Shown here: in pieces, positions 1 through 64,000 of the stretch | Layout of the letters: each line of letters begins with the position of its first letter | Position numbering within the stretch: the first letter of the stretch is position 1 | Origin: a virus | Length of the DNA: 64,000 nucleotides | IMG/VR virus record: IMGVR_UViG_3300049846_001293 | Span: 1 to 64,000 of that record | Direction: 5' to 3' (one strand) | The notes under the pieces: generated by a model | Told to the model about the DNA's origin: nothing | The model's database searches: none | What the model saw: the letters and a program-made list of their open reading frames with translations, nothing else | Position numbers and translations under genes: made by a program

Positions 1-31
1 GATCTACTGCGCCAATTATGAGATCTTTCAT
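1..31 (-). CDS. Start of next gene, truncated by the window edge
   Basis: An ATG at 31-29 overlaps the TGA stop of the preceding gene (ATGA). It opens a frame reading MKDLIIGAVD up to the window edge. The overlap is the standard coupling of this genome. Only ten residues are visible, so no function is assigned. Its position after several glycosyltransferases makes another one plausible, but that is inference. Confidence 0.55.
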   Translation of the reverse strand, partial: MKDLIIGAVD

Positions 32-729
32 ACCATAGTGCTCCAGTCGATACCAGGTGCGGCCCATCGAGGTTCACAATGGGTGGAGTAGCCGGGGATC
101 GGAGTAATAAGAGAACGACCTGCATCGTGCAAGTCAAGAAACATCTGAAAGTCATTCGGATGTGTACCCTGAATGTATCGATCAAGTATGTTTTTGTCAA
201 TGGTCAACTGTTCAATTGTTGTTGCGAATGTCATCGTGGTGCTGTTCGTCAATTTCCAGTGCGTGGAGTCGGTTCTAAAGACCTTTGTCACCTCGCCTCC
301 GTCTTCGCCGATGAATGGATTACCGCCTTGTGTGCCCGGAATGTATTTGTCATTATGATCGTACAACGACACGTAATTGGCACGAGCCACGCCTTCTCGT
401 AATACCTGTGCAGATCCGGGTCGATGTAGATAATCATCTTCGAGATAATAGACGATGGTATCGGCCGGCCACCACTGATTCAGCGAATATTCGTACACGT
501 ATCGAAAACTTCCGGCCGAACTACCGGCCGTGTATTCTTCTTGATGGGCAAATCCAGGAGTGTAGGTGCTAAGGTCTAGCGTCAGATTCACTCGGTCTAC
601 GAACAAGTGAATGGTGTCTGCTCCAAAATGTTGTACGGCGTTCATTAAACAATTCATCTTGGTGGCATAATCAAACTTCGGCTTGACGTATCCGTTGGTT
701 GATATTCGATACAATACCTTAATATTCAT
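28..729 (-). CDS. GT-A type glycosyltransferase-like protein
   Basis: This 233-residue protein resembles a phage and environmental family annotated as nucleotide-diphospho-sugar glycosyltransferases. The N-terminus (IKVLYRISTNGY) is followed by an acidic LEDDY segment near residue 97 that could be the metal and sugar-nucleotide site. Later come STHWKLTNSTTMTFA and a GTHPNDF segment, both features I associate with this family. There is no signal peptide or membrane segment. It overlaps the preceding gene by 11 bases and is coupled to the next one by ATGA. The acceptor could be phage DNA bases, host surface sugars or a virion protein, and the sequence does not say which. Confidence 0.8.
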   Translation of the reverse strand: MNIKVLYRISTNGYVKPKFDYATKMNCLMNAVQHFGADTIHLFVDRVNLTLDLSTYTPGFAHQEEYTAGSSAGSFRYVYEYSLNQWWPADTIVYYLEDDYLHRPGSAQVLREGVARANYVSLYDHNDKYIPGTQGGNPFIGEDGGEVTKVFRTDSTHWKLTNSTTMTFATTIEQLTIDKNILDRYIQGTHPNDFQMFLDLHDAGRSLITPIPGYSTHCEPRWAAPGIDWSTMV

Positions 730-1078
730 AGTTTAGCTTTTGCACGTTGGTGATGAGATGTACTTCATAGGTTCGATAGGAATCCGTTTCAATGATTTTC
801 GGCTTATTGATGACTCGGCGATAAAATTCCATCGGTCGTTCCTTACCACGCGCATGTCGAATCACTTCGGTCAAAAACAAACGTCGATCGATATTCAACA
901 GAGTCAATCCGTGCAACTGACGTTTGTAATCAGGATTCAGCACGTACACGATTCGTGGTTCACCTTTGTACACGAATTGGATGATGTCGCCGATTTCCAC
1001 ATTCTTGACATCGGGTAGATCGATTTCCGACCTACCCAAATGTTGTCGATGTGTAGAGTGTACCGAATCAAGAAACAT
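719..1078 (-). CDS. Conserved-looking phage protein of unknown function
   Basis: This 119-residue protein was not assigned to a family. A central beta-rich stretch around residues 28-60 (EIGDIIQFVYKG, then RIVYVLNPDYK and LHGLTLLNIDRR) looks like a small barrel. The C-terminal half contains a basic helical part and ends LITNVQKLNYEY. The start ATG overlaps the upstream stop as TAATG. It lies between two glycosyltransferase genes and is presumably co-transcribed with them. Confidence 0.75.
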   Translation of the reverse strand: MFLDSVHSTHRQHLGRSEIDLPDVKNVEIGDIIQFVYKGEPRIVYVLNPDYKRQLHGLTLLNIDRRLFLTEVIRHARGKERPMEFYRRVINKPKIIETDSYRTYEVHLITNVQKLNYEY

Positions 1079-2364
1079 TACAAGACCTTCTTCAATGTAG
1101 GCAACTTAATCTGTAGCTGTTGTGGTGCTGGAGCGAACTTGGGTACATATTTGGTCAACAATTCGTTGGTTCGGTCACGAATCACGTTGTAGTTGAATGC
1201 ATCCTTGTTCTTCTTGGCCAATCGCTTTGCACCAAGGGCGAATCGATCTGCGTTCTTGAAGATTACCAATAACGCGCTGCCCGCCTGATTGGGGTCTATG
1301 TTGAACCAACTCGACTGTGGGATGATTACGTTGTCCCACACTGCACCAGGCTCCACGGGACGCAATTCCCCACCCACAAGGAGAGCATCTTCGGGGTTCA
1401 AAAAGTCCAATTGACCAGACCAGCCTGACGCAATGATGGGCTTCTGACTCAAACTGGCTTCCAATAGGGGGCGACCGAATCCCTCACCCTTGGTAAAGCT
1501 CACATGTGCCTTAACCTTCGGGTGGTTATAGAGGCCGTTCATCTCCGCGTCCGTTAGTTCGCCGTGAATCAAGTACACATTTGGACAATTCGGACCGACC
1601 GATTCACGAATCTGCTTGATTTTGTTCAAGCACTCCTCACGATCCAATATGCTGAACGTGGCACTTGACGTTTTCAACAATAGTGCTGGTCGTGAGGCTG
1701 ATGGAGTATTCTTGAATGCTTCACAGAAGATCTTCACCAACAATCCCACATTCTTACGGTCTTCGCCCATATTACCCCGCATCCAATGTCCAACGAACAG
1801 AAACGCGAATTTTTCCTTGACGTCCGCCATGGCCGATGTAATGGTCTTTGGAATTTCTTCGGGATCGATACGACGGAATACATCAGTATGAACGCAATTG
1901 TGTAACACTTCGACCGGCACAGTAACCTTCAACTCCCGAACAATACGACCGTCCGGTGTCTGTTCTCGTGACACGGTGTTCTTGATGACTTCCGCCGAGT
2001 GTTGGGAGATAGCCCACACGGTATTCATACGATTACATCCCTCGATCCACGGCGCGGAAATCAATGTAGTTTCGATGCCAGCAGTGATACCAATGTTGTA
2101 CTTGCCGATCGGCTGAAATTCATTGGGTACAGTAATTTGGATGAACAGATCCGGCTGTTCCGTAAGATGCGGTACGATACGACGAATCAATTCTGCGTCG
2201 GTTGTGGGGTCCAATGCCGTCATCGGGCACGCACCCCATGGCGTGCTCAGCAATTTAACGTCGTACAGATCAAGATCGATGATATGTCGTACGATGTCTC
2301 TGGCCATATCGCCATATCCACTTCTAGTGGCAAAGGGGCTTTGTATAACACAGATCGGTTTCAT
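1078..2364 (-). CDS. GT-B fold glycosyltransferase (GT4-like)
   Basis: At 428 residues this has the usual length of a two-domain GT-B enzyme. The N-terminus has the acceptor-domain start ICVIQSPFATRSGYGDMAR. The C-terminal nucleotide-sugar domain contains FAFLFVGHW near residue 185, KVKAHVSFTKGEGFGRPLLE near 285 with the acidic E of the EX7E-type motif, and PIIASGWSGQLDFL. No membrane segment is visible, so it is probably cytoplasmic. It begins at an ATGA overlap with the gene before it. It is the largest member of the glycosyltransferase cluster at this end. Sugar and acceptor cannot be deduced. Confidence 0.87.
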   Translation of the reverse strand: MKPICVIQSPFATRSGYGDMARDIVRHIIDLDLYDVKLLSTPWGACPMTALDPTTDAELIRRIVPHLTEQPDLFIQITVPNEFQPIGKYNIGITAGIETTLISAPWIEGCNRMNTVWAISQHSAEVIKNTVSREQTPDGRIVRELKVTVPVEVLHNCVHTDVFRRIDPEEIPKTITSAMADVKEKFAFLFVGHWMRGNMGEDRKNVGLLVKIFCEAFKNTPSASRPALLLKTSSATFSILDREECLNKIKQIRESVGPNCPNVYLIHGELTDAEMNGLYNHPKVKAHVSFTKGEGFGRPLLEASLSQKPIIASGWSGQLDFLNPEDALLVGGELRPVEPGAVWDNVIIPQSSWFNIDPNQAGSALLVIFKNADRFALGAKRLAKKNKDAFNYNVIRDRTNELLTKYVPKFAPAPQQLQIKLPTLKKVL

Positions 2365-2807
2365 TCAGTGAATGCCTCAACTTGGACGTATTCGATTGTT
2401 GGAGTATATGGGAATGTGATTCGTACTCGTGATTCAGATGATGTATATGCGGATCCGTTGGGTTCCACGAATACTCGACCATTGATATCGTATGCACCGT
2501 CGATGTCCTTGAACACGTGCGAGCATCGATTGTTTTGATATACCGGCCCACGGTCGGTTGGACCGTATGCAGATACATCGTTCCACTCATCATCCGTTCC
2601 CTGTAATGGTAACAACGGTTCAAATGCAAGTAACTTCTTCAATAGTGAAAGTGTATATGACGCACTGAATCCACTATGCCCTTCCTTGGCAAACTCCTCT
2701 ACCATGTGCAAGATATGCTTTCGCATGGCAACGTTCATTTCATCCGGTGAATCTTCGGTTAATCCGAGGGCGTCTAACTCTCGTGTTGCGTGGGATAATA
2801 GGTTCAT
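2361..2807 (-). CDS. Conserved phage hypothetical protein
   Basis: This 148-residue protein has a helical first half (LLSHATRELDALGL, then MRKHILHMVEEFAKEGHSG) and a beta-rich second half. The start at 2807 is chosen because GGAG lies just upstream and inside the end of the preceding gene; a longer frame would overlap that gene by 60 bases. A central block LAFEPLLPLQGTDDEWNDV followed by QNNRCSHVFKD resembles conserved hypotheticals in other large phages. I know no function for it. It sits between two glycosyltransferase genes. Confidence 0.8.
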   Translation of the reverse strand: MNLLSHATRELDALGLTEDSPDEMNVAMRKHILHMVEEFAKEGHSGFSASYTLSLLKKLLAFEPLLPLQGTDDEWNDVSAYGPTDRGPVYQNNRCSHVFKDIDGAYDINGRVFVEPNGSAYTSSESRVRITFPYTPTIEYVQVEAFTE

Positions 2808-2811
2808 TTGG

Positions 2812-3735
2812 TCATTCTCCTTTGTAGATACCGAATTTCTGCTTCGGAGCCCATCGGGCAAACGTATCTTCAATGCCTTTGATCAATCGGTCGCACATCA
2901 ATTCAGCGGTCATACCAACGTCCGGTCGAAGTGCATATTCTCGTCCAAGTTTACCACGGCGATGTCGTTCTTCTGGTGTCATATCGTACACTTCACGAAT
3001 GGCACGTGCGGCATCAGTATAGGAACACCGGTCGTCGAAAATATACGGTGTGATGGGCGATCCAATCAATGCACGGTTCGTTGGGAACAACGGAATGACC
3101 CACTCCCCGTGTTGTCGATATTTGCCATCGGCATTCGTATCCCACTCGGCATTGAAGTGTACTTCAGGATCCAACAATTGACCGTGTTCATCCACGAATC
3201 CCATTTGGTCCTGTAGTCCGCCGGTAACGTTAGCGATAATCATACGTTCGGTCATCATGGCTTCCAAGGTGCCGATGCCGAATCCTTCGTTCGACGTCAT
3301 ACTGATAATCACATCGGCACAGTTGTAGAGTTGTACCATTTCAACCGCGGATAGTCGGTCAGGGGAAAACACCGCCTGAACGTCGGGTGCGAGATCTCGC
3401 AATACGGCCAAGAGGTCCGTACCATTTTCATCGACGGGCTGGGTGTGCAACAGCAGTCGGCAGAACGGCCGATCGGTTTCAGGAATCGTCTTGAGAAATT
3501 CCCGATATGCCAAGATGATGTCACTGGTCATCTTTCGTCGAATGTTACGACTGTTGTACATGACGACGAATTTGACGTTGTCGGCATCCTTACCGAATAT
3601 ACGGACTCGCATCGCGGCAACGGCCTTTAGACCTTCTTCATCGGTGATGTTCTTCCACAAGGTATGATTGACACCATGAGGCACATATTGAACTAATACA
3701 GGAGCTTCGCCTGCTTCTCGTTTTGGTTCTGGCAC
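2812..3735 (-). CDS. C-terminal half of a split GT-B glycosyltransferase
   Basis: This 307-residue product is the nucleotide-sugar-binding half of a GT-B enzyme. It contains VQYVPHGVNHTLW, KFVVMYNSRNIRRK, LYNCADVIISMTSNEGFGIG and TLEAMMTERMIIANVTGG. It starts with GTG at 3735-3733, preceded by GGAGAG. The codon order across the boundary is CAG TAA GGA GAG CAT GTG, so this gene is in the same frame as the preceding one and only a single TAA separates them. The matching N-terminal half is the gene at 3745-4272. The two products may pair as a heterodimer, or stop readthrough may give a single 490-residue enzyme. Both are inference. Confidence 0.85.
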   Translation of the reverse strand: MPEPKREAGEAPVLVQYVPHGVNHTLWKNITDEEGLKAVAAMRVRIFGKDADNVKFVVMYNSRNIRRKMTSDIILAYREFLKTIPETDRPFCRLLLHTQPVDENGTDLLAVLRDLAPDVQAVFSPDRLSAVEMVQLYNCADVIISMTSNEGFGIGTLEAMMTERMIIANVTGGLQDQMGFVDEHGQLLDPEVHFNAEWDTNADGKYRQHGEWVIPLFPTNRALIGSPITPYIFDDRCSYTDAARAIREVYDMTPEERHRRGKLGREYALRPDVGMTAELMCDRLIKGIEDTFARWAPKQKFGIYKGE

Positions 3736-3744
3736 ATGCTCTCC

Positions 3745-4272
3745 TTACTGATTGACGGTGTTTTCAGGTCCTAATACATTTCGTACGATATTGTGCGTCT
3801 GCTTAGAAATGGTCAAGATGGTGTCACACGATCGGTAGAAATCTCGATTGTACTTCGGTGCTGGAGTGTCGTCCCATACGTGATAGTAGATGAGCGGAAT
3901 CTTCGACCGGATTTCATGTTCCATTTGATACAACCAAGTCCAGAATCGTGGGTCGGTGAAGTGGATGATGGCATCCGGCTTCTCAACTTCCATCAACTGA
4001 CGTAGGATGTTCTGATCGCCATAGCCATTGTAGGGATAGATACGAACGTATGGATCTTCCACACCAAACTCGTTCTTGATACTATCGGAAATATCCACAC
4101 CACGCCCGGCCTCTGGATGCTGAACCGCGGCACCAATCTGTACCCAGTTGTATATGTGAGCGGTACCGATGATGAGATCTCGGCTGATATTACCTACACC
4201 TGAGGGCAATCTCATGTCATCGGATAACATGAGCATCTTCTTTCGGTTGGCCTTCGGAATGCCCTTAATCAT
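3745..4272 (-). CDS. N-terminal half of a split GT-B glycosyltransferase
   Basis: This 175-residue product begins MIKGIPKANRKKMLMLSDDMRLPSGVG. It is the acceptor-side Rossmann domain of a GT-B enzyme, with the early SGVG loop, PDAIIHFTDPRFW and IYYHVWDDTPAPKYN, and ends at a helix (LTISKQTHNIVRNVL) where the second domain should follow. The start at 4272 is preferred over one 69 bases upstream because the longer form would run well into the preceding gene. The stop is TAA at 3747-3745. The downstream gene continues in the same frame after three codons and supplies the missing half. Confidence 0.83.
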   Translation of the reverse strand: MIKGIPKANRKKMLMLSDDMRLPSGVGNISRDLIIGTAHIYNWVQIGAAVQHPEAGRGVDISDSIKNEFGVEDPYVRIYPYNGYGDQNILRQLMEVEKPDAIIHFTDPRFWTWLYQMEHEIRSKIPLIYYHVWDDTPAPKYNRDFYRSCDTILTISKQTHNIVRNVLGPENTVNQ

Positions 4273-4666
4273 CGGTCTTCTTCCGCTTCGACGGAGTCTT
4301 CTTGGCACGGGGCTTGCGCGTCTTTTTGATTTCACCTTCAACTAAATCTTTCAACGGCGGTGGTACGGGCTTCGGTGGAAGTTCATCATCAAATCGCTGT
4401 ACTGGAGATTCGACGTCCCACGGCAAATCTGTTTGAAGTTCTTTGGCAAATTCTTCTCGTTGTGCCTCAAGTTTATTGCGAACGATTTTTTCTCGTTCTA
4501 GGTCTTCCACACGCTTCAATACGCTTATGGAATGTTGCGGCAATCCGCTTTCCATAAGACGCTGGGCTTCGAGTTCAAGATGTACTTCGGCCAATCCTTT
4601 ATTGTCAAGGCGACCAAACAATCCAAACTTATCGATGATCTTCCAAATATACGTGAGTACAGTCAT
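4265..4666 (-). CDS. Coiled-coil protein with Lys-rich tail, unknown function
   Basis: About 133 residues, unrecognised. A hydrophobic start (MTVLTYIWKIIDKFGLFG) is followed by a long charged helix rich in E, K, L and R, likely coiled coil, roughly residues 25-85. A Pro-rich linker (ELPPKPVPPPL) and a basic tail (KKTRKPRAKKTPSKRKKTDD) follow. The tail suggests nucleic acid or polyanion binding, but that is only inferred from composition. The start at 4666 lies directly after the stop of the RHH gene, with AAGGA upstream. It precedes the split glycosyltransferase by a short overlap. Confidence 0.72.
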   Translation of the reverse strand: MTVLTYIWKIIDKFGLFGRLDNKGLAEVHLELEAQRLMESGLPQHSISVLKRVEDLEREKIVRNKLEAQREEFAKELQTDLPWDVESPVQRFDDELPPKPVPPPLKDLVEGEIKKTRKPRAKKTPSKRKKTDD

Positions 4667-4667
4667 A

Positions 4668-4826
4668 TTAATGGTCCTTGGTTGAGCCGGAAACGGCTTG
4701 GAGGAAAATAGTTTCAATGAAACGGCCAATCTTCAAACCCTTTCGGTTACAGTAATCGGCTACTTGTTCTTTTATGTCACGCCGGATTTGTAACGTGGCG
4801 TATTCTTCTTTCTTATGTCGTGTCAC
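4668..4826 (-). CDS. Small ribbon-helix-helix DNA-binding protein
   Basis: This 52-residue protein starts with GTG at 4826, with GGAG a short distance upstream. The order of elements fits the MetJ/Arc ribbon-helix-helix fold: a strand with alternating residues (YATLQIRRDI), helix one (KEQVADYCNRKGL) and helix two (KIGRFIETIFLQAV). Such proteins bind operators as dimers. Upstream lie the octamer TATGTATA (4852-4859) and a 16-bp inverted repeat with arms TAGTAG and CTACTA (4868-4883). That repeat recurs at 8304-8319, which makes autoregulation and control of a second operon plausible. It is the first gene after a strong terminator. Confidence 0.75.
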   Translation of the reverse strand: MTRHKKEEYATLQIRRDIKEQVADYCNRKGLKIGRFIETIFLQAVSGSTKDH

Positions 4827-4851
4827 AAGGAGTCTCCGTTGGGATGATGAC

Positions 4852-4859
4852 TATACATA
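4852..4859 (-). promoter_or_regulatory. TATGTATA motif, candidate late promoter
   Basis: The minus strand reads TCGATATGTATA here, 26 bases before the RHH gene. The same octamer occurs at three other intergenic sites and the full 12-mer at two of them. T4 late promoters use TATAAATA, which matches at six of eight positions. Function is inferred. Confidence 0.5.
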
Positions 4860-4867
4860 TCGAGCAA

Positions 4868-4883
4868 TAGTAGAAAACTACTA
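4868..4883. promoter_or_regulatory. Inverted repeat, candidate operator
   Basis: The arms are TAGTAG and CTACTA with a 4-base spacer AAAA, a perfect 6-bp dyad. It sits just upstream of the TATGTATA motif in front of the RHH gene. The identical arms with spacer ATTA occur at 8304-8319. Confidence 0.5.
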
Positions 4884-4893
4884 CTTATGACAC

Positions 4894-4929
4894 AAAAAAC
4901 CCGACGCTTGTTAGGGCGTCGGGTTTTTT
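4894..4929. terminator. Bidirectional intrinsic terminator
   Basis: The GC-rich stem has arms ACCCGACGC and GCGTCGGGT and an 8-base loop. It is flanked by six A on one side and six T on the other, so it can terminate both strands. It lies 17 bases after the stop of the HAD gene and therefore ends that minus-strand operon. Confidence 0.93.
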
Positions 4930-4946
4930 GTTTTGATTCGGTGAAG

Positions 4947-5378
4947 TTATCTACGTTGTGCGTATCCGTCTTCCACACCTTGTGCGTAGGCTACGTCTAC
5001 ACTGAGCATCCCTGTGTTCGGTTCGACCTGAATGGCTCGGTCGTCGTAGAATCGTATCATGTTGTAATCCTTACACGCGGTGACCGGCACGATTTGACCC
5101 AAATGTGTCAAACACCACTGTTCAATGGCGTGAAGAATTTCGCTTTGTGGAATATCTTGATTGCCGTGCGGTTCTGCACGGGCCGTCAAAATTCGAATAT
5201 TCATCCCACTTTCCAATAACGATTTTGCTCGATCCACCATTAATGGAATTGGCGGTCCGATTCGTAAGGGATGATATGGTTGGCCGTCCTCGCTGTCGGC
5301 AAGTGTAGCATCCAGGTCGAATCCTATCCATGCTTCGGAATTTGTCGTTTGAATGTCGTTCGGTGGCATTTCGTGCAT
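4947..5378 (-). CDS. HAD-superfamily phosphatase
   Basis: This 143-residue protein carries HAD motif I as GFDLDATLAD near residue 19 (DxDxT, the nucleophile Asp), motif II as RILTARAE near residue 63 and a later FYDDRA near residue 110 that could supply the metal-binding Asp pair. It is short and lacks a large cap domain, as in small phage and polynucleotide-type phosphatases. The substrate is unknown. A second start nine bases downstream is possible. The gene ends just before a bidirectional terminator, and its 5' end overlaps the HNH-type frame. Confidence 0.82.
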   Translation of the reverse strand: MHEMPPNDIQTTNSEAWIGFDLDATLADSEDGQPYHPLRIGPPIPLMVDRAKSLLESGMNIRILTARAEPHGNQDIPQSEILHAIEQWCLTHLGQIVPVTACKDYNMIRFYDDRAIQVEPNTGMLSVDVAYAQGVEDGYAQRR

Positions 5379-5527
5379 AATGTTCGTCCATTGGTTAAAT
5401 CGTATCGTAGTTCAGGATAATCTTTCCATGATTTTATGTGATCCGCTTCTAGGTTGCCGCCGCGGACGTTACAAAACTGACAAGTAAAATTATCTCGTTC
5501 ATCATGGTCGATGGGGTTTTGGAAGCG
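5324..5527 (-). pseudogene. HNH endonuclease domain with no start codon
   Basis: This open frame lies between TAG at 5530-5528 and TAG at 5326-5324. It encodes an HNH zinc-finger nuclease domain: FTCQFCN, then NLEADHIKSW, then NGRTLCTKCHRT, giving CxxC, the DH pair, N and CxxCH in the right order and spacing. No ATG, GTG or TTG occurs in the frame before the domain. Relative to the preceding phosphoesterase it is in the +1 frame. It may be a decayed homing-type nuclease, a product of +1 frameshifting near the end of the upstream gene, or the result of a sequencing error. Confidence 0.6.
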
Positions 5528-6119
5528 CTAACGCTTCGGTGACAGTAATGGGGTGATAGTTGGTCAGTTCCACGCCAACATTGATATGATGATCCGAATC
5601 GAACAACCAGCCATAGTCCGTGAGGAACATGCTCGGGTTCCTCATCATGTTGTTGTGATGATGTCCGTAGAAATTGAACTGCCGACCCCACAACTGCTTC
5701 TGTGGTTCGTGGCTCAATAGAATACCAACATCGTCCACTTCGACCGCGACCATTTCGGACTTCCAATCATCCGAATGGCCGATGATATGACGGAAGTATT
5801 CGTGATACAGCGATCGATACTTTCCCCCGTCATTGGCATGTTTGTCGTGGTTGCCTAATAGGATGTAGTGTTCTCCCCTCGGCCGCCAGGACATCTTTCG
5901 GATCGTGTCCGGGCGAAAGACGAAATCGCCTAGGTGAAAGATGGTCTTGCCTGCTTCGTCGGCCTCACGAAAGGCATCAAGCATGACCAAATCCATCGCC
6001 TCGGTGCCAGCAGGTGAAAATTCGAATGGCCGAGTGCAGTATTTGATGATGTTCTGGTGTCCGAAATGTGTATCGGACCAGAACACCACATCGTCATGCT
6101 TAAACGTCAGATTTTCCAT
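5502..6119 (-). CDS. Calcineurin-like metallophosphoesterase
   Basis: This 205-residue protein, starting at MENLTFKHDD, has the metallophosphoesterase motifs in order: FWSDTHFGHQNII near residue 12 (DxH), FHLGDFVF near 60 (GD), ILLGNHDKH near 85 (GNHD), LLSHEPQ near 130 and NFYGHHHNN near 143 (GHxH). All metal ligands appear present. The family cleaves phosphomono- or phosphodiesters; here the substrate could be a nucleotide or RNA/DNA end. The start at 6119 was preferred because the longer frame would lie deep inside the upstream nuclease gene. Confidence 0.88.
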   Translation of the reverse strand: MENLTFKHDDVVFWSDTHFGHQNIIKYCTRPFEFSPAGTEAMDLVMLDAFREADEAGKTIFHLGDFVFRPDTIRKMSWRPRGEHYILLGNHDKHANDGGKYRSLYHEYFRHIIGHSDDWKSEMVAVEVDDVGILLSHEPQKQLWGRQFNFYGHHHNNMMRNPSMFLTDYGWLFDSDHHINVGVELTNYHPITVTEALALPKPHRP

Positions 6120-7026
6120 GTATATAGACTTTTCGTTGTCCTGCCGGTAGATAATAGCTATAGGCGCATTTGGTTGCGTCATTCTTGAACGGACAGAACT
6201 TACAGCTTTTTTCGGAACTGGTCGGTGGCAGGTTATCCAACCGAGGCTGTCCCGCTTCATCAAACGTATCGGTGATCCACTTCTCCAAGCGGTCCATCGC
6301 TTTCTTCATACTCGGTTTGCCATGCGCTGGCACGAATCCCGAAATATGCTTGACGGCGAATTCCGTGTTCTCGGGAATCTTCCGCTTGAGAATGATGAAC
6401 TCGACTTGAATATTGTCGATCGGTACACCGAACAATTCGCTGTAATACTTCTTGTACAACAGCAATTGGTCCGTTTTGTTCGAGTCTTTCTTTTGGTAGT
6501 CTTTCCAGCCGCGATCGGAAGTTTTGAAGTCGTAGATCGTGTATGTTTTGGTGGCCTTCTCATACATGACAATGTCGATGAATCCCTTGAACTTGAGATT
6601 TCGACCAATGTCCAACAATAACGGAACTTCGATGCCCACCAACGTGTGACCGGTGGCAGGAAACCAAGTACGGCCGTGCTTGCGTACGTGATCTAGAATT
6701 TTACATCCATCGGCATAGAACTCCGACAGTTCCTCGGGCGTGGTGAGCTGTTTTCCGGCCACCAACAATTCTTCCTTTGCACCCTTGACAAGCTCGGACT
6801 TCAGCATGTCATGCATGTCGAACATCTTTGCTTTGGACGCGTCCGAATAGAACAACGTCAACCAATGTTGAATGACCGTGTGCATCGCCGTTCCGAATAC
6901 CAAGTTGATATTCGAATCTTCGGTGTGCCCGTCGATGTACTTCAGTTTCCATCGATATGCACACGTACTTCCCATCGTGTATTGGGAGAACGAGATATTA
7001 CGCGGCGTGGGTGTAGTTTCAGTCAT
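6100..7026 (-). CDS. Cas4/RecB-like PD-(D/E)XK exonuclease
   Basis: 308 residues. After an N-terminal SFSQYTMGSTCAYRWKLKY (the YxxC Cys-containing segment) come FGTAMHTVIQHWL near residue 45, GFIDIVMYEK (motif D) and YTIYDFKTSDRG near 167 (the DxK catalytic core), then a Gln-containing helix (DQLLLYKKYY). A C-terminal cluster SCKFCPFK and KCAYSYY can bind an iron-sulfur cluster together with the N-terminal Cys, as in Cas4 and AddB. It is likely a single-strand exonuclease for recombination or DNA degradation. It has its own promoter-like sequence upstream. Confidence 0.88.
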   Translation of the reverse strand: MTETTPTPRNISFSQYTMGSTCAYRWKLKYIDGHTEDSNINLVFGTAMHTVIQHWLTLFYSDASKAKMFDMHDMLKSELVKGAKEELLVAGKQLTTPEELSEFYADGCKILDHVRKHGRTWFPATGHTLVGIEVPLLLDIGRNLKFKGFIDIVMYEKATKTYTIYDFKTSDRGWKDYQKKDSNKTDQLLLYKKYYSELFGVPIDNIQVEFIILKRKIPENTEFAVKHISGFVPAHGKPSMKKAMDRLEKWITDTFDEAGQPRLDNLPPTSSEKSCKFCPFKNDATKCAYSYYLPAGQRKVYIHGKSDV

Positions 7027-7031
7027 ACTGA

Positions 7032-7060
7032 AATCTACTCGATTGTGAGGGGTTTGGCAA
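7032..7060 (-). promoter_or_regulatory. Sigma70-like promoter of the Cas4-like gene
   Basis: The minus strand has TTGCCA (-35), a 17-base spacer and TAGATT (-10), ending six bases before the nuclease start codon. The promoter before the DNA ligase has the same layout and shares TAGATTTCAG with it. The short leader leaves little room for a ribosome-binding site. Confidence 0.5.
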
Positions 7061-7065
7061 GGGTG

Positions 7066-7290
7066 TTACCGATAGGTACGAGTTTTCCTCGGCCCCTTGA
7101 TGTGCCAGTGTCCACATACATCCTGATGGGCTTTGAACAAATGTCCTGTTTTCTGGCCCACTTTGCGCGCGGCGTCGATCGCATGTGATTCGGTCGAATA
7201 CACAACTTTATCATGTCGTTCACATTTGTATCGTAGATACGATTTCCCGCGCCAATCCACCGTTTCTTCGTAAATCTCATTCACGCTCAT
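7066..7290 (-). CDS. Small putative zinc-binding protein
   Basis: 74 residues starting MSVNEIYEETVDW. Putative metal ligands are YKCERHDKV near residue 22 (C and H) and VCGHWHIKG near residue 60 (C, H, H), with a basic helix between them. The layout resembles small phage zinc-finger proteins that bind DNA or RNA, but I recognise no named family. An overlapping frame of 81 codons in this region lacks such features and was not used. The start overlaps the stop of the gp62-like gene (ATGA). Confidence 0.7.
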   Translation of the reverse strand: MSVNEIYEETVDWRGKSYLRYKCERHDKVVYSTESHAIDAARKVGQKTGHLFKAHQDVCGHWHIKGPRKTRTYR

Positions 7291-7727
7291 AGTTTCAGCT
7301 TTTTGATGAGTTTCGGATCGGTGCCGTAACGTTCAAGGAGTTCGAGCAATCCAGCACGACCGGTGTCGTCTTTGTGGAAAATGTCCAGATATTCCATTGC
7401 ATGTGCGGTGCTGACCTGATAATGTTGTGCCACCCTGGCAATCAACCAGTCGGGATACCGATCGTCCTTTTTGCCTTTGACCCACTTACTGTATCGTTTG
7501 CCTTTAGGCAAAATTTGGCTATAGAACAGGTAGGTGGATCGGGCGTCCAACTGGTCCCAGTATTTGTTCGCTTCATTGGCAATCGGTAGGAATTCTTGGG
7601 TCATGGAGATACCCATCGAAATCAAATACGGCGAAAATGACTTACGATCTGCCTCACTCAACGTATCATAATAGTCGATACGTTGATTGGTGTAGATCGC
7701 GTCAATGTGTGCGAACGGAGAGGCCAT
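7287..7727 (-). CDS. 62: Clamp loader small subunit, gp62-like
   Basis: 146 residues. The pattern FSPYLISMGISMTQEFLPIANEANKYWDQLDARSTYLF... followed by KGKRYSKWVKGKK matches the clamp-loader small subunit of T4-like phages, especially the shorter marine-phage versions (T4 gp62 itself is longer). gp62 holds the gp44 ATPase ring together when loading the gp45 clamp. The gp44 and gp45 homologues lie upstream in the same operon, in the T4 order 45-44-62 but with extra genes inserted. It contains no ATPase motif, as expected. Confidence 0.8.
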   Translation of the reverse strand: MASPFAHIDAIYTNQRIDYYDTLSEADRKSFSPYLISMGISMTQEFLPIANEANKYWDQLDARSTYLFYSQILPKGKRYSKWVKGKKDDRYPDWLIARVAQHYQVSTAHAMEYLDIFHKDDTGRAGLLELLERYGTDPKLIKKLKL

Positions 7728-8017
7728 TATTCTGCTGCGATCTCGGTTGGTGCGGGGAGTGCGGCGAGAGAGGCCGCGCGGGACAACACCGTCATGGCAT
7801 GATCACAGTCCTTGATATAGACCTGTGTCAATGGCACTTTCGTCTTGAACTGCTTTTCACGAGCTGATTGACGGGCGAATGGAATCAACGCACGTTCGAG
7901 TTCTTCGATCCGGCGGAGCAACATCGGTACACGACGAATCACCCATTCGCCACCTTCGGGCATTTCTCGGCGAAGATAATCCTGTACTTCTTCTACTTGT
8001 ACGATAAGATTGGACAC
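7727..8017 (-). CDS. Hypothetical helical protein
   Basis: 96 residues, unrecognised. The N-terminal half is amphipathic helix (VQVEEVQDYLRREM, then RRVPMLLRRIEELERALIPFARQ) and the C-terminus is Ala-rich (AASLAALPAPTEIAAE). There are no Cys residues suited to zinc binding. The stop overlaps the start of the gp62-like gene, so the two are translationally coupled. Confidence 0.68.
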   Translation of the reverse strand: MSNLIVQVEEVQDYLRREMPEGGEWVIRRVPMLLRRIEELERALIPFARQSAREKQFKTKVPLTQVYIKDCDHAMTVLSRAASLAALPAPTEIAAE

Positions 8018-8025
8018 AATGAGCC

Positions 8026-8292
8026 TTAGATAAGGGTGAGTCGTGGTCGGTCGGCAACTTCTGGCGAAGCCTTTATGCCTTGTGCTTCGAGCTTGATGAA
8101 CTCCGGTACCGCTTCATCGGGACACTTACCACATGCATTGCAAGTAAATGTCGGAATCGGTAGAATACCTTTCTTTCCATTGGGTGAAATCAACTCTGAT
8201 ACTTTTCGAAGAAATACACTGGCAGTGAAGGTATGATTGCCGCATGTACAAACCAGTGCAGTGGTTTTTGACGGATCGAACGGTGTTTCCAT
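8026..8292 (-). CDS. Small zinc-ribbon-like protein
   Basis: 88 residues with two Cys pairs: LVCTCGNH near residue 14 (CxC, followed by H) and FTCNACGKCPDE near residue 50 (CxxCxxC). Together they can bind zinc in a ribbon fold. No catalytic domain is visible and the family is unknown. The start at 8292 is preceded by AAGGAG. The candidate operator at 8304-8319 lies immediately upstream, so expression of this gene and of those after it may be controlled there. Confidence 0.72.
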   Translation of the reverse strand: METPFDPSKTTALVCTCGNHTFTASVFLRKVSELISPNGKKGILPIPTFTCNACGKCPDEAVPEFIKLEAQGIKASPEVADRPRLTLI

Positions 8293-8303
8293 AAGATGCT
8301 CCT

Positions 8304-8319
8304 TAGTAGATTACTACTA
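8304..8319. promoter_or_regulatory. Second copy of the 16-bp inverted repeat
   Basis: The arms are TAGTAG and CTACTA with spacer ATTA, identical arms to the site at 4868-4883. On the minus strand a TATAGT hexamer overlaps its upstream arm, so a bound repressor would cover a -10 element. No good -35 is visible. Confidence 0.5.
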
Positions 8320-8334
8320 TAACTAGTTGTAAGA

Positions 8335-8547
8335 TTATCGAATCGGTCGCATGAAGACGAAATGATGAATATATTTCTTGTTCTCTAAAATGAAATTTCG
8401 CGATATCAGACACCAACCCTGATTACCATAGTAATTCAACCAACCTGCGGCGCCATCGCCGGTCGCCGCGGTCGTTCCCGTAACATTGAGAACCTCGTTA
8501 TTATACGCAGTGTTATCAAATTCCAGAACCAAATATTCATATTTCAT
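8335..8547 (-). CDS. DUF4177-like small protein
   Basis: 70 residues. The N-terminal strand MKYEYLVLEF and the later LNYYGNQGWCLISRNF, followed by a C-terminal strand IHHFVFMRPI, fit the small single-domain DUF4177-type pattern (beta strand, helix, GW motif, strands). No function is known for that family. It directly follows the gp44-like gene, with the ATG overlapping its stop as TAATG or similar. Confidence 0.7.
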   Translation of the reverse strand: MKYEYLVLEFDNTAYNNEVLNVTGTTAATGDGAAGWLNYYGNQGWCLISRNFILENKKYIHHFVFMRPIR

Positions 8548-9467
8548 CAGCCGATTACCTGTAACACATCGATGATCATTGACATGAAGTTGATTTCCTT
8601 GTTGACCACTTGACTATCATACTTCTGTGCTTCGGCGATTGCACGAATAACGCCACTGATGTTGCCTTTGCCGTATTCGTCTACTTTCTCGTAACACAAC
8701 GCATACAAATCGGTGAAGTCCCGAATTTTTGCATCGGCGATGAGCTGACGGATTTCCTGAAACTTCTTCTTGGGGTCCATTTTTTGCCCGAGCAATGTGA
8801 CGATCTGTAGTTTCACATCACTCTGTACGATCTCTTCCGCGTCCAACTTCAGCACTCCGTCATGGGTATGCAATTGACACGTACCAATAATCTTCCGAAT
8901 ATCTGGATAGTGGGCGTCGATCAGTAACTTGATGTCGGCCGGCTTGTATTCCACCTGTTCTTTGGTGAGAATTCCTGCCACATGCTTTGCCACTTCCAAT
9001 TTGGTCGGCGGCACCACATGAAAGTGTTGAGTACGACTGACGATTGCATCGATGATACGTTCTTCGTAATTGCACGTTAGAATGAATCGGCAATGCTTAC
9101 TGAACGTTTCCATCAGATTTCGCAACGCGGCCTGTGCATTCGGCGTCAAGAAATCCGCTTCATCCAGAATTGCGATTTTCTGATCGCGAAATCCTGAACT
9201 TGATGCGAAGGTCTTGAGTTTGTTACGAACAGTATCGACGTTGTTTTCGTCCGAGGCGTTGATGTACAAGAAATCGCAGTCAATGTTCTTGACCAGAATC
9301 TTGGCCATCGTCGTTTTGCCCGTGCCCGGCGGACCGCTCAAGAGTAGATGTGGAACATCCGACTCGGCGATATACCGGGACATCTTGGACTTCAGCGCAT
9401 CATTACCAATGTAACCATCAACGGTATCGGGTCGATATTTCTCTACCCAAATCGTATGTTCGGTCAT
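8547..9467 (-). CDS. 44: Clamp loader ATPase, gp44-like
   Basis: 306 residues. A classic clamp-loader N-terminus (IWVEKYRPDTVDGYIGN) is followed by Walker A SGPPGTGKTTMAK at residues 44-56, Walker B KIAILDEADFLT near 100, the SRT-type arginine-finger region IVSRTQHF near 143 and a sensor region. The C-terminal collar helices follow. It loads the gp45-like clamp at primer ends together with gp62. The length is close to T4 gp44 (319). It overlaps the preceding 72-residue gene by ATGA. Confidence 0.95.
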   Translation of the reverse strand: MTEHTIWVEKYRPDTVDGYIGNDALKSKMSRYIAESDVPHLLLSGPPGTGKTTMAKILVKNIDCDFLYINASDENNVDTVRNKLKTFASSSGFRDQKIAILDEADFLTPNAQAALRNLMETFSKHCRFILTCNYEERIIDAIVSRTQHFHVVPPTKLEVAKHVAGILTKEQVEYKPADIKLLIDAHYPDIRKIIGTCQLHTHDGVLKLDAEEIVQSDVKLQIVTLLGQKMDPKKKFQEIRQLIADAKIRDFTDLYALCYEKVDEYGKGNISGVIRAIAEAQKYDSQVVNKEINFMSMIIDVLQVIG

Positions 9468-9682
9468 TCCTGTGCCGCCGGTGTGATTTTCTTCACGGTG
9501 AACGTGGTCAACTGTGCCAATATCTCAGGATCGGTCTTTCGCATGAACGTGTGGAACTTTTTGATCGCACGTGCGTTGATAACTTCCTCCGCCGTTCCTT
9601 CACGATACGTGACCGTAGTATCAAATTGCGCCGCGGTCATCTGATCGGCGCTCACGCCCTTCACATTTACTGCAACTTTCAT
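9464..9682 (-). CDS. Hypothetical protein upstream of gp44
   Basis: 72 residues, unrecognised: an N-terminal strand (MKVAVNVKGVSADQM), a second strand (FDTTVTYREGTAEE) and a helix (VINARAIKKFHTFMRK), then a strand near the end. The compact alpha/beta pattern suggests a folded small domain. It is coupled by ATGA to the gp44-like gene and follows an 83-base gap after the DruA-like gene. That gap holds no convincing promoter. Confidence 0.68.
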   Translation of the reverse strand: MKVAVNVKGVSADQMTAAQFDTTVTYREGTAEEVINARAIKKFHTFMRKTDPEILAQLTTFTVKKITPAAQE

Positions 9683-9765
9683 GTTAACCTCATTGTGTAT
9701 AATGGAACTTCATATTCCTACTTGGAGTCGAACAATGGTACATTCTTGCGCCAAACCCCGCCTGG

Positions 9766-10938
9766 CTACCGCCCAACGTCGTTTAGGAACGTGGCCCGAG
9801 CCTCTTCCCAAGTCATCGACAACATCGTGTTATAGAACAACACATCCGGCTTCAATCGACCTTCCGTATGCAAGGTCGTGTACCGGGACAACGCTTTGGG
9901 TTGCCACCAGGTCATCACATCAGCGACCGCGGTACCCCGTTTCTTGGGCACCAGTTGTGCTTCCGTAATCTCCTGTCGGAGGAACGCGTTGGTGTTTTCG
10001 TACAATGGTGCGAAATACGCGCCTCGTTCAAATCCATGCGTATATGCCGATGGCTTTACGCCCACTTCTCGGAAAATGAGATTCATGATTTTGCCCTTCA
10101 CGCCGGTAGCAACATCACCCGCGTCATTGTAGGACAGTTCCTCATATTCCGCCGGATATTTAGCCTTGATGACATCGTGCCAGATCTTGTAGAATCGATC
10201 ATCGGGCTTCAACGGCACTTTACCCTGTGTATGGCCTAAGGCTTTCCACCACGGAATGCTATTGTACATCGATCCGTTGCCGTACAATGACGTTGTGGTG
10301 ATTCCTGCCAGCACCTGTCCATACGATTGATACCATCGATCTCGTATTTCCGGTGTCACCAACATCGCGGCGAGAAGTTTGCCGCCGAGGAAATTGAATC
10401 CGAAGGGCTGTGTCGCGACGATTGTCGTGCCGATGGCCGTGTGATTCAACATGCCACCGATTTTCTGTTCGTTGGTCCATCCGATATGTTGATCCCGCAC
10501 GCCAATGCTCATGACGTCGGATGCGATGGACGTTACACCGATCACCTTACCCGTGACTTCATCTTCGAACATGAATCGAAGGAATCGACCGGGGTTTTGA
10601 TCGAAGTTGAAACTACTCACGTAGACGCGGTGAATCTCCCACGCCGTGATACCCTGCTTATCCGATGGATCGATGAATCGAAGTCGGGGACGGAGGGCCT
10701 TCACTTCAGCGACGGTCTGGTCATAATTCTGAATATCCGTCGGCTTCCAGATCTTGCCCTTTTCGATGTCCGCTTTGTTATGCCAGGACGCGTAGTGTGT
10801 GGTGATCTCGTACCATTTCTTGTACAAGGTCTGTTCTTCCACAGACATGGTTTTGAGTTCATCGAGATGGGCAATGAACGCACGCTTTTCTGCTTCGATG
10901 TCAAACGCGGGTTTATCCGCCCACTTATCAAAACTCAT
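9766..10938 (-). CDS. DruA-like (DUF4338-type) protein
   Basis: 390 residues. The central part, roughly 115-230, has RFLRFMFEDEVTGKVIGVTSI, then IGWTNEQKIGGMLNHTAI, TTIVATQPFGFNFLGGKLLAA and a domain end with ITTTSLYG. This order resembles DUF4338, the core of DruA in the Druantia anti-phage system, which belongs with acyltransferase-like folds. The flanking N-terminal helices and C-terminal region are unfamiliar. It sits between the clamp and the clamp loader, inside the replication operon. DruE and the other Druantia genes are absent. Its role could be DNA modification, defence interference or exclusion of competing phages. The assignment rests on motif resemblance only. Confidence 0.62.
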   Translation of the reverse strand: MSFDKWADKPAFDIEAEKRAFIAHLDELKTMSVEEQTLYKKWYEITTHYASWHNKADIEKGKIWKPTDIQNYDQTVAEVKALRPRLRFIDPSDKQGITAWEIHRVYVSSFNFDQNPGRFLRFMFEDEVTGKVIGVTSIASDVMSIGVRDQHIGWTNEQKIGGMLNHTAIGTTIVATQPFGFNFLGGKLLAAMLVTPEIRDRWYQSYGQVLAGITTTSLYGNGSMYNSIPWWKALGHTQGKVPLKPDDRFYKIWHDVIKAKYPAEYEELSYNDAGDVATGVKGKIMNLIFREVGVKPSAYTHGFERGAYFAPLYENTNAFLRQEITEAQLVPKKRGTAVADVMTWWQPKALSRYTTLHTEGRLKPDVLFYNTMLSMTWEEARATFLNDVGR

Positions 10939-11660
10939 TAGTCACCCAACTTTACTTCGGGAAGGTAATATGCTACGGTGAAATCCGTCAACGTGAACTT
11001 GACGCGAATAAGCCCTTCACTGGATACTTCCAACGTGCCCTCGTCCGCTTCCTTGTTAGCAACCAACACATCACGAAGGCAACGAGCGTGAAAATGAATC
11101 GCGTCCATTTTGGCCTGTGTGTCTACCTCACATTCCAATGCGATTCGATTGGTGTTCATCTTGCTATGGCCCAATACGAGATTCGTGGTTTTGCCATCGG
11201 CAACCACTGCAAACGTATCGACGTCCGATAACGCACCCTTCGCCTTGATGAATCGGTCCATGAATGCACGATCCATTTTGATCGTGAATTCGAATTTGGG
11301 TAGATTCTTGAAGTTGGGTGCGCCTGGGATGGTGGATGCGTCCTTCGCAAGCACGAACGTCGTCTTGATCGACTTGTCCGAAAATGTCAATCCAGTGGTT
11401 TTGGTGCCGTCGGTCTGTACCTTGACCGTGATGTCATCAGACAACACGCCCAATAGACCACGCAGCTGTGACGTTTCGTAGACATAGTATTCGCCAGGAT
11501 CCATAGCAAATTCCGTGGTCGATACCTCGCCAACAACATTTCGGTCATCCGAAATGAATCTCGTGGACAGTCCTGACTTATCCGACTTCCACGTTACTTT
11601 ATCCGCGGTGCCGTTAAGGTTGTATTTTGCAATAAATCGGTCCAACACACTTTTCATCAT
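10938..11660 (-). CDS. 45: Sliding clamp, gp45-like
   Basis: 240 residues, close to T4 gp45 (228). Two similar alpha/beta halves are expected, and the sequence shows alternating strands such as VTWKSDKSGLSTRFISDD, TTEFAMDPGEYYVYE, LRGLLGVLSDDITVKV, DVLVANKEADEGTLEVSS and LTDFTVAYYLPEV. T4-type clamps form a trimeric ring that tethers polymerase and activates late transcription. An alternative start three bases downstream exists. A strong sigma70-type promoter and an overlapping palindrome lie directly upstream, and the loader genes follow. Confidence 0.88.
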   Translation of the reverse strand: MMKSVLDRFIAKYNLNGTADKVTWKSDKSGLSTRFISDDRNVVGEVSTTEFAMDPGEYYVYETSQLRGLLGVLSDDITVKVQTDGTKTTGLTFSDKSIKTTFVLAKDASTIPGAPNFKNLPKFEFTIKMDRAFMDRFIKAKGALSDVDTFAVVADGKTTNLVLGHSKMNTNRIALECEVDTQAKMDAIHFHARCLRDVLVANKEADEGTLEVSSEGLIRVKFTLTDFTVAYYLPEVKLGD

Positions 11661-11677
11661 AGAAAACCTCGGTGAGT

Positions 11678-11699
11678 GATACTATGGAAGTATAGTATC
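11678..11699. promoter_or_regulatory. Perfect palindrome over the clamp promoter
   Basis: The 8-bp arms GATACTAT and ATAGTATC are separated by six bases and cover the -10 hexamer of the clamp promoter. The position is typical of a repressor operator. The arms differ from the TAGTAG/CTACTA repeat, so another regulator would be involved. Confidence 0.5.
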
Positions 11700-11717
11700 A
11701 AACTTCACATCTGTCAA
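11689..11717 (-). promoter_or_regulatory. Strong sigma70-type promoter for the clamp operon
   Basis: The minus strand has TTGACA (11717-11712), a spacer of exactly 17 bases and TATACT (11694-11689). The -35 hexamer contains the TGA stop of the preceding gene. Host RNA polymerase could use this as an early promoter. Confidence 0.82.
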
Positions 11718-12475
11718 TACCTGTTAAATGTATCCAGTTCCGATACAGTAGGGACGTAATTTAATTCTTTGATTTTCGTGAAGAACCATGTCTTGAGATT
11801 TTTTGATGGGGTGAATCCATAATCTCGAACGTACTTGATCATTCTATTGAATGTATAATCGGCGGTCAATATGGGCTTAACCGAATCATCCAAATCCAAT
11901 TGTTTCTTTTCAAGATCGATGAAGAAGTTTGGATGGTGTGCGATCATGGGAATGCCCGCATCATCCACATAATACACCATTTGACATACTGTGAAATCAA
12001 ACTCACTTATAATCTCTACCGGCGTGCCAAATCGTAACTTTACCAAATCCAACAATACATTCTCGGTGTTATGCCGAAACCCAACCGATCGGTCGGATGC
12101 ATATTCCTTTGTATAGTTTGGATTCAAAGTCAACTTGTGCACCATCGTAGCATGTTCGTTGACATCCGAAAACCAAATGTCAATATCACGAATGGGATTG
12201 CCGGTCAAAAATTGCTTAAAGCAACCACCGGCAACAAACATGCGTTTCGACACCAATGGTCGGAACCACTCTGCCAACCCCGTATGTAATTCTCCCGCAG
12301 GAACAAGAACCACCGGGAGTACCGGTGGTTCTTTTTTCTGTGGTCGGTCGACTCCAAAAAATACTTCTTCATCCAGGGGCGTCATCGATGCTGTCGACAG
12401 ACCACTGCCGACCCAAATCGGATTGATTGCTCCTTGTGCAGACCATGATGTTGGGAACATGTTCTTCGATAACAT
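11714..12475 (-). CDS. Pol-beta-type nucleotidyltransferase-like protein
   Basis: About 253 residues from MLSKNMFPTSW. After a Pro-rich linker (KKEPPVLPVVLVPAG) the core reads FVAGGCFKQFLTGNPIRDIDIWFSD near residue 90. This matches the GG...DxD head of poly(A)-polymerase and CCA-adding type nucleotidyltransferases. A third acidic residue may be in SEFDFTVCQMVYY. It could transfer nucleotides to RNA, tRNA ends or a small molecule. The start at 12475 follows GGAGG and overlaps the NAMPT stop as TAATG. The coding region contains a terminator-like hairpin at 12306-12337. Confidence 0.72.
   Translation of the reverse strand: MLSKNMFPTSWSAQGAINPIWVGSGLSTASMTPLDEEVFFGVDRPQKKEPPVLPVVLVPAGELHTGLAEWFRPLVSKRMFVAGGCFKQFLTGNPIRDIDIWFSDVNEHATMVHKLTLNPNYTKEYASDRSVGFRHNTENVLLDLVKLRFGTPVEIISEFDFTVCQMVYYVDDAGIPMIAHHPNFFIDLEKKQLDLDDSVKPILTADYTFNRMIKYVRDYGFTPSKNLKTWFFTKIKELNYVPTVSELDTFNRY
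12306..12337 (+). terminator. Terminator-like hairpin inside a gene, plus-strand oriented
   Basis: An 11-bp perfect stem (AGAACCACCGG and CCGGTGGTTCT, loop GAGTA) is followed by six T on the plus strand. All annotated genes are on the minus strand, so it would stop antisense transcription. It may also be chance from the Pro/Val codons in this linker. Confidence 0.5.
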
Positions 12476-13842
12476 TATACCTCCGCCCGTGAGCGAATTT
12501 CGTTGAAGGTGGGATCGACCAATAGTTTTCCATTCTCCCAAATTGTCTGGAGTACATCCTGACCAATTTCATGGATATCTACGGTCTGGTATGCGCCGTC
12601 CTCGAACACCAGCTTCAATCGACCCGGCTTCGATCGCTTGTTGTTGTCCGTTACTGGCGTCTTTGCAATGTTACGTTCCCGGCCGTTCACCACGACATAG
12701 GACGCCTTCAATGCAAACTTCTGCGTGTCTCGATCCATCTTCTGCAACAGCGCACCACCCATACCAAAGGCTACATTGTCAGCAGACCAGCCACGAATTT
12801 TCAAGGCTTCAAGAATACGACCGATTTCGTCCAAGGTAATACCATCACCCTGAATGACACGAACCTGATTTAGCACCTTGTAGCCCTTGGTGTTGACCGT
12901 ATAGCCGAACTTCTCACCAAGGATTTCCACAATCTGTCGAACCACTTCGTTCGGGACGCCGGAATCCGGTCGAACGACGAGCATACCCGGCGCTGACTTG
13001 ACCTTATCTACGAGCATTTCGCCCCAAATCACCTTGGTTGCGTTGTAGATGTCATACGTGTCCGATACCACGGCATACATACCGTTGCTGAACTGATTGA
13101 TCATGTTCTCATAGGCCTCGTATTCGAACTCTCGGCCCCACGCCATGATCGTGGAATGTTCGGCGGCGGGAATGGTCGCAGCGGGATTCTCGGCGTTGTA
13201 ATACATCTGTGCCGCGAGGATGGCGACGATGGTATCCGATCCAGCGAAATTCACCAGATGTGACATGCCACCGAGCATTGCCGATTCTTCGGACGAGACA
13301 CCACGGTAGCCGAAGTCATGCAACTTGTAGGGCAGTCCCGATACATCACCCGTCTCTTCAAGATACTTCTTGATGAGCTTCTTGATATTCCGCGAAATCG
13401 TCGCGACGGTTGTGGTGTACCAGACCTTCATGACCATGCCTTCCACATAGGTCGTGGCCCAGGCACACTGTTCATCGGTGTTCTCAATGGACAGTAGAAT
13501 GTTACGGGTCGGAATGGTCAGGCCTTCGGGTGCCGACTTGATACGAAGCGGCCAGTACCCGTCATAGTTCTTGACGATGTATTCGAAGCCGACACGATTG
13601 AACACCTTGCTCGTACCAAAGTACGAAGTGAACAACTTTTCGGCCTGATCGATATCGGCCATCGTGATCGGCTTCGAGAAATACTCCTTCAAGATGGCCG
13701 TGATGCCGAACCAAGTGACTTCCGGAAATTCACCACCACGCGATTCCAAATACGCGTAGAGCTTCGAAGTCTTGGGCGGAAGCTGAAGCCAGTGTGACGG
13801 CTTGTAGCCGTCGGTACGAAGAATGTTGTTGATCGGTAGCAT
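12475..13842 (-). CDS. nadV: Nicotinamide phosphoribosyltransferase (NAMPT)
   Basis: 455 residues, the usual NAMPT length. Recognisable stretches are NILRTDGYKPSHW at the start, YLESRGG, VWYTTTVATISR, KLHDFGYRGVSS near residue 174, FAGSDTI, AAEHSTIMAWG (catalytic His) near 227, VSDTYDIYNA, VVRPDSGVP near 293, IQGDGIT and VAFGMGGALLQ near 355. It makes NMN from nicotinamide and PRPP. The ribosome-binding site is very strong: AAGGAGATATACC directly before ATG. The adjacent gene completes NAD+ synthesis, so the pair forms a phage NAD+ reconstitution pathway (NARP2 type). Confidence 0.96.
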   Translation of the reverse strand: MLPINNILRTDGYKPSHWLQLPPKTSKLYAYLESRGGEFPEVTWFGITAILKEYFSKPITMADIDQAEKLFTSYFGTSKVFNRVGFEYIVKNYDGYWPLRIKSAPEGLTIPTRNILLSIENTDEQCAWATTYVEGMVMKVWYTTTVATISRNIKKLIKKYLEETGDVSGLPYKLHDFGYRGVSSEESAMLGGMSHLVNFAGSDTIVAILAAQMYYNAENPAATIPAAEHSTIMAWGREFEYEAYENMINQFSNGMYAVVSDTYDIYNATKVIWGEMLVDKVKSAPGMLVVRPDSGVPNEVVRQIVEILGEKFGYTVNTKGYKVLNQVRVIQGDGITLDEIGRILEALKIRGWSADNVAFGMGGALLQKMDRDTQKFALKASYVVVNGRERNIAKTPVTDNNKRSKPGRLKLVFEDGAYQTVDIHEIGQDVLQTIWENGKLLVDPTFNEIRSRAEV

Positions 13843-13863
13843 GGTATATCTCCTTATCTTGTA

Positions 13864-14772
13864 TCAGGATAGATGTTTGATGAGTGCGTTCAGTAGTACC
13901 ATATGTTCCTTCATGACCAGTATGGATTGGGTCGGGAAGATCTGATCATATGGTACCCATTGGACTGACTCAATATCGTCAGCCCCTTCCGGCCGCCCGA
14001 ACACATAATCGGCCGTGAAAAACAACGTCTTGATTTTATCCATCTCGTTTCGATATCGCCAGTCATCGATCTTGAAGCTACCAATGTACTGAAGATTTCC
14101 CACTTCGAGTCCCGTCTCCTCGATCACTTCACGTTTGGCGTCGGCTTCAAACGAATCGGAGTTGGGATCGGCGAAACCACCAATGAATCGAAGGCCCGGT
14201 TCTCCCTTTTTCCGACCCATCAATACGCGACGCTTGTCTCGATCCAAGATCGCAACATCAACGGTCGTATAGACGGTGGGAAATCGGTTGAAACTGGCTT
14301 CGATGATGCCGGCCCGATGATCTTTGGTATGGGTGGAGGAATTGGCGATACGGCGACGGATTTCCGTCCCGGAGATGAAAATCTCTGATTCCAATTCGAC
14401 CGTCAGATGTTTGCCGGTGTAGTGAACGATGAAGCTATCACGACTACCGTACAATGTGACGGTTTGATGTGGTTTGCACCACTTGTCCAGTTCGCGGTCG
14501 AGATTTCGGCTCCACACCGCGTCACTGTGCTGGTCTTCAATATAATACACTTCAACGTCCGGATACGTTTCCTGAATCATCCGTTTCCGTGTATTATAGT
14601 CCAGTGGATTGTTGATGGTATTTCGAAGCGGGCTCAAGCCAAGGAAAATGATCACTCGGTCGTGTTGAGCTAATACGGTATCGATCAATGATCGATGTGC
14701 TTCGTGAAGTTCGTGGACCTGAAATCGGCCGACGATGGCGCCCACATCGGATGTGGGAAGTTTCTTTTGCAT
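13864..14772 (-). CDS. Bifunctional NMN adenylyltransferase / Nudix hydrolase
   Basis: 302 residues in two domains. Residues 1-165 are an NadM-type adenylyltransferase with GAIVGRFQVHELHEAH (the HxxH nucleotide-binding variant) and the C-terminal ISGTEIRRRI (ISxTxxR). Residues 170-300 are a Nudix domain with the box FEADAKREVIEETGLEVG, preceded by FIGGFADP. The first domain makes NAD+ from NMN and ATP. The second could hydrolyse ADP-ribose or related nucleotides. It lies just before the NAMPT gene, and both are likely translated from one mRNA. Confidence 0.95.
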   Translation of the reverse strand: MQKKLPTSDVGAIVGRFQVHELHEAHRSLIDTVLAQHDRVIIFLGLSPLRNTINNPLDYNTRKRMIQETYPDVEVYYIEDQHSDAVWSRNLDRELDKWCKPHQTVTLYGSRDSFIVHYTGKHLTVELESEIFISGTEIRRRIANSSTHTKDHRAGIIEASFNRFPTVYTTVDVAILDRDKRRVLMGRKKGEPGLRFIGGFADPNSDSFEADAKREVIEETGLEVGNLQYIGSFKIDDWRYRNEMDKIKTLFFTADYVFGRPEGADDIESVQWVPYDQIFPTQSILVMKEHMVLLNALIKHLS

Positions 14773-14803
14773 ATGCCCTTACCTTGTATCTGAGGGATGG
14801 ATG

Positions 14804-14861
14804 CTACATGTAGGTAATGGGTACTCGTCAAGTGACATCTTTCGCCATTACCTATATGTAG
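14804..14861. repeat. Long inverted repeat upstream of the NAD+ genes
   Basis: Two 16-base arms, CTACATGTAGGTAATG and CATTACCTATATGTAG, pair with one mismatch that is a wobble in RNA. The 26-base loop includes TTGACG on the minus strand. There is no T-run, so an intrinsic terminator is unlikely. An mRNA leader structure or a protein-binding site before the NAD+ operon fits better. Confidence 0.7.
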
Positions 14862-14873
14862 TAACCTAACAGG

Positions 14874-15074
14874 CTAAACGTGCACCGTCAACCCCATCGG
14901 GGGCGTTGATACCGGCGCAACGCCCAAACTGACTAGAGTTTGGTTGTACTCATTCCATGCAGCCTGGCACCGACCTAGATCGAAGTCCATCTTTTTGTTC
15001 TGACACCCGTACGCTGTGGTGGCGTCAAATTTCTGCCACGCGCGTTGAATACGTCGATATGTGACGTTGTCCAT
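14874..15074 (-). CDS. Hypothetical small protein
   Basis: 66 residues, unrecognised. Mostly helical and aromatic-rich in the first part (YRRIQRAWQKFDATTAYGC, then DLGRCQAAWNEYNQTL), with two Cys and a Pro-rich end. The ATG overlaps the TAA of the TPM-type gene (TAATG), which supports it as a real coupled gene. Confidence 0.65.
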   Translation of the reverse strand: MDNVTYRRIQRAWQKFDATTAYGCQNKKMDFDLGRCQAAWNEYNQTLVSLGVAPVSTPPMGLTVHV

Positions 15075-16129
15075 TAGAAATCACTTCCTCCGCCGCCACC
15101 AGAGAATCCACCACCACCGCCAAAGGAATCGGAACTACTGGAAGAACTGTCCGATGAGGAGGATCCATAATATGAGGTATCCGTCGAATACGACGATCGG
15201 CGACGTCGTTCATCCTCTTCGTCTTCACGTTCTCGACGGGCCTTTTCTTCCTTCAACCGACGAACACGAGCTTTCTCTTCGTTGATTTCTCGTTGTTTAG
15301 CCGCTTTCCATTCCTGTTCCTTGCGAAATGCGATTTCGGCGGCCTGTTCTTCCGGTGTCAACGCATCCCATCGTGCCTTTTCTTTTCGTGCAGCTTCAGC
15401 GGCGCGTGCTTCGGCCTGACGACGTTGTTCTTCTGCTTGTCTTCGTACTTTGGCATTGTGTGCCGCCCACATTGCCCGTGTTCGTCGGTCTTCCTCTTCC
15501 TGCAATCGACGTTGCCGGCGAAGCAGAAGTAATCCACAAATGAACAACCCACTGATAATGAACACTGCCCAGATGATGGTAGTGGGATCCATCGGGTCGG
15601 CCGGCACGACCACCGGTGGTGATACGTGTTCTTGCATGAGGGCCGATACTGACGTAACCAAATTCAGCGTGGCCTCTCCATATTTGGAAGCTTGGAACAA
15701 CGTTCGGTTATCACGACACAATGTGCCTGCTTTGCTATCGGTGATGAACCCCTCGGCACCACGACCGGTGCCAATGAAACACTTACCACCGTGATTGGCC
15801 GTTCGTGGCACGATAAGAATGACCACACCAAGGTTTCGTTGTTCCGACCCGATCGCGGCGGACCCACCCACTCGCCACTGCCGACCGGCTGTCATCGCGA
15901 CTTCAGCAGGCAGATAGTCATGGATGTCAGTCAACGTAAGTACGGCAATATCACCACCGATCGTCGCTTGCGTACGTCGTGCAACATCATTCATCGCCGT
16001 AATTTCATTGGGTGCGAACAACCTTGCGGCATCAGTGACGAACGGCGTCGCTGGTGGGATGAGACTGTCCAATTTGGTCTGCGCCGAGGCGGTGGTGGCC
16101 AACAGACCCAACATCCATAACCATTTCAT
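15074..16129 (-). CDS. TPM-domain (YgcG-like) membrane protein
   Basis: 351 residues. A signal peptide (KWLWMLGLLATTASAQ) is followed by a TPM domain, roughly residues 25-165: FVTDAARLFAPNEITAMNDVARR, GGDIAVLTLTDI, GVVILIVPRT and FIGTGRGAEGFITD. A single membrane span (TIIWAVFIISGLFICGLLLL) lies near 185, then a long charged Ala/Glu/Arg coiled coil, a Ser-rich stretch and a Gly-rich end FSGGGGGSDF. That tail is typical of cellular YgcG-type proteins. The domain would face the periplasm or outside, with the coiled coil inside. Function is unknown; envelope modulation, superinfection control or lysis timing are possible. Confidence 0.88.
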   Translation of the reverse strand: MKWLWMLGLLATTASAQTKLDSLIPPATPFVTDAARLFAPNEITAMNDVARRTQATIGGDIAVLTLTDIHDYLPAEVAMTAGRQWRVGGSAAIGSEQRNLGVVILIVPRTANHGGKCFIGTGRGAEGFITDSKAGTLCRDNRTLFQASKYGEATLNLVTSVSALMQEHVSPPVVVPADPMDPTTIIWAVFIISGLFICGLLLLRRQRRLQEEEDRRTRAMWAAHNAKVRRQAEEQRRQAEARAAEAARKEKARWDALTPEEQAAEIAFRKEQEWKAAKQREINEEKARVRRLKEEKARREREDEEDERRRRSSYSTDTSYYGSSSSDSSSSSSDSFGGGGGFSGGGGGSDF

Positions 16130-16386
16130 AATAAATTCCTTATGTATACGATTTTAGAAAGCAGATCATTAAGTTCGGTCACATCTTTCATGAGTTTTTC
16201 ACGTTGACGAATAAGGTTCAGCATCGTTCGATCAAACTCTGTTGTGTCATCATCTTCATTAACCTTGCGACGAGCATAGAAAAGAATCTCATCAATCTTG
16301 TCAAGATTGAGCACATCGTTTTGTTCGATTCGAGAAATCAAACGACGTAATTGTACAAACGTAGGAAGATTTCGTTTACGTATCAC
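16126..16386 (-). CDS. Hypothetical helical protein
   Basis: 86 residues, unrecognised, almost entirely charged helix (TFVQLRRLISRIEQNDVLNLDKIDEIL, then LIRQREKLMKDVTELNDLLSKI). Probably a coiled-coil oligomer. It overlaps the start of the TPM gene by ATGA-type coupling, so it may be made in proportion to that membrane protein. Confidence 0.68.
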   Translation of the reverse strand: MIRKRNLPTFVQLRRLISRIEQNDVLNLDKIDEILFYARRKVNEDDDTTEFDRTMLNLIRQREKLMKDVTELNDLLSKIVYIRNLL

Positions 16387-16730
16387 GATGCTACGTCCTC
16401 TGAGTTGGTTGTGCGTGCGTCATACACTCGGCACGCTTTGTTGTAGGCGCCGATAAGGGTTTTATCAGTTTCTCCGTTGACGGTCCAGTGTCTAGAGGTC
16501 AATTTGTTCGGATCATCAGCATCGAAATATCCATCCGTGTGGTCGATCTTCCACCCACGACTGGCGATAACTGCCATGGGCATCGTGCCTGCGTCTATCG
16601 TATTCAATAGAACCCTGTGTGCATAGTACGCATCTTCTCGCCGGCGGCGTACCATAGCAATTTCATCTCGATGCCACATCAGGCTGATGAGTAGTGCGAA
16701 TGCTAATAGTCCAAAAATCCATGCAAACAT
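16383..16730 (-). CDS. Single-span membrane protein
   Basis: 115 residues. The N-terminus MFAWIFGLLAFALLISLMW is one hydrophobic span, followed by a basic stretch (RRRREDAYYAHR) that would keep the rest in the cytoplasm. The soluble part is polar with no recognised motif. It overlaps the next gene and starts a few bases after the RtcB stop. Confidence 0.72.
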   Translation of the reverse strand: MFAWIFGLLAFALLISLMWHRDEIAMVRRRREDAYYAHRVLLNTIDAGTMPMAVIASRGWKIDHTDGYFDADDPNKLTSRHWTVNGETDKTLIGAYNKACRVYDARTTNSEDVAS

Positions 16731-16733
16731 GAG

Positions 16734-18044
16734 TTAATCCTTGAAAGGGTCAATGACATCATCACCGGCCATCACCACGATGACCGGCTTAAGGGTGTGC
16801 AACACCGTCACGGTGTCGCCCTGTGCGGCCAGAACGTCCGGCAATCGACGATAGGCCTGTGGGGCTTCGTCCAGACCTCCGCCACGGAGAACCACGCCCG
16901 TCGAACGCAGCCACTTCTCCATTTCCTGCGGCGAGATACGGCCGGCATTGATGATCTCACCGGTGATCTTGTGCCGCTTCAACTGACCTGTCTTGCGGTC
17001 ACGCTTGCCAGCCGCTTCCGTTCGGGACATGACACGACCTGCGCCGTGGACCGTAGAATACAATGCGTTACGTTGTAGCGATTCAATGAAGAGTTCATAG
17101 GGTGCTTCGTCCAATGCTGTTTTGCCACAATCGGTTCCCTCCAGAATCACCGCGTCATCACCCATCGAACCGCCAACGAACCCACGCTGACCAGGGAACG
17201 CAGGCGTGGCACCCTTACGAACCACAATGAGTTCTTTGTTGTCGTGCGTTTCCTTCCACGCGAAGTTGTGGTGGTTGTGCACCATGTCGACTTCAGCGCC
17301 ACCGAGGATCTTCACGACCGTGCGAGTAACCCACTCACGGCCGGCGTACGCGTACTGCCCGGCGAGGTTCATCAACGCCCAGTAATCGTCACCGGTTGGT
17401 GTGCCGAGCGTGACCAACGTCTCCACTTCCCGGCTTCGGTCACCCCACGTTCCACCTTGGCCGATGGCTAGGAAGTTCGTCGCAATTGTGTGACCAAGTC
17501 CACGAGAACCGAAATGCACACCAACCCAAAGAGCACCATCGGCTCGATCAACAAAAACATCAACGTAATGATTGCCCGACCCAACTGTACCGAGCTGACG
17601 ACGAGCCTTGTCCAGAAGGTCATCCCGATATCTCCCAATGTTAGGAATCAAATACCACGCTGGGTCCAGAAACAGTGGGTGGTCCACCGGTGCATCATTG
17701 GCCACGTTCGACCGACCAATGCCAAAGCTGATAGCCTGTGCGATCGCATCGGCCAACTTGTTCAGCGTTGGATTGGAATATACGGCATATGGGTTAGCAT
17801 CCATATCCGCGACAGTCATCCCCAACACATCCTGTGCGTTGAGGTTCGTTTTGATCGCGCAGTTACCACATGCGATATCGTATCCGACGCCCGGCACGGA
17901 TACTTGGTTATCATAGGCCGCAACACCACCGACCGGCATGATATAGCCAAAGTGCCCGTCCGCCATCAATGCGGCACGAACGGATTGTGCTCGAATGGCA
18001 TCGAACTGTGCGAGAGTGTTGGAATCGTGTTTACCGAAAATCAT
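16734..18044 (-). CDS. rtcB: RNA-splicing ligase RtcB
   Basis: 436 residues from MIFGKHDSNTL, slightly longer than E. coli RtcB (408). Signature segments are MADGHFGYIMPVGGV, VPGVGYDIACGNCAI (metal Asp and Cys), GSGNHYVDVF near 190, VHFGSRGLGH, HNHHNFAWKE and VHGAGRVMSRTEA with the guanylylated His. It joins 2',3'-cyclic phosphate or 3'-phosphate RNA ends to 5'-OH ends using GTP and Mn2+. In a phage it could repair tRNA cut by anticodon nucleases. The start at 18044 forms ATGA with the previous gene, whereas the longer frame would overlap that gene almost completely. Confidence 0.96.
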   Translation of the reverse strand: MIFGKHDSNTLAQFDAIRAQSVRAALMADGHFGYIMPVGGVAAYDNQVSVPGVGYDIACGNCAIKTNLNAQDVLGMTVADMDANPYAVYSNPTLNKLADAIAQAISFGIGRSNVANDAPVDHPLFLDPAWYLIPNIGRYRDDLLDKARRQLGTVGSGNHYVDVFVDRADGALWVGVHFGSRGLGHTIATNFLAIGQGGTWGDRSREVETLVTLGTPTGDDYWALMNLAGQYAYAGREWVTRTVVKILGGAEVDMVHNHHNFAWKETHDNKELIVVRKGATPAFPGQRGFVGGSMGDDAVILEGTDCGKTALDEAPYELFIESLQRNALYSTVHGAGRVMSRTEAAGKRDRKTGQLKRHKITGEIINAGRISPQEMEKWLRSTGVVLRGGGLDEAPQAYRRLPDVLAAQGDTVTVLHTLKPVIVVMAGDDVIDPFKD

Positions 18045-18235
18045 GGTGTTTTTCCATTCAGTTTTTGCGTTATAGATTCGATGAGGCCCGCCGCGGACCC
18101 GTGATGCAGATGTGAATGTCCACTGCCCAAATACACCGCGGCTTGTGTGCCGCCATTCATCGGTACAATGTGTGTAATCCAATTTAACATGAGGATCATT
18201 GGACCGTGTTCGGTGCTTAATTCAATGTATTTCAT
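18041..18235 (-). CDS. Hypothetical protein upstream of rtcB
   Basis: 64 residues, unrecognised. Beta-rich first half (MKYIELSTEHGPMILMLNWITHIVPM), then AAVYLGSGHSHLHHGS with four His residues that could bind metal, and a helix at the end. Coupled by ATGA to the genes on both sides, which supports it as real. Confidence 0.65.
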   Translation of the reverse strand: MKYIELSTEHGPMILMLNWITHIVPMNGGTQAAVYLGSGHSHLHHGSAAGLIESITQKLNGKTP

Positions 18236-18522
18236 AGACCGAGTTTCTTGGCTACGAAAAGCGTGTGCTTACACGCGCCTTTCTTTTGAATACGAAATCC
18301 CTGGCAGGTACACTTCAATTCATTGCCCCGACGAGACACCGTATGAATGGAGTTACCCTTGGTCGATTGGAACGTTTCTACCGCTTGCCAGACATCACCG
18401 CTGAACGTTGCGTTCTCGATTTCACCCGTCATTGGAGATATCGTCGGCGGCACATACGTGTTAATCTTATCGAGCAGATGTGTGGGCAAAATGAACGAGC
18501 CCAATCGGTCTTTATGCGTCAT
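18232..18522 (-). CDS. SWIM-type zinc finger-like small protein
   Basis: 96 residues from MTHKDRLGSF. The C-terminal part reads LKCTCQGFRIQKKGACKHTLFV, matching the SWIM pattern CxC...CxH. SWIM fingers bind DNA or proteins. The N-terminal region has a Pro-containing linker and no catalytic motif. The start at 18522 was chosen because it forms ATGA with the small membrane-protein gene before it. Confidence 0.72.
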   Translation of the reverse strand: MTHKDRLGSFILPTHLLDKINTYVPPTISPMTGEIENATFSGDVWQAVETFQSTKGNSIHTVSRRGNELKCTCQGFRIQKKGACKHTLFVAKKLGL

Positions 18523-18641
18523 GTGCGTACCCAATTGATGATACGAAGTAATCCGTTGCCCCACACAAGCCACGAAGCTAAAAGGCCAACGATGGCACCG
18601 ATTACGATATCTCGAATAAGAGTTCGTAATTCTCTATCCAT
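18519..18641 (-). CDS. Very small membrane protein
   Basis: 40 residues: MDRELRTLIRDIVIG, then the hydrophobic IVGLLASWLVWGNGLL, ending INWVRT. One membrane span with a charged N-terminus. The ATG overlaps the ligase stop as TAATG and the TGA overlaps the next start as ATGA, which argues strongly for a real gene despite its size. The role is unknown; small phage membrane proteins often act in superinfection or lysis control. Confidence 0.7.
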   Translation of the reverse strand: MDRELRTLIRDIVIGAIVGLLASWLVWGNGLLRIINWVRT

Positions 18642-19744
18642 TAGAATTCGCCTTCCTCACGAACGGTCACACCGACCGGAAACTGCGGCACACGTTCCTT
18701 CTTCGTGATCGTCTGGTATCGAACCGTGAGATACTTGCCAATCAACGACTTTCGCATCTTCCACATTTCTGCACGAACCTCGGTCGAACCTTCCGGCCGT
18801 GCCTTGAACGTGTTGCCTTCCTTCGTGATACATTCGAAGATGGCCAGACCCTTCTCACGACCGTCGCCTTCCAGCACCCCGACGATCTCGAATTCCGAAT
18901 CCACGAAATCCTTGTGCTTCTGCAACTGCGTGGACCGGTGGCCGACATCATAACCCGCCGAATCGTCCCGAACGATGATGCCTTCGTATCCTTCGGCGAC
19001 GAACTGCTTGTGGAACTTCAAGACCTCGGCTTCGTTCTTCGCCGTATACGTCGGAATCACCTTCACGTTCTTGGGCGCGTGCTTCTTGACCAGCGCCTTC
19101 AATACGGCGAGCCGTTCGGAATACGGCGAGTCCAACATGATGTCATATACGATATACGTCAGTTTCTCTGAAATGCCCGGCTTGTAGGACTTCAGCGCCT
19201 GAGCGGTTTCTTCCAGCGGCACGTTGCCGGGCAGGATGAGTTCGCCATCAACGACCTGACCCTCGGTGTCGAACAGTAGATGCTGGACCGCGGGCAGGAC
19301 CATGTCCTTGCCACCACGGGACCAGCATTCTTCGTCCTGTTGCAGCATGCGATTGCCGTCGAGCTTCGGCTGAACGAGGACCGGATATACCAGTGACTTC
19401 TTCCGCTTACTGAACGTCTGCGCGAGCATAGGCAACGGCCGAACGGCCGACACCTTGCCCGGCTCCGTGTATCCCTTGTCCTGTTGCTTCTGTACCATGC
19501 TGCGGAATTCATCACGCGCTTGGTCCTTGGCAGACGTCTCGTTCGCGCGACCGACGTTCTTTGGCGTCGCTTCATATGGATCGCTGAACTGTACCTTGGA
19601 GGTCTTACCGTCCGCAGTGCCCTGCCAATAGGACGTCTGCGTATACCACCGACCTCCCTCGGTAACAATATGGGCCTGCCAGAACTTGTCCTTGCCGGTA
19701 CGGGTCTTGGACACAAGGACGGGAGACGAATGGAAGGTCTTCAT
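18641..19744 (-). CDS. ATP-dependent DNA ligase
   Basis: 367 residues from MKTFHSSPVLV. Motif I YPVLVQPKLDGNRM near residue 132 has the adenylated Lys (KxDG). Later come VVDGELILPG (motif III), GYEGIIVRDDSAGYDVG (motif IV) and LQKHKDFVDSEFEIVG (motif V). The N-terminal 110 residues look like a WGR-type DNA-binding domain (KFWQAHIVTEGGRWYTQTSYW). It seals nicks during replication and repair. A promoter overlapping the previous operon's terminator lies upstream. Confidence 0.93.
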   Translation of the reverse strand: MKTFHSSPVLVSKTRTGKDKFWQAHIVTEGGRWYTQTSYWQGTADGKTSKVQFSDPYEATPKNVGRANETSAKDQARDEFRSMVQKQQDKGYTEPGKVSAVRPLPMLAQTFSKRKKSLVYPVLVQPKLDGNRMLQQDEECWSRGGKDMVLPAVQHLLFDTEGQVVDGELILPGNVPLEETAQALKSYKPGISEKLTYIVYDIMLDSPYSERLAVLKALVKKHAPKNVKVIPTYTAKNEAEVLKFHKQFVAEGYEGIIVRDDSAGYDVGHRSTQLQKHKDFVDSEFEIVGVLEGDGREKGLAIFECITKEGNTFKARPEGSTEVRAEMWKMRKSLIGKYLTVRYQTITKKERVPQFPVGVTVREEGEF

Positions 19745-19779
19745 AGATTCCAGTTTTGAGGTGGTCGGGACTATGCTGA

Positions 19780-19808
19780 AATCTAACACAAAGACCCCTC
19801 GAAATCAA
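19780..19808 (-). promoter_or_regulatory. Sigma70-like promoter of the ligase operon
   Basis: TTGATT (19808-19803), a 17-base spacer and TAGATT (19785-19780). The -35 lies in the loop of the terminator hairpin that precedes it, so termination and initiation overlap. It shares TAGATTTCAG with the promoter at 7032-7060. Confidence 0.48.
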
Positions 19809-19815
19809 GGGGTCT
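19792..19815 (-). terminator. Intrinsic terminator after the Mom-like gene
   Basis: Arms AGACCCCT and AGGGGTCT are a perfect 8-bp stem with an 8-base loop. On the minus strand the stem is followed by TTGTGTT, a modest T tract. It lies 14 bases after the stop of the Mom-like gene. Confidence 0.75.
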
Positions 19816-19828
19816 GAAATGTGAGCAA

Positions 19829-20644
19829 TTAGAAGGTAAAGAACTTGCGAAGCTGCTTCGTACTTTCCAGTTTCCGGGTGTTTGACTTGACCGTCTTGTT
19901 GTGCTGATTGCTGGCAGTGGCATTGTATACAATAGACGGGGTATCGGACCATTCTCCTGTGTCAAGGTCTTGGATCTTCCACTCCAAATCGGCCTGTTTG
20001 GGATATGGCGTGTTCCAATCCATCGGAGACTCTCGGAGCAAGGCCTTCTGTTCTTTCTTGCCACAGGTGAAATAGACGTATCGAAACTGCTTGCCTCGAA
20101 CGTGTTGCCATCCCCGTTGTTTCAGAATCGTTAACGTGGGACGATGGCCGTATTTGGTGGTGGTTTTGTCTCCCATCGTTTGAGAAGTTCGTGGATGTAC
20201 CTTTTCGCCGGTTTCAGCAATATAGAGGTCCGTCCAGATGAATCCACCGTATTTGAAATTGGCCGCTTGATACACATACCCCGGCTTACCCAAAATACCA
20301 TCGGCCCACGTAAACAACACCTTGCACGTGGTATTGTCCTTGATCCATTGAACTACACGGGATAGAAAGATGGACTCGGAATTCTTGGGCATCGACTCAT
20401 CCATGCACATCTTGCCGATCTCATAGTAGTCGGTGCGTTCCAATGATGGAAACAACAATTTAATGGTGTGTACCGGTCGAACACCCCACCCCAATGTCAT
20501 CACCCCGACCAATGTATCATCAATGAACCCGCCGAGATAATGTTCGGTGAGCTTCGGCATGATCTTGCTGTAGTGGTGAGCAAAAATGAGTTCGATAGCC
20601 TGCATCTTATCGATGGGTCGAACTTCCAGTTTCGTGATATCCAT
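19829..20644 (-). CDS. Mom-like DNA-modification acyltransferase (copy 2)
   Basis: 271 residues. The first 160 match the Mom/GNAT-like pattern of phages: VRPIDKMQAIELIFAHHYSK, YLGGFIDDTLVGVMTLGWG, YYEIGKMCMDESMPKNSES and FTWADGILGKPGYVYQAANFKYGGF. Mu Mom adds a modification to adenine in DNA and protects against restriction. The extra C-terminal part (residues 165-271) is basic and Thr/Lys-rich and may bind DNA. It follows a divergent paralogue in the same operon. The target base is not deducible. Confidence 0.75.
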   Translation of the reverse strand: MDITKLEVRPIDKMQAIELIFAHHYSKIMPKLTEHYLGGFIDDTLVGVMTLGWGVRPVHTIKLLFPSLERTDYYEIGKMCMDESMPKNSESIFLSRVVQWIKDNTTCKVLFTWADGILGKPGYVYQAANFKYGGFIWTDLYIAETGEKVHPRTSQTMGDKTTTKYGHRPTLTILKQRGWQHVRGKQFRYVYFTCGKKEQKALLRESPMDWNTPYPKQADLEWKIQDLDTGEWSDTPSIVYNATASNQHNKTVKSNTRKLESTKQLRKFFTF

Positions 20645-21465
20645 TATTTGTTTTGTCTGAGCGTGAACGTGCCGTCACCGACACCTGAAATCCGTTCCAC
20701 CGAAACCACGGTGCCGGTGGAATCAACGGTAATCTTCTGAATCAATTGATCCACCGGTTGTAAACTATCATACCCAATGATAGGCAACTTCAGCAGTTTC
20801 TTCAATCGTTTGGTTTCTTTCTTATCGGTCAAGAAATAAAGATACCGGTGTTTCGCCGTTTCTTCCTTGCGCCAGAACGTGTGACCGATAGCTTGTGCAA
20901 GATTCTCGATTTTCTTGTTCCCGAACCGTTCGCTGACCGACCGACTATGCATCCACGGACCGTCTTCGGCCAATCGAATGCTATAGTCCGGCATGAGTTT
21001 ACTGACGCCACAACCCTGATACAGCCAGTTGGTTGCTTGGTAGATTTTTCCGATGTGGCCCACTTCAGGATCCGCATAACTGATCAACACCTTCACAGCC
21101 GGGTCATTTTCTCGAATCCATTTGAATGATTGACCGATGACATACGATTCTATGTTCTTTCCGTATCCATCATTGATGTGCAACCGAATCAACTCCAATA
21201 CCTCATTCAGTGCCAACACTCCTACTCCACAGATCGAATCGATTGCACGATTGCTGACCGGATGGGCATAGACAATCGTTCCGATCAATGTATCGCCGAG
21301 GTCAAAGAACTTATTGGTATTGCCTTTTGCATACACACCCAACGCATATCGACACCCATTCATATTTTGGGTGTAATGATGGGTTTCGATCCACTCTTTA
21401 GCAACCGATTTATGAATCGGACGAACCGATATTACCGTCGGATCAACATATACATCAGTGGTCAT
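20644..21465 (-). CDS. Mom-like DNA-modification acyltransferase (copy 1)
   Basis: 273 residues. Features shared with its neighbour and with phage Mom proteins are VRPIHKSVAKEWIETHHYTQ, a variable loop, LIGTIVYAHPVS, LNEVLELIRLHINDGYGKN and the signature ISYADPEVGHIGKIYQATNWLYQG near residue 135. The C-terminal region again is basic and different. Overall similarity to the following gene is clear in motifs but low in sequence, so the duplication is old or the two came separately. It could modify a different base or context. Confidence 0.77.
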   Translation of the reverse strand: MTTDVYVDPTVISVRPIHKSVAKEWIETHHYTQNMNGCRYALGVYAKGNTNKFFDLGDTLIGTIVYAHPVSNRAIDSICGVGVLALNEVLELIRLHINDGYGKNIESYVIGQSFKWIRENDPAVKVLISYADPEVGHIGKIYQATNWLYQGCGVSKLMPDYSIRLAEDGPWMHSRSVSERFGNKKIENLAQAIGHTFWRKEETAKHRYLYFLTDKKETKRLKKLLKLPIIGYDSLQPVDQLIQKITVDSTGTVVSVERISGVGDGTFTLRQNK

Positions 21466-21833
21466 GGTTTGATTGACTTCATGATGGATTCGTCTATTTT
21501 CTTGGCTATTTGTTCGGACAAATCCTTAGCCATCATCTTCTCAAGTTTTTTCAATGCTTGTGGATCCCAAAATGATTCTATGTCTTGTGCAAGTTCAACC
21601 GTCCATTTAGCCTTCAATTTTCGTGGTCTATGTTGTGGGACGGACTGCCATTCGAATTGGTCCGGTCCTACATGACCTTTCACTACGATACTGTCAAAAT
21701 ATTTGACATGATCGGGAATGTCCTTCCACGCTACACCGGCTACGCTTGTGATTACACCCGCGACAATTTGCGTATCATTGCCATGTGGATGAAATACTGG
21801 ATACAGAGAACTTACAATAGTCCATTTTTTCAT
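21462..21833 (-). CDS. Unknown protein, paralogue of the preceding gene
   Basis: 123 residues. The N-terminal 60 residues (KKWTIVSSLYPVFHPHGND, IVAGVITSVAGVAWKDIPDHVKYFDSI) align in order with the 21840-22181 product, which has PWEIVS, IAGKIVSVAGVLWIDIPDSAKY. The C-terminal half is a charged helix (LKKLEKMMAKDLSEQIAKKIDE) absent from that paralogue. It overlaps the first Mom-like gene by ATGA. No family recognised; a role alongside DNA modification is inferred from position only. Confidence 0.72.
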   Translation of the reverse strand: MKKWTIVSSLYPVFHPHGNDTQIVAGVITSVAGVAWKDIPDHVKYFDSIVVKGHVGPDQFEWQSVPQHRPRKLKAKWTVELAQDIESFWDPQALKKLEKMMAKDLSEQIAKKIDESIMKSIKP

Positions 21834-21839
21834 ATCATA

Positions 21840-22181
21840 TTAGGGTTTAAGAGAAGAGGATTTTGCCCAGTCGATGTAAAACATCAATCCTGATGGCAGA
21901 TTCATCGGTTGGACCGATATCAGACTTGAGGCTGACAGAGGCGGGAACGCAGTCTTAACATTGGGTATCGCCAGTGGTGATTCAATCCATTGAAAATCGT
22001 CAACGGTAACGCCGGATTTACAAACTAAACCACCGCAATACTTTGCTGAGTCAGGAATATCAATCCATAAGACGCCGGCGACACTGACGATTTTTCCAGC
22101 AATACACACTTTCCGACCACCCTGGACATACACAATTTCCGGTCGAGCCGTGCTTACAATTTCCCATGGAGATTTGATCAT
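21840..22181 (-). CDS. Unknown protein, first of a paralogous pair
   Basis: 113 residues from MIKSPWEIVS. It is beta-rich, with a repeated theme IVYVQGGRKVCIAGKIVSVAGVLW and DDFQWIESPLAIP, and shares the VAGVxWxDIPDxxKY core with the next gene. The start at 22181 comes just after the polymerase stop. Function unknown. Confidence 0.72.
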   Translation of the reverse strand: MIKSPWEIVSTARPEIVYVQGGRKVCIAGKIVSVAGVLWIDIPDSAKYCGGLVCKSGVTVDDFQWIESPLAIPNVKTAFPPLSASSLISVQPMNLPSGLMFYIDWAKSSSLKP

Positions 22182-22182
22182 A

Positions 22183-24864
22183 TTAGAATGTGAACCATTT
22201 GAAGGCACTTTGATTGATTTCCGTGGGCAATAAGCCCCAGTTCAAAGCATCATAGAAATCTTGCAACTTATTCTTCAACTCTTTTTCATAGAGCCAATCA
22301 TAATCCATATACTCGTCCACAAGCGCCACGAGTTCCGGTGGGTCATCATATCCTTTGAGAGCTATCGTGTGAATTCCCAACTCGTTCTTTTTCAACTGCG
22401 TCCACTTGATCTTCGCACCGTCCCGAATGGATTCGTGAATCTTGTCCAACTTGAATTTTCGGAGATATCGATTGTATGTGATCGCAGCTTTGACGTGCGC
22501 CGAACACCCCGATGGAAACTTATCGAAGCTCTTCTCTTTCTTCAGATCATAGACTTCCAATTCACTCACGGACGTATTACGAGCAACCTCCACGAACTTC
22601 AAGGTGTTCATGTGTGATCGGAATGCCAACAATAGTTCATCCAGCTCGGGCTTCTGGCTCTTACGAAGGATTTTGTTGAGAACATCTGCCATGACCGCCT
22701 GAAACGCCGGCGGGAAACTGGAACGAACCACATCCAATCCCTTGACCTTGAACATCTTGTTCGCAATGCGTTTCCGTTCGACATCTGTAGTTGCCTTGGC
22801 ATATGACAGTTCCAAGTCTTCGTTCTTGTCCAAGTCGTACACCACCCGCATGGCATATCGTTTCTTGGCTACCCAAAACGCCGTTTCACAAACCGCTTCA
22901 CCCTTGATGAACAGTCGAGTGTTCTGGCAGAAGAACATTTTCTGCGACATGATCTTGTAGAACGTATTGAGTTGTGATTCGAATTGCTTTGCGGTTTGTA
23001 CGGCAAATTGCTTCAAATCACCCGTGGATTGGAGCGGAACGATGGAGAAATACACCGAATCGGTGTCGATATAGAGACAATGGTCATTAGGATCCAAGAA
23101 TCCTTGAATTTCGGCCTCAGTCAATGGCGGTTTCACATCTCGCAACACTTCTTCATACCGATGCAACCACGCATCAGTCTTCGGCGCGACACCGGCCGCT
23201 TTGTATTGATTGGACAGATATTTTGAGGTGGTCTTGATGACATCCTGCCCAGTGGCCGTAACAGCCAAGGCATTATCCAAATCGTAGAATCGGAAAATGG
23301 GAAGTCCCAACACACCGTAAATGGAATTCAGTAGAATCTTCTGTACGTGTTGTCGGCGGTCATAGTATTCGGACAATTCCACGTTGCCGGCTTCAGCATA
23401 TTGCTTTTTGAGTTTGTTGTATTCGATACGTTCAGCGAACCACTTATCAAGGATTTGTGGAATGACGCCGACCTTGTCGGACCGATACAACACACCATTG
23501 CTGCTCAGCATGAATCCTTCACTGGTCATGAATTCCATGAATTGATCTTTGGTCAACACATTTTCCACGGACCCGATAGCCACGATATATTGACCATCAT
23601 TCGACTCGAAGTGCGACTTGATGTTCCAATTCTTCACATACCCCACTTTCGTTTCCGGGGAAATGTTCAAGCTCATGATGATCGATGGGTACAGCGAATT
23701 TAGGTCCAAGTTGAAGACCCATTCATGGAGATCCGGCATCGGCGGCTTCACAAATGCGCCGGCGAATCCTTCTTCGTTATCGTCTAATCGTTGATCGAAT
23801 TCGTCTCGTCCTTCCGGTCGCTTGTTAGGCGCGACACGGCCCAGACGATGCAAATACACAAGAATAGTTCCGTCAATATATTTCGAACTATACGGATAAT
23901 CGTCATATTGCGTATGACCCACATGTGAGATGTTTTTGACCAAGTCAATAAGCTTCATTTTCTTGTCAATAGCCACCACAATACGCACGTCTTGCAAATT
24001 ATATCGAATGAATTCGGGAAGGTTCGTCTCGAACAACTGATCAAGGGTTCCGTCATACTTGATCTTTCCCATACCTACTTCATACATGCCGATGGCATCC
24101 AGTCGATAGGACGGCCGGCGAGCGAAAGTGAACTTCTGATACATATCGAAGTAGTCGAGACAACTGACACCCGCAATTTGATATCGATCTCGCATTCGGC
24201 TGAATCGCACGATGCCGATCGGACTCAGCATATTTGCTGTATCCTGATCGAATACGTTCCCTAGTCGATGGTAGAGATATGGAATGTCATAGGCATTACT
24301 GTTCCATCCGACCAGAATTGTCGGTTGGAGTTCACAGTAGAATTCCATGAAGGACGCCAGCATTTCGGCCTCGGTGTCGAACCCACGTACCACACAGCCG
24401 TCAATGAGCTGGTTCCGGTTCGTCATTTTACCGTGTTGGTCCCATACCCACATCAATTCTCGCTTGTTGAACTCGTCATAACAACCGATGGCCGTGATTT
24501 CCTTGTCGGCTTTTTCAACCGACGCAAATCCACCTTCGGAGCTGACTTCGATGTCAAAGAATAGGGTACGATGTCCCTTTGCGACCTTATCACTATGCAA
24601 ATAGAGGTCGGTCAGTACACGAGTTTCTCGTTGTACGTCACTTTCGAAAATACCACGGGTATGTTCGTTCCATCGGTAGGTCTTGCTGACCCGGTCGCCG
24701 TAAATCGTTTCTAGTGGGCCTGACGGATCCAATTTATAGGCATATTCGAAGTCGGAGAACGGTAATACCCGAAGTCCCGCATCATTATCCTCGCCGTCAC
24801 CCCAAATATACACCTGTGCCGGCTCGTCATCCGTTCGATTGCTCACGTAAATGTTCTGGTACAA
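22183..24864 (-). CDS. 43: Family B DNA polymerase, gp43-like
   Basis: 893 residues, nearly the length of T4 gp43 (898). The proofreading domain has Exo I TLFFDIEVSSEGG (D104, E106) and Exo II LVGWNSNAYDIPYLY. The polymerase domain has motif A NLDLNSLYPSIIMSLN, motif B KILLNSIYGVLG (KxxxNSxYG) and motif C CLYIDTDSVYFS. All catalytic acidic residues are present, so proofreading and polymerisation should both work. It is the main replicative polymerase. No intein or split is seen. The 5' end overlaps the preceding gene by 38 bases. Confidence 0.97.
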   Translation of the reverse strand: MYQNIYVSNRTDDEPAQVYIWGDGEDNDAGLRVLPFSDFEYAYKLDPSGPLETIYGDRVSKTYRWNEHTRGIFESDVQRETRVLTDLYLHSDKVAKGHRTLFFDIEVSSEGGFASVEKADKEITAIGCYDEFNKRELMWVWDQHGKMTNRNQLIDGCVVRGFDTEAEMLASFMEFYCELQPTILVGWNSNAYDIPYLYHRLGNVFDQDTANMLSPIGIVRFSRMRDRYQIAGVSCLDYFDMYQKFTFARRPSYRLDAIGMYEVGMGKIKYDGTLDQLFETNLPEFIRYNLQDVRIVVAIDKKMKLIDLVKNISHVGHTQYDDYPYSSKYIDGTILVYLHRLGRVAPNKRPEGRDEFDQRLDDNEEGFAGAFVKPPMPDLHEWVFNLDLNSLYPSIIMSLNISPETKVGYVKNWNIKSHFESNDGQYIVAIGSVENVLTKDQFMEFMTSEGFMLSSNGVLYRSDKVGVIPQILDKWFAERIEYNKLKKQYAEAGNVELSEYYDRRQHVQKILLNSIYGVLGLPIFRFYDLDNALAVTATGQDVIKTTSKYLSNQYKAAGVAPKTDAWLHRYEEVLRDVKPPLTEAEIQGFLDPNDHCLYIDTDSVYFSIVPLQSTGDLKQFAVQTAKQFESQLNTFYKIMSQKMFFCQNTRLFIKGEAVCETAFWVAKKRYAMRVVYDLDKNEDLELSYAKATTDVERKRIANKMFKVKGLDVVRSSFPPAFQAVMADVLNKILRKSQKPELDELLLAFRSHMNTLKFVEVARNTSVSELEVYDLKKEKSFDKFPSGCSAHVKAAITYNRYLRKFKLDKIHESIRDGAKIKWTQLKKNELGIHTIALKGYDDPPELVALVDEYMDYDWLYEKELKNKLQDFYDALNWGLLPTEINQSAFKWFTF

Positions 24865-25204
24865 TGGATCCGCCTAAAATGGATGTAAGACTGTCAAATC
24901 GTGCGTCGCCGACCCAGTCTTTGAGTTGATTACGAAAGTTATCATTCGACCAGAGTTCTGTCAAGGCATATTCAAATGCTTCGTTTTCTGGTATTCCCCA
25001 GCCATGTGGGGTTTGAAAATGGACAAGTTTTCCGTCCAACGTCACTTCCAATTCATAGGTGCCCCAATTCCGTACATTTCGGCGACTGTATGAGAATGGT
25101 TGAGATTGAATCCACGACAATAACGTTGGTAGTTGTCCTGTTTCACTGGGTAATAGATTAGGCATCACTACTGCCAAATCCTTTATCTCCTCGTTTTGTG
25201 TCAC
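24827..25204 (-). CDS. Hypothetical protein upstream of DNA polymerase
   Basis: 125 residues with a GTG start at 25204, preceded by GGAGG at good spacing inside the dUTPase gene; a later ATG lacks such a site. Visible segments are an N-terminal polar part, SRRNVRNWGTYELEVTLDGKLV (strands), TPHGWGIPENEAFEYALTELW (helix) and a polar end. Unrecognised. Confidence 0.7.
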   Translation of the reverse strand: MTQNEEIKDLAVVMPNLLPSETGQLPTLLSWIQSQPFSYSRRNVRNWGTYELEVTLDGKLVHFQTPHGWGIPENEAFEYALTELWSNDNFRNQLKDWVGDARFDSLTSILGGSIVPEHLREQSNG

Positions 25205-25625
25205 TCAACTCCTCCACTTCGAGAATTTCCACGATCGGCGATGCCACCAATACCATCTGTGCGATTTTCATTCCCATCGACACATGGAATGGATCGGTGC
25301 CGGTATTATGCATCAATACTTTGATTTCACCACGATATGACGGGTCAATAACACCGGCATGAACATAGACATTGTATTTGCTAGCAATCGAACTACGATC
25401 TTTAAGGATACCACCATATGACAACCAATACGAATTCATCAGACCTTCGGTGATGTATCGAGTAGGAAATTGACATGCGATTCCCGTGTGAACCAATGCC
25501 GCGGCACCTGGATCGATAACCGTATGTTGGGACGCGTACAAATCCAATCCCAAATCGTCATCATGTGCTTTCGTCGGAATCGTAGCAAACTCCGACAACT
25601 TCTTGAATCGAATGTCCATAACCAT
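25158..25625 (-). CDS. dut: dUTP diphosphatase
   Basis: 155 residues, typical of trimeric dUTPases. All five motifs are visible: DDDLGLDLYAS, LKDRSSIASK, VYVHAGVIDPSYRGEIKVLMHN with the catalytic Asp, KIAQMVL, and the C-terminal RGDKGFGSSD arm. It keeps uracil out of phage DNA and supplies dUMP. It belongs to the nucleotide-supply group with the ribonucleotide reductase and thioredoxin further upstream. A second ATG two codons in is an alternative start. Confidence 0.96.
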   Translation of the reverse strand: MVMDIRFKKLSEFATIPTKAHDDDLGLDLYASQHTVIDPGAAALVHTGIACQFPTRYITEGLMNSYWLSYGGILKDRSSIASKYNVYVHAGVIDPSYRGEIKVLMHNTGTDPFHVSMGMKIAQMVLVASPIVEILEVEELSDTKRGDKGFGSSDA

Positions 25626-25648
25626 TGGTGATATCCTTAAAGAAAGAG

Positions 25649-26359
25649 TTATTTGGTGGTGCTAAGTGTAACCTTTACATCGTCCGTGAATGCACCATAT
25701 GACTCATTCATCATTGGTCCTGATGTTACGCCACGGGTCATCATGTACGATCCCAGTGAATTTGCAGTCGCTGTATATGTTACTGAAGCACCGGTTGCGG
25801 TACTGTTGTACGTCGCGATGTTATTGATCGAGGCACCGAATGTCTGTTGTGCCGCGTGGATATCCACATTGGCCAATAGATAGGTGAACGTCCAGTTACC
25901 CTGGTCCTGTAACCGTTTGATTTCGTCCGTAAGAATTTGTTGTGTGACTTCTCGTGACGCATTCTCCTGACCATCGGAAATGACACAGATAAGGTATGCG
26001 GTGTCCTTGGTAGCCGGTTTACTCTTCAAGGTGTTGATGGCGGTCCAAATGCCATCATACATGGCCGTGCCACCCCGCGGTTGAAAATCGTTCATACCCC
26101 ATTCCGTGAGTTGATCGGGCTTCGCTGAATCCATCACCGTGTCAATTTCTGTGTCAAACTGTACTACGGTGATTTCCGTGTCGCCGGCCACATTGCCGGC
26201 TTTGCGAATGGCTTCGAATTGTTGATTGATACCGTCTACGGTTTGCTTATGAATGCTACTCATAGATCCCGATCGATCCAGTACAATGGCAATGTAGGTT
26301 TTCTTGTTAGGCTTCTTCGTCCGCGTCTTCTTTGGTGTAACCTTCTTCTTAACGGCCAT
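25649..26359 (-). CDS. von Willebrand factor A (vWA) domain protein
   Basis: 236 residues from MAVKKKVTPKKT, with AAAGGAG upstream. A basic N-terminal tail is followed by a vWA domain: YIAIVLDRSGSMSS near residue 23 (the DxSxS MIDAS), GGTAMYDG (the Thr) near 97 and LICVISDGQENASRE near 122. All metal-site residues are present. The C-terminal 60 residues are Ser/Thr/Ala-rich. vWA proteins bind partner proteins through a metal. In the phage it might act with the Cys/His-rich or zinc-binding proteins encoded just before it. No signal peptide. Confidence 0.87.
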   Translation of the reverse strand: MAVKKKVTPKKTRTKKPNKKTYIAIVLDRSGSMSSIHKQTVDGINQQFEAIRKAGNVAGDTEITVVQFDTEIDTVMDSAKPDQLTEWGMNDFQPRGGTAMYDGIWTAINTLKSKPATKDTAYLICVISDGQENASREVTQQILTDEIKRLQDQGNWTFTYLLANVDIHAAQQTFGASINNIATYNSTATGASVTYTATANSLGSYMMTRGVTSGPMMNESYGAFTDDVKVTLSTTK

Positions 26360-26519
26360 TGGTAGCTCCTTTCGGGGACATCCCCAGTTTATCGAAAATG
26401 TTGGTGGGTCGAACGTATGGTGCCGGTACATAAGTCACCGTGGGATAGTAGACCCACACCGGTTGATATACAATCGGCGGTCGGCAATAATGACAGCAAC
26501 AGTGGTGGTGACAACACAT
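26349..26519 (-). CDS. Small Cys/His-rich protein
   Basis: 56 residues. It begins MCCHHHCCCHYCRPP, an extraordinary cluster of six Cys and four His in the first 12 residues, followed by a Tyr/Val/Pro-rich segment and the end NIFDKLGMSPKGATNGR. The ATG overlaps the preceding TAA (TAATG) with AAGGAG upstream. The cluster could bind several metal ions. The C-terminal NIFDKLGMS closely matches NIFEQMGMS at the end of the upstream protein, so both may carry the same docking tail. Confidence 0.72.
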   Translation of the reverse strand: MCCHHHCCCHYCRPPIVYQPVWVYYPTVTYVPAPYVRPTNIFDKLGMSPKGATNGR

Positions 26520-27097
26520 TATGGTTTCTCCTTGGCAGCGGACATACCCATCTGCTCAAAAATATTTGGATTGTTGGTTGTCGTAATGATCGAGGCCACT
26601 GCGCTGGTCATTGTATTGATACCGGTGTGTCCGGTAATCGTGGCAACTGCCGGTGATACCCAGGCCACATTGCCGCTGAGATATCCACCGTCTGTACTCA
26701 GCCGTACCAATTTCGCTTCGCTCAAATTCAACGGCGCTGAAGTTACTGCACATGAACCACTTTGTGCAACGTAGGTATTAACCATATCTTCATATGATAT
26801 TTGCCCGACGGCCGAGCGTCCATTGGTGTATAGCGTCGTTCGGCCGACGCCATTGATGCCTCGCCAATTGGGAGCTTTCTCCCCCACTCGAACACAACCA
26901 CAACTGGTTGATTTGCCAGAAACCAATGTATACACATCGGCACGCTTGATTTGACCGCACACACAACGGACATCCATTTTGGCAGGACTACCGTGAATGA
27001 TTCCATCCACGACAGTCCAAGACCCGAACGTATGTCCGTTGGCGAACTTATTAGCGTATTTTGATGTACGTTTCTTGCTCACAATAACCTCGTTCAT
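26519..27097 (-). CDS. Zinc-ribbon DNA-binding-like protein
   Basis: 192 residues. An N-terminal part FANGHTFGSWTVVDG leads to MDVRCVCGQIKRADVYTLVSGKSTSCGCVR, the CxCG...SCGC ribbon found in many phage and homing-endonuclease-associated proteins. No HNH catalytic motif is visible. The middle (NWRGINGVGRTTLYTNGR) is weakly like a DNA-binding module. It ends NPNIFEQMGMSAAKEKP, similar to the next protein's end. A TATGTATA motif lies just upstream. Confidence 0.72.
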   Translation of the reverse strand: MNEVIVSKKRTSKYANKFANGHTFGSWTVVDGIIHGSPAKMDVRCVCGQIKRADVYTLVSGKSTSCGCVRVGEKAPNWRGINGVGRTTLYTNGRSAVGQISYEDMVNTYVAQSGSCAVTSAPLNLSEAKLVRLSTDGGYLSGNVAWVSPAVATITGHTGINTMTSAVASIITTTNNPNIFEQMGMSAAKEKP

Positions 27098-27107
27098 TGT
27101 TGACCAC

Positions 27108-27115
27108 TATACATA
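27108..27115 (-). promoter_or_regulatory. TATGTATA motif, candidate late promoter
   Basis: This is the octamer shared with 4852-4859, 58944-58951 and 61767-61774, here 11 bases before the start codon of the zinc-ribbon gene. It is followed by GTGG rather than preceded by TCGA, so only the octamer is conserved. Confidence 0.42.
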
Positions 27116-27182
27116 GTGTCGTTCGAACGGAAACGCACACTTTTGTAGATTTCAATTCGAATTACATACTTTTATGGTAAGA

Positions 27183-27515
27183 TTATACTACACTTACCGA
27201 CACGGATGCAGTCTCTACCGTTTGTGTTGGGAACGTCACGATCGACTGGATGATTTTGGTACCAACTCGTCTCGTGTTTCGATACGTGGTGATGAAATGC
27301 CCCGATGTATCCGTGACGCCGGTGGTGGATCCGAAGACATGAGTTCCGGTGCCGGTGGCCGATAGAACTACCGATGCATTCGGCGTCGGAACAAACGACC
27401 AATAGCCAGAGCCCGATCCAGCAGGCTCAAAAAATTGATATGTACCGGCCAGTACATCGATGATGGTGTCAACGTTTTTGGCAACCGACGTCGGTGTAGC
27501 AGTTAATGTGATCAT
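27183..27515 (-). CDS. Ig-like domain protein
   Basis: 110 residues, almost all beta strands, Thr/Ser/Val-rich. TLTATPTSVAKNVDTIIDVLAG and ASVVLSATGTGTHVFGSTTGVTDTSG, then TYRNTRRVGTKIIQSIVTF, resemble a bacterial Ig-like (invasin/BIG-type) domain. Phages often display such domains on the capsid or tail, where they bind sugars. There is no signal peptide. It is likely a structural decoration, but is located among nucleotide-metabolism genes. Confidence 0.7.
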   Translation of the reverse strand: MITLTATPTSVAKNVDTIIDVLAGTYQFFEPAGSGSGYWSFVPTPNASVVLSATGTGTHVFGSTTGVTDTSGHFITTYRNTRRVGTKIIQSIVTFPTQTVETASVSVSVV

Positions 27516-27548
27516 GTGGTATTCTCAATTCGAGTTAACGTAGATTGT

Positions 27549-27869
27549 TTATCGTTCAATTTCCAATACCGCTTCGGTAAGTGTACGAATCGGCGTCACG
27601 CCGACGAATCGACCCACTTCCTGATTATTCTTGATCAATACAAAGGTAGGAATGCTACGGACCGCGTATTGCTTTGCTAAATCCGGTTGTGTTTCGGTGT
27701 TGATTTTGAGAATCGTACCTTTGCCTTCAATCTTTGGTTCGATGGACGGCAGAATGCGGAGCATCTGTTTACATGGAGAACACCAATCGGCGTAGAAATC
27801 GAGAACATACGTGTGATCGGCGGTCTGTAATTGTTCTTGCAAGTCGGTGGCAGTAGTAATGTCAATCAT
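27549..27869 (-). CDS. Thioredoxin
   Basis: 106 residues with the standard thioredoxin layout: VLDFYADWCSPCKQM near residue 27 carries the redox pair in a CSPC active site (the usual form is CGPC), followed by ILKINTETQPDLAKQYAVRSIPTFVLIKN with the cis-Pro loop (SIPT). It probably reduces the class II ribonucleotide reductase, whose gene ends at an ATGA overlap with this one. Confidence 0.95.
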   Translation of the reverse strand: MIDITTATDLQEQLQTADHTYVLDFYADWCSPCKQMLRILPSIEPKIEGKGTILKINTETQPDLAKQYAVRSIPTFVLIKNNQEVGRFVGVTPIRTLTEAVLEIER

Positions 27870-29716
27870 ACAATCTCACACGCCCCACCGGCACAGGCCA
27901 ATTCATCTTGTAATGCCGTATCGTCGGCCAATTCCACGACCTTGGTCAAATCAATCTTATGCAGAGTCTTCACCAATTCCTTGTATTGTGCTTCGGTGAT
28001 ATCTTCGAATGGCGCCTGGACATAGCTGTGGTCGGAGTACGGTAACACGCTCAATGCCGTGAAGTTGTCCCGGTTCGTCCACATCCACTCACCCACTTCT
28101 TCCCATTCGTGTGGCTTGATGGTAATGGTGGTCGAGACGTTGTTCTTGTTCTCACCCTTACGATGACCAGGCTTGACCCATTCCTTATAGACCTTACTGA
28201 CGCGATTGAGCAAGTCCAACGCACTCTCTTGTCGTGTGATCGCCCCAGCAGGTGCACGTTGTGGAACTTGAATGACGGCTGTGGTCGTCGGCTTGAAGAA
28301 CTCGTCTTCGACGATCTCCGGATGATTCTCTACCAAATACTTGTAAATGCTCTCGTTCTTGTTGACGCGGATTCGACGGATGTAGAAATCATTGTGCCAA
28401 GCATGTATGCCAGATGAGGCGCCCAGCACCAAGGACGTAGTACCCTCCGGCTTCACTGTAGTACATCTCGCTGCTGACTTGATCCCAATCAATGTTGCAA
28501 CCCGGGCATTCTCGTCTTTTACGATCGTCGCGGTTTCCTTCATGTTCAGCGTCAACACCTTCCCCGAGGCGATGCCCGTCATCGAGACGCCGATCAAGGC
28601 TTCCCGTTCTGTAGTTTTCTTCCATATATCCCTCAGGTAATGAAAATTGGTGTAACTCGCTTGCAACGTGGCAATGAACGCCGCAGCACGAGCACGTGCA
28701 TTGAAATCGTCCTGGTCCTTCACATCACTGGCATTGATGGTGACCAAGTTACAGAACTGGAACGGTCGGAGGGAGATTTCCGCACATGGGTTCAATCCCC
28801 ATGCGGGATCGTTCGTGAAGAAGAACCCAGGTTCGCCAGAACCCGACAGTTCAATCTTCTTCCACAAATTGAGGAATACGTCCTTCTCGATCTTATGGCG
28901 AACAATCACGGCCGAGTTGTTCGCACGGCCACGTTGTGGATTCAATTCGTACCAGTTACCGAACTTACAAGTCAACATATCTTCGTCATCGATATCGAAG
29001 AGTGCAATCATGGCCGACCGACGAATGCCGCCGGACAATACCGCATCGGCGATGAAGCATAGAATGTCGTGCACTTCCAAGGTCGAGAGTTTCTCACCGT
29101 TGTTCTTGCGGTCAAGAATCTTCTGCACGTTGTGCAAACAATCCTTCAATGGTTCAGGTCCCGGCGCTTTACCACCACTTGTAATGAGTTGTGCGCCCTT
29201 GGGACGAATGTCGCTGAAGTCGAACTCGGGATATGCTTTGCCTTTCATGTACGCCGCCATCAATACCTTCACCGCATCGGACCATCCTTCGATGCTGTCC
29301 CCGATCAAATATCGACGGGACTTCGTAGGCTTATTGATTTCGGCCAACTTCTCAACGTGTGCGCTCTGTACTGAGTATCCGACGCCGGTACCCGAGAGCA
29401 AAAGGAACATCACTTCACTGAATGCATCAACGTGATCGATTGGCAAGAACGAACAATTGTACAATCGAGTATTGTTGATGTCTACTGGCTTTCCTGCGAA
29501 TTGCAACGATCGCATCGATGGTAGAATCTTCTTGTCATACACGAAATCGTAAGCATCGTTGATTTCGTCATTGAGGGCTGGAAACCGTGCAATATGCATT
29601 GCACGATTTCGGTCCACAATTTCTTTCCATGTCTCACGGCGTTGCTTCTTTGGAACGTACTTCGCGTACTTCATGAACGTGGTAATATCGGATAGTGCTT
29701 TTGATGCTAATTCCAT
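27866..29716 (-). CDS. nrdJ: Class II (B12-dependent) ribonucleoside-triphosphate reductase
   Basis: 616 residues, shorter than the monomeric Lactobacillus enzyme (739). Seen are MRSLQFAG, TRLYNCSFLPI (first redox Cys), LLLSGTGVGYSVQ, LNPCAEISLRPFQFCNLVTIN (NxCxE, thiyl Cys and acid/base residues), TVKPEGTTSLVLGASSGIH and the C-terminal pair CAGGAC (CxxxxC), which passes electrons from thioredoxin. No class I partner gene is needed. It makes dNTPs from NTPs using adenosylcobalamin, so the host must have or import B12. Confidence 0.92.
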   Translation of the reverse strand: MELASKALSDITTFMKYAKYVPKKQRRETWKEIVDRNRAMHIARFPALNDEINDAYDFVYDKKILPSMRSLQFAGKPVDINNTRLYNCSFLPIDHVDAFSEVMFLLLSGTGVGYSVQSAHVEKLAEINKPTKSRRYLIGDSIEGWSDAVKVLMAAYMKGKAYPEFDFSDIRPKGAQLITSGGKAPGPEPLKDCLHNVQKILDRKNNGEKLSTLEVHDILCFIADAVLSGGIRRSAMIALFDIDDEDMLTCKFGNWYELNPQRGRANNSAVIVRHKIEKDVFLNLWKKIELSGSGEPGFFFTNDPAWGLNPCAEISLRPFQFCNLVTINASDVKDQDDFNARARAAAFIATLQASYTNFHYLRDIWKKTTEREALIGVSMTGIASGKVLTLNMKETATIVKDENARVATLIGIKSAARCTTVKPEGTTSLVLGASSGIHAWHNDFYIRRIRVNKNESIYKYLVENHPEIVEDEFFKPTTTAVIQVPQRAPAGAITRQESALDLLNRVSKVYKEWVKPGHRKGENKNNVSTTITIKPHEWEEVGEWMWTNRDNFTALSVLPYSDHSYVQAPFEDITEAQYKELVKTLHKIDLTKVVELADDTALQDELACAGGACEIV

Positions 29717-29744
29717 GGTACATTCTCTGTTAGTGTAAGGAAGG

Positions 29745-29752
29745 ATAAATAG
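29745..29752 (-). promoter_or_regulatory. CTATTTAT motif before nrdJ, promoter candidate
   Basis: The minus strand reads GACTATTTATCC in the 69-base gap before nrdJ. The same CTATTTAT occurs in the gaps at 44955-44962 and 54358-54365. It resembles a -10 or T4-late TATA-type element. Confidence 0.35.
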
Positions 29753-29785
29753 TCGGCGATTCGTGTAAACATCACATCTACTATT

Positions 29786-31213
29786 TTACCCCAAATCGAT
29801 GGAATTAAAATCACCGGTATCCAACGCCCGATTCGTATGCCCGATATCCAACAACTTCTTCTGCATCATTTCTCGAACCTTTCCTGTGCCATTGACCATC
29901 TGATTCTTCACCTTGATGCCGTCCACACTGGCTTCATCGAAGATTTCAATCTGTCCATGCGTCAAATCCATGACCGCGGGAAACGTCATGCCGTCGGCAC
30001 CGAATCGATTCTTGATCATGTGTACACGAGCCGTGTTCGACACTTTATCGGCCAACTTACGGCTGACCGACATGATTACGTCACACACGAAGATCTTTGA
30101 ATATGCACCGGCGATCTTGTCGGCTTCAACTACATCATCCTGCAACGCTGCACGTTGCGACTGCGATGCGGTCCAGCCCGGAATCTGCAACTCACCCAAC
30201 ATACCACGAATCTCTTCATAGATGAATCCCAGTTCTTCGTGTCGTGCATTGGATCGTTCAATGGACCGCATGAGGTCAGCATAATCGATGATGACCAGGT
30301 CAGGCTTGTAGCCGATCTGTGTCATACGATTGATGTGCGCCATCATATGATTGACCGTTGCGGCACGCGTGGGGTAATACTTGATGATGAGTTCGCCGTT
30401 GATCTTGTCGATCTCACGCTGAACTTGTGGAATGTTATCCTTGATCTTGCTCGGTTCGATACCGGTGATGACCGTGTCATATCGAAGGCCCACGTAATTT
30501 TCGGAGAGTTCGAACGTGTAATCGACCACACGAAGGCCTCGACGTAGTGCTTCTGCACCTAATGCACGAAGGAACCACGACTTACCAATACCGGAGGGTG
30601 CGATGACACAGCCAAGTTCACCCGCACCCAATCCGCCGTCGATCAATTGATTGATGACAGGCCACGGCGTAGGAATCGTGTTACGTGCCAACTTCGACAC
30701 ACGCGCTTCCAAACTCTCGGTCCAATGATGCCCAATGTCACGTTCCTGTCCGGCTCGAAGTGCACGGTCCACCAATACCTTGATGTCATCGTATTTGCCT
30801 TTCTGTACCAAGTCGGCACTACGCAATACAGCATTCTTGATGGATTGATTTTTGCAGAATGTCAGAAACTCATTCTTGACGTAATCCAAATCCAATGCCT
30901 TGCTGTGGCCGTATACATTCTTCAACTGTTCGATGACGGCTACTCGCATTACGTCCATCGACGCAGGAATCTTGTCTACTTCCTGCTTGAACACATCCAT
31001 CGTCGGTTGAGAACGATAGGTCTGAAAGTACCAGAGGATCTTTTCTGCGATCCACTTATTTGCATCACTCTCGAAGTAGTGCGGTACAACAATATCATAT
31101 GTCTGTTCCAAAAACTTCACATCAGTCAACAATGTTGCCAATGCTTTGGTTTGGAATGAATTACCGAACTTCTGAAGGGTGTCGAGATTCTCCTCGATAA
31201 GATCTTCTTTCAT
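29786..31213 (-). CDS. 41: Replicative DnaB-type helicase, gp41-like
   Basis: 475 residues, same as T4 gp41. The N-terminal helical domain (about 150 residues) is followed by a RecA-type core: Walker A CVIAPSGIGKSWFLR near residue 206, a beta strand VVDYTFELSEN, Walker B PDLVIIDYADLMR near 305, and TASQSQRAALQ (the Gln switch). A late Arg-containing strand MIKNRFGADG completes it. It unwinds the fork on the lagging strand. Immediately followed by the 5' nuclease gene (overlapping start and stop order). Confidence 0.94.
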   Translation of the reverse strand: MKEDLIEENLDTLQKFGNSFQTKALATLLTDVKFLEQTYDIVVPHYFESDANKWIAEKILWYFQTYRSQPTMDVFKQEVDKIPASMDVMRVAVIEQLKNVYGHSKALDLDYVKNEFLTFCKNQSIKNAVLRSADLVQKGKYDDIKVLVDRALRAGQERDIGHHWTESLEARVSKLARNTIPTPWPVINQLIDGGLGAGELGCVIAPSGIGKSWFLRALGAEALRRGLRVVDYTFELSENYVGLRYDTVITGIEPSKIKDNIPQVQREIDKINGELIIKYYPTRAATVNHMMAHINRMTQIGYKPDLVIIDYADLMRSIERSNARHEELGFIYEEIRGMLGELQIPGWTASQSQRAALQDDVVEADKIAGAYSKIFVCDVIMSVSRKLADKVSNTARVHMIKNRFGADGMTFPAVMDLTHGQIEIFDEASVDGIKVKNQMVNGTGKVREMMQKKLLDIGHTNRALDTGDFNSIDLG

Positions 31214-32250
31214 TATGCTTTACCGGAAAAACGACTGAGTGGTGCAAATGTTGTTGTCATCCACTCATCTATGTTGGGGAAGGATGCTAGTAATCTATCA
31301 CGTAGTAGTGATTGTGTCAAGGCAAGTTTGTTCAAGCCATTGATCGGTGCATCAAATTGACTCAACACTTTCAATCGAATGGCACCGGACATATGTTGTT
31401 CATCCAATCGCATCAATGAAGTGTTTCGTTCCAACAGGTCTTTATTATTCAAAATGTCCTTGCAGGCTTTGCTATCATTTCCTTCTGCTACGGCGAAAAT
31501 ATGTTCCCAGGCAATCGGTTCTGCATTGGCCAATTCAGGAAAATATTTGATCAGTTTCGCCGGACCAACCCCATGGACACCAGGAATGTTATCGCTCTTA
31601 TCTCCGTCAATCGTACGATAGATAACGAAGTTATTGGGATGAATGCCGTATTCTTCCACCACACTCTCCACTGTATATACCTTTTTCTTGATTGGATTGT
31701 ATACGGTGATTTGTGCATTCACCAATTGAAGGAAGTCTCGATCATTCGACATGATGATAGCTTCGCCACCACGTTCGGCGGTGAGATTGGCAAGATATGC
31801 CAATGCATCATCGGCCTCAATGTTATCGATTGCAATGACGGTCACTGGTAGGTGAGTCAACGATTCCACCAACTTGATGAGTTGATATTTGCGACTATCC
31901 ACTTCGTCGTCCAGTGTATTGAAATCGTAGGTTCGATTCAACTTGGTCATGGATCGACGATTCTCTTTGTAATCCTTGAAGATAGCACGACGTTTCGCAG
32001 ACCCACCTTTACCGTCAAAGACGATGACACATCGTGACGGTTTGAACTGGCGAATTGCCATACCTATGCCTCGTAAGAAGCCGGTGTAGCCACCCATGTG
32101 CACCCCATCTTCGTTCATCGTTGGTGTGCTGGCGAACATCCGCATAAATTGGTTGAGCCCATCAACCAATAAGACTTTGCTATCTCGGCTAATGGGCTCA
32201 ACGTTAGTGTGGGTTTCAGAAAATTGGCGTAACTTTGCTGCGAAATCCAT
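31213..32250 (-). CDS. FEN/PIN-type 5'-3' exonuclease (RNase H-like)
   Basis: 345 residues. Acidic metal ligands appear as VLLVDGLNQFMR near residue 28, CVIVFDGKGGSAKRR near 92, NIEADDALAYLA near 158 and AIIMSNDRDFLQL near 180, then IDGDKSDNIPGVHGVGPAKLIKYF, the helix-hairpin-helix. This matches T4 RNase H / phage 5' nucleases that remove RNA primers. Placed between helicase and UvsX-operon genes. Related PIN-domain proteins can have other uses, but all catalytic segments are here. Confidence 0.92.
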   Translation of the reverse strand: MDFAAKLRQFSETHTNVEPISRDSKVLLVDGLNQFMRMFASTPTMNEDGVHMGGYTGFLRGIGMAIRQFKPSRCVIVFDGKGGSAKRRAIFKDYKENRRSMTKLNRTYDFNTLDDEVDSRKYQLIKLVESLTHLPVTVIAIDNIEADDALAYLANLTAERGGEAIIMSNDRDFLQLVNAQITVYNPIKKKVYTVESVVEEYGIHPNNFVIYRTIDGDKSDNIPGVHGVGPAKLIKYFPELANAEPIAWEHIFAVAEGNDSKACKDILNNKDLLERNTSLMRLDEQHMSGAIRLKVLSQFDAPINGLNKLALTQSLLRDRLLASFPNIDEWMTTTFAPLSRFSGKA

Positions 32251-32256
32251 ATGTCC

Positions 32257-32493
32257 TCAGTCTGTGGGCCATAGTGCTATTGATGCACTTGCTCCATCAA
32301 TGTTCAACCGTTTATCTTCTTCCACTTCTTCTTCGGTGACGAAGTCACCACTGTAGCCGTCTTCTTCGATGTAGAACCCCATTGTGTGACTGGCCAATGG
32401 CGAGAATCGATTGCCGTCCGCGTCATGTGACAGAATCACTAATACATCATCATCGATATCTTCTAGCAAGTGTTTGAGTTCTTTGACGTTCAT
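32257..32493 (-). CDS. Hypothetical acidic protein
   Basis: 78 residues, strongly acidic (EEDGYSGDFVTEEEVEED in the middle). MNVKELKHLLEDIDDDVLVILSHDADGNRFSPL is a pattern seen in many small phage proteins of unknown role. Coupled to UvsX by ATGA. It may mimic DNA charge, but that is only a guess. Confidence 0.72.
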   Translation of the reverse strand: MNVKELKHLLEDIDDDVLVILSHDADGNRFSPLASHTMGFYIEEDGYSGDFVTEEEVEEDKRLNIDGASASIALWPTD

Positions 32494-33617
32494 AGGTCGA
32501 TGTCTCCTTCTTCAAGTTGTACATCTTCCGGAGTCAATCCAACGCTCGAATAACTCATAACTGCCGTTTCGACCATGCGATTGTAGAATTCCTCACGCAA
32601 TTCAGGATTGTCGTTCAACCACTTGCGCCAATCCGACGACTGCATTTTGTGATCCGTGCCACTGAGGTCGGTGTACGTGAAATATGCACCGCCCGTCGAA
32701 ACGAGCTCATGGTCCTTACCAAATTGGAGCCACGATTCAAGATCGTCAATACCACGGTCAAAGTATACATTGAACTCTGCAACACGGAATGGCGGACCCA
32801 ATCGATTCTTCACGACCGAGGCCTTGACCTTCACACCGATTACATCTTTGTCCTTGTTCGTTACTTTACCCGTCACTGACAGGCGAAGTCTCGTGGACGC
32901 GTGGAATGCGATAGCCTTACCACCTGATGTGGTCCACGGATCGGAGAATGCGGGTGCGTTCATCTTCTGTCGTAGTTGATTTGTGAAGACCAATGCAATC
33001 TTCTGCTTTGCAATCAACTGTGTGACTTTCCGCATGGCTTTACTGAGAATGATAGCCTTGCCGGTGGCATAGCCGTCCTTCGAGTAGTCCGTTTCCATTT
33101 CCTGTCGGGTGGGTGCGCCTGCGACCGAGTCCACAACGATAATGACCTTCTTCTCATTACCCTGTGTTTCTCGAACGCGTGTAACGATGGTTTCAATCGT
33201 ATCGAAGATATCTTCGACCGTCTCTGGCTGTGCGTACACCATACGACCAAGATTCAAACCAATGGCTTCGAAGAATTCAGCATTCACTGCGTTCTCCGTA
33301 TCAAGCAATACAACCACACCGTTTTCCTTCTGTACATTTGCCATCATGTGTGCCGCGATCAAACTCTTGCCCGAACCTTCCAATCCTGTCAGTTCGGTGA
33401 TGCGACCACATGCAATGCCGCCATATGGACGGTTGCTGATGGCGAGGTCCAACAACGAACTGCCGGTGCCGATGAAATCCGTCAGGTCCGTTGGTGTCTC
33501 TTCTTGTCCGATGAGATATGCGATGTTCCCATCTTTGAATTTCTTATTGATTGCATCAACAATCGCACTCGCAAGTTCTTCTTGCTGTTGTGTTGGGTCT
33601 TTCTTTTTGGATGCCAT
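32490..33617 (-). CDS. uvsX: RecA-like recombinase, UvsX-like
   Basis: 375 residues from MASKKKDPT. Core motifs are TELTGLEGSGKSLIAAHM near residue 75 (Walker A), VVLLDTENAVN, VIIVVDSVAGAP (Walker B) near 150 and ALVFTNQLRQKM (motif with Gln) near 205. The acidic C-terminus (EDVQLEEGDIDL) is typical of RecA family members. It drives strand exchange and recombination-dependent replication. The start at 33617 is favoured because an AGGT site precedes it; a TTG 24 bases upstream would add eight residues. Confidence 0.94.
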   Translation of the reverse strand: MASKKKDPTQQQEELASAIVDAINKKFKDGNIAYLIGQEETPTDLTDFIGTGSSLLDLAISNRPYGGIACGRITELTGLEGSGKSLIAAHMMANVQKENGVVVLLDTENAVNAEFFEAIGLNLGRMVYAQPETVEDIFDTIETIVTRVRETQGNEKKVIIVVDSVAGAPTRQEMETDYSKDGYATGKAIILSKAMRKVTQLIAKQKIALVFTNQLRQKMNAPAFSDPWTTSGGKAIAFHASTRLRLSVTGKVTNKDKDVIGVKVKASVVKNRLGPPFRVAEFNVYFDRGIDDLESWLQFGKDHELVSTGGAYFTYTDLSGTDHKMQSSDWRKWLNDNPELREEFYNRMVETAVMSYSSVGLTPEDVQLEEGDIDL

Positions 33618-33685
33618 GAAGTATACCTGGAATAGACGCAACAGGGGCAGTGATTGAGATCCCTACCCCCATTACATCAGAAGAT

Positions 33686-34498
33686 TTACTTGCCGAAGAG
33701 TTCAGCGAATTCGTTTTCGACTTTAGTCGTGCCGCGTGAGGCGGACTTCGACGCAGACTTCGCTGCGGTCGGCGAGGCGGCTTCCGTGCCCCAATCGTCA
33801 TCGGTAGTCGAAACTACCTTACGAGGAGTTTCGGACTTGCTACCGCCATCCACATACTTCACCAACACATCCTTCAACTCGTCATACGTCATACGCTTGT
33901 ACAACGAAAGAAGGTCGGGTTGTTCAGTAAGCCACTTCTTCAACTGTTCAGCATCCGTGGTCAACGGCTTCTGTGAAGGTGACACGCGGATCGCCGTCTT
34001 TGCAAACGACGTATCCGACTTTTCTTGTGGAGTGAAGATGACCTTTACGTCACGACCACCCTGTGGGTCGGTGATATCGCCGTATTCGGCGTCGGCCATC
34101 ACTTCGAGCAAGTCGTTGTATACAGTCTTGCCGAAGGCCCAGAATCGTACGCCCTGTTCGGGGTGCTTGCGGTCGATGACCGGCACGAAGGTACGACGTT
34201 GTGGGACGAACTTCTTGGTTTCCTTCCAGTCTTCCTTGGACAATCCACCACCGGAACGCAGTTCATCTGCGAATTCAGCGATTGGATCGGGTTCATTGAA
34301 AGAGATAGGCGACAAATACGTCTTATTTCCAAGATAGTGGAAATAGAGTTCGGTGAACGGATTGTCGGGGTTCTTCGCGAGCGGGATGATACGAATGAGG
34401 TTTTCACCTTCCTGTGGCTTCCAAAGCACTTCCGTGCGAGCCGTATTTCCCTTTAGTTCGCCAAGTTTGGCGCGAAGCGCTGCAAGATCTAATGCCAT
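33686..34498 (-). CDS. 32: Single-stranded DNA-binding protein, gp32-like
   Basis: 270 residues. ENLIRIIPLAKNPDNPFTELYFHYLGN, PISFNEPDP and FWAFGKTVYNDLLEVMADAEYGDITDPQGG follow the phage gp32/T4-type SSB pattern. The zinc-binding Cys/His cluster of T4 gp32 is not visible. The C-terminus is a Ser/Thr/Lys-rich linker with an acidic tail NEFAELFGK that would bind partner proteins. The start has TAGGAG at good distance. A 145-base untranslated leader with a hairpin precedes it. Confidence 0.88.
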   Translation of the reverse strand: MALDLAALRAKLGELKGNTARTEVLWKPQEGENLIRIIPLAKNPDNPFTELYFHYLGNKTYLSPISFNEPDPIAEFADELRSGGGLSKEDWKETKKFVPQRRTFVPVIDRKHPEQGVRFWAFGKTVYNDLLEVMADAEYGDITDPQGGRDVKVIFTPQEKSDTSFAKTAIRVSPSQKPLTTDAEQLKKWLTEQPDLLSLYKRMTYDELKDVLVKYVDGGSKSETPRKVVSTTDDDWGTEAASPTAAKSASKSASRGTTKVENEFAELFGK

Positions 34499-34529
34499 TG
34501 TGTAACTCCTAATGATGTAAGTGATAAGT

Positions 34530-34584
34530 GATAATCATGAAAACATAACCGTTTGGTGGTACTCCTATAAGTATCCTGATTATC
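34530..34584 (-). promoter_or_regulatory. Structured leader of the SSB gene
   Basis: In the mRNA GATAAUCA (34584-34577) can pair with UGAUUAUC (34537-34530), a perfect 8-bp stem with a 39-base loop, ending about 30 bases before the start codon. T4 gene 32 is translationally autoregulated through an upstream pseudoknot, so a similar role is conceivable. The rest of the 34499-34642 gap holds short direct repeats (TATCACT twice) and no gene. Confidence 0.4.
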
Positions 34585-34642
34585 GTAGTTCCGAGCAGTT
34601 CTCGTCGCTATGATAGGAACCTAATTCGCATATCGTAAACCG

Positions 34643-35056
34643 TCAAGCGAGGTCGTCAACTTTTACGATTCGATTCAACTTAGTATGAATTTTCTTCAAT
34701 TTATTGTACGCGGTGACCAGAATAGTATTTTCAAAGTCCGACCAATTGATTTTGTAATTCTTGTCCATGCGGCCGCCGTTCAGCTCGGCAATCAACAGAT
34801 TCAGTGCATTGATGGTATACAAGGTATTACTGCTCTTCTTACGATGCAAGGAAATCGTCGCTTCGGGAACTTGCCCTCGCAGTTCCGAACCCAGTTCTAC
34901 ATTATATGTGCAACAGAACGCAGTGTCGAGTTCTGAATTTTCGAGTACGTAAATTGTGCCAAATGCAACGGTGTATGTTGCATGAATTTGACGGAGGGTC
35001 TGATCTAATTTATCAGCGGTTGTAAACGTACACAGTAATTGTGTCCTTTCGGTCAT
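34643..35056 (-). CDS. Conserved unknown protein next to SSB
   Basis: 137 residues. Beta-rich N-terminal half (QLLCTFTTADKLDQTLRQIH, VAFGTIYVLENSE, FCCTYNVELG) and a helical second half (TLYTINALNLLIAELNGG, then INWSDFENTILVTAYNKLKKIHTKL). It resembles conserved hypotheticals of marine T4-like phages, though I cannot name the family. Both ends are flanked by long gaps, suggesting its own promoter. Confidence 0.75.
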   Translation of the reverse strand: MTERTQLLCTFTTADKLDQTLRQIHATYTVAFGTIYVLENSELDTAFCCTYNVELGSELRGQVPEATISLHRKKSSNTLYTINALNLLIAELNGGRMDKNYKINWSDFENTILVTAYNKLKKIHTKLNRIVKVDDLA

Positions 35057-35137
35057 ACAGACTCCTTATGATCACATCACATTTTGTGTGAGTGAGATAC
35101 TTTCACATAAGTAGTAAACCGAACTGCCACAATTTGA

Positions 35138-36490
35138 TTATCTCGACAATTTCTTCATTTCCTGGTAGGTATTTCCGTAATACACCCGCATCGGGAATCG
35201 GCCACCATGAGAAAGCACTTCGAGCGTGGAATTCAACAATTCTTTTCCGTCGGCCATCGAATAATCGATCAGAATGGCGTCATAGGTGTATAACGTCAAT
35301 TTGGAACGAGCCGCCTGGTAGATCGGCTGAAGTTTGTGAATGGCCGCCAAATTCAGCTCGGTTTCGGCCAGCTGTACCATGTAGTTGAATATTTTGGCGG
35401 GTGTCGGTGACTCGATATCCGATTTGCGGATGGCACGCTTGTAATACGGGGAAGTGATATATCCCTGAATCTCCATCAACATGGTCAACATATCAATGTA
35501 CTTGTACACGGCAGTAAAGAATTCAGGAACATTCGTATCCCGGTCATCACCATACAGCAACCGGAACGTGATTTGCTTACCTTCCTCATACTGTTCCGGT
35601 GTCAATTCAGCGACATCAAAATATTGACGACCGAGGTATTCATGAACCGCAATATCCGTAGGCAACTCGAAACCAATCATGTCTGCAATCAATCGCAGGT
35701 GAAAACTTTCGAAATCGGCCATCACTAACAGCCCGTCGTCGTGCCGGCTGGTGAACATTTCTCGTGACCCGTCTCGTTTGTTCAGTGCCGCAAAATTCAC
35801 GCCACCGAACTTATTTGACGGACGGCCGGTGGTGGTGAACAGATTGTATTCACTGTACAATAAGTCGTTCTGAATGTATCGGTTGATTCGGGGTCCGTAT
35901 TTGGCCACGGACTGGGCCGTTTCGACATGTACACCTGACGATTCCAGATATTGTGTGGCCGGAATGGCGATCTCGTTCATAAACTGATACGCGGACGAGT
36001 TGATCGTCTCCTGTCGAATCGACAGTAGACCATTCAAATGTTCAATGTATGCTTCCAACCACTCGATATGTCGCATCAACGCCAAACTTCGATTGATACG
36101 AACGTGCTTGTCATACATCGCATAGGTACGTTGGTGGTACAGTGTGTAAAACGTCGAAGCCTCGGTCACTTTACTCGTCGTAAGATATTCAATCGACTCG
36201 ATATCATACACGGTACGGATGGACGGCAGAGCATGCATCAATATCTTCTTGGACGGGGTCCAGATTTCAACGTCATCAAACTTATTCAATACCGCCGGGT
36301 CCAATCGTAACGCGTCATTGTGATCGAACGTCAACAAATATGACGCAGACCCCTGTACAACACACAAAGCGCATAAAGCATTGATTGCCTTATGCGCTTT
36401 GTCATCTACGAATATCGGAATCAATGTCACCGGACCGGTGATCGTACTCATCATTGATTCAAATTCTGTAACCGTTTCTACGATTTGCAT
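35138..36490 (-). CDS. Family A DNA polymerase-like protein
   Basis: 450 residues. The C-terminal 250 hold family A polymerase motifs: TTTGRPSNK near 219, motif A MADFESFHLRLIADMIG (D259), motif B KQITFRLLYGDD (K305, F309, Y313-G314) and motif C YDAI (D404), where the usual HD is YD. The first 190 residues are alpha/beta and helical, without recognisable exonuclease residues. The catalytic Asp pair is retained. It is much shorter than Pol I, so it may be a specialised or partly degenerate polymerase alongside the family B enzyme. Confidence 0.78.
   Translation of the reverse strand: MQIVETVTEFESMMSTITGPVTLIPIFVDDKAHKAINALCALCVVQGSASYLLTFDHNDALRLDPAVLNKFDDVEIWTPSKKILMHALPSIRTVYDIESIEYLTTSKVTEASTFYTLYHQRTYAMYDKHVRINRSLALMRHIEWLEAYIEHLNGLLSIRQETINSSAYQFMNEIAIPATQYLESSGVHVETAQSVAKYGPRINRYIQNDLLYSEYNLFTTTGRPSNKFGGVNFAALNKRDGSREMFTSRHDDGLLVMADFESFHLRLIADMIGFELPTDIAVHEYLGRQYFDVAELTPEQYEEGKQITFRLLYGDDRDTNVPEFFTAVYKYIDMLTMLMEIQGYITSPYYKRAIRKSDIESPTPAKIFNYMVQLAETELNLAAIHKLQPIYQAARSKLTLYTYDAILIDYSMADGKELLNSTLEVLSHGGRFPMRVYYGNTYQEMKKLSR
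36364..36402. repeat. 13-bp perfect inverted repeat inside a gene
   Basis: Arms ACAAAGCGCATAA and TTATGCGCTTTGT are separated by 13 bases within the 5' part of the polymerase-like gene. There is no T-run. It may fold in the mRNA or be chance. Confidence 0.6.
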
Positions 36491-36915
36491 TACAACCCTT
36501 GATAGAATCTCGCGTATTGTGTTACTACTTGCGTAAGTCCTGGTAATCGTTCATTGGCCAATTCAATACTTCGTCGATTACTGTCCATGACTCCACTTCG
36601 AAGTCTAACGGGCGGTGAGGATTCTGTCAACGTGTATTCATCGTGTAATGGACCAGATATTTGCCATCGAACTTCCACAACTGTGTACAAGGCATTTCGT
36701 TGTAATTTAATGTACGTCGATCGGTCGATTTCTTGGATATCCACATGTGACGTCTGTTGTGATGGGCGAGCGAAATATCGTGTAAATTCCCCTTGTGCTA
36801 CATCACGAGGAGTTACCGTCGGTGTATGATCGTACACCGCGATGGGCTTGAACACTTGGGCCGCCCCCACCCGGCGATAGGTATCCATCATTTCACGAAT
36901 AGAAAAGAATGACAT
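36490..36915 (-). CDS. Putative virion or baseplate-associated protein
   Basis: 141 residues from MSFFSIREMMDTYRRVG. Mixed alpha/beta with no named domain: FKPIAVYDHTPTVTPRDVAQGEF, then ALYTVVEVRWQISGPLHDEY, then a helical end. The start at 36915 was selected because it follows the baseplate stop by one base; the longer frame would sit inside that gene. It ends at the ATG of the polymerase-like gene and is presumably part of the baseplate operon. Confidence 0.7.
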   Translation of the reverse strand: MSFFSIREMMDTYRRVGAAQVFKPIAVYDHTPTVTPRDVAQGEFTRYFARPSQQTSHVDIQEIDRSTYIKLQRNALYTVVEVRWQISGPLHDEYTLTESSPPVRLRSGVMDSNRRSIELANERLPGLTQVVTQYARFYQGL

Positions 36916-36916
36916 G

Positions 36917-39844
36917 TTAGAATCTCGCCGTTGCGTTACCATTACCTTCATACCACAACATTTTGAAATATCCACGAATTTTCGTTCGCCATCCGGCGGG
37001 CGTGATGGCATCAGAGATTTCAGTAACTTGAAACACGCCGTGCTTTTCGAACACGAACGGAATCTTATCGACGAAGAAGCCATCGGATATACTGATGCCC
37101 GCAATACCCTGAATTTCAACCGTGACCGACGTTGTCGTAGGGAACGGGGACATGAAACTATTGACCTGTTCCATGTTCGTATATGCGTCTTTGGTGATGG
37201 AATTGATCATCTTATTTCGTGATGTTGCAATCAAATTGACGATGCCATCACCGAACTTTGCCGATACTTCAGCACGGCGACGTTCTTCGGCCTGTTGGTC
37301 GGCATATGACGTTTGTTGGTCGGAGTTGGGAGTTCGAGCCAATGATGTTTCCGGCATCGATACGTTACCGTCGATGCTGGTAAGTTTTGGTAGTGCAGAA
37401 TATCCCAATTGTTGAATGTGGCCAAGATCGTTGTACTCGTCCGGCAATAATTCCAGCAATGGCCATTCTGCCTGACGGGACCGTATCAGTTGTCGCATGT
37501 AAACATTTCCATCATACGGCTTATCTTTGTACACGTTCAGATCAACCGCCGCGCCACGAGTATGTGCTGAATCCGTGGTCCAGGTAACAATCTTGCCATC
37601 CCGTTCACGACCCTGTCCATACAGATACGTTTGTCGTTCTTGTGGTCGGAATGCTTCAACGACCTGTACAATGTACCCCTCGGACTGCAATATATCGACC
37701 ACTGCTTTGATTTGTGCTCGAAAATCAGGTAATAGTTTGTTAAGATCGGTATCAGGCTTGTCTAACGGCAACGTTGCAATAGTAATGCTGTTTTTTGCGG
37801 ATGGTGGATCGAGATGTACAAACGTTGATGCTGCCGGCGCTAATGACAGTCGAGACGTACCCAGTGCATCACCGGGTTGTCGATCCACGCCGGTTTCAGT
37901 CAATTGTGGACCGATAGGGTTCACACCGGCAATACGAGCCGCGGTCGTTGGATTTGTACTATCCACCGGTTCAAACACTACGATGCTATTTGTTGGTGGT
38001 GGCGTCAATCCGGTCTGATATGCACGAATAGCCGTTTGTAGATCGTCTACTAGGTTCGTCCAATTGAGCACAAACATATGTGCACTGGTCGTACCCAGCA
38101 ACGGCATCGACTTGATCATTTTTTGTTGTTCCTCGGTACTACTCGCTTTGAATTTTGCCGTCAACATCATCTGTGTGATCAACTCTGGTGGAAACGCACT
38201 ATCGAATTCCACCGAGAGACATTCGCCGGCGCCACCAACATTGAACTTGTAGAATGAACGACCCCGTGCCTGATCCCCGAATTTGTAATCGATGATCTTG
38301 TACCGAGCGTTTTCTTCGTCATAGAACAATTGTAACTGCCAATAGTTACCGACTGCATAGTTCATCTTGTTCAATAACGCCGTGATCGACTGTCGAAGAT
38401 CCATGGAAGTCATGAAACTCTGCCGAATGGCGCCGGCCATAATCCACACGCCTTCGGTTAATTTGCCTTGGCGATTGGACGAGTAGTATCCGCCAAATTT
38501 ACCCGTGAGTGGGAATTTAGGATCGGCTTCTATGAGATATGGCTCTACCCAATTAGTAATGAGCAACATGGTTTCCGGATCCGAGGATTTCAGTACCGGA
38601 TGAAACCCCACATATTCACCATCATCCACATTGTAAAACTGCAGGAACTCTGTCAGTTGTGTTCGCACAAATGTGTCAGAGATTACACTGATCATGTCTT
38701 GGAATAGATCTTGGAATAAGAATTTCCATGTAACATAGGTGTAATCCATTGGATTCTGTGTTACATCGTCGTCCGTGGTGGCAGTATTCGCTTCTCGACG
38801 GCGGGTCGAATTCAATCGCTTTTCAAAATCAGGATTAATGAAATGATGTACGTTTTGATTGCCATCTTTGACATGTCGTTGAATAAACTGATCGAACATA
38901 CCAGAGGTGAAATATTCTCGAATGCTGGTGATGCCCGGATTCTCAACCGTTTGATTGAAATGCGTGTTATCCAAACTAACACCCCACATATTTTCGCCTT
39001 GTGAGACGATTGTAGTGGTGCACTTGTATATGTTGGTCGTTGGTTCGAAATCGATTTGGAAATTGCCAATCTGACCCACGATGAAGTCGTAATTTCCGTG
39101 GTTGGGCTTATTGTAATTCTCAATAACGTACGCACGACCGGTTTGATCGGCCAGGCCCGGTATTCGACGTACGGCGCCCACGACATGAAGCAATTCAGTT
39201 GATAATTGTTGATAGTTTGCAAAATCCAACGTTTTGGCCGGCCGTTCATCAGAGAACAGTTGACCGAATTCCAAAATCACATGATTGCCAGGAATAAGGA
39301 AGTGAGTACGGAGAAATTCCAACTGTCCTCGGTTATAGCACTGCCACTGCACCTGTGCCGTGAGCGGTTCGCCCAATCCACGGCGGTTGACCGTGACATT
39401 GGTGATACCCGGTGCCGGATGTGGTACATGAGGAATGGTACGACGGGCTTCCGCCAGTCGAGTATCTCCACGTTCTCGTATCAATGACGGATCGGATTGT
39501 GCAAACGTGCCATAGTCCACAGAAATCATATCGCTGGTAATGATCTTCTTGGCATTTCGATTGTTTGCGTCCGGCGTATCCAAATCATATGCCGTGCCAA
39601 TCACACCCTTGTTCAGACCACCATACGTCAAATCAAAGATGTTCGCCGACCGATTGTCAAACCCATGTAAACCCAATGACAGATGTCGGTATCGCAGCCC
39701 CGACGTAGCATCGACCATCGTCGAGGTTAATCGAACGAATGGCGTGATGGTCGAAGTGGGATACGTTGACTTACGACGTCTGAGTTCGTCATATACGAAT
39801 GGACGAAATTCATTGAATTGTGGATATGGTGCGCGAGAGGACAT
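36917..39844 (-). CDS. Large baseplate protein with embedded M15 peptidase
   Basis: 975 residues. The first 700 are beta-rich structural sequence. Residues about 701-815 form an M15-type peptidase domain: VVEAFRPQERQTYLYGQGR, DSAHTRGAAVDL (the SxHxxGxAxD zinc motif, about 759-768) and LGHIQQ (third zinc His, about 809). These residues fit D,D- or L,D-carboxypeptidase/endopeptidases that cut peptidoglycan peptides. The last 150 residues are again structural, ending GGYFKMLWYEGN-like strands. It likely opens the cell wall during tail injection, as T4 gp5 lysozyme does. Confidence 0.83.
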   Translation of the reverse strand: MSSRAPYPQFNEFRPFVYDELRRRKSTYPTSTITPFVRLTSTMVDATSGLRYRHLSLGLHGFDNRSANIFDLTYGGLNKGVIGTAYDLDTPDANNRNAKKIITSDMISVDYGTFAQSDPSLIRERGDTRLAEARRTIPHVPHPAPGITNVTVNRRGLGEPLTAQVQWQCYNRGQLEFLRTHFLIPGNHVILEFGQLFSDERPAKTLDFANYQQLSTELLHVVGAVRRIPGLADQTGRAYVIENYNKPNHGNYDFIVGQIGNFQIDFEPTTNIYKCTTTIVSQGENMWGVSLDNTHFNQTVENPGITSIREYFTSGMFDQFIQRHVKDGNQNVHHFINPDFEKRLNSTRRREANTATTDDDVTQNPMDYTYVTWKFLFQDLFQDMISVISDTFVRTQLTEFLQFYNVDDGEYVGFHPVLKSSDPETMLLITNWVEPYLIEADPKFPLTGKFGGYYSSNRQGKLTEGVWIMAGAIRQSFMTSMDLRQSITALLNKMNYAVGNYWQLQLFYDEENARYKIIDYKFGDQARGRSFYKFNVGGAGECLSVEFDSAFPPELITQMMLTAKFKASSTEEQQKMIKSMPLLGTTSAHMFVLNWTNLVDDLQTAIRAYQTGLTPPPTNSIVVFEPVDSTNPTTAARIAGVNPIGPQLTETGVDRQPGDALGTSRLSLAPAASTFVHLDPPSAKNSITIATLPLDKPDTDLNKLLPDFRAQIKAVVDILQSEGYIVQVVEAFRPQERQTYLYGQGRERDGKIVTWTTDSAHTRGAAVDLNVYKDKPYDGNVYMRQLIRSRQAEWPLLELLPDEYNDLGHIQQLGYSALPKLTSIDGNVSMPETSLARTPNSDQQTSYADQQAEERRRAEVSAKFGDGIVNLIATSRNKMINSITKDAYTNMEQVNSFMSPFPTTTSVTVEIQGIAGISISDGFFVDKIPFVFEKHGVFQVTEISDAITPAGWRTKIRGYFKMLWYEGNGNATARF

Positions 39845-39851
39845 GCGGGAG

Positions 39852-40112
39852 TTATTCCGTTGGGATGATTAGATCCGTGCCAGGAGTGATGTGCAAACTA
39901 CCGTCAACTTTACCGTTGACCGCGGCAATCTTCCACCAATCCTTTGCAGATCCATATACACGATTGGCGATGATGTCAAATCGATCACGTTCACCAGCAG
40001 ACACCACCACATCAGCGGTTGTAGGCTTTATCACCGTGGGGCGGCACGTTTGGTTCACACGTGCACCGTCGAATCGAGTCGTTTGTTGTAAAGGCTTATC
40101 GTATCGTTCCAT
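39852..40112 (-). CDS. LysM-like small baseplate protein
   Basis: 86 residues. The C-terminal half, DRFDIIANRVYGSAKDWWKIAAVNGKVDG followed by ITPGTDLIIP, has the LysM-like pattern found in baseplate wedge and tail-X type proteins (as in T4 gp53). LysM domains bind peptidoglycan or act as structural adaptors. It sits between two large baseplate genes. Confidence 0.78.
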   Translation of the reverse strand: MERYDKPLQQTTRFDGARVNQTCRPTVIKPTTADVVVSAGERDRFDIIANRVYGSAKDWWKIAAVNGKVDGSLHITPGTDLIIPTE

Positions 40113-40115
40113 AGA

Positions 40116-42200
40116 TTATTCTGGTAGTATTGTTACGGTAGGCAACATAGGTGGTTCCACTACAGGTTTGATGAGATCCCATGCACCTTTGACAGGATAG
40201 AACTCGGATCCGGCGGCCTGATGCGACTTTTCGATGATGCTGAAGTTACATGAGACGGTAACGCCTCGCGGCACTTGTTCGCCCGGTTCAATTTCCCAAT
40301 CGTCATCTTCCCATTCATACGATAGACTCTTGATGTAACCAGGTTGATCCTTGTACAGATTACCAATGGTCAATTTGGTCAGTGGCGGGACCATGAATCC
40401 GTCCACGTATTTCGACGGATAGGTCATGCCAGTCAAGTAATTGATTTTCGCCCATACGTTGGTCAATTCATCACGACTGAAGGCTTGTATTCGGAATTTG
40501 AACGACACCTCTCGAATCACTCCTGTGAATACGATATTTCGTTCGATACGACCGATGTATGGTTGTTCCGCGAAGTTTGGACTGACCGATTCGTTCATAT
40601 CCGATAGGAACGCACGGAACGGCAAGATCTTCTTGTTGACGAAATCGTAGAACATGAAATCGATCAAATTGCTGGTTTCATCTCGAATGGATTTGACATT
40701 TGCCGGTGTAACAGATACGCCATCTTTGTTGTCGAAGATTGGATTGATTCGATTCATGGTGTCAACATATCGTGCGCCGGCCGTCGGCGGTACTTTTGAC
40801 GCTCCCACTCGAACTCCGGCCGTATTACCCAATAATTTACGACCATCCAGTGACGTCAACGTCTTTTTCCATTCCGTGGTCTGTGTTTCCAGCGGCGCTT
40901 CTGCACCCATCGATTTCATTTGTGCTTCATATCGTGATTGAATCGACAAATCTGGATACACCATTCGACCACGACCCAGATCATCTTGATCGTTCGATAG
41001 TGGACCCAATACTTCCGGAGTAATCGGCAGGAACTTTGAACTTGTTGCGTTTGCGCCAAAGAGGAACGTTCCGACCGTACGCAGCTTCTTGAGAAAATTG
41101 CCTGTGGTCTGTAGTTCTCGGCTGTTTCGCGTTCGGATGGATTGTTCGGTTTTCTTTACCTTTGCGTTAGCGGCCTTAAGTTCGGCCTGTGCGGCGGATT
41201 CCACCGTAGAAGTGGATCGATGTTGTGCACGTGGACGTTGATTCAAGAATCCCAATTGTGCCATTGGTACGACTTGAGTTTGTCCTGCAACACCGGTACT
41301 ACGACTTTCGAACTGGACCGATCCATACAGATATCGATCCGCTTCCGTTTGACTGGTAAGGAAGTATCGATAGCCTGCCAATCCGCTGTTGTTGCTGTCG
41401 CTGCGGTCCGGCTTCGTGAATGAGGCAAGGTCCAATCCCGTACGACCTCGTAATACATCTTTGGCACCATTGACCACCGTACGTACCGCAGCTTTAGGAT
41501 CACCACGACGAAGTTGTGAGGATGCCACTGTCAATGGATTTGCAATCGGTCCCTGACTGCGAAACCCACGCCACGTTGCAACGGAGAAGAAATTGCCGTT
41601 GAAATCGATTTCTGGTCGGTCGTTGATGCCGACGATGTTGTTGACCCCACGGACTGCGTTACGAACGGCCGAGACGGCACGTACGACTTTGTTGTTCGGG
41701 AACAACAGATTCAGCAATCCGACCTGTCCCTTTGAACCGACCCGATCGGCGATCACCTTCTCCTTCGTCTCTTTCTGTAAACGACCCGCCGATCCAATAC
41801 GGGCATCAGATCCGGGACTTACGTCATTACCGGAGAGTTGAATACCATTGGCACTATTGACCGGTCGTTTGAAATGCCGAAATGGTACAATACCACTGGT
41901 CAAAAACAGTGGATTGAACAGTCGAGTCTCCGCGAACACGTTGCCAGTTTGTAGTTCGGCTTGACGCGTGAGGAACACCATACCGGTCGAACTTTTCAAG
42001 TATTTCGCTAGGCGAGTTCCTTCACGACGCATCGTGCCTGGAAACACTGCTTGGGAATCATACAGAGTTTCGGACCGATTCGGTGAGTTGGGTTGGAACG
42101 TCATCAATGGATGTGTGTCACCCGGCTCCGGCAATGGATACCGACTATACAAATCTTTGTAGTGTTGTTCGAATCGTTCGGATAATCCAGAAAATGGCAT
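40116..42200 (-). CDS. Large structural protein, probably baseplate
   Basis: 694 residues with no catalytic domain. The N-terminus is polar (LSERFEQHYKDLYSRYPLPEPGD); the middle is rich in Arg, Ala and Asn. The C-terminal 150 residues (MTYPSKYVDGFMVPPLTKLTIGN, YIKSLSYEWEDDDWEIEPGEQVPRGVTVSCNF) look like a tail-tube/baseplate adaptor domain known from phage baseplate hub proteins. It lies directly after the tape measure gene, where hub proteins usually are. Confidence 0.75.
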   Translation of the reverse strand: MPFSGLSERFEQHYKDLYSRYPLPEPGDTHPLMTFQPNSPNRSETLYDSQAVFPGTMRREGTRLAKYLKSSTGMVFLTRQAELQTGNVFAETRLFNPLFLTSGIVPFRHFKRPVNSANGIQLSGNDVSPGSDARIGSAGRLQKETKEKVIADRVGSKGQVGLLNLLFPNNKVVRAVSAVRNAVRGVNNIVGINDRPEIDFNGNFFSVATWRGFRSQGPIANPLTVASSQLRRGDPKAAVRTVVNGAKDVLRGRTGLDLASFTKPDRSDSNNSGLAGYRYFLTSQTEADRYLYGSVQFESRSTGVAGQTQVVPMAQLGFLNQRPRAQHRSTSTVESAAQAELKAANAKVKKTEQSIRTRNSRELQTTGNFLKKLRTVGTFLFGANATSSKFLPITPEVLGPLSNDQDDLGRGRMVYPDLSIQSRYEAQMKSMGAEAPLETQTTEWKKTLTSLDGRKLLGNTAGVRVGASKVPPTAGARYVDTMNRINPIFDNKDGVSVTPANVKSIRDETSNLIDFMFYDFVNKKILPFRAFLSDMNESVSPNFAEQPYIGRIERNIVFTGVIREVSFKFRIQAFSRDELTNVWAKINYLTGMTYPSKYVDGFMVPPLTKLTIGNLYKDQPGYIKSLSYEWEDDDWEIEPGEQVPRGVTVSCNFSIIEKSHQAAGSEFYPVKGAWDLIKPVVEPPMLPTVTILPE

Positions 42201-43969
42201 TAGACCATACCGTTGACAGTGTTATATCGATTGGCCGTCATCAAACCACGGGAGACGCGGGTGCCATCCAAGTACGTAGTGGCCTGAATTGGCTTACGAT
42301 GTAAGTCCGTAACCGCCTTGGTCAATTGTTCCGTTGACCGCTGTTGTTCCTGCATTACTTGATTTGATCGATATTGATGTTGTGTGACCGAACGAGACAG
42401 TCCTCCATCATTCATCGAACTCTTTGTAAACGCACTAATACCTTGTACGAGGCCCACCAATCCGCCCAACGCGCCGCCGATTGCCGTGCCGGCCGGGCCA
42501 AAAATTGATCCAATCGATGCGCCGGTGCCGGCCAGACCCAATGCACTGGTGATGGCGCCGGTTTTCTCGTATCCCGCATCGGAGAGCGCACCACCAGCAA
42601 TCGTGGTAAGTCCACCCAACGTCGCGCCGGCGACTCCACGACCAACGGACTGTTTGGTTACACTACCTAGTGCAGATTGAATGGCGGCTTCCAATCCACC
42701 GCCTTTACCACCCAACAATCCACCCCGCGTAGCCATCAATCGAGCCGGGTTACCACCACCACCACCAAGAATTGATTTGAAGATGTTACCACCTAAAGCC
42801 GTCATTGCACCAAGACCAAGGCCTGCGGCCACCAACATCAATAGATTCACAACACGATCCATTTTCTTATCGATGGATTGTACGTGATCTGGAATTTTAT
42901 CGGCTTGCACTGGTTCGATCGTGTGTAACAGGTTCGTGATCTGTTCTTGGGACATACCCAATGAACTGGAAATCATGTTACGAATGGATCGTGGCAATTC
43001 ACCCAAGTCTCGAAGACCCGCACCCTGTAACGCCGATTGCAAGGATTCGGCAACTTGTTGTTCAGTTCCGAATTGTGATGCGTAGAGCACTTGTGACATG
43101 TCCAATCCAGGCATTATAGTCTGGAGTCGGGCGGTCATCATGAGGGAATCTTCAAAATTACCCGTAAGTTTATCGGCGAAGCCGGACATTTCCTTCATCG
43201 TTACACCCATGCGGGTCAACGCGATGGATTGACGGAAGAAGGATTCGGCACCCTTTGCACCGTATCGGGCAACGATTTCACTGTTCTTCGCCATGTCCTG
43301 TAACAGTGTGCCCACCGGAACGCCGGCCGCATCACCCAAGGTCTTTGCAATGTCGAACGTATTACGTACAATCGCTTCACTGCCATCAGACCAGCGATAC
43401 ATCATCGAGGTGACTTTGCCACTTGTCTCGAACGAGATGCCATACAACGAATTGAGCGTGGCCATATCTTGCACCATGCCCTTGGTCACCATATGAGTGC
43501 CACCCAACGAACCAATCAAATTCTGATTGATCTTGACCATATCGGTCATGCTGATCGGAACGCCCCGAAGTGTTGACGATATAGCTTCAACAATACTACG
43601 ACCAGCTAATGCCGCACTATTGAATGGGTCGAATCCACTGTTTTTCGCAGTACGTAATGCATTAGCGAAGTCTGCAGCAATGTACGCACCAATACTACGG
43701 AACGTGTTCGCTAAGAACACGGCCAACTTGGAGATTTTTTGTACTGGCGGTGCAGCGGCGCCGGCCGCCGGGGCGATACCACCGGTGTTTGCGGCGATCT
43801 GGGCGGTGAGGCCCGCCATGATTTGGAATTGTTGATTTAGCTTTGCTGCACGATTGACTGCTCGTGCTAAATTCAATTGAATTTGCTGCGTATTCGTTGC
43901 GGTCGTTGCCGTGTTCGTGGCAATGGCCTTTGTCAATTGATTGAGCATATTGGCAATCGTTGGATCCAT
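42200..43969 (-). CDS. Tape-measure-like tail protein
   Basis: 589 residues, mostly helical. N-terminal Asn/Thr/Ala-rich coiled coil (TKAIATNTATTATNTQQIQLNLAR) is followed by a long amphipathic part. Hydrophobic Gly/Ala-rich segments appear near 380-520 (LLMLVAAGLGLGAMTALGGN, TLGGLTTIAGGALSD, GSIFGPAGTAIGGALGG), typical of tape-measure proteins that enter the membrane. It is shorter than many, so either the tail is short or this is a second internal tail protein. Located between gp26-like and baseplate genes. Confidence 0.72.
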   Translation of the reverse strand: MDPTIANMLNQLTKAIATNTATTATNTQQIQLNLARAVNRAAKLNQQFQIMAGLTAQIAANTGGIAPAAGAAAPPVQKISKLAVFLANTFRSIGAYIAADFANALRTAKNSGFDPFNSAALAGRSIVEAISSTLRGVPISMTDMVKINQNLIGSLGGTHMVTKGMVQDMATLNSLYGISFETSGKVTSMMYRWSDGSEAIVRNTFDIAKTLGDAAGVPVGTLLQDMAKNSEIVARYGAKGAESFFRQSIALTRMGVTMKEMSGFADKLTGNFEDSLMMTARLQTIMPGLDMSQVLYASQFGTEQQVAESLQSALQGAGLRDLGELPRSIRNMISSSLGMSQEQITNLLHTIEPVQADKIPDHVQSIDKKMDRVVNLLMLVAAGLGLGAMTALGGNIFKSILGGGGGNPARLMATRGGLLGGKGGGLEAAIQSALGSVTKQSVGRGVAGATLGGLTTIAGGALSDAGYEKTGAITSALGLAGTGASIGSIFGPAGTAIGGALGGLVGLVQGISAFTKSSMNDGGLSRSVTQHQYRSNQVMQEQQRSTEQLTKAVTDLHRKPIQATTYLDGTRVSRGLMTANRYNTVNGMV

Positions 43970-43972
43970 CGC

Positions 43973-44128
43973 TTATCTCGTAATGGGTGGCTTCCGTTTC
44001 TGCTTCCCGTCTCCGGCGCCACTTTCTAGTTTCAGTGCTTTGGCTAACAGTTCCATGTAATACGTACGAAGATGAATGGGTAAATTGTACACCTGGTCCC
44101 AAGTCCATCCACCCTTACCATACGTAAC
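43973..44128 (-). CDS. Small tail-assembly protein, gp51-like position
   Basis: About 51 residues from MVTYGKGGWTWDQVYNLPIHLRTYYMELL. The WTWDQVYNLPIHLRTYY pattern is similar to short proteins encoded after gp26-like proteins in T4-like phages (gp51 or tail-assembly chaperone type). The start is the first ATG after the upstream stop and has no obvious ribosome site, so the true start may differ or depend on coupling. Confidence 0.55.
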   Translation of the reverse strand, partial: VTYGKGGWTWDQVYNLPIHLRTYYMELLAKALKLESGAGDGKQKRKPPITR

Positions 44129-44159
44129 CATATTGAAAATATTCGCGTGTAACTCTACC

Positions 44160-44927
44160 TTATACTTTGGCGTTAGGCCAAAAAAAGGTGACGTCAATCG
44201 GCACCTCCATGCGTTGGGACGCACCGCAAGAGGTACACGTAAAATCAAAGTTGAGGTCTATATTGGGATTGATTTTGTTGGCATACTCTCGGAATGCCAT
44301 AGCATCACGGGCCGGCATTGCATCAACGAACTCTCGAATAAACTTTGGATCTCGGTTGCCATCCACAGCAAGAATAGACTTTCGAATACGAGTGGTGACT
44401 TCTGCGGTGGCGCCATCACGAATCAACTTTCGCATGGCCGCAATTTCCGTATTCACCGATTTCTCATCACCATGTGTCAATAGCTTGAACGTAATGGTCT
44501 TCTTCATGATAGGTAGGAAGAAATCGAATTCGTTCTTACCCTTACTTGCGGGGTCAAACGCAATGTCCTTTTCTGCCAACAGTTCCAGATTGACGGAAGT
44601 GACATTGTGTTCACCACACTTCGGACAGTCGATGCCCACCTGATAGTCCTTACCATACCCCAAAATGCGAGCGGCAATCAACAGACCGTTCTTATCACCC
44701 AACAACAGGTCATCGTATCGAACCGATGGCGTCGCAATCAACGCTTCCATCAATTTATCCAACACCACACCCTTTTGAATCAGGTTGGTACTGGTGAGAA
44801 TGTCTTCATGTTTCGCTGTCATGTAGAACAGATCAATCTGTCCACTCGTCAACGGATGTCCATCTGGATAGAACCACCCCTTACTAGGCAAATCGACCCG
44901 TTCGGATGGATATTGTACTTCGCTCAT
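44160..44927 (-). CDS. 26: gp26-like baseplate protein with zinc ligands
   Basis: 255 residues. VDLPSKGWFYPDGHPL, IDLFYMTAKHEDILTSTNLIQKG and VRYDDLLLGDKNGLLIAARILGYGKDY match the family of T4 gp26. Two Cys pairs, DCPKCGEHN near 125 and FTCTSCGASQ near 240, suggest a zinc site bridging distant parts. T4 gp26 works in baseplate hub assembly. A CTATTTAT promoter candidate is upstream. Confidence 0.8.
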   Translation of the reverse strand: MSEVQYPSERVDLPSKGWFYPDGHPLTSGQIDLFYMTAKHEDILTSTNLIQKGVVLDKLMEALIATPSVRYDDLLLGDKNGLLIAARILGYGKDYQVGIDCPKCGEHNVTSVNLELLAEKDIAFDPASKGKNEFDFFLPIMKKTITFKLLTHGDEKSVNTEIAAMRKLIRDGATAEVTTRIRKSILAVDGNRDPKFIREFVDAMPARDAMAFREYANKINPNIDLNFDFTCTSCGASQRMEVPIDVTFFWPNAKV

Positions 44928-44954
44928 ATGTAACTCCTTTGGTTGGTACTGTCT

Positions 44955-44962
44955 ATAAATAG
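44955..44962 (-). promoter_or_regulatory. CTATTTAT motif before the gp26-like gene
   Basis: The minus strand has GTCTATTTATAGAC, a short palindrome, 27 bases before the start codon. It shares CTATTTAT with sites at 29745 and 54358. Its complement reads TATAAATA on the plus strand, the T4 late motif, but that strand has no genes. Confidence 0.4.
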
Positions 44963-44970
44963 ACCCCGAC

Positions 44971-46875
44971 TCAGACTTCTAACTCAGGAATCTCCTCGTC
45001 CACCGCAGCAATATCGACCTTTTTCAGGTCTTCCAAATACCCCTTTTTCAATGCGGATACGAATTCTTTGAAGAAACTCTTATTCTGTGGACCGGTAATG
45101 AGGCCACCGTCCACGATTTGATCGATGACTTTCTGTTTCTCGGTCAAGATATTGCCCATATACTCGTCAAGCGTGTTAACGCAGGTGAAGTAGTAACAGG
45201 ACACTTGTTTGGTCTGGCCGGTACGAAATAACCGATCTTCGGCCTGTTCATGTGTTGAAGGTACCCACCACCGATCCAAAAAGATCACAGTATCAATGCT
45301 ATGTTGCAATCCATCGATACCCATAGCGCCTGCGCCTACGCTGAAGAGGCCGACCTTGGCCTCACCTGACCGTAACGCATCGATGCTCTTCTGTCGTTCA
45401 GACATGGTCATCTGTCCATGCAACACTACAGCTTTGTCCCCATAATGTGCGGCAAGCTTTTCCAATGGTGCAATGAAACAACTGTAGATGAGGATCGGCC
45501 GATCATTGTCCAGATACTCATCCACCATCTCAATAGCCCGGGGCATCTTCTTCTCAATCAGATATTGTTGGATGGCCGGCATTTCTCCAATAGTCGGCTT
45601 TCCTGTGGCACCCCATCGTTTGAACAACTTCGTCAACAACGTGTTGTATTCCTTCATCTCCGCATCGGACAATTCTACATACAGATCATTTCGTTGTTTT
45701 GCGGGCAGTTCCGTAAGAATGTTCTTCTTCAAGCGGCGAATGACCAAATCCTTGACGCGGTGATGCAGATCTTCCAAGTTCCGAGGCTCCGATCCCTTCC
45801 ATCCACCGTATTTCTGTGTGAACTGATAGAAATTGTTGAATCGGTCCTTGTCCAAGAAATTCAACAAGGCAAACGCTTCGACGGGTCGATTCATCACCGG
45901 CGTGCCCGTCAGAAAGATCACATGCTTGGTTTTGATGCCCGGGTACAATTTCCGTTGTTTCCAGTCTCCGAGAATCGCTTTGGCACGTTTGGTTTGTCGG
46001 TTCTTCAACATGGTCGCTTCGTCACAGACCAATAGGTCAAATTCCGCCTTCCGCAGTTCGGCCGCACGCCGTTCCACGATGTCATAGTTGATGAGGTGGT
46101 ATTGGGCGTCGATCCGGCCCGCCTTGGCGTCCGTAGACCAAATAGTGGCTTTCTTGCCAGTGAACCGCTCGATCTCACGTTGCCAATGGATGATAACCGA
46201 TTTGGGCGCAATGACGAGGGTCTTTAGGCTGTTGTGAGCGGCGTATGCGATGGCCGTGGCGGTTTTACCCAAGCCGGGCTGGTCAGCATCCATGCCCCGA
46301 CCCCCGGCACGCATGAGAAAGTCCACGGCGACTTTCTGGTACGGAAATAAGTCCAATTTAATGTTATTGATTTGGATATCGGAGTCATCCTGTACCCGAA
46401 TCTCGTCCAAATCCTTCCGACGCGCGATTTCTGCACGATACAAGGCCTTAACCTTGTCATCAGCGGTGATATTCTTGACGCCACCGAATAATTCCACCAT
46501 TTTGAGCAATTGGGGACCTGGAACTACCCAACATTTCTCGTCGGCATCCCACTTTCGACCATCAATTTCGAACTTGAATCGTTCGAGAAGGTCTTTATCA
46601 TACGCAAATGTCACCCGAACCGTATTTTTTGGTCCGGATGACATTTCTACTTCCAATTTTCGGAAATCGTGTTTGGCCTGGCGTGGCAAATGCAAATCTT
46701 CCACCGATTCGTTGCGCAGAACGCGACGGGCAGCGATGGGCCAGTTACCTGGCATCTTATCGTTGGATGATAACCATTCGATGTAACTCGGATCGGAATC
46801 GTAAACGAATCCTAATGATTTACCGTTATGTTTTCCAAATCGGAATAGGACGTTATAGGCAGATGGATGGGCCAC
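44971..46875 (-). CDS. SNF2-family helicase with HARP-like N-terminus
   Basis: 634 residues. FRFGKHNGKSLGFVYDSDPSYIEWL (1-35) resembles an exonuclease-X C-terminal type module, and RVTFAYDKDLLERFKFEIDGRKWDADEKCWVVP (85-120) a HARP-type module, as in SMARCAL1/ZRANB3 annealing helicases. The SNF2 motor follows: QPGLGKTATAIAYAA (Walker A), LLVCDEATMLKN (DEAx box), FLTGTP, then VGAGAMGIDGLQ and EQAEDRLFRTGQ. It probably remodels replication forks or recombination intermediates, the role of UvsW in T4. It has its own early-type promoter among structural genes. Confidence 0.9.
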   Translation of the reverse strand: MAHPSAYNVLFRFGKHNGKSLGFVYDSDPSYIEWLSSNDKMPGNWPIAARRVLRNESVEDLHLPRQAKHDFRKLEVEMSSGPKNTVRVTFAYDKDLLERFKFEIDGRKWDADEKCWVVPGPQLLKMVELFGGVKNITADDKVKALYRAEIARRKDLDEIRVQDDSDIQINNIKLDLFPYQKVAVDFLMRAGGRGMDADQPGLGKTATAIAYAAHNSLKTLVIAPKSVIIHWQREIERFTGKKATIWSTDAKAGRIDAQYHLINYDIVERRAAELRKAEFDLLVCDEATMLKNRQTKRAKAILGDWKQRKLYPGIKTKHVIFLTGTPVMNRPVEAFALLNFLDKDRFNNFYQFTQKYGGWKGSEPRNLEDLHHRVKDLVIRRLKKNILTELPAKQRNDLYVELSDAEMKEYNTLLTKLFKRWGATGKPTIGEMPAIQQYLIEKKMPRAIEMVDEYLDNDRPILIYSCFIAPLEKLAAHYGDKAVVLHGQMTMSERQKSIDALRSGEAKVGLFSVGAGAMGIDGLQHSIDTVIFLDRWWVPSTHEQAEDRLFRTGQTKQVSCYYFTCVNTLDEYMGNILTEKQKVIDQIVDGGLITGPQNKSFFKEFVSALKKGYLEDLKKVDIAAVDEEIPELEV

Positions 46876-46903
46876 TATTTCACTTTCGGCAGTTGTTAAC
46901 TAG

Positions 46904-46932
46904 AATATAGTCAGGGATTCAAATTCTGTCAA
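46904..46932 (-). promoter_or_regulatory. Strong sigma70-type promoter of the helicase
   Basis: TTGACA (46932-46927), exactly 17 bases, TATATT (46909-46904). The -35 contains the TGA stop of the preceding fibre-assembly gene, the same arrangement as at 11712-11717. Confidence 0.82.
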
Positions 46933-47408
46933 GCGCGTTCGTACGGCGGTTCCGTTGGCCATATTATATTGTACGGATCGGGTTGATTAGTGACGTCTCG
47001 TAATTTTTGACGATATGCTTGAAAATTGGCCCGACAGGCCGAAGATATGGGCACAGATAAAAATTCAGTATAATCAGACGCTGCTAATAATTGATTCCGT
47101 CGTTCTCTTACACTGCGCCATTTTTCCAATCGATTTTCTTCGGCCAGTTGATTGAGTTCTTCGGCTGATATTGAAATAGGTACTACGGACCATCGTTCAA
47201 CCCATTGATTATCTTCGTATACGGCACCAAGGTATTCCAATTGTTCCAACGCACCTACGCTCGGCGGTGCAGTAGGACGTACCGGATCTACATTCAAAAA
47301 ATCATACGTTGATGTATCCCAATTGATCGGTAACGAAATATTTGCATACCGATCACGAAGTTCGAACAACTCATACAACTGACCAGTAGTTCTATCTCTA
47401 TATTTCAT
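46929..47408 (-). CDS. Tail-fibre assembly-like protein
   Basis: 159 residues. The second half carries a familiar theme of phage fibre-assembly proteins: EKWRSVRERRNQLLAASDYTEF, then FQAYRQKLRDVTNQPDPYNIIWPTEPP. Such proteins help fold fibres or bind the baseplate. It directly follows the glycine-rich adhesin gene, a usual location. Confidence 0.78.
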   Translation of the reverse strand: MKYRDRTTGQLYELFELRDRYANISLPINWDTSTYDFLNVDPVRPTAPPSVGALEQLEYLGAVYEDNQWVERWSVVPISISAEELNQLAEENRLEKWRSVRERRNQLLAASDYTEFLSVPISSACRANFQAYRQKLRDVTNQPDPYNIIWPTEPPYERA

Positions 47409-47414
47409 GAGTTA

Positions 47415-48305
47415 TCACCCATACACTTGTGTACCCACAGCACCGAGTGGATAAGTACGACCATTACCCCATATCAACCGTACGGCGCCCGCAGATCCAG
47501 ATCCGCCTTTCTTAGTGGTATCATCCGCGCCACCACCACCACCGCCATATGATCCACCGGATCCAGCATTGCCACCGAACGGCGCAGATCCAGATGCCAG
47601 TGCTGCGGCAACCGATCCAGTCCAACTACCGGGACCACCGCCTAGTGGCGTTGCAGCGCCGCCGACGCCGTTGGATCCTGAACCATACAATCCTACTCCA
47701 CCGCCGCCTGCGCCGCCGGCAGCGGCGGTTCCACCACCTCCACCACCTCCACCGCCTGTGCCGGCCGCGCCGGCCGTCGTGGCGGCGCCCGCGCCTCCGG
47801 TTCCGGAGTATCCACCGGCTCCACCGCCACCTCCGCCACCGTTGGCACTTGAGGCCGCACCCGCACCACCAGATCCACCAGATCCCGAACGCACGGTGCC
47901 GCCGGTGCCGTTGCCAGTGGCACCGTTGTTACCACCAAGTCCACCGACAGCGTATACAAATACCGTATTACTTCCAGTCACCCATGACGATCCTCCGTCA
48001 CCGGCTCGACCTGTAGTTAACGAAGCAGATCCCGTTTGTCCACCTATACCCACTACGATTTGTAACAAAGATCCGGGTGTTACTGGAAACGTTGCGTAAG
48101 CCAAGGCGCCACCACCGCCACCGGTACCGCCGTTACCTGCCGCGGCTCCGCCACCGCCTCCGCCGCCAGCAACCGCCACCGCAGAAATCATAGAGACATT
48201 TGCGGGCACCGTCCAACTATGCGTTGCAACCGTGGTGAATATTGCTTCACTAACCGGTGCATAATTGGTAAATATTGATTGAAATGGAAATAGAGTGGAA
48301 TACAT
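47415..48305 (-). CDS. Glycine-rich adhesin-like tail protein
   Basis: 296 residues. The N-terminal 50 residues look like a fibre-attachment segment, then SWTVPANVSMISAVAVAGGGGGGG begins a long Gly-rich stretch (TGGTVRSGSGGSGGAG, GGYSGTGGAGAATTAG), broken by short strands such as ALAYATFPVTPGSLLQIVVGIGG. The C-terminus has an ordinary strand (AGAVRLIWGNGRTYP). Gly-rich tips that fold as polyglycine-II sandwiches determine receptor specificity in T4-type phages (gp38). It is likely the receptor-binding tip. Confidence 0.8.
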   Translation of the reverse strand: MYSTLFPFQSIFTNYAPVSEAIFTTVATHSWTVPANVSMISAVAVAGGGGGGGAAAGNGGTGGGGGALAYATFPVTPGSLLQIVVGIGGQTGSASLTTGRAGDGGSSWVTGSNTVFVYAVGGLGGNNGATGNGTGGTVRSGSGGSGGAGAASSANGGGGGGGAGGYSGTGGAGAATTAGAAGTGGGGGGGGGTAAAGGAGGGGVGLYGSGSNGVGGAATPLGGGPGSWTGSVAAALASGSAPFGGNAGSGGSYGGGGGGADDTTKKGGSGSAGAVRLIWGNGRTYPLGAVGTQVYG

Positions 48306-49957
48306 TACTTACTATCTCGCTGCAACAATACGCCTCGCCAGTTTGCACCGGCATCAACCGTGCTGAATCCCAACAAATCCACACCACCGGAGGTCAGCGT
48401 TGGTGCTGTGCCGCCGGGCCATCGTGTATTGGCAAACCATGCATTGGTCAACTGGGCGCCGTTCGAATATTGTAAAACAAATCCACCCAATGTGCCACTT
48501 GATGGTGCACCTGAGGCGGTCCATGCGACGACGCCGGTACCGGATCCACTAGCAATGAAGTAATTGGCGGCATTGAGGTTTAGGTTATATCCCAAACCAC
48601 CCACCACCAAAAATCCACCAGACGTTTGTGCCGTAACGTTTCGTGTTCGGATAGTGCCGGATATGGCCGATACATCCAATGACGCGGATGGATCAACCAT
48701 ACCAATGCCTATACCAACAAAACCATTGGGCGCAATGGTCAGGTCAGCTTGTTGAGATGATGAATAGAATCCATTGGTGAAGAATCGGATGGCACTATTT
48801 GATCCAGTTGAAGCATTACCGATCAACAGTTCTCGGCCGGTTGAATACAGATAGGCATCGTTGCCCACGCCGACTGCATTAGTAGTGGTTGTGTGACCGC
48901 TGCTATTGATACCCATATCAATGTAATATGATGTTTCATTCAGTTGTCCCAGATTATTCGTTGCAACGAAATCTGCCGATGCTGAAATGCCCGAGGAGGC
49001 GTTTATCATATTAAATTGTATGTAATTATCGACCGACGCACTTGCCACTACAAGGTTGTACGATGTATAGGAAGCTGTCGGATAAATACCCATTGCCTCT
49101 CGCGGAGTTCGTATCGGTCTAGAAACGCCCACCAACAATGCTTCGGTAGCTCCCAATGAACCAGTAATATCCACCCGATCGGATCGAATATTCACAGATG
49201 CGGTAGAAACAATGGATCCATTCGGCGTAGTTCGAACGGACACCACCGTACCTCTATTGGTACCAGACCAATTTTCATCTGTCAAGAAGGAAATATTGGC
49301 GTGGTTAGTTTGATAATCCGTTCCATCGTGTCCATCACCGACAAGTTGCAACAATACATCACCCGATTGAAGTGCGGTAGGTGCCGTTGTTGTTCCTCTG
49401 GAACGTCGTGCCCGTATCGATGAACCAAATGTACTATCATTGTTATGCGTATCAATTGAAATACGTGTCGGCAAGCTGCTGCTTGCGACTACTTGAAGTA
49501 ATGTTCCAGCGAGCGGAATGCTTCCGGTGGCTTGTCCAAGGATACGAACCTGCGGAGTGGTTTCGTGTACGACATTCAACGATCCGGAAATAGCCGCACT
49601 ACCGGTATACGGAAATGAACTACCACCTGTGGAATTAATGGTAATGGTGTCGGTGGTGTCGTTGGTAGTAATGCTAATGTTTGTACCGGCTACCAATGTT
49701 AACGAATCATTGGTTTGATCCGCGACCACGTTATTCTGTCCAGCAACTACAACGGTTCCAAATGCATTGCCGCCGGCACCCGGAGCATATGACGCTGAAA
49801 GTGCATATGACGCGGATGTAGCCGTCAATGCACTGCCACTCAATGATCCCGTCAATCCACCGGCGGAATTACTCAATTGTAGGGATCCGGATATCACAAT
49901 GGTATTTATAACATTCAGTGTGTTAAAACTACCGGAATCGGTGTAAAATATTGCCAT
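48305..49957 (-). CDS. Tail fibre protein
   Basis: 550 residues. It begins with AIFYTDSGSFNTLNVINTIVISG and one unit of the repeat seen in the larger fibres (GLTGSLSGSALTATSASYALSASYA). The middle and end are beta-rich and Ser/Gly/Thr-rich (LTLVAGTNISITTNDTTDTIT, then FVGIGIGMVDPSASLDVS), typical of trimeric fibre shafts. The C-terminal 120 residues form a different domain with SGTGVVAWTASGAPSSGTLGG. Its stop overlaps the next gene. Confidence 0.84.
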   Translation of the reverse strand: MAIFYTDSGSFNTLNVINTIVISGSLQLSNSAGGLTGSLSGSALTATSASYALSASYAPGAGGNAFGTVVVAGQNNVVADQTNDSLTLVAGTNISITTNDTTDTITINSTGGSSFPYTGSAAISGSLNVVHETTPQVRILGQATGSIPLAGTLLQVVASSSLPTRISIDTHNNDSTFGSSIRARRSRGTTTAPTALQSGDVLLQLVGDGHDGTDYQTNHANISFLTDENWSGTNRGTVVSVRTTPNGSIVSTASVNIRSDRVDITGSLGATEALLVGVSRPIRTPREAMGIYPTASYTSYNLVVASASVDNYIQFNMINASSGISASADFVATNNLGQLNETSYYIDMGINSSGHTTTTNAVGVGNDAYLYSTGRELLIGNASTGSNSAIRFFTNGFYSSSQQADLTIAPNGFVGIGIGMVDPSASLDVSAISGTIRTRNVTAQTSGGFLVVGGLGYNLNLNAANYFIASGSGTGVVAWTASGAPSSGTLGGFVLQYSNGAQLTNAWFANTRWPGGTAPTLTSGGVDLLGFSTVDAGANWRGVLLQRDSK

Positions 49958-49960
49958 AAA

Positions 49961-51829
49961 TTAGGTTTCCCCGTATGCTGTTGCAATCCAATATGTGGAG
50001 CCAGCTAGATCAATGCTCGAATTTGAATTGATAACAAAACTTCCCGCGACCTTACTTTCGATGGTCCAGGATCGAGCATCATCACCAGTGACCACTACAG
50101 CATAATTAGCAGTAGCAAATGATGATGTAAAGGTAATTGTGGCCTTTCGTGGTGTGCCAGTAAATGCACCACTACCCGTTACTCCGGACTTTGTGGCCAA
50201 TCCAGCAATACCGCCTGGTGCCCATGATGCAGTCAGTGCGTACGACGCAGATGTTGCCGATTGAATGCTACCGCTGAGAGAACCAGTAATACCGCCGGTA
50301 ACGATCAAACTGCCCGTAACCGTAAGTCCGTTAGTGAAATTAATTCCACCGGAAATATATGACGCTGATGTTGCGAATGATGCAAAGCTGGAAGTGGACG
50401 CGTATGAACTGGATATACCAGATCCACCACCATTCATTGCATACGATGCACTTAGTGCATACGATGCCGATGTTGCAGTCAACGCACTGCCGCTCAGTGA
50501 TCCTGTAAATCCAGCGGTTGATATTGTGGATCCCGTGACAGTCAATCCATTGGTAAATAAAATTGAACCACTAAAATATGACGCAGTAACCGCGAATGAT
50601 GCCCAACTTGATGTACCAATGAACGAACCACTAAAGGATCCGGTGTTGATTTGAATTGATGATGACACCACACCAATTGGCAGTATAGTTGGTGCATAAC
50701 TTGCAGATACGGCATCACTGGACCAACTACTCGTGCCCAGCAGAGATCCAGTAATTTTTCCAATAAACGAACCAGTGAACGATCCAGTGTTAATTTGAAT
50801 AGAGCTTGATACAAGTCCTATAGGCAGCACTACCGGTGCATACGACGCCGACACAGCATCTGATGCCCAACTTGACGTGCCTCGTAACGATCCAGTAAAT
50901 GAACCGGTGAACGATCCGGTATTGATTTGAACAGAACTAGACACTGTTCCAACCGGTAGGATGAATGGTGCATACGACGCCGACACAGCATTACTGGACC
51001 AACTACCGGTGCCTAACAGTGACCCGGTGAATGACCCGGTGAATGACCCGGTGTTAATTTGTAAAGAGCTAGATACTACACCGAGAGGTAATATTGTGGG
51101 TGCATACGACGCCGACACAGCATTTGATGCCCAACTTGATGTACCAATGAACGAACCGCTGAAGGATCCGGTATTGATCTGTATGGAAGATGATACTGTG
51201 CCTATTGGCAATATTGTCGGGGCATAACTCGACGATATTGTATTGGTTGCCCAACTTGATGTGCCCAGTAGTGATCCAGTAAATGAGCCTGTAAATGAAC
51301 CGGTGTTAATCTGAACTGAACTTGATACCAAGCCCGTTGGCTTACCGGTTATTGAATTCCAGTCCGATGCACCACCACCATTCATTGCGTATGATGCGGT
51401 CAGTGAGTAAGATGCTGAAGTAGCCGATGCAATGCTGCCGCTGAGAGATCCGGTGATGCCGCCGGTAACGATCAAACTACCGGTGACTATTAAACCATTT
51501 GTAAAGTTAACACCACCAGAAATATACGATGCAGTAACAGCGGTCTGAGCAAATGATGATGTAATAGCGTATGAACTGGATATACCAGATCCACCACCAT
51601 TCATTGCATACGACGCAGTGAGCGCGTAAGATGCTGAGGTGATACTGCCGCTGAGAGATCCGGTGATACCACCAGTTGCAATTATGGATCCGGTGACCGT
51701 GAGTCCATTTGGAAATTCAATATTTCCGGACAGATAGGATGCAGTTACTGCAGTAGTTGCTATGGTAGCACTACCACTCAATGATCCTGTTATTCCGGCA
51801 TATACCGATAGTGAATGTAATTTATGCAT
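49961..51829 (-). CDS. Repeat-built tail fibre (shorter)
   Basis: 622 residues made mostly of repeats such as QINTGSFTGSFTGS, GTSSWASNAVSASYA and GITGSLSGSIxSATSASYALTASYAMNGGG. I count six QINTGSF units. The C-terminal part (VTGDDARSWTIESKVAGSFVINSN and so on) is unique. The DNA shares exact blocks of tens of bases with 54404-57655, including 83 identical bases. The repetition probably sets the fibre length. Confidence 0.86.
   Translation of the reverse strand: MHKLHSLSVYAGITGSLSGSATIATTAVTASYLSGNIEFPNGLTVTGSIIATGGITGSLSGSITSASYALTASYAMNGGGSGISSSYAITSSFAQTAVTASYISGGVNFTNGLIVTGSLIVTGGITGSLSGSIASATSASYSLTASYAMNGGGASDWNSITGKPTGLVSSSVQINTGSFTGSFTGSLLGTSSWATNTISSSYAPTILPIGTVSSSIQINTGSFSGSFIGTSSWASNAVSASYAPTILPLGVVSSSLQINTGSFTGSFTGSLLGTGSWSSNAVSASYAPFILPVGTVSSSVQINTGSFTGSFTGSLRGTSSWASDAVSASYAPVVLPIGLVSSSIQINTGSFTGSFIGKITGSLLGTSSWSSDAVSASYAPTILPIGVVSSSIQINTGSFSGSFIGTSSWASFAVTASYFSGSILFTNGLTVTGSTISTAGFTGSLSGSALTATSASYALSASYAMNGGGSGISSSYASTSSFASFATSASYISGGINFTNGLTVTGSLIVTGGITGSLSGSIQSATSASYALTASWAPGGIAGLATKSGVTGSGAFTGTPRKATITFTSSFATANYAVVVTGDDARSWTIESKVAGSFVINSNSSIDLAGSTYWIATAYGET
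51318..51400. repeat. Exact 83-base copy shared with 55107-55189
   Basis: This stretch of the shorter fibre is base-for-base identical to 55107-55189 in the longer fibre, including third-codon positions, which implies recent exchange rather than old duplication. Confidence 0.9.
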
Positions 51830-51855
51830 TTAGTTTCCAAATGGAGTATATGATC

Positions 51856-52782
51856 TTATCCGTTTGATGTGTACGCACCACACCAATCGGTCAACGACAC
51901 AGCCGCCGCGGCCCAATACCACGCGGGTGCACACCCGACCGTGGCTCCTATTACGTGCGGACCATTCGTTCCCATAAACCAAGTTCCTGTTGCACTTTCG
52001 CCACTGGTGCCGTATGCCGCGGAATATCCCGAAAGCGAGGCGCCGCCAGCAACGGAAAAATCTGATGTACCATACACTAGATCATTGGACGCATTATAAA
52101 TTCGTAGTTCATGTTCTCGTAAATTAGTGTCGGTTCTATGCATCGCCATTTCAATACGATACCATACATTTCTACTTAAATATATTGGCGTCGAACCACC
52201 CAGTGTAAATCTAGTAGGAGCACCCGCAACCCAGATATTAAAGATCGGGTTCCATCCACCCGCAGCGGTGTGAAAAGTAAAGGACCATGAATTTCCACCA
52301 CCGGAATATTGCTCAAGACAGTGATTTCCGTTACCCAATGCCGGTGGATCGGATACGTGAGGATACACCAGTCGTTTATATACACGAAAGTATGTGGATC
52401 CACCAACATTTGGCGGCGTCCAGTAATTACTCAATAATGCGAGTTCTGCAGTGTCCATATTTTGTACCGCCCCACCAACATAAATTAAATCTGTACGTAG
52501 CGCATTGGTAGTAGGACATCCGGAATCAATACCCTCGGTAGCAGCATCAACCACGGAAAGTCCAGCAACGTTTCCAATTACAGATTCAAATGGAGATACA
52601 CCAGCAGTTCCACGAACAATTGCACTGGTGGTACCAACCACGGGCCAATTTTGTCTGAACACGAATGAATTGGATTGGTTATTTTGTACTATTCGTGCAA
52701 CTGCGGGCCGACCCCGATTGGGTGATCCGGCTATAATATTGTTACTGGAGCCACCTGCTTGAAAAATAAAATTGTTTGACAT
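51856..52782 (-). CDS. Putative lectin-like appendage protein
   Basis: 308 residues. A central jelly-roll-like pattern (LEQYSGGGNSWSFTFHTAAGGWNP, YLSRNVWYRIEMAMHRTD, REHELRIYNASNDLVYG) fits concanavalin-like folds where a ligand-binding sheet faces the target. No enzyme residues were recognised. It lies within the fibre cluster and is likely a receptor- or glycan-binding appendage. Confidence 0.68.
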   Translation of the reverse strand: MSNNFIFQAGGSSNNIIAGSPNRGRPAVARIVQNNQSNSFVFRQNWPVVGTTSAIVRGTAGVSPFESVIGNVAGLSVVDAATEGIDSGCPTTNALRTDLIYVGGAVQNMDTAELALLSNYWTPPNVGGSTYFRVYKRLVYPHVSDPPALGNGNHCLEQYSGGGNSWSFTFHTAAGGWNPIFNIWVAGAPTRFTLGGSTPIYLSRNVWYRIEMAMHRTDTNLREHELRIYNASNDLVYGTSDFSVAGGASLSGYSAAYGTSGESATGTWFMGTNGPHVIGATVGCAPAWYWAAAAVSLTDWCGAYTSNG

Positions 52783-52983
52783 TTATGGACCTATAATTAC
52801 AGAATTTGGCCGTAAGCCAGATATTACAACCTGATTTTGTCCTGCCGGAAATACCTTTATCGTAATTCTATCAGAAGAAGTTAGTTCATCTAATGTAAAA
52901 TTAACAGAATTTCCAGACGGGGCAGAATAGCTGATCAAATCAAAATTAACAGAATTTCCAGACGATGGAGTATATAAAGGCAT
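52783..52983 (-). CDS. Small fibre-associated protein
   Basis: 66 residues. Two copies of a short SGNSVNF motif (residues 8-14 and 23-29) and a beta-rich rest (RITIKVFPAGQNQVVISGL). The stop of the gene directly precedes the next start. Unknown role; possibly a linker between fibre parts. Confidence 0.68.
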   Translation of the reverse strand: MPLYTPSSGNSVNFDLISYSAPSGNSVNFTLDELTSSDRITIKVFPAGQNQVVISGLRPNSVIIGP

Positions 52984-52986
52984 ACA

Positions 52987-54327
52987 TTACACCGGTGATA
53001 TTGACCAATTTGACAATGCATTATATTTGACACTACCTGTTTCATATTCTACCATAACATGATATGAGCTTCCACTAGGTACATTAAATTGATATTTGCC
53101 CGTCGCGTTGCTGGAGGTTGATATGGTTTTATTGTCAATCTGACGAGTCAATCGAATTACCGCACCTGAGATAGGCAAACCACCGTTGGTCACCGATCCT
53201 GATATTACAAATGAACCTGACAAATATTCCTCATTTGTAAATTCACTTCCACGCAACAAAATATATGGCCATCTGTAACTGGCGCTGGTTGGAGTATTTA
53301 ATACTCCATCAGTCAAGGTACAGTATCGTACATTTTCTCCTCCAGCAGAAAGATTTTGCATGTCTTCGGTATTTCCGAAATCGTACACCGCAAGCCTGAC
53401 CGTAGCACTTGAGCTAGGCTTTACTGTAAATCGATATGTTGATCCTGAAAAGAAGCTAATGGGTGATGCATAGGTGGTGGAATACAATGCCGACGAAGTC
53501 AATGGTACCTGATTGGTATTGGCAACAGATGTATGAATCGCTGTGCTCCCGCTATATGTAACAAATTCTACATACGATTGACTGGTATCAAATCGTACCC
53601 CATAATCTACACCGGTCAATTTCCAATTTTTTGATGGTTGCCATTCCAATCCACGTTCATCGCCACTGTCCAATGATGTAGAAGATCCGGCACTAGACGT
53701 ACTGAATGTTGCCAGACCGTTGCCAAGATACACACCAAGTGTACCATCAAAATATCCACGAGATCCATCGGAAAATATAAATCCAACGGACGGTATTCCA
53801 TTGGCCACTCCCAAATATGCAGATGATAAAAATGAAGTAACTGTTGGGAACGCAAACGGCGCGGAAATGCCCATAGAAGTAGTTCGCAGGGCCAATGATG
53901 TAGAGGATCCAAACGTAGAATAATCAAACACCACACAAACAGTATCACCGATATTCACTGTTCGGTTTGAATTGAGATTTCCCGTTCTTACCAACCCAGC
54001 AGACGGTTCATTGATATACACAGTAAATCCCGCAACGCTGCCGGTTTCCCAGTACTGGTCAACGATTAGATCATCACGAGCAACACCAATGCTACCTGAA
54101 TCCAAATCAGCAAGATATACACGAAATGTTGTACCGGTTCCGGCAGTTCGTGCACCGACGCCGAAATCTAACATCTGTATACTTTTACTTCCACTGGTCC
54201 AGTTGTGACCCCGTATCTTTCCAACAAAAATTACTCGCTCCGTCGCAGCGTCTATTGTTACCGATCCGACACCACCACCGAGAGATTGTTTTGATATGGG
54301 AATTATAAAATTCTCAAGATTAGGCAT
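52987..54327 (-). CDS. Tail appendage with CarboxypepD-like domain
   Basis: 446 residues. The first 350 are beta-rich (two similar segments RVIFVGKIRGHNWTSGSKS and LEWQPSKNWKLTGVDYG). The last 80 residues (GSVTNGGLPISGAVIRLTRQ, ISTSSNATGKYQFNVPSGSSYHVMVEYE) fit a carboxypeptidase-regulatory-like (Cna-B/SdrD-like) beta-sandwich, often used as a spacer or sugar-binding domain in fibres. A CTATTTAT motif lies upstream. Confidence 0.74.
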   Translation of the reverse strand: MPNLENFIIPISKQSLGGGVGSVTIDAATERVIFVGKIRGHNWTSGSKSIQMLDFGVGARTAGTGTTFRVYLADLDSGSIGVARDDLIVDQYWETGSVAGFTVYINEPSAGLVRTGNLNSNRTVNIGDTVCVVFDYSTFGSSTSLALRTTSMGISAPFAFPTVTSFLSSAYLGVANGIPSVGFIFSDGSRGYFDGTLGVYLGNGLATFSTSSAGSSTSLDSGDERGLEWQPSKNWKLTGVDYGVRFDTSQSYVEFVTYSGSTAIHTSVANTNQVPLTSSALYSTTYASPISFFSGSTYRFTVKPSSSATVRLAVYDFGNTEDMQNLSAGGENVRYCTLTDGVLNTPTSASYRWPYILLRGSEFTNEEYLSGSFVISGSVTNGGLPISGAVIRLTRQIDNKTISTSSNATGKYQFNVPSGSSYHVMVEYETGSVKYNALSNWSISPV

Positions 54328-54357
54328 TTTGTGTCCTGAATGTTTGATGTATCACCA

Positions 54358-54365
54358 ATAAATAG
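54358..54365 (-). promoter_or_regulatory. CTATTTAT motif before an appendage gene
   Basis: The minus strand reads AACTATTTATTGG in a 76-base gap after the longest fibre gene. Shared with 29745-29752 and 44955-44962. Confidence 0.33.
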
Positions 54366-54403
54366 TTTAAACATCGTGTATTGAGTGAAAATAGAACCAT
54401 TGT

Positions 54404-57400
54404 TTATGCCAATTTTACAAATGTAAATGTATATGAACTGGATATTGATGATGTAGTGGAACACATTTCCAAGAATATAGTGCTGCCACTGACGGAATTA
54501 GTTCGTAAAAATATAGAATCTGCTGATGTTGCGCCGACGCGGTGTAAAAATAGTTCATCAGTACCGCTTGATGACACAGATCCAGTATACCATGATAGTA
54601 TTCCTGAAATACGATAGTTGTTGTATACAGAATCATTGATAATAGATGAAATTACGTAAGTGCTATTGGATAAATGTTGTGCGCCAGATGTTATTCGTGC
54701 GAATGATGGGGATAGTGCCGCGGAGACGGTAAATGTTATTTTGGTTAATTCATCTGCAGCATTCGCATACGATGCCGATGTTGCAGTCAACGCACTGCCG
54801 CTCAGTGATCCTGTAAATCCAGCGGTTGATATTGTGGATCCGGTAACGACGAGTCCATTAGAAAATTGAATATTTCCGGTGAGATATGACGCAGTAACCG
54901 CGAATGATGCCCAACTTGATGTACCAATGAATGAACCGCTGAAGGATCCGGTATTGATTTGACCGGAGCTGGATACGATTCCTATAGGTTTTCCGTTTAT
55001 TAGACCCCATTCGGATACCGATGTATACGAAGAAGTTAGAGCATAGGAAGCGGATGTTATACTACCGGTGAACGAACCAGTGAATGACCCAGTATTGATT
55101 TGCGTTGAACTTGATACCAAGCCCGTTGGCTTACCGGTTATTGAATTCCAGTCCGATGCACCACCACCATTCATTGCGTATGATGCGGTGAGCGCGTACG
55201 ACGCAGATGTTGCCGATTGAATGCTGCCGCTGAGAGATCCGGTGATGCCGCCGGTAACGATCAAACTGCCCGTAACCGTAAGTCCGTTAGTGAAATTAAT
55301 TCCACCGGAAATATACGATGCCGTTGTTGCTATCGTTGCGTGTGATGCAGAGGTCGCATATGAACTGGATATACCAGATCCACCACCATTCATAGCATAT
55401 GACGCGGTGAGTGCATAGGAGGACGATACTATTGATCCAAGTAGTAAACTTGCAGTAGCGGCATACGATGCCGATGTTGCAGTCAACGCACTGCCGCTCA
55501 GCGATCCTGTAAATCCGGTTGTGGATAACGTGGATCCCGTGACAGTCAAACCGTTAGGAAAATCTAAAGTGCCGCTAAAATACGAAGCAGTATTTGTATT
55601 TGCGGCCCAACTTGCTGTACCGAGTAACGATCCGGTGAATGAGCCTGTAAATGAGCCGGTGTTAATCTGAACTGAACTTGATACCAATCCAGTTGGTTTA
55701 CCTGTTATCACTGACCAATCGGCACCACCATTCATTGCGTAGGATGCGGTCGTAGCAAAACTTGCACTTACTGCATTCGAAGACCAACTTGATGTACCAA
55801 TGAACGAACCGCTGAAGGATCCGGTATTGATCTGCACCGAACTTGATATTAAAGTAGGTCTATTTAATATGTTGGTATATTGAATTGCGTTTGCAATGGA
55901 TGAAGTAGTGCTATTGGCCGCCCAACTTGACGTACCTAACATTGAACCGGTTATGCCGCCAGTAACTTGAAGTGTGCCGGATATAATTTCAGTTCCAATA
56001 AATGTATTAGAACCGGTAGTAACAAACACCGAAGAGTCCAAACCATCAAACAAATTTGTATTTTCAGCATACGCCGCATACGACGATGATGCCACCGATC
56101 CCGACTGTGCAACTGTCACTGAGAAGGTTGATCCGTCGCCCTTCGTGAACGTAATAGTAGTGTTCGATGCACTGGCGGTGACGATGTTCTGTACTGCAAG
56201 TGTTGCGGAAATTGCAGCAGTGGCCCACGAGGCGGTGCCAACAAACGATCCACTGAACGACCCCGTGTTGATCTGTGCGGAAGAGGATACAATACCCGTA
56301 GGTAGAATTACAGGTGCGTATGATGCCGATCGGGCAACCGACGCCGTTGCTGCGTATGATGCACTGGTTAGATTTGTAAGATTCGCACCATTGCCCACGA
56401 AGAACGAAGCCGAGACAGTGCCAACGATTCGAGTATCACCGGTCTGTCGGAATATTTGTGTGCCACCCGGATCGGCACCCACAACAACGACACCGCCACT
56501 AGGCATCAATCGAAGCGAACCAGAACTAATTGATGCAGTATTTGATATTTCTATTGCGGTATTGATGAGATTATTCGTATCCCAAAATCCGATAGTTACT
56601 TTTTCATTTGCTTCATAGTAATCGGTGGGCATCAACGTCAGACTGCCACCTACACTGCCGATTCTGGATCCTTCTACACCACCACTGGTGGCTAGAACAT
56701 TGCGAAGTCGCAATGACGATTGTTCATTATCCAATTCGAGCAAATGTCCATCGCGTTGTACAACAAATGCAAGATCATTTGTTGCCAAATTACGATATAG
56801 AGCAATATCATTGGCAAAATGTGCAGTGCCACTAACATTCAAACTTGATGAAATGTTCACCATAGATGCAGATTGCTGCACCACCGATCCGGTCAATGTA
56901 GTATTTGTGGACCACACTGCAAACGTATTTGGTGTGCCATTACCGACATTTGTATATGCAGACGTTACGGCATATGACGCAGAAGTAATGGAACCACTGA
57001 AAGATCCGGTGTTGATCTGTAGTGAACTGGATACCGTGCCGACCGGCAATATTGTTGGGGCATACGAGGCAGACGTCGCAAATGCGGTTTGTCCCACATA
57101 ACTTGCGGTAACCGCCGATTGTGCCAATGTCGCATATGATGCCGTGGCCACCGAGCCCGATTGTGCAACGGTTATGTCAAATGTAGTACCATTGCCCTTG
57201 GTAAACGTAATGGTCGTGTTACTGACACTGGCCGTGATGATGTTTTGCGTTGCAATCGACGCGGAATTGGCCCAACTACTTGTGCCAATCAACGAACCAG
57301 AATATGATCCTGTATTGATTTGAATTGAGCTGGATACCAATCCTGTTGGTTTCTGTGTGATCGAGTCCCATGTCGAGGCCGCACCACTGACATATGATGC

Positions 57401-57655
57401 CGTGAGTGCATATGATGCCGAGGTTGCCAGTACAGAATAGGACGATGAGATGGATTGGGTGGTATCACCAATCAATAAATAAGTCTGTGCCCACGACGCG
57501 GACACAGCAAAACTTGCAGTTGTGGCAAGTAACGCAACGGACGAGGTCGCGGCAACACGTTGCGCTTCAGCATTAAGAGTGACAGTTTTTGTGGCGTCAA
57601 CACCTAACGAGACAACGGACGAACTAGGATTGACGGTGATGACGGTTACGGGCAT
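54404..57655 (-). CDS. Giant repeat-built tail fibre
   Basis: 1083 residues. It begins with an attachment domain (VTVITVNPSSSVVSLGVDATK), then repeats with QINTGSFSGS (seven units counted), SATSASYALTASYAMNGGG and ITFTKGNGTTFDITVAQSGS (twice, at about 155 and 500). A unique beta domain lies around residues 240-420 (VQRDGHLLELDNEQSSLRLR). The C-terminal 130 residues are unique (YNNYRISGILSWYTGSVSSSGTDEL) and probably the tip. Several DNA blocks are identical to the neighbouring fibre, showing intergenic recombination. Confidence 0.88.
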   Translation of the reverse strand: MPVTVITVNPSSSVVSLGVDATKTVTLNAEAQRVAATSSVALLATTASFAVSASWAQTYLLIGDTTQSISSSYSVLATSASYALTASYVSGAASTWDSITQKPTGLVSSSIQINTGSYSGSLIGTSSWANSASIATQNIITASVSNTTITFTKGNGTTFDITVAQSGSVATASYATLAQSAVTASYVGQTAFATSASYAPTILPVGTVSSSLQINTGSFSGSITSASYAVTSAYTNVGNGTPNTFAVWSTNTTLTGSVVQQSASMVNISSSLNVSGTAHFANDIALYRNLATNDLAFVVQRDGHLLELDNEQSSLRLRNVLATSGGVEGSRIGSVGGSLTLMPTDYYEANEKVTIGFWDTNNLINTAIEISNTASISSGSLRLMPSGGVVVVGADPGGTQIFRQTGDTRIVGTVSASFFVGNGANLTNLTSASYAATASVARSASYAPVILPTGIVSSSAQINTGSFSGSFVGTASWATAAISATLAVQNIVTASASNTTITFTKGDGSTFSVTVAQSGSVASSSYAAYAENTNLFDGLDSSVFVTTGSNTFIGTEIISGTLQVTGGITGSMLGTSSWAANSTTSSIANAIQYTNILNRPTLISSSVQINTGSFSGSFIGTSSWSSNAVSASFATTASYAMNGGADWSVITGKPTGLVSSSVQINTGSFTGSFTGSLLGTASWAANTNTASYFSGTLDFPNGLTVTGSTLSTTGFTGSLSGSALTATSASYAATASLLLGSIVSSSYALTASYAMNGGGSGISSSYATSASHATIATTASYISGGINFTNGLTVTGSLIVTGGITGSLSGSIQSATSASYALTASYAMNGGGASDWNSITGKPTGLVSSSTQINTGSFTGSFTGSITSASYALTSSYTSVSEWGLINGKPIGIVSSSGQINTGSFSGSFIGTSSWASFAVTASYLTGNIQFSNGLVVTGSTISTAGFTGSLSGSALTATSASYANAADELTKITFTVSAALSPSFARITSGAQHLSNSTYVISSIINDSVYNNYRISGILSWYTGSVSSSGTDELFLHRVGATSADSIFLRTNSVSGSTIFLEMCSTTSSISSSYTFTFVKLA
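55107..55189. repeat. Exact 83-base copy shared with 51318-51400
   Basis: Partner of the block in the shorter fibre. A further near-identical block (about 120 bases, 68 in one exact run) links 55196-55318 with 50228-50358, and about 77 bases near 54765 match near 50459. Confidence 0.9.
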
Positions 57656-57670
57656 TGGCGCACCTAAACG

Positions 57671-58066
57671 TTATTCGGTGACTGTCGGAATCGTAGAACC
57701 TAAATAGACACGAACTTTGCCCTGTGCTAAACGATATACCGTGTCGGGGGTAGTAGATTTATCAATGCCTACAATGTCGTACACATATCGGGTGCCGGTC
57801 ATCAATGCGGTTTGCGCAGGCGTTAGGGTAAATTCAACAATGGATTGTGTAAGATCTACCACCGAACTGGTAAAATAGACCGAGGGCAACAAATCAACAA
57901 ATTGTTGACTAATGGATGCAGAGAAAGACCAACTCGTGATATCCAGCGCCGTAGCGCTGGCCGAGTCGAGTAGTTGGTAGGTCAGTTTGAACGATGCGTG
58001 CTGATTGATGTTCAGGTCTGCGTTAACTACCGTTGGGTTCGTGGTGGCTTCCCCTAGTGCAGACAT
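57671..58066 (-). CDS. Baseplate upper protein-like (BppU N-terminal type)
   Basis: 131 residues. Beta-sandwich pattern: ASFKLTYQLLDSASATALDITSWSF, VDLTQSIVEFTLTPAQTALM and RYVYDIVGIDKSTTPDTVYRLAQGKVRVYLG. This resembles the Ig-like N-terminal domain of BppU-type baseplate proteins. It probably links the giant fibre to the baseplate or tail. Confidence 0.7.
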   Translation of the reverse strand: MSALGEATTNPTVVNADLNINQHASFKLTYQLLDSASATALDITSWSFSASISQQFVDLLPSVYFTSSVVDLTQSIVEFTLTPAQTALMTGTRYVYDIVGIDKSTTPDTVYRLAQGKVRVYLGSTIPTVTE

Positions 58067-58067
58067 A

Positions 58068-58397
58068 TTATCGCTTCAAAATGGTATTGGCGGCAATGGT
58101 GATTTCGTTAGAACCGCTTTTCTCTACACGTGCAGTTACAGAAGTACCGCCTACATTGGAATACAGATATAGTCCTTCTGCAGTCAATGCACGTTGAGCA
58201 ACACTACTTGTGAGTGGTGTGGCCTGAAGTGGTACATAAGAACTACTGTGGCCGGTCAGTCGACCCCACAACTGTACGCCTTGTACGCCGTACGATGCGC
58301 TTGGTACATAGACCAATAGATCCGCGGCAATGGTTTCGCCTAGACCAAACTCACTGCCGGTGCCGGACGACGCGCTCACAAATAAAAGTTGAGGCAT
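58068..58397 (-). CDS. Hypothetical structural protein
   Basis: 109 residues, Ser/Gly/Val-rich and beta-predicted (FGLGETIAADLLVYVPSASYGVQG, LTAEGLYLYSNVGGTSVTARV). No catalytic motif. Located between the tail tube and the fibre cluster, so a tail or fibre-attachment protein is likely. Unrecognised. Confidence 0.7.
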   Translation of the reverse strand: MPQLLFVSASSGTGSEFGLGETIAADLLVYVPSASYGVQGVQLWGRLTGHSSSYVPLQATPLTSSVAQRALTAEGLYLYSNVGGTSVTARVEKSGSNEITIAANTILKR

Positions 58398-58426
58398 AGA
58401 TGATTCTCTTTAGAAGTGAAGGACAA

Positions 58427-58915
58427 TTAGTAGTTGAGAATCCACAAATCAGCTTGAATGGTGATGTTGATTTCTGCGGGATCGTCCACGTTCCAGTCGG
58501 CAGAACCGAAATTTGCTTCGGTGAGCATGCAGCCTTTGCCGACCCATTCTTCTACCTTGTCACCCACCGGGCCCAACATATTGAAGATGATATCCTTCTT
58601 ATAGAAATCGGCATAGCCGTTACGACCCGTTACGGATTCGTGGTGCAAACGCACCCATTCCATAACGGCTTGTGCGCCGGACGGAACGACCGGATCGTAC
58701 AACTGGCACGAAATTGGGCCCCACTTGGACTTGCCCTTGATATAACGTTCTACGTTGATATGGGGCAATACTTTAGTCTCGCTCGAGAACTTTGGACGTT
58801 CAATTTTGCGAACGAGATAGGACGGAATACCGTCGATGTACATTACGAATCGATTTTGAGTTTTTGGCTCAAACTGCGTATAGAACATCTCGTTTTCTGA
58901 TACTAAATTAGCCAT
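58427..58915 (-). CDS. 19: Tail tube protein, gp19-like
   Basis: 162 residues, same as T4 gp19 (163). PKTQNRFVMYIDGIPSYLVRKIERPKF, HINVERYIKGKSKWGPISCQLYDPV and AQAVMEWVRLHHESVTGRNGYA fit myovirus tail tube proteins. It forms hexameric rings inside the sheath. A candidate late promoter (58944-58951) and the sheath terminator precede it, so it can be made in excess of upstream genes. Confidence 0.93.
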   Translation of the reverse strand: MANLVSENEMFYTQFEPKTQNRFVMYIDGIPSYLVRKIERPKFSSETKVLPHINVERYIKGKSKWGPISCQLYDPVVPSGAQAVMEWVRLHHESVTGRNGYADFYKKDIIFNMLGPVGDKVEEWVGKGCMLTEANFGSADWNVDDPAEINITIQADLWILNY

Positions 58916-58943
58916 GATAGATCTCCTAGATCTCTTACGTACT

Positions 58944-58951
58944 TATACATA
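58944..58951 (-). promoter_or_regulatory. TATGTATA motif before the tail tube gene
   Basis: The minus strand reads GTCGATATGTATAAG, sharing TCGATATGTATA with 4852 and 61767. It sits between the sheath terminator and the tube gene, exactly where a late promoter is needed. Confidence 0.6.
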
Positions 58952-58967
58952 TCGACGGGGTGGTAAA

Positions 58968-58995
58968 ATACCGGCCGGCATTACTGCCGGCCAGT
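58968..58995 (-). terminator. Intrinsic terminator after the sheath gene
   Basis: Perfect 7-bp stem GGCCGGC / GCCGGCC with a six-base loop, extended by outer pairs and followed by TATTTTA on the minus strand. It starts within a few bases of the sheath stop. Confidence 0.85.
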
Positions 58996-58998
58996 ACC

Positions 58999-61380
58999 TT
59001 AGGCCTCAGGGAATACTGCGCCAGTGGACAAAATGTTGAAATCCAAGCTGATGATTTCAGCAGTCTTGGTCGGCTGGAGATACAGCTGTCCGACCAACAC
59101 ATTTCGGTCAATGATATCTGGCGTATTGTTCGTCTCATCCATGACTACCTTGAAGGCGTACAGACCACTGCGTTCCTGTACCGACTGTAGATATGGATTG
59201 ACGATGGACAAGAAGCGTTGACGCGTGGATTCGACATTCTGTTCGAATACCAAATAACGAGACGACGACGCGATGAACTTCTTCACAGCAATCAACAAAC
59301 GACGGACATTGATACGATCCAGTGCGGAAGCATCTTGCTGTAACGTCTTCTGTCCCCATGCTACGATACCCTGACCAGGGAACGACGCAATTGGGTTGAC
59401 ACGTGCCTCGTACAACGAATCTCGATCCGACTGATCCACTCGTGTACGAACCTGCAATGCGATATCAATACCACCACGTTGCAAGCCGGCCGGAGCGAAC
59501 CATTCAGCGGCAACACGATCGTTGAACGCGAAGACATTTGGCATCACGACTGACGGCGGCGCCCAGATCAACTTATTGGTGTCTGTGTCACGGATCTTAA
59601 CCCACGGGTAGTACGTACCAGCGTAGTTGGTGTCCAAATCCTCGACATCGGTTTCTGCCGTTGCGACGGTTGCACCCAACACCGATCCATCGAGCACGAA
59701 GAAGCAATCACCACGGTTTTCACACATGTTGATACCTTCGGTAACAATATATGCGTGCTGACTATAAATGACACCCGGCAATACCAACATATTGATGTCA
59801 AATGCATCCGGATTTGCGAGCGCGTCGATGCAGAGCTTGTATGCACGAGAACCTGCTTTGTTGGAATCGCTCAAATCGAATCCTTGTGTATTGGTCGATG
59901 TGATGTTACCACCTACTTCACGAAGGACCGATGGATTCTGTCCATCGAAGCCATTCTGGAACGGCACCGTGAACTTACGAATGGCCGTGTTGGCTTGTAC
60001 GCCTACGTCAACCAAATCGGTAGATTCAAGAATTTCCAATAGGTCGAATCCTGGGTCCACACCACCTGCTGGCACTGCCGTAGAACCACTTGCAAATACA
60101 CCCACCCGAAGGGTCGTGCCCGCCGAGTTAATGGAGCCAGATGGGATTGGCGCAATGTAGGCAAGGGTTGTGTCATCACTGAGGTCGATGCCGTAGTATA
60201 CTCGGTTGCTGGCAACTTCCGTGGTTCCGCCGGTTGGGGCCGCGTAACGCGTGGTGACATAGGCCGGTGCAGGCAAGTTGGCAACTGACAATGGAGCGGC
60301 CAATGGCGCGAATCCATACGGCAGAGCCGACTCGGACACATCTTCAGCACCACTGTCCATTTCGACATAGACGTACTTGGATTTATTCTCGTACTCGCCT
60401 TCGAGGTAAATGTCATTGTTTGCATCGATAATCGTACGTGCCGTACCAATTGCACGGGCAACGTAATTCGGACTAGATGGATCCATTGTTAGATTATCGA
60501 ACTGCTCCAATACATTGATACGTGCATCGGTGTCGTCGAACTTGCGAACCAATACCGTGAACGTACCATAGCCGGTGCCCGATGGGTTCGGTCGAATGGA
60601 CGCGATGGAAATCTTGACATCGGTATTTGCCGAAGTACCATCTGACAACGTGTGGAACTTGAACAAGTTGTGATGGATGGAACCGATCAACTGCGAACGA
60701 ATCCATGGCGTCTCGGCATTGCGATAGGTGCCGTAGGTGGAACCCGACAACATCAGTTGTGTGGTTTCAACGGCCAACGTCATCGAGCCCGAACCAACCA
60801 ATGCACCGGACACGAAACTCGTGGCCGATGGGAACTGTAGCAATACGAAACCGTCTTGTCCGGTTGTCGTGGTCGTACCCAATACCTTTGCAAAGTAATT
60901 TGCACTGGTTGGATCAACGCTCATGCTATTGTAGGTCGTAACACCTGACGCACCACTGATGGTCAAGGTGAACTGCGTTGGTGCACCGGAGGCGGAACCG
61001 GATACCAATGACACACCCTGTCGGGATGGGAAGATTACACCGATCGGTCGGCCGGTGGGCGAACCAGAACCACTGATCGACAAAATCAGAGATTCGACGG
61101 TACTGTTATCGTATCCGTCCAAGCCAAGAACACGACATACCGTGGCACGGCCGGCTTCGCGTAGATAATTCTGTACCGCGTGTGGGGTATAGAAATCCAC
61201 GGTCGGACCACCGAAGATCGCAGTGAATTCCTCTTGGGACTCTACGATGACAGGCCGAAAGGCTGGTCCTTTTTGTGTCGGCCCAACAAACGCCGCGCCG
61301 ATTTGTGCGATGCCTTGTGGCAAGAATGAAAGATCTCGTTCTTGAGTGAAGACACCAGGGCTGATAAATCGCTCTGCCAT
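58999..61380 (-). CDS. 18: Tail sheath protein, gp18-like
   Basis: 793 residues; T4 gp18 has 659, so domain insertions are likely in the central part. FISPGVFTQERDLSFLPQGIAQIGAAFVGPTQKGPAF is the sheath N-terminal signature. The C-terminal part (GGIDIALQVRTRVDQSDRDSLYEARVNPIASFPGQGIVAWGQKTLQ, then NVRRLLIAVKKFI and TAEIISLDFNIL) carries the conserved interlocking domain. It contracts to drive the tube through the envelope. Confidence 0.96.
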   Translation of the reverse strand: MAERFISPGVFTQERDLSFLPQGIAQIGAAFVGPTQKGPAFRPVIVESQEEFTAIFGGPTVDFYTPHAVQNYLREAGRATVCRVLGLDGYDNSTVESLILSISGSGSPTGRPIGVIFPSRQGVSLVSGSASGAPTQFTLTISGASGVTTYNSMSVDPTSANYFAKVLGTTTTTGQDGFVLLQFPSATSFVSGALVGSGSMTLAVETTQLMLSGSTYGTYRNAETPWIRSQLIGSIHHNLFKFHTLSDGTSANTDVKISIASIRPNPSGTGYGTFTVLVRKFDDTDARINVLEQFDNLTMDPSSPNYVARAIGTARTIIDANNDIYLEGEYENKSKYVYVEMDSGAEDVSESALPYGFAPLAAPLSVANLPAPAYVTTRYAAPTGGTTEVASNRVYYGIDLSDDTTLAYIAPIPSGSINSAGTTLRVGVFASGSTAVPAGGVDPGFDLLEILESTDLVDVGVQANTAIRKFTVPFQNGFDGQNPSVLREVGGNITSTNTQGFDLSDSNKAGSRAYKLCIDALANPDAFDINMLVLPGVIYSQHAYIVTEGINMCENRGDCFFVLDGSVLGATVATAETDVEDLDTNYAGTYYPWVKIRDTDTNKLIWAPPSVVMPNVFAFNDRVAAEWFAPAGLQRGGIDIALQVRTRVDQSDRDSLYEARVNPIASFPGQGIVAWGQKTLQQDASALDRINVRRLLIAVKKFIASSSRYLVFEQNVESTRQRFLSIVNPYLQSVQERSGLYAFKVVMDETNNTPDIIDRNVLVGQLYLQPTKTAEIISLDFNILSTGAVFPEA

Positions 61381-61453
61381 AATAAAGCTCCGTTATAGTT
61401 GTTCTAACATTTGATAACCCTGAATCCGTGACTCAACCGATTTTGAAAACCGG

Positions 61454-61711
61454 TTATTCCGAGATCTGCGGGATAAATTCTTGAGTGACAAGATTGACCT
61501 GTCCCGCACCATATTTTTCCTGCAATTTCGAGATGGTTTCGAACCGATCTGCATCCAACTGCTCGAGTGACGCATCAATTGCGGACAACTCGGATTCAAT
61601 GACCTTTTTCTGATAGTGTAATTCACCGTATTGTCGTGTCAGTGCTGACCAACGATCTTGAAGGTCGGTCAATTGCTTAAATTCATCATCTGGTAGCTTG
61701 AAACCTGTCAT
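61454..61711 (-). CDS. Small coiled-coil protein upstream of the sheath
   Basis: 85 residues. QLTDLQDRWSALTRQYGELHYQKKVIESELSAIDASLEQL is a clear helical coiled coil; the end is VTQEFIPQISE. Small helical proteins like this are frequent in phages but I cannot name it. A competing frame at 61393-61626 has poorer features. Candidate late promoter upstream. Confidence 0.7.
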   Translation of the reverse strand: MTGFKLPDDEFKQLTDLQDRWSALTRQYGELHYQKKVIESELSAIDASLEQLDADRFETISKLQEKYGAGQVNLVTQEFIPQISE

Positions 61712-61766
61712 ATTAACCCCGGGAATTGGTTCAACCCATAAGTATTGATTTTTGGACCCAAAATGC

Positions 61767-61774
61767 TATACATA
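61767..61774 (-). promoter_or_regulatory. TATGTATA motif before the coiled-coil/sheath genes
   Basis: The minus strand reads GTCGATATGTATAGC, only about ten bases after the stop of the connector gene. It shares the 12-mer TCGATATGTATA with two other sites. It could drive the sheath operon. Confidence 0.58.
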
Positions 61775-61786
61775 TCGACGAACTGA

Positions 61787-62575
61787 TTATTTTGTTGTCA
61801 CAGTTTCAGTCATTACAATGACTTTTTTGGCTGTGTACATCTTTTGTGTCGTTGGTGAGATGTGATATTTCTGAACCATTCGGTCGGGAATCAAATATGC
61901 GCTCACTTTCATCGAAAATTGCGTTCGAATGACTCGATCCTGTGTGGCATCGAGGTCAGATTGACTGTCAAATTTGTCAATTTTGACTCGAAATTTGAAT
62001 CCGTTACGAACACCCCAAAAATCGTCCGCTTCCATCTGTAACTGACCGATCAAATCGGACATTTGTTCTTCATACTCGGTCCACACCATAAATTCATACT
62101 GTAAATCCACGTAATCGGGAATGATGATGCTGTGAAATTGCTTGGACGGACGAATATTGTTCAGTACACTGAATTTATCGTATGCGTTGCGAGCATTCCA
62201 ACCCGTTTCCCACGAGGTGGACACGTATTTGTTTGATGGATTGGACAACTTACCACGATCGACTGACACCCGACGCAACAAAATCAACGGCGTTTGTGCT
62301 TTGTCCGTTGCAGGGTCGCGTAGAGCACCGTGTTGTCGGACGGCCGCCCATCGTTCAGGAGAGCCATATTGAACAGCAACGGGTTTGATTGCACCGTTAT
62401 CAACAATGGTGGGTTTGATGACAGTGGTAAGATGGTTTACGATCAACTCATCAATGGACATCAACGTCACGGATAATGGTCGTTGATCTCCATCATTCAA
62501 CTTCGTGTCCATTCCTCGATTTGGAACGTCATCTACTACCTGTGCTGCGGCGAGATGTGACATATCGGAGGTCAT
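61787..62575 (-). CDS. Head-tail or tail-completion structural protein
   Basis: 262 residues, no catalytic motif. Segments such as TPLILLRRVSVDRGKLSNPSNKY, FHSIIIPDYVDLQYEFMVWTEY and GFKFRVKIDKFDSQSDL suggest a tail terminator/completion or connector protein. It lies between the neck protein and the sheath, where T4-like phages have gp15 and gp3-type proteins. The start overlaps the preceding stop by ATGA. Confidence 0.68.
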   Translation of the reverse strand: MTSDMSHLAAAQVVDDVPNRGMDTKLNDGDQRPLSVTLMSIDELIVNHLTTVIKPTIVDNGAIKPVAVQYGSPERWAAVRQHGALRDPATDKAQTPLILLRRVSVDRGKLSNPSNKYVSTSWETGWNARNAYDKFSVLNNIRPSKQFHSIIIPDYVDLQYEFMVWTEYEEQMSDLIGQLQMEADDFWGVRNGFKFRVKIDKFDSQSDLDATQDRVIRTQFSMKVSAYLIPDRMVQKYHISPTTQKMYTAKKVIVMTETVTTK

Positions 62576-63024
62576 ACGAGCGGTGCCTCAAGTTGGAGTC
62601 CAGTGTTACGTGTCAAATGTGTGGCACATACAATGGCGTGATTGTAATTCACCTGACCAGCGACCAACTGAATGTCGTTCAACTGATCGATTTCAAAATA
62701 GCTACCCGCAAAATCAATGATATCGCCGATTTCTGGAAATACCCCTCGGGTCTGGCATTCATTACGAAGGAAACTGAACTCTGCGGTCTGTTCGGTGTTG
62801 ACCGTCATCGTATCTTTGATTGCAGTGCTGAATTGACGATTCACCAAGCATGGAATTTGCACGCCACGATACCACCGTTTAGTGGTGGATTCACCGTAGA
62901 CATTTTTCTTCGAAGACGTAATGTTCAACTTGTACAACACGACCGGTGTATCGACGAAAGTGTTCAATAGTTCCGAATTGAAGTGCAACATCAGATTGTA
63001 GTCCTGCTGGGACGTAAATCGCAT
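62572..63024 (-). CDS. Neck/head-tail connector protein, gp14-like
   Basis: 150 residues. FPEIGDIIDFAGSYFEIDQLNDIQLVAGQVNYNHAIVCATHLTRNTG is a pattern I associate with the neck proteins of marine T4-like phages. Neck proteins close the head after packaging. The name gp14 rests on position and pattern only. Confidence 0.65.
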   Translation of the reverse strand: MRFTSQQDYNLMLHFNSELLNTFVDTPVVLYKLNITSSKKNVYGESTTKRWYRGVQIPCLVNRQFSTAIKDTMTVNTEQTAEFSFLRNECQTRGVFPEIGDIIDFAGSYFEIDQLNDIQLVAGQVNYNHAIVCATHLTRNTGLQLEAPLV

Positions 63025-63036
63025 CTGTGTTATCCG

Positions 63037-64000
63037 TTAAAGGATAAAGATTGGCATAGGTGCCAGTCGAAGAATTTCCTGCATGTTCAACTCATTTTCC
63101 TTTTGCTTTTCCATCTGCTTTGCCTTACCACTCTCTTCCAGTGTTTCTCGTAGTTGATCTATCAGACGTTCCGCGTCTTGTTGACCCTCTTGTCGCAAAG
63201 TTTCACCATCCAATCGAATTTCAGAATTCGGGATGGGCAACATATCGTACTTGCTACGAATATTACCGAGTGTAATTTTCGTCAGTGCTAACGTGTAGTT
63301 GAAAATCCATTGACGACCAACGTCATTGATGTGCGAAAATGGCACATAGCAGAATGGTACGTTGCTAAAATCGCTGGCCACGCTTCGTTCGGCACGTCCT
63401 GGCGATCCGGCAGCGGACGTGGACAGTCGGAACTTGTCGCTCTCTACATAATACTCGAACCAAATACGATCGCCAGTGGAATCCGGCAATGGGTATACTC
63501 GAATTTTGTTATTGTGAATTTCGAAACTGTAGTTCGAACGTCGAATCTGATCGTTCAATTCGATTGCTTGGGCACGCAATAGTGTTTCGAACGTCGGCAT
63601 GATGAGAAAATTGGATGCGACGGCATAGCCCGTAAATCCAAATGATCCCAACAACGAACTCATATCGGTGCCCGTACCTGCAAATGGGTCAAAGAATCGT
63701 TGCATGGCAGGTACACGTTCATGAAAAACACGTCGAATTTCCATTCGAGTGCCGGATTCCGACACATCGGCCCATAGGTCTTGCAAATCATAATCTTGTT
63801 CACCGGCGGTAAGCGAAATATAGCCTCGCTTCAAATCCACCGTTCCACCCGATTGTGCTTCGGTGCCGTAGTCTGCTGCGAGTTTGACCAAAAATGGCAT
63901 CGGCGTCGAGCGAATCAACGTTTGACTGAATGACGAGCCCGTTGGCATACCTTGATATGCCATCATATTGTCTCGCATATTGAATTCGTTCACAATCGAT
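63037..64000 (-). CDS. Neck protein, gp13-like (5' end possibly outside window)
   Basis: At least 318 residues; the first possible start in the window is GTG at 63993, but the frame stays open to the edge, so the true start is probably outside. NMRDNMMAYQGMPTGSSFSQTL, QDYDLQDLWADV, MLPIPNSEIRLDGETLRQEGQQDAERLIDQL and the charged C-terminal helices fit myovirus neck proteins of the gp13 type. Confidence 0.72.
   Translation of the reverse strand, partial: SIVNEFNMRDNMMAYQGMPTGSSFSQTLIRSTPMPFLVKLAADYGTEAQSGGTVDLKRGYISLTAGEQDYDLQDLWADVSESGTRMEIRRVFHERVPAMQRFFDPFAGTGTDMSSLLGSFGFTGYAVASNFLIMPTFETLLRAQAIELNDQIRRSNYSFEIHNNKIRVYPLPDSTGDRIWFEYYVESDKFRLSTSAAGSPGRAERSVASDFSNVPFCYVPFSHINDVGRQWIFNYTLALTKITLGNIRSKYDMLPIPNSEIRLDGETLRQEGQQDAERLIDQLRETLEESGKAKQMEKQKENELNMQEILRLAPMPIFIL

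Follow-up and report, generated by a model that had tools for sequence, protein, structure and literature searches.

Two divergent Mom-family genes in tandem downstream of a phage DNA polymerase gene, and multiple Mom genes in other uncultivated viruses

What would a virus do with two Mom-type DNA modification genes placed side by side? The Mom product of phage Mu decorates phage DNA by modifying adenine, and bacterial restriction enzymes cannot cut the DNA so decorated. To our knowledge, Mu Mom is the only member of the family studied in depth, and we know of no easy explanation for its choice of sequence and donor. The question is raised by a stretch of 64,000 nucleotides (the window), positions 1 to 64,000 of the IMG/VR virus record IMGVR_UViG_3300049846_001293; the window is a fragment, as is the record (65,682 bp, or 65.7 kb). 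An original prediction made from the letters of this DNA alone proposed that two tandem, divergent genes encode Mom-like proteins. The features discussed here are collected in Table 1.

Table 1. Features of the window, with window coordinates and main supporting matches.
Feature	Position	Strand	Remarks
P0001, Mom-family protein, 'beta' subfamily, first of the pair	20644..21465	-	273 aa, ADPEVGHIGKIYQATNW
P0002, Mom-family protein, 'alpha' subfamily, second of the pair	19829..20644	-	271 aa, ADGILGKPGYVYQAANF
P0003, 123-aa ORF	21462..21833	-	N-terminal domain common with P0004; gp23-like tail
P0004, 122-aa ORF	21840..22208	-	P0003-type N-terminal domain; tail like a different gp23 motif
Family B DNA polymerase	22183..24864	-	PHROG 262, E 4e-169
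Intrinsic terminator-like hairpin, between P0002 and ligase	19792..19815	-	10-pair stem and T-rich tail
ATP-dependent DNA ligase	18641..19789	-	PF01068, E 9e-18; PHROG 114, E 3e-66
Nicotinamide phosphoribosyltransferase	12475..14772	-	
DruA homologue (Druantia)	9766..10938	-	PF14236, E 2e-22

Both proteins belong to the Mom family, as had been proposed. P0001 matches PF25680 with an E value of 9.6e-44 (149.9 bits) and P0002 with one of 3.6e-49 (167.6 bits), the curated cut-off being 27.1 bits, and both match PHROG 1384, 'Mom-like DNA modification protein'. The two genes are indeed adjacent minus-strand ORFs, and the predicted divergence of their products is borne out by an identity of 28% over 224 aa (E 1e-18, far past chance), by C-terminal regions that are unlike each other and by placement in different clades. 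A tree was built from 74 Mom sequences, with clade names (alpha, beta and so on) coined in this analysis; it groups P0002 with Melnitz and other marine T4-like phages in the alpha clade. P0001 lies in the beta clade of the same tree, the deepest joins of which are weakened by long branches. A sister grouping of P0001 and P0002 is rejected in a reduced tree (p-AU 2.4e-5), which rules out a recent tandem duplication, as the copies are not each other's closest relatives, and points to a pair made of two old lineages brought together or of a very old duplication. Neither P0001 nor P0002 has close relatives. IMG/VR was scanned with P0001 by itself, with the ligase and with an alignment of P0003 and P0004, and none of these scans found relatives. 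A third Mom gene was not found in the 65,682-bp record.

The predicted folds lead to the same family. AlphaFold2 models of P0001 (mean pLDDT 90.7) and P0002 (mean pLDDT 83.0) both have Mu Mom, 8bv8, as their top PDB match, with an E value of 6.5e-13 and a TM-score by target of 0.70 for P0001 and with 1.1e-15 and 0.77 for P0002. The 8bv8 entry is the 'Methylcarbamoylase mom' of phage Mu, and its title calls S124A an inactive mutant. General GNATs are far behind 8bv8 as matches for both models. The catalytic residues of Mu Mom, beside the S124 supported by the entry title, we take to be Y59, R111, D149 and Y159 (241-aa numbering). All five have identical counterparts in P0001 (Y31, R94, S107, D132 and Y142), and four of five are kept in P0002 (Y25, K78, S91, D115 and Y125), where Lys replaces Mu R111; Lys is invariant at this position in the alpha subfamily (16 of 16 sequences). 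The first Ser of the NSES motif is mostly Ile in beta and in a further clade, gamma, and both of these mostly carry an insert of about 12 residues. Judged by these residues, neither protein of the window looks inactivated. A heteromer of an enzyme with a pseudoenzyme is unsupported, there being no partner without active-site residues. Six-base palindromes number 923 against 1051 expected, which is not a clear signature of restriction.

The genes run in the order polymerase, P0004, P0003, P0001, P0002. P0004 overlaps the end of the polymerase gene upstream of it, the stop of P0003 and the start of P0001 overlap as ATGA, and P0001 and P0002 overlap by 1 nt as TAATG. The family B DNA polymerase is the probable head of an operon that contains the Mom pair. 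The ligase gene does follow P0002, as the original prediction had it, but its membership of the Mom unit is doubtful because a strong hairpin terminator (fold -21.1 kcal/mol, z -3.64) lies between them, and the ligase gene is probably transcribed separately. Terminator-like sites across the region show no excess over shuffled DNA, so the terminator call rests on the strength of this one hairpin. Judging from its genes, which include those for the polymerase, a clamp loader, UvsX, a helicase, ribonucleotide reductase and a tail sheath as well as a partial gp23 capsid gene just beyond the window edge, the record is a fragment of a T4-like myovirus, and Microcystis phage Mel-JY01 is the closest isolate when DNA polymerases are compared (37%). 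Elsewhere in the window, the nicotinamide phosphoribosyltransferase gene is preceded in the same direction by that of a cytidyltransferase-Nudix protein, and the two are probably an NAD-salvage pair.

With slightly better than even confidence, we propose that P0001 and P0002 are two separately active Mom-type enzymes that are co-expressed with the polymerase, differ in sequence context or transferred group and widen protection against restriction. Both genes would encode Mom-type acyl/carbamoyl transferases made together with the phage DNA polymerase, and each enzyme would modify newly replicated phage DNA by placing a small group on a base. On this reading the operon unites members of two deep subfamilies, beta and alpha, rather than the products of a recent duplication. 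The enzymes most likely differ in the context that they recognize or the group that they transfer, in which case the pair would block more restriction enzymes than a single Mom could. The basis for this proposal is the family membership, the match in fold, the active-site residues, the subfamily split, the gene overlap and the recurrence of Mom pairs. Different specificities are inferred, and divergence by itself is no proof of them.

Multiple Mom genes are not peculiar to the window, contrary to what the original prediction had implied, since 50 other uncultivated viral loci hold two or three. These are 50 of 80 IMG/VR loci similar to P0001, a fraction that is not a census because the loci were picked by that similarity and many of the contigs are near-duplicates. 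The commonest arrangement among the 50 is gamma-beta (35 loci), followed by beta-delta (5), gamma-other-beta (3) and delta-gamma-beta (3), with one locus each for delta-beta, gamma-beta-delta, alpha-beta (L136) and other-delta-other; the multi-Mom loci show four or more subfamily combinations. Delta copies usually lie 0.7-4 kb off and are not adjacent. The genes overlap in L136 (-4 nt), and many gamma-beta pairs have spacings of -2 to +4 nt. L136 and L174 are further loci where alpha has a partner, and in L174 and L175 this partner is a divergent protein ('epsilon'). In L136 alpha comes before beta, whereas the window has beta before alpha, which indicates more than one origin or rearrangement of the pairing. 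In 51 pairs of gamma-beta loci, which are not independent, gamma has a median dN/dS of 0.068 and beta one of 0.059, so both copies are maintained under purifying selection. A scan with P0002 gave one Mom within about 6 kb in 70 of 70 loci, and each of the 16 of their contigs searched whole has one Mom. The complete genome of Melnitz (141,548 bp) likewise has a single Mom, of the alpha subfamily, and alpha therefore needs no beta partner. Among isolates, tblastn with four queries matched 235-321 records each and two places only in Psychrobacter phage Y8A, these being single-sequence queries that a very divergent second copy could escape. A limited literature search found no reports of tandem or multiple Mom genes.

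That many uncultured aquatic viruses carry two- or three-gene Mom sets suggests that one modification is often insufficient, and among aquatic viruses it may be common for phage DNA to bear several Mom-type marks. Comparisons within these natural sets, whose two or three divergent enzymes all have intact active-site residues, also offer a way to find what sets specificity and donor. More tentatively, and with rather less than even confidence, Mom arrays in T4-like and related uncultivated phages could be an exchangeable, combinatorial anti-restriction kit beside the DNA polymerase, in which deep subfamilies of different contexts or chemistries are swapped, giving multiply decorated genomes of a kind unseen in isolates.

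Alternatively, P0001 and P0002 could form an obligate heteromer whose chains divide catalysis and DNA recognition between them. Overlapping genes, as in the window, L136 and many gamma-beta pairs, would supply the chains in roughly equal amounts, unlike subfamilies are paired repeatedly, and beta is usually accompanied in long contigs, although three beta-bearing contigs of more than 30 kb (fragments) have a single Mom. Neither chain has lost its active-site residues, however, and partners are not fixed, as beta occurs with gamma, alpha or delta and in either order. Since alpha, the subfamily of P0002, stands alone in a complete genome of 141 kb, an obligate heteromer is rather unlikely and less likely than two separate active enzymes, which are favoured by that solitary alpha together with the active-site residues in both proteins.

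It is also conceivable, if unlikely, that the pair is redundant, one Mom having been acquired beside another of the same function with replacement under way. Related viruses vary in which Mom genes are partnered, in their order and in where they lie beside the polymerase, which does suggest turnover, but the gamma-beta pair has been kept while its sequences diverged substantially, with both members under strong purifying selection, and both genes of the window are intact and overlapping. A target other than DNA (tRNA, another nucleic acid or protein), on which one or both proteins would act as a generic GNAT, is improbable. The GNAT superfamily has many substrates, and we found no report of DNA activity for any alpha, beta or gamma member. 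Mom itself is nonetheless the closest match in both fold and sequence, far above GNATs that act on proteins or small molecules, and the genes lie inside a DNA replication cluster.

Two separate Mom-type enzymes would resemble known systems in part. P0001 and P0002 are like Mu Mom in fold, conserved active-site residues, family-model scores and being single-domain phage proteins. In Mu a single Mom gene is preceded by the regulator Com, whereas the window has two deep subfamilies in one probable replication operon. Compared with the Mu protein, beta has the insert of about 12 aa, P0002 has the Lys in place of R111, and the C-terminal tails of P0001 and P0002 are different and longer. Jumbo phages, which are also large phages with Mom domains, carry Mom-nuclease fusions predicted to protect phage DNA, whereas the Mom genes of the window are paired, stand-alone and without a fused nuclease (PMC7824862). 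Psychrobacter phage vB_PmaS_Y8A (OQ059336) also has two Mom genes, one of them in the P0002 subfamily, but they are far apart (7.1 kb and 39.4 kb) and the second is annotated 'hypothetical protein'. By analogy only, methyltransferases of temperate Bacillus phages likewise let one phage cover several restriction specificities; there, several target-recognition domains are carried by one methyltransferase polypeptide, in contrast to the separate Mom enzymes of the window (PMC12707154).

The two unknown ORFs upstream of the pair had been described as further paralogues. P0003 and P0004 are related to each other (31% identity, E 1e-15) but are not relatives of Mom. The tail of P0003 resembles a helix motif of gp23 (PF07068, E 8.5e-7, residues 71-120 on profile positions 148-193), and the tail of P0004, VQPMNLPSGLMFYIDW, matches the same profile weakly (E 0.0013, positions 6-41). 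A second capsid HMM recovers both tails, each of which corresponds to its own conserved motif in the major capsid protein of T4-like phages. In T4, Lit is triggered by the 'Gol' region, which is located within the first quarter of gp23 (PMC3014915); the P0004 tail maps to roughly that part of the protein. Possible roles for P0003 and P0004 include regulation of capsid assembly or service as decoys for capsid-sensing defences. Small ORFs with capsid motifs also occur close to Mom genes in L024 (7702-8323), L174 (3790-4411), L175 (3358-3979) and L170. L024, L174 and L175 are a separate lineage in which the small ORFs have a shared leader and other capsid motifs and lie a few genes from Mom. Two different architectures therefore bring gp23-like small ORFs into the vicinity of Mom genes. 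A full-length gp23 was not found in the 163-kb record behind L174.

Other genes accompany Mom loci. The DruA homologue of the window lies in the phage replication cluster, and about a dozen loci have a DruA homologue in the neighbourhood of Mom; a profile comparison gave DruA only 15.6% probability as a remote Mom relative. A small helix-turn-helix-like protein is present in 49 loci (for example L095 4029-4247, L123 3622-3825 and L131 3290-3517) and adjoins gamma Mom in 44 of them; it is possibly a regulator, by analogy with Com for Mu mom. A 300-aa ORF (approximate length) follows Mom in L174 (2881-3786) and L024 (6796-7698), and visual inspection shows a resemblance of its C-terminal part to a PD-(D/E)XK nuclease motif, with Pfam support absent. 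In L272 (4971-6245 and 7871-9382), a contig of a cyanobacterial MAG, each of two Mom domains is followed by a GIY-YIG nuclease domain, the second a weak match. DNA methyltransferase genes directly precede Mom in L077 (1085-2452) and L076 (3143-3841), recognized by PF01555 in L077 and by annotation in Polaribacter phage P12002L. ParB-like genes adjoin Mom in Psychrobacter phage Y8A and in Microbacterium phages (L161 2022-3279; phages Warren, Blett and Bush, H130-H136).
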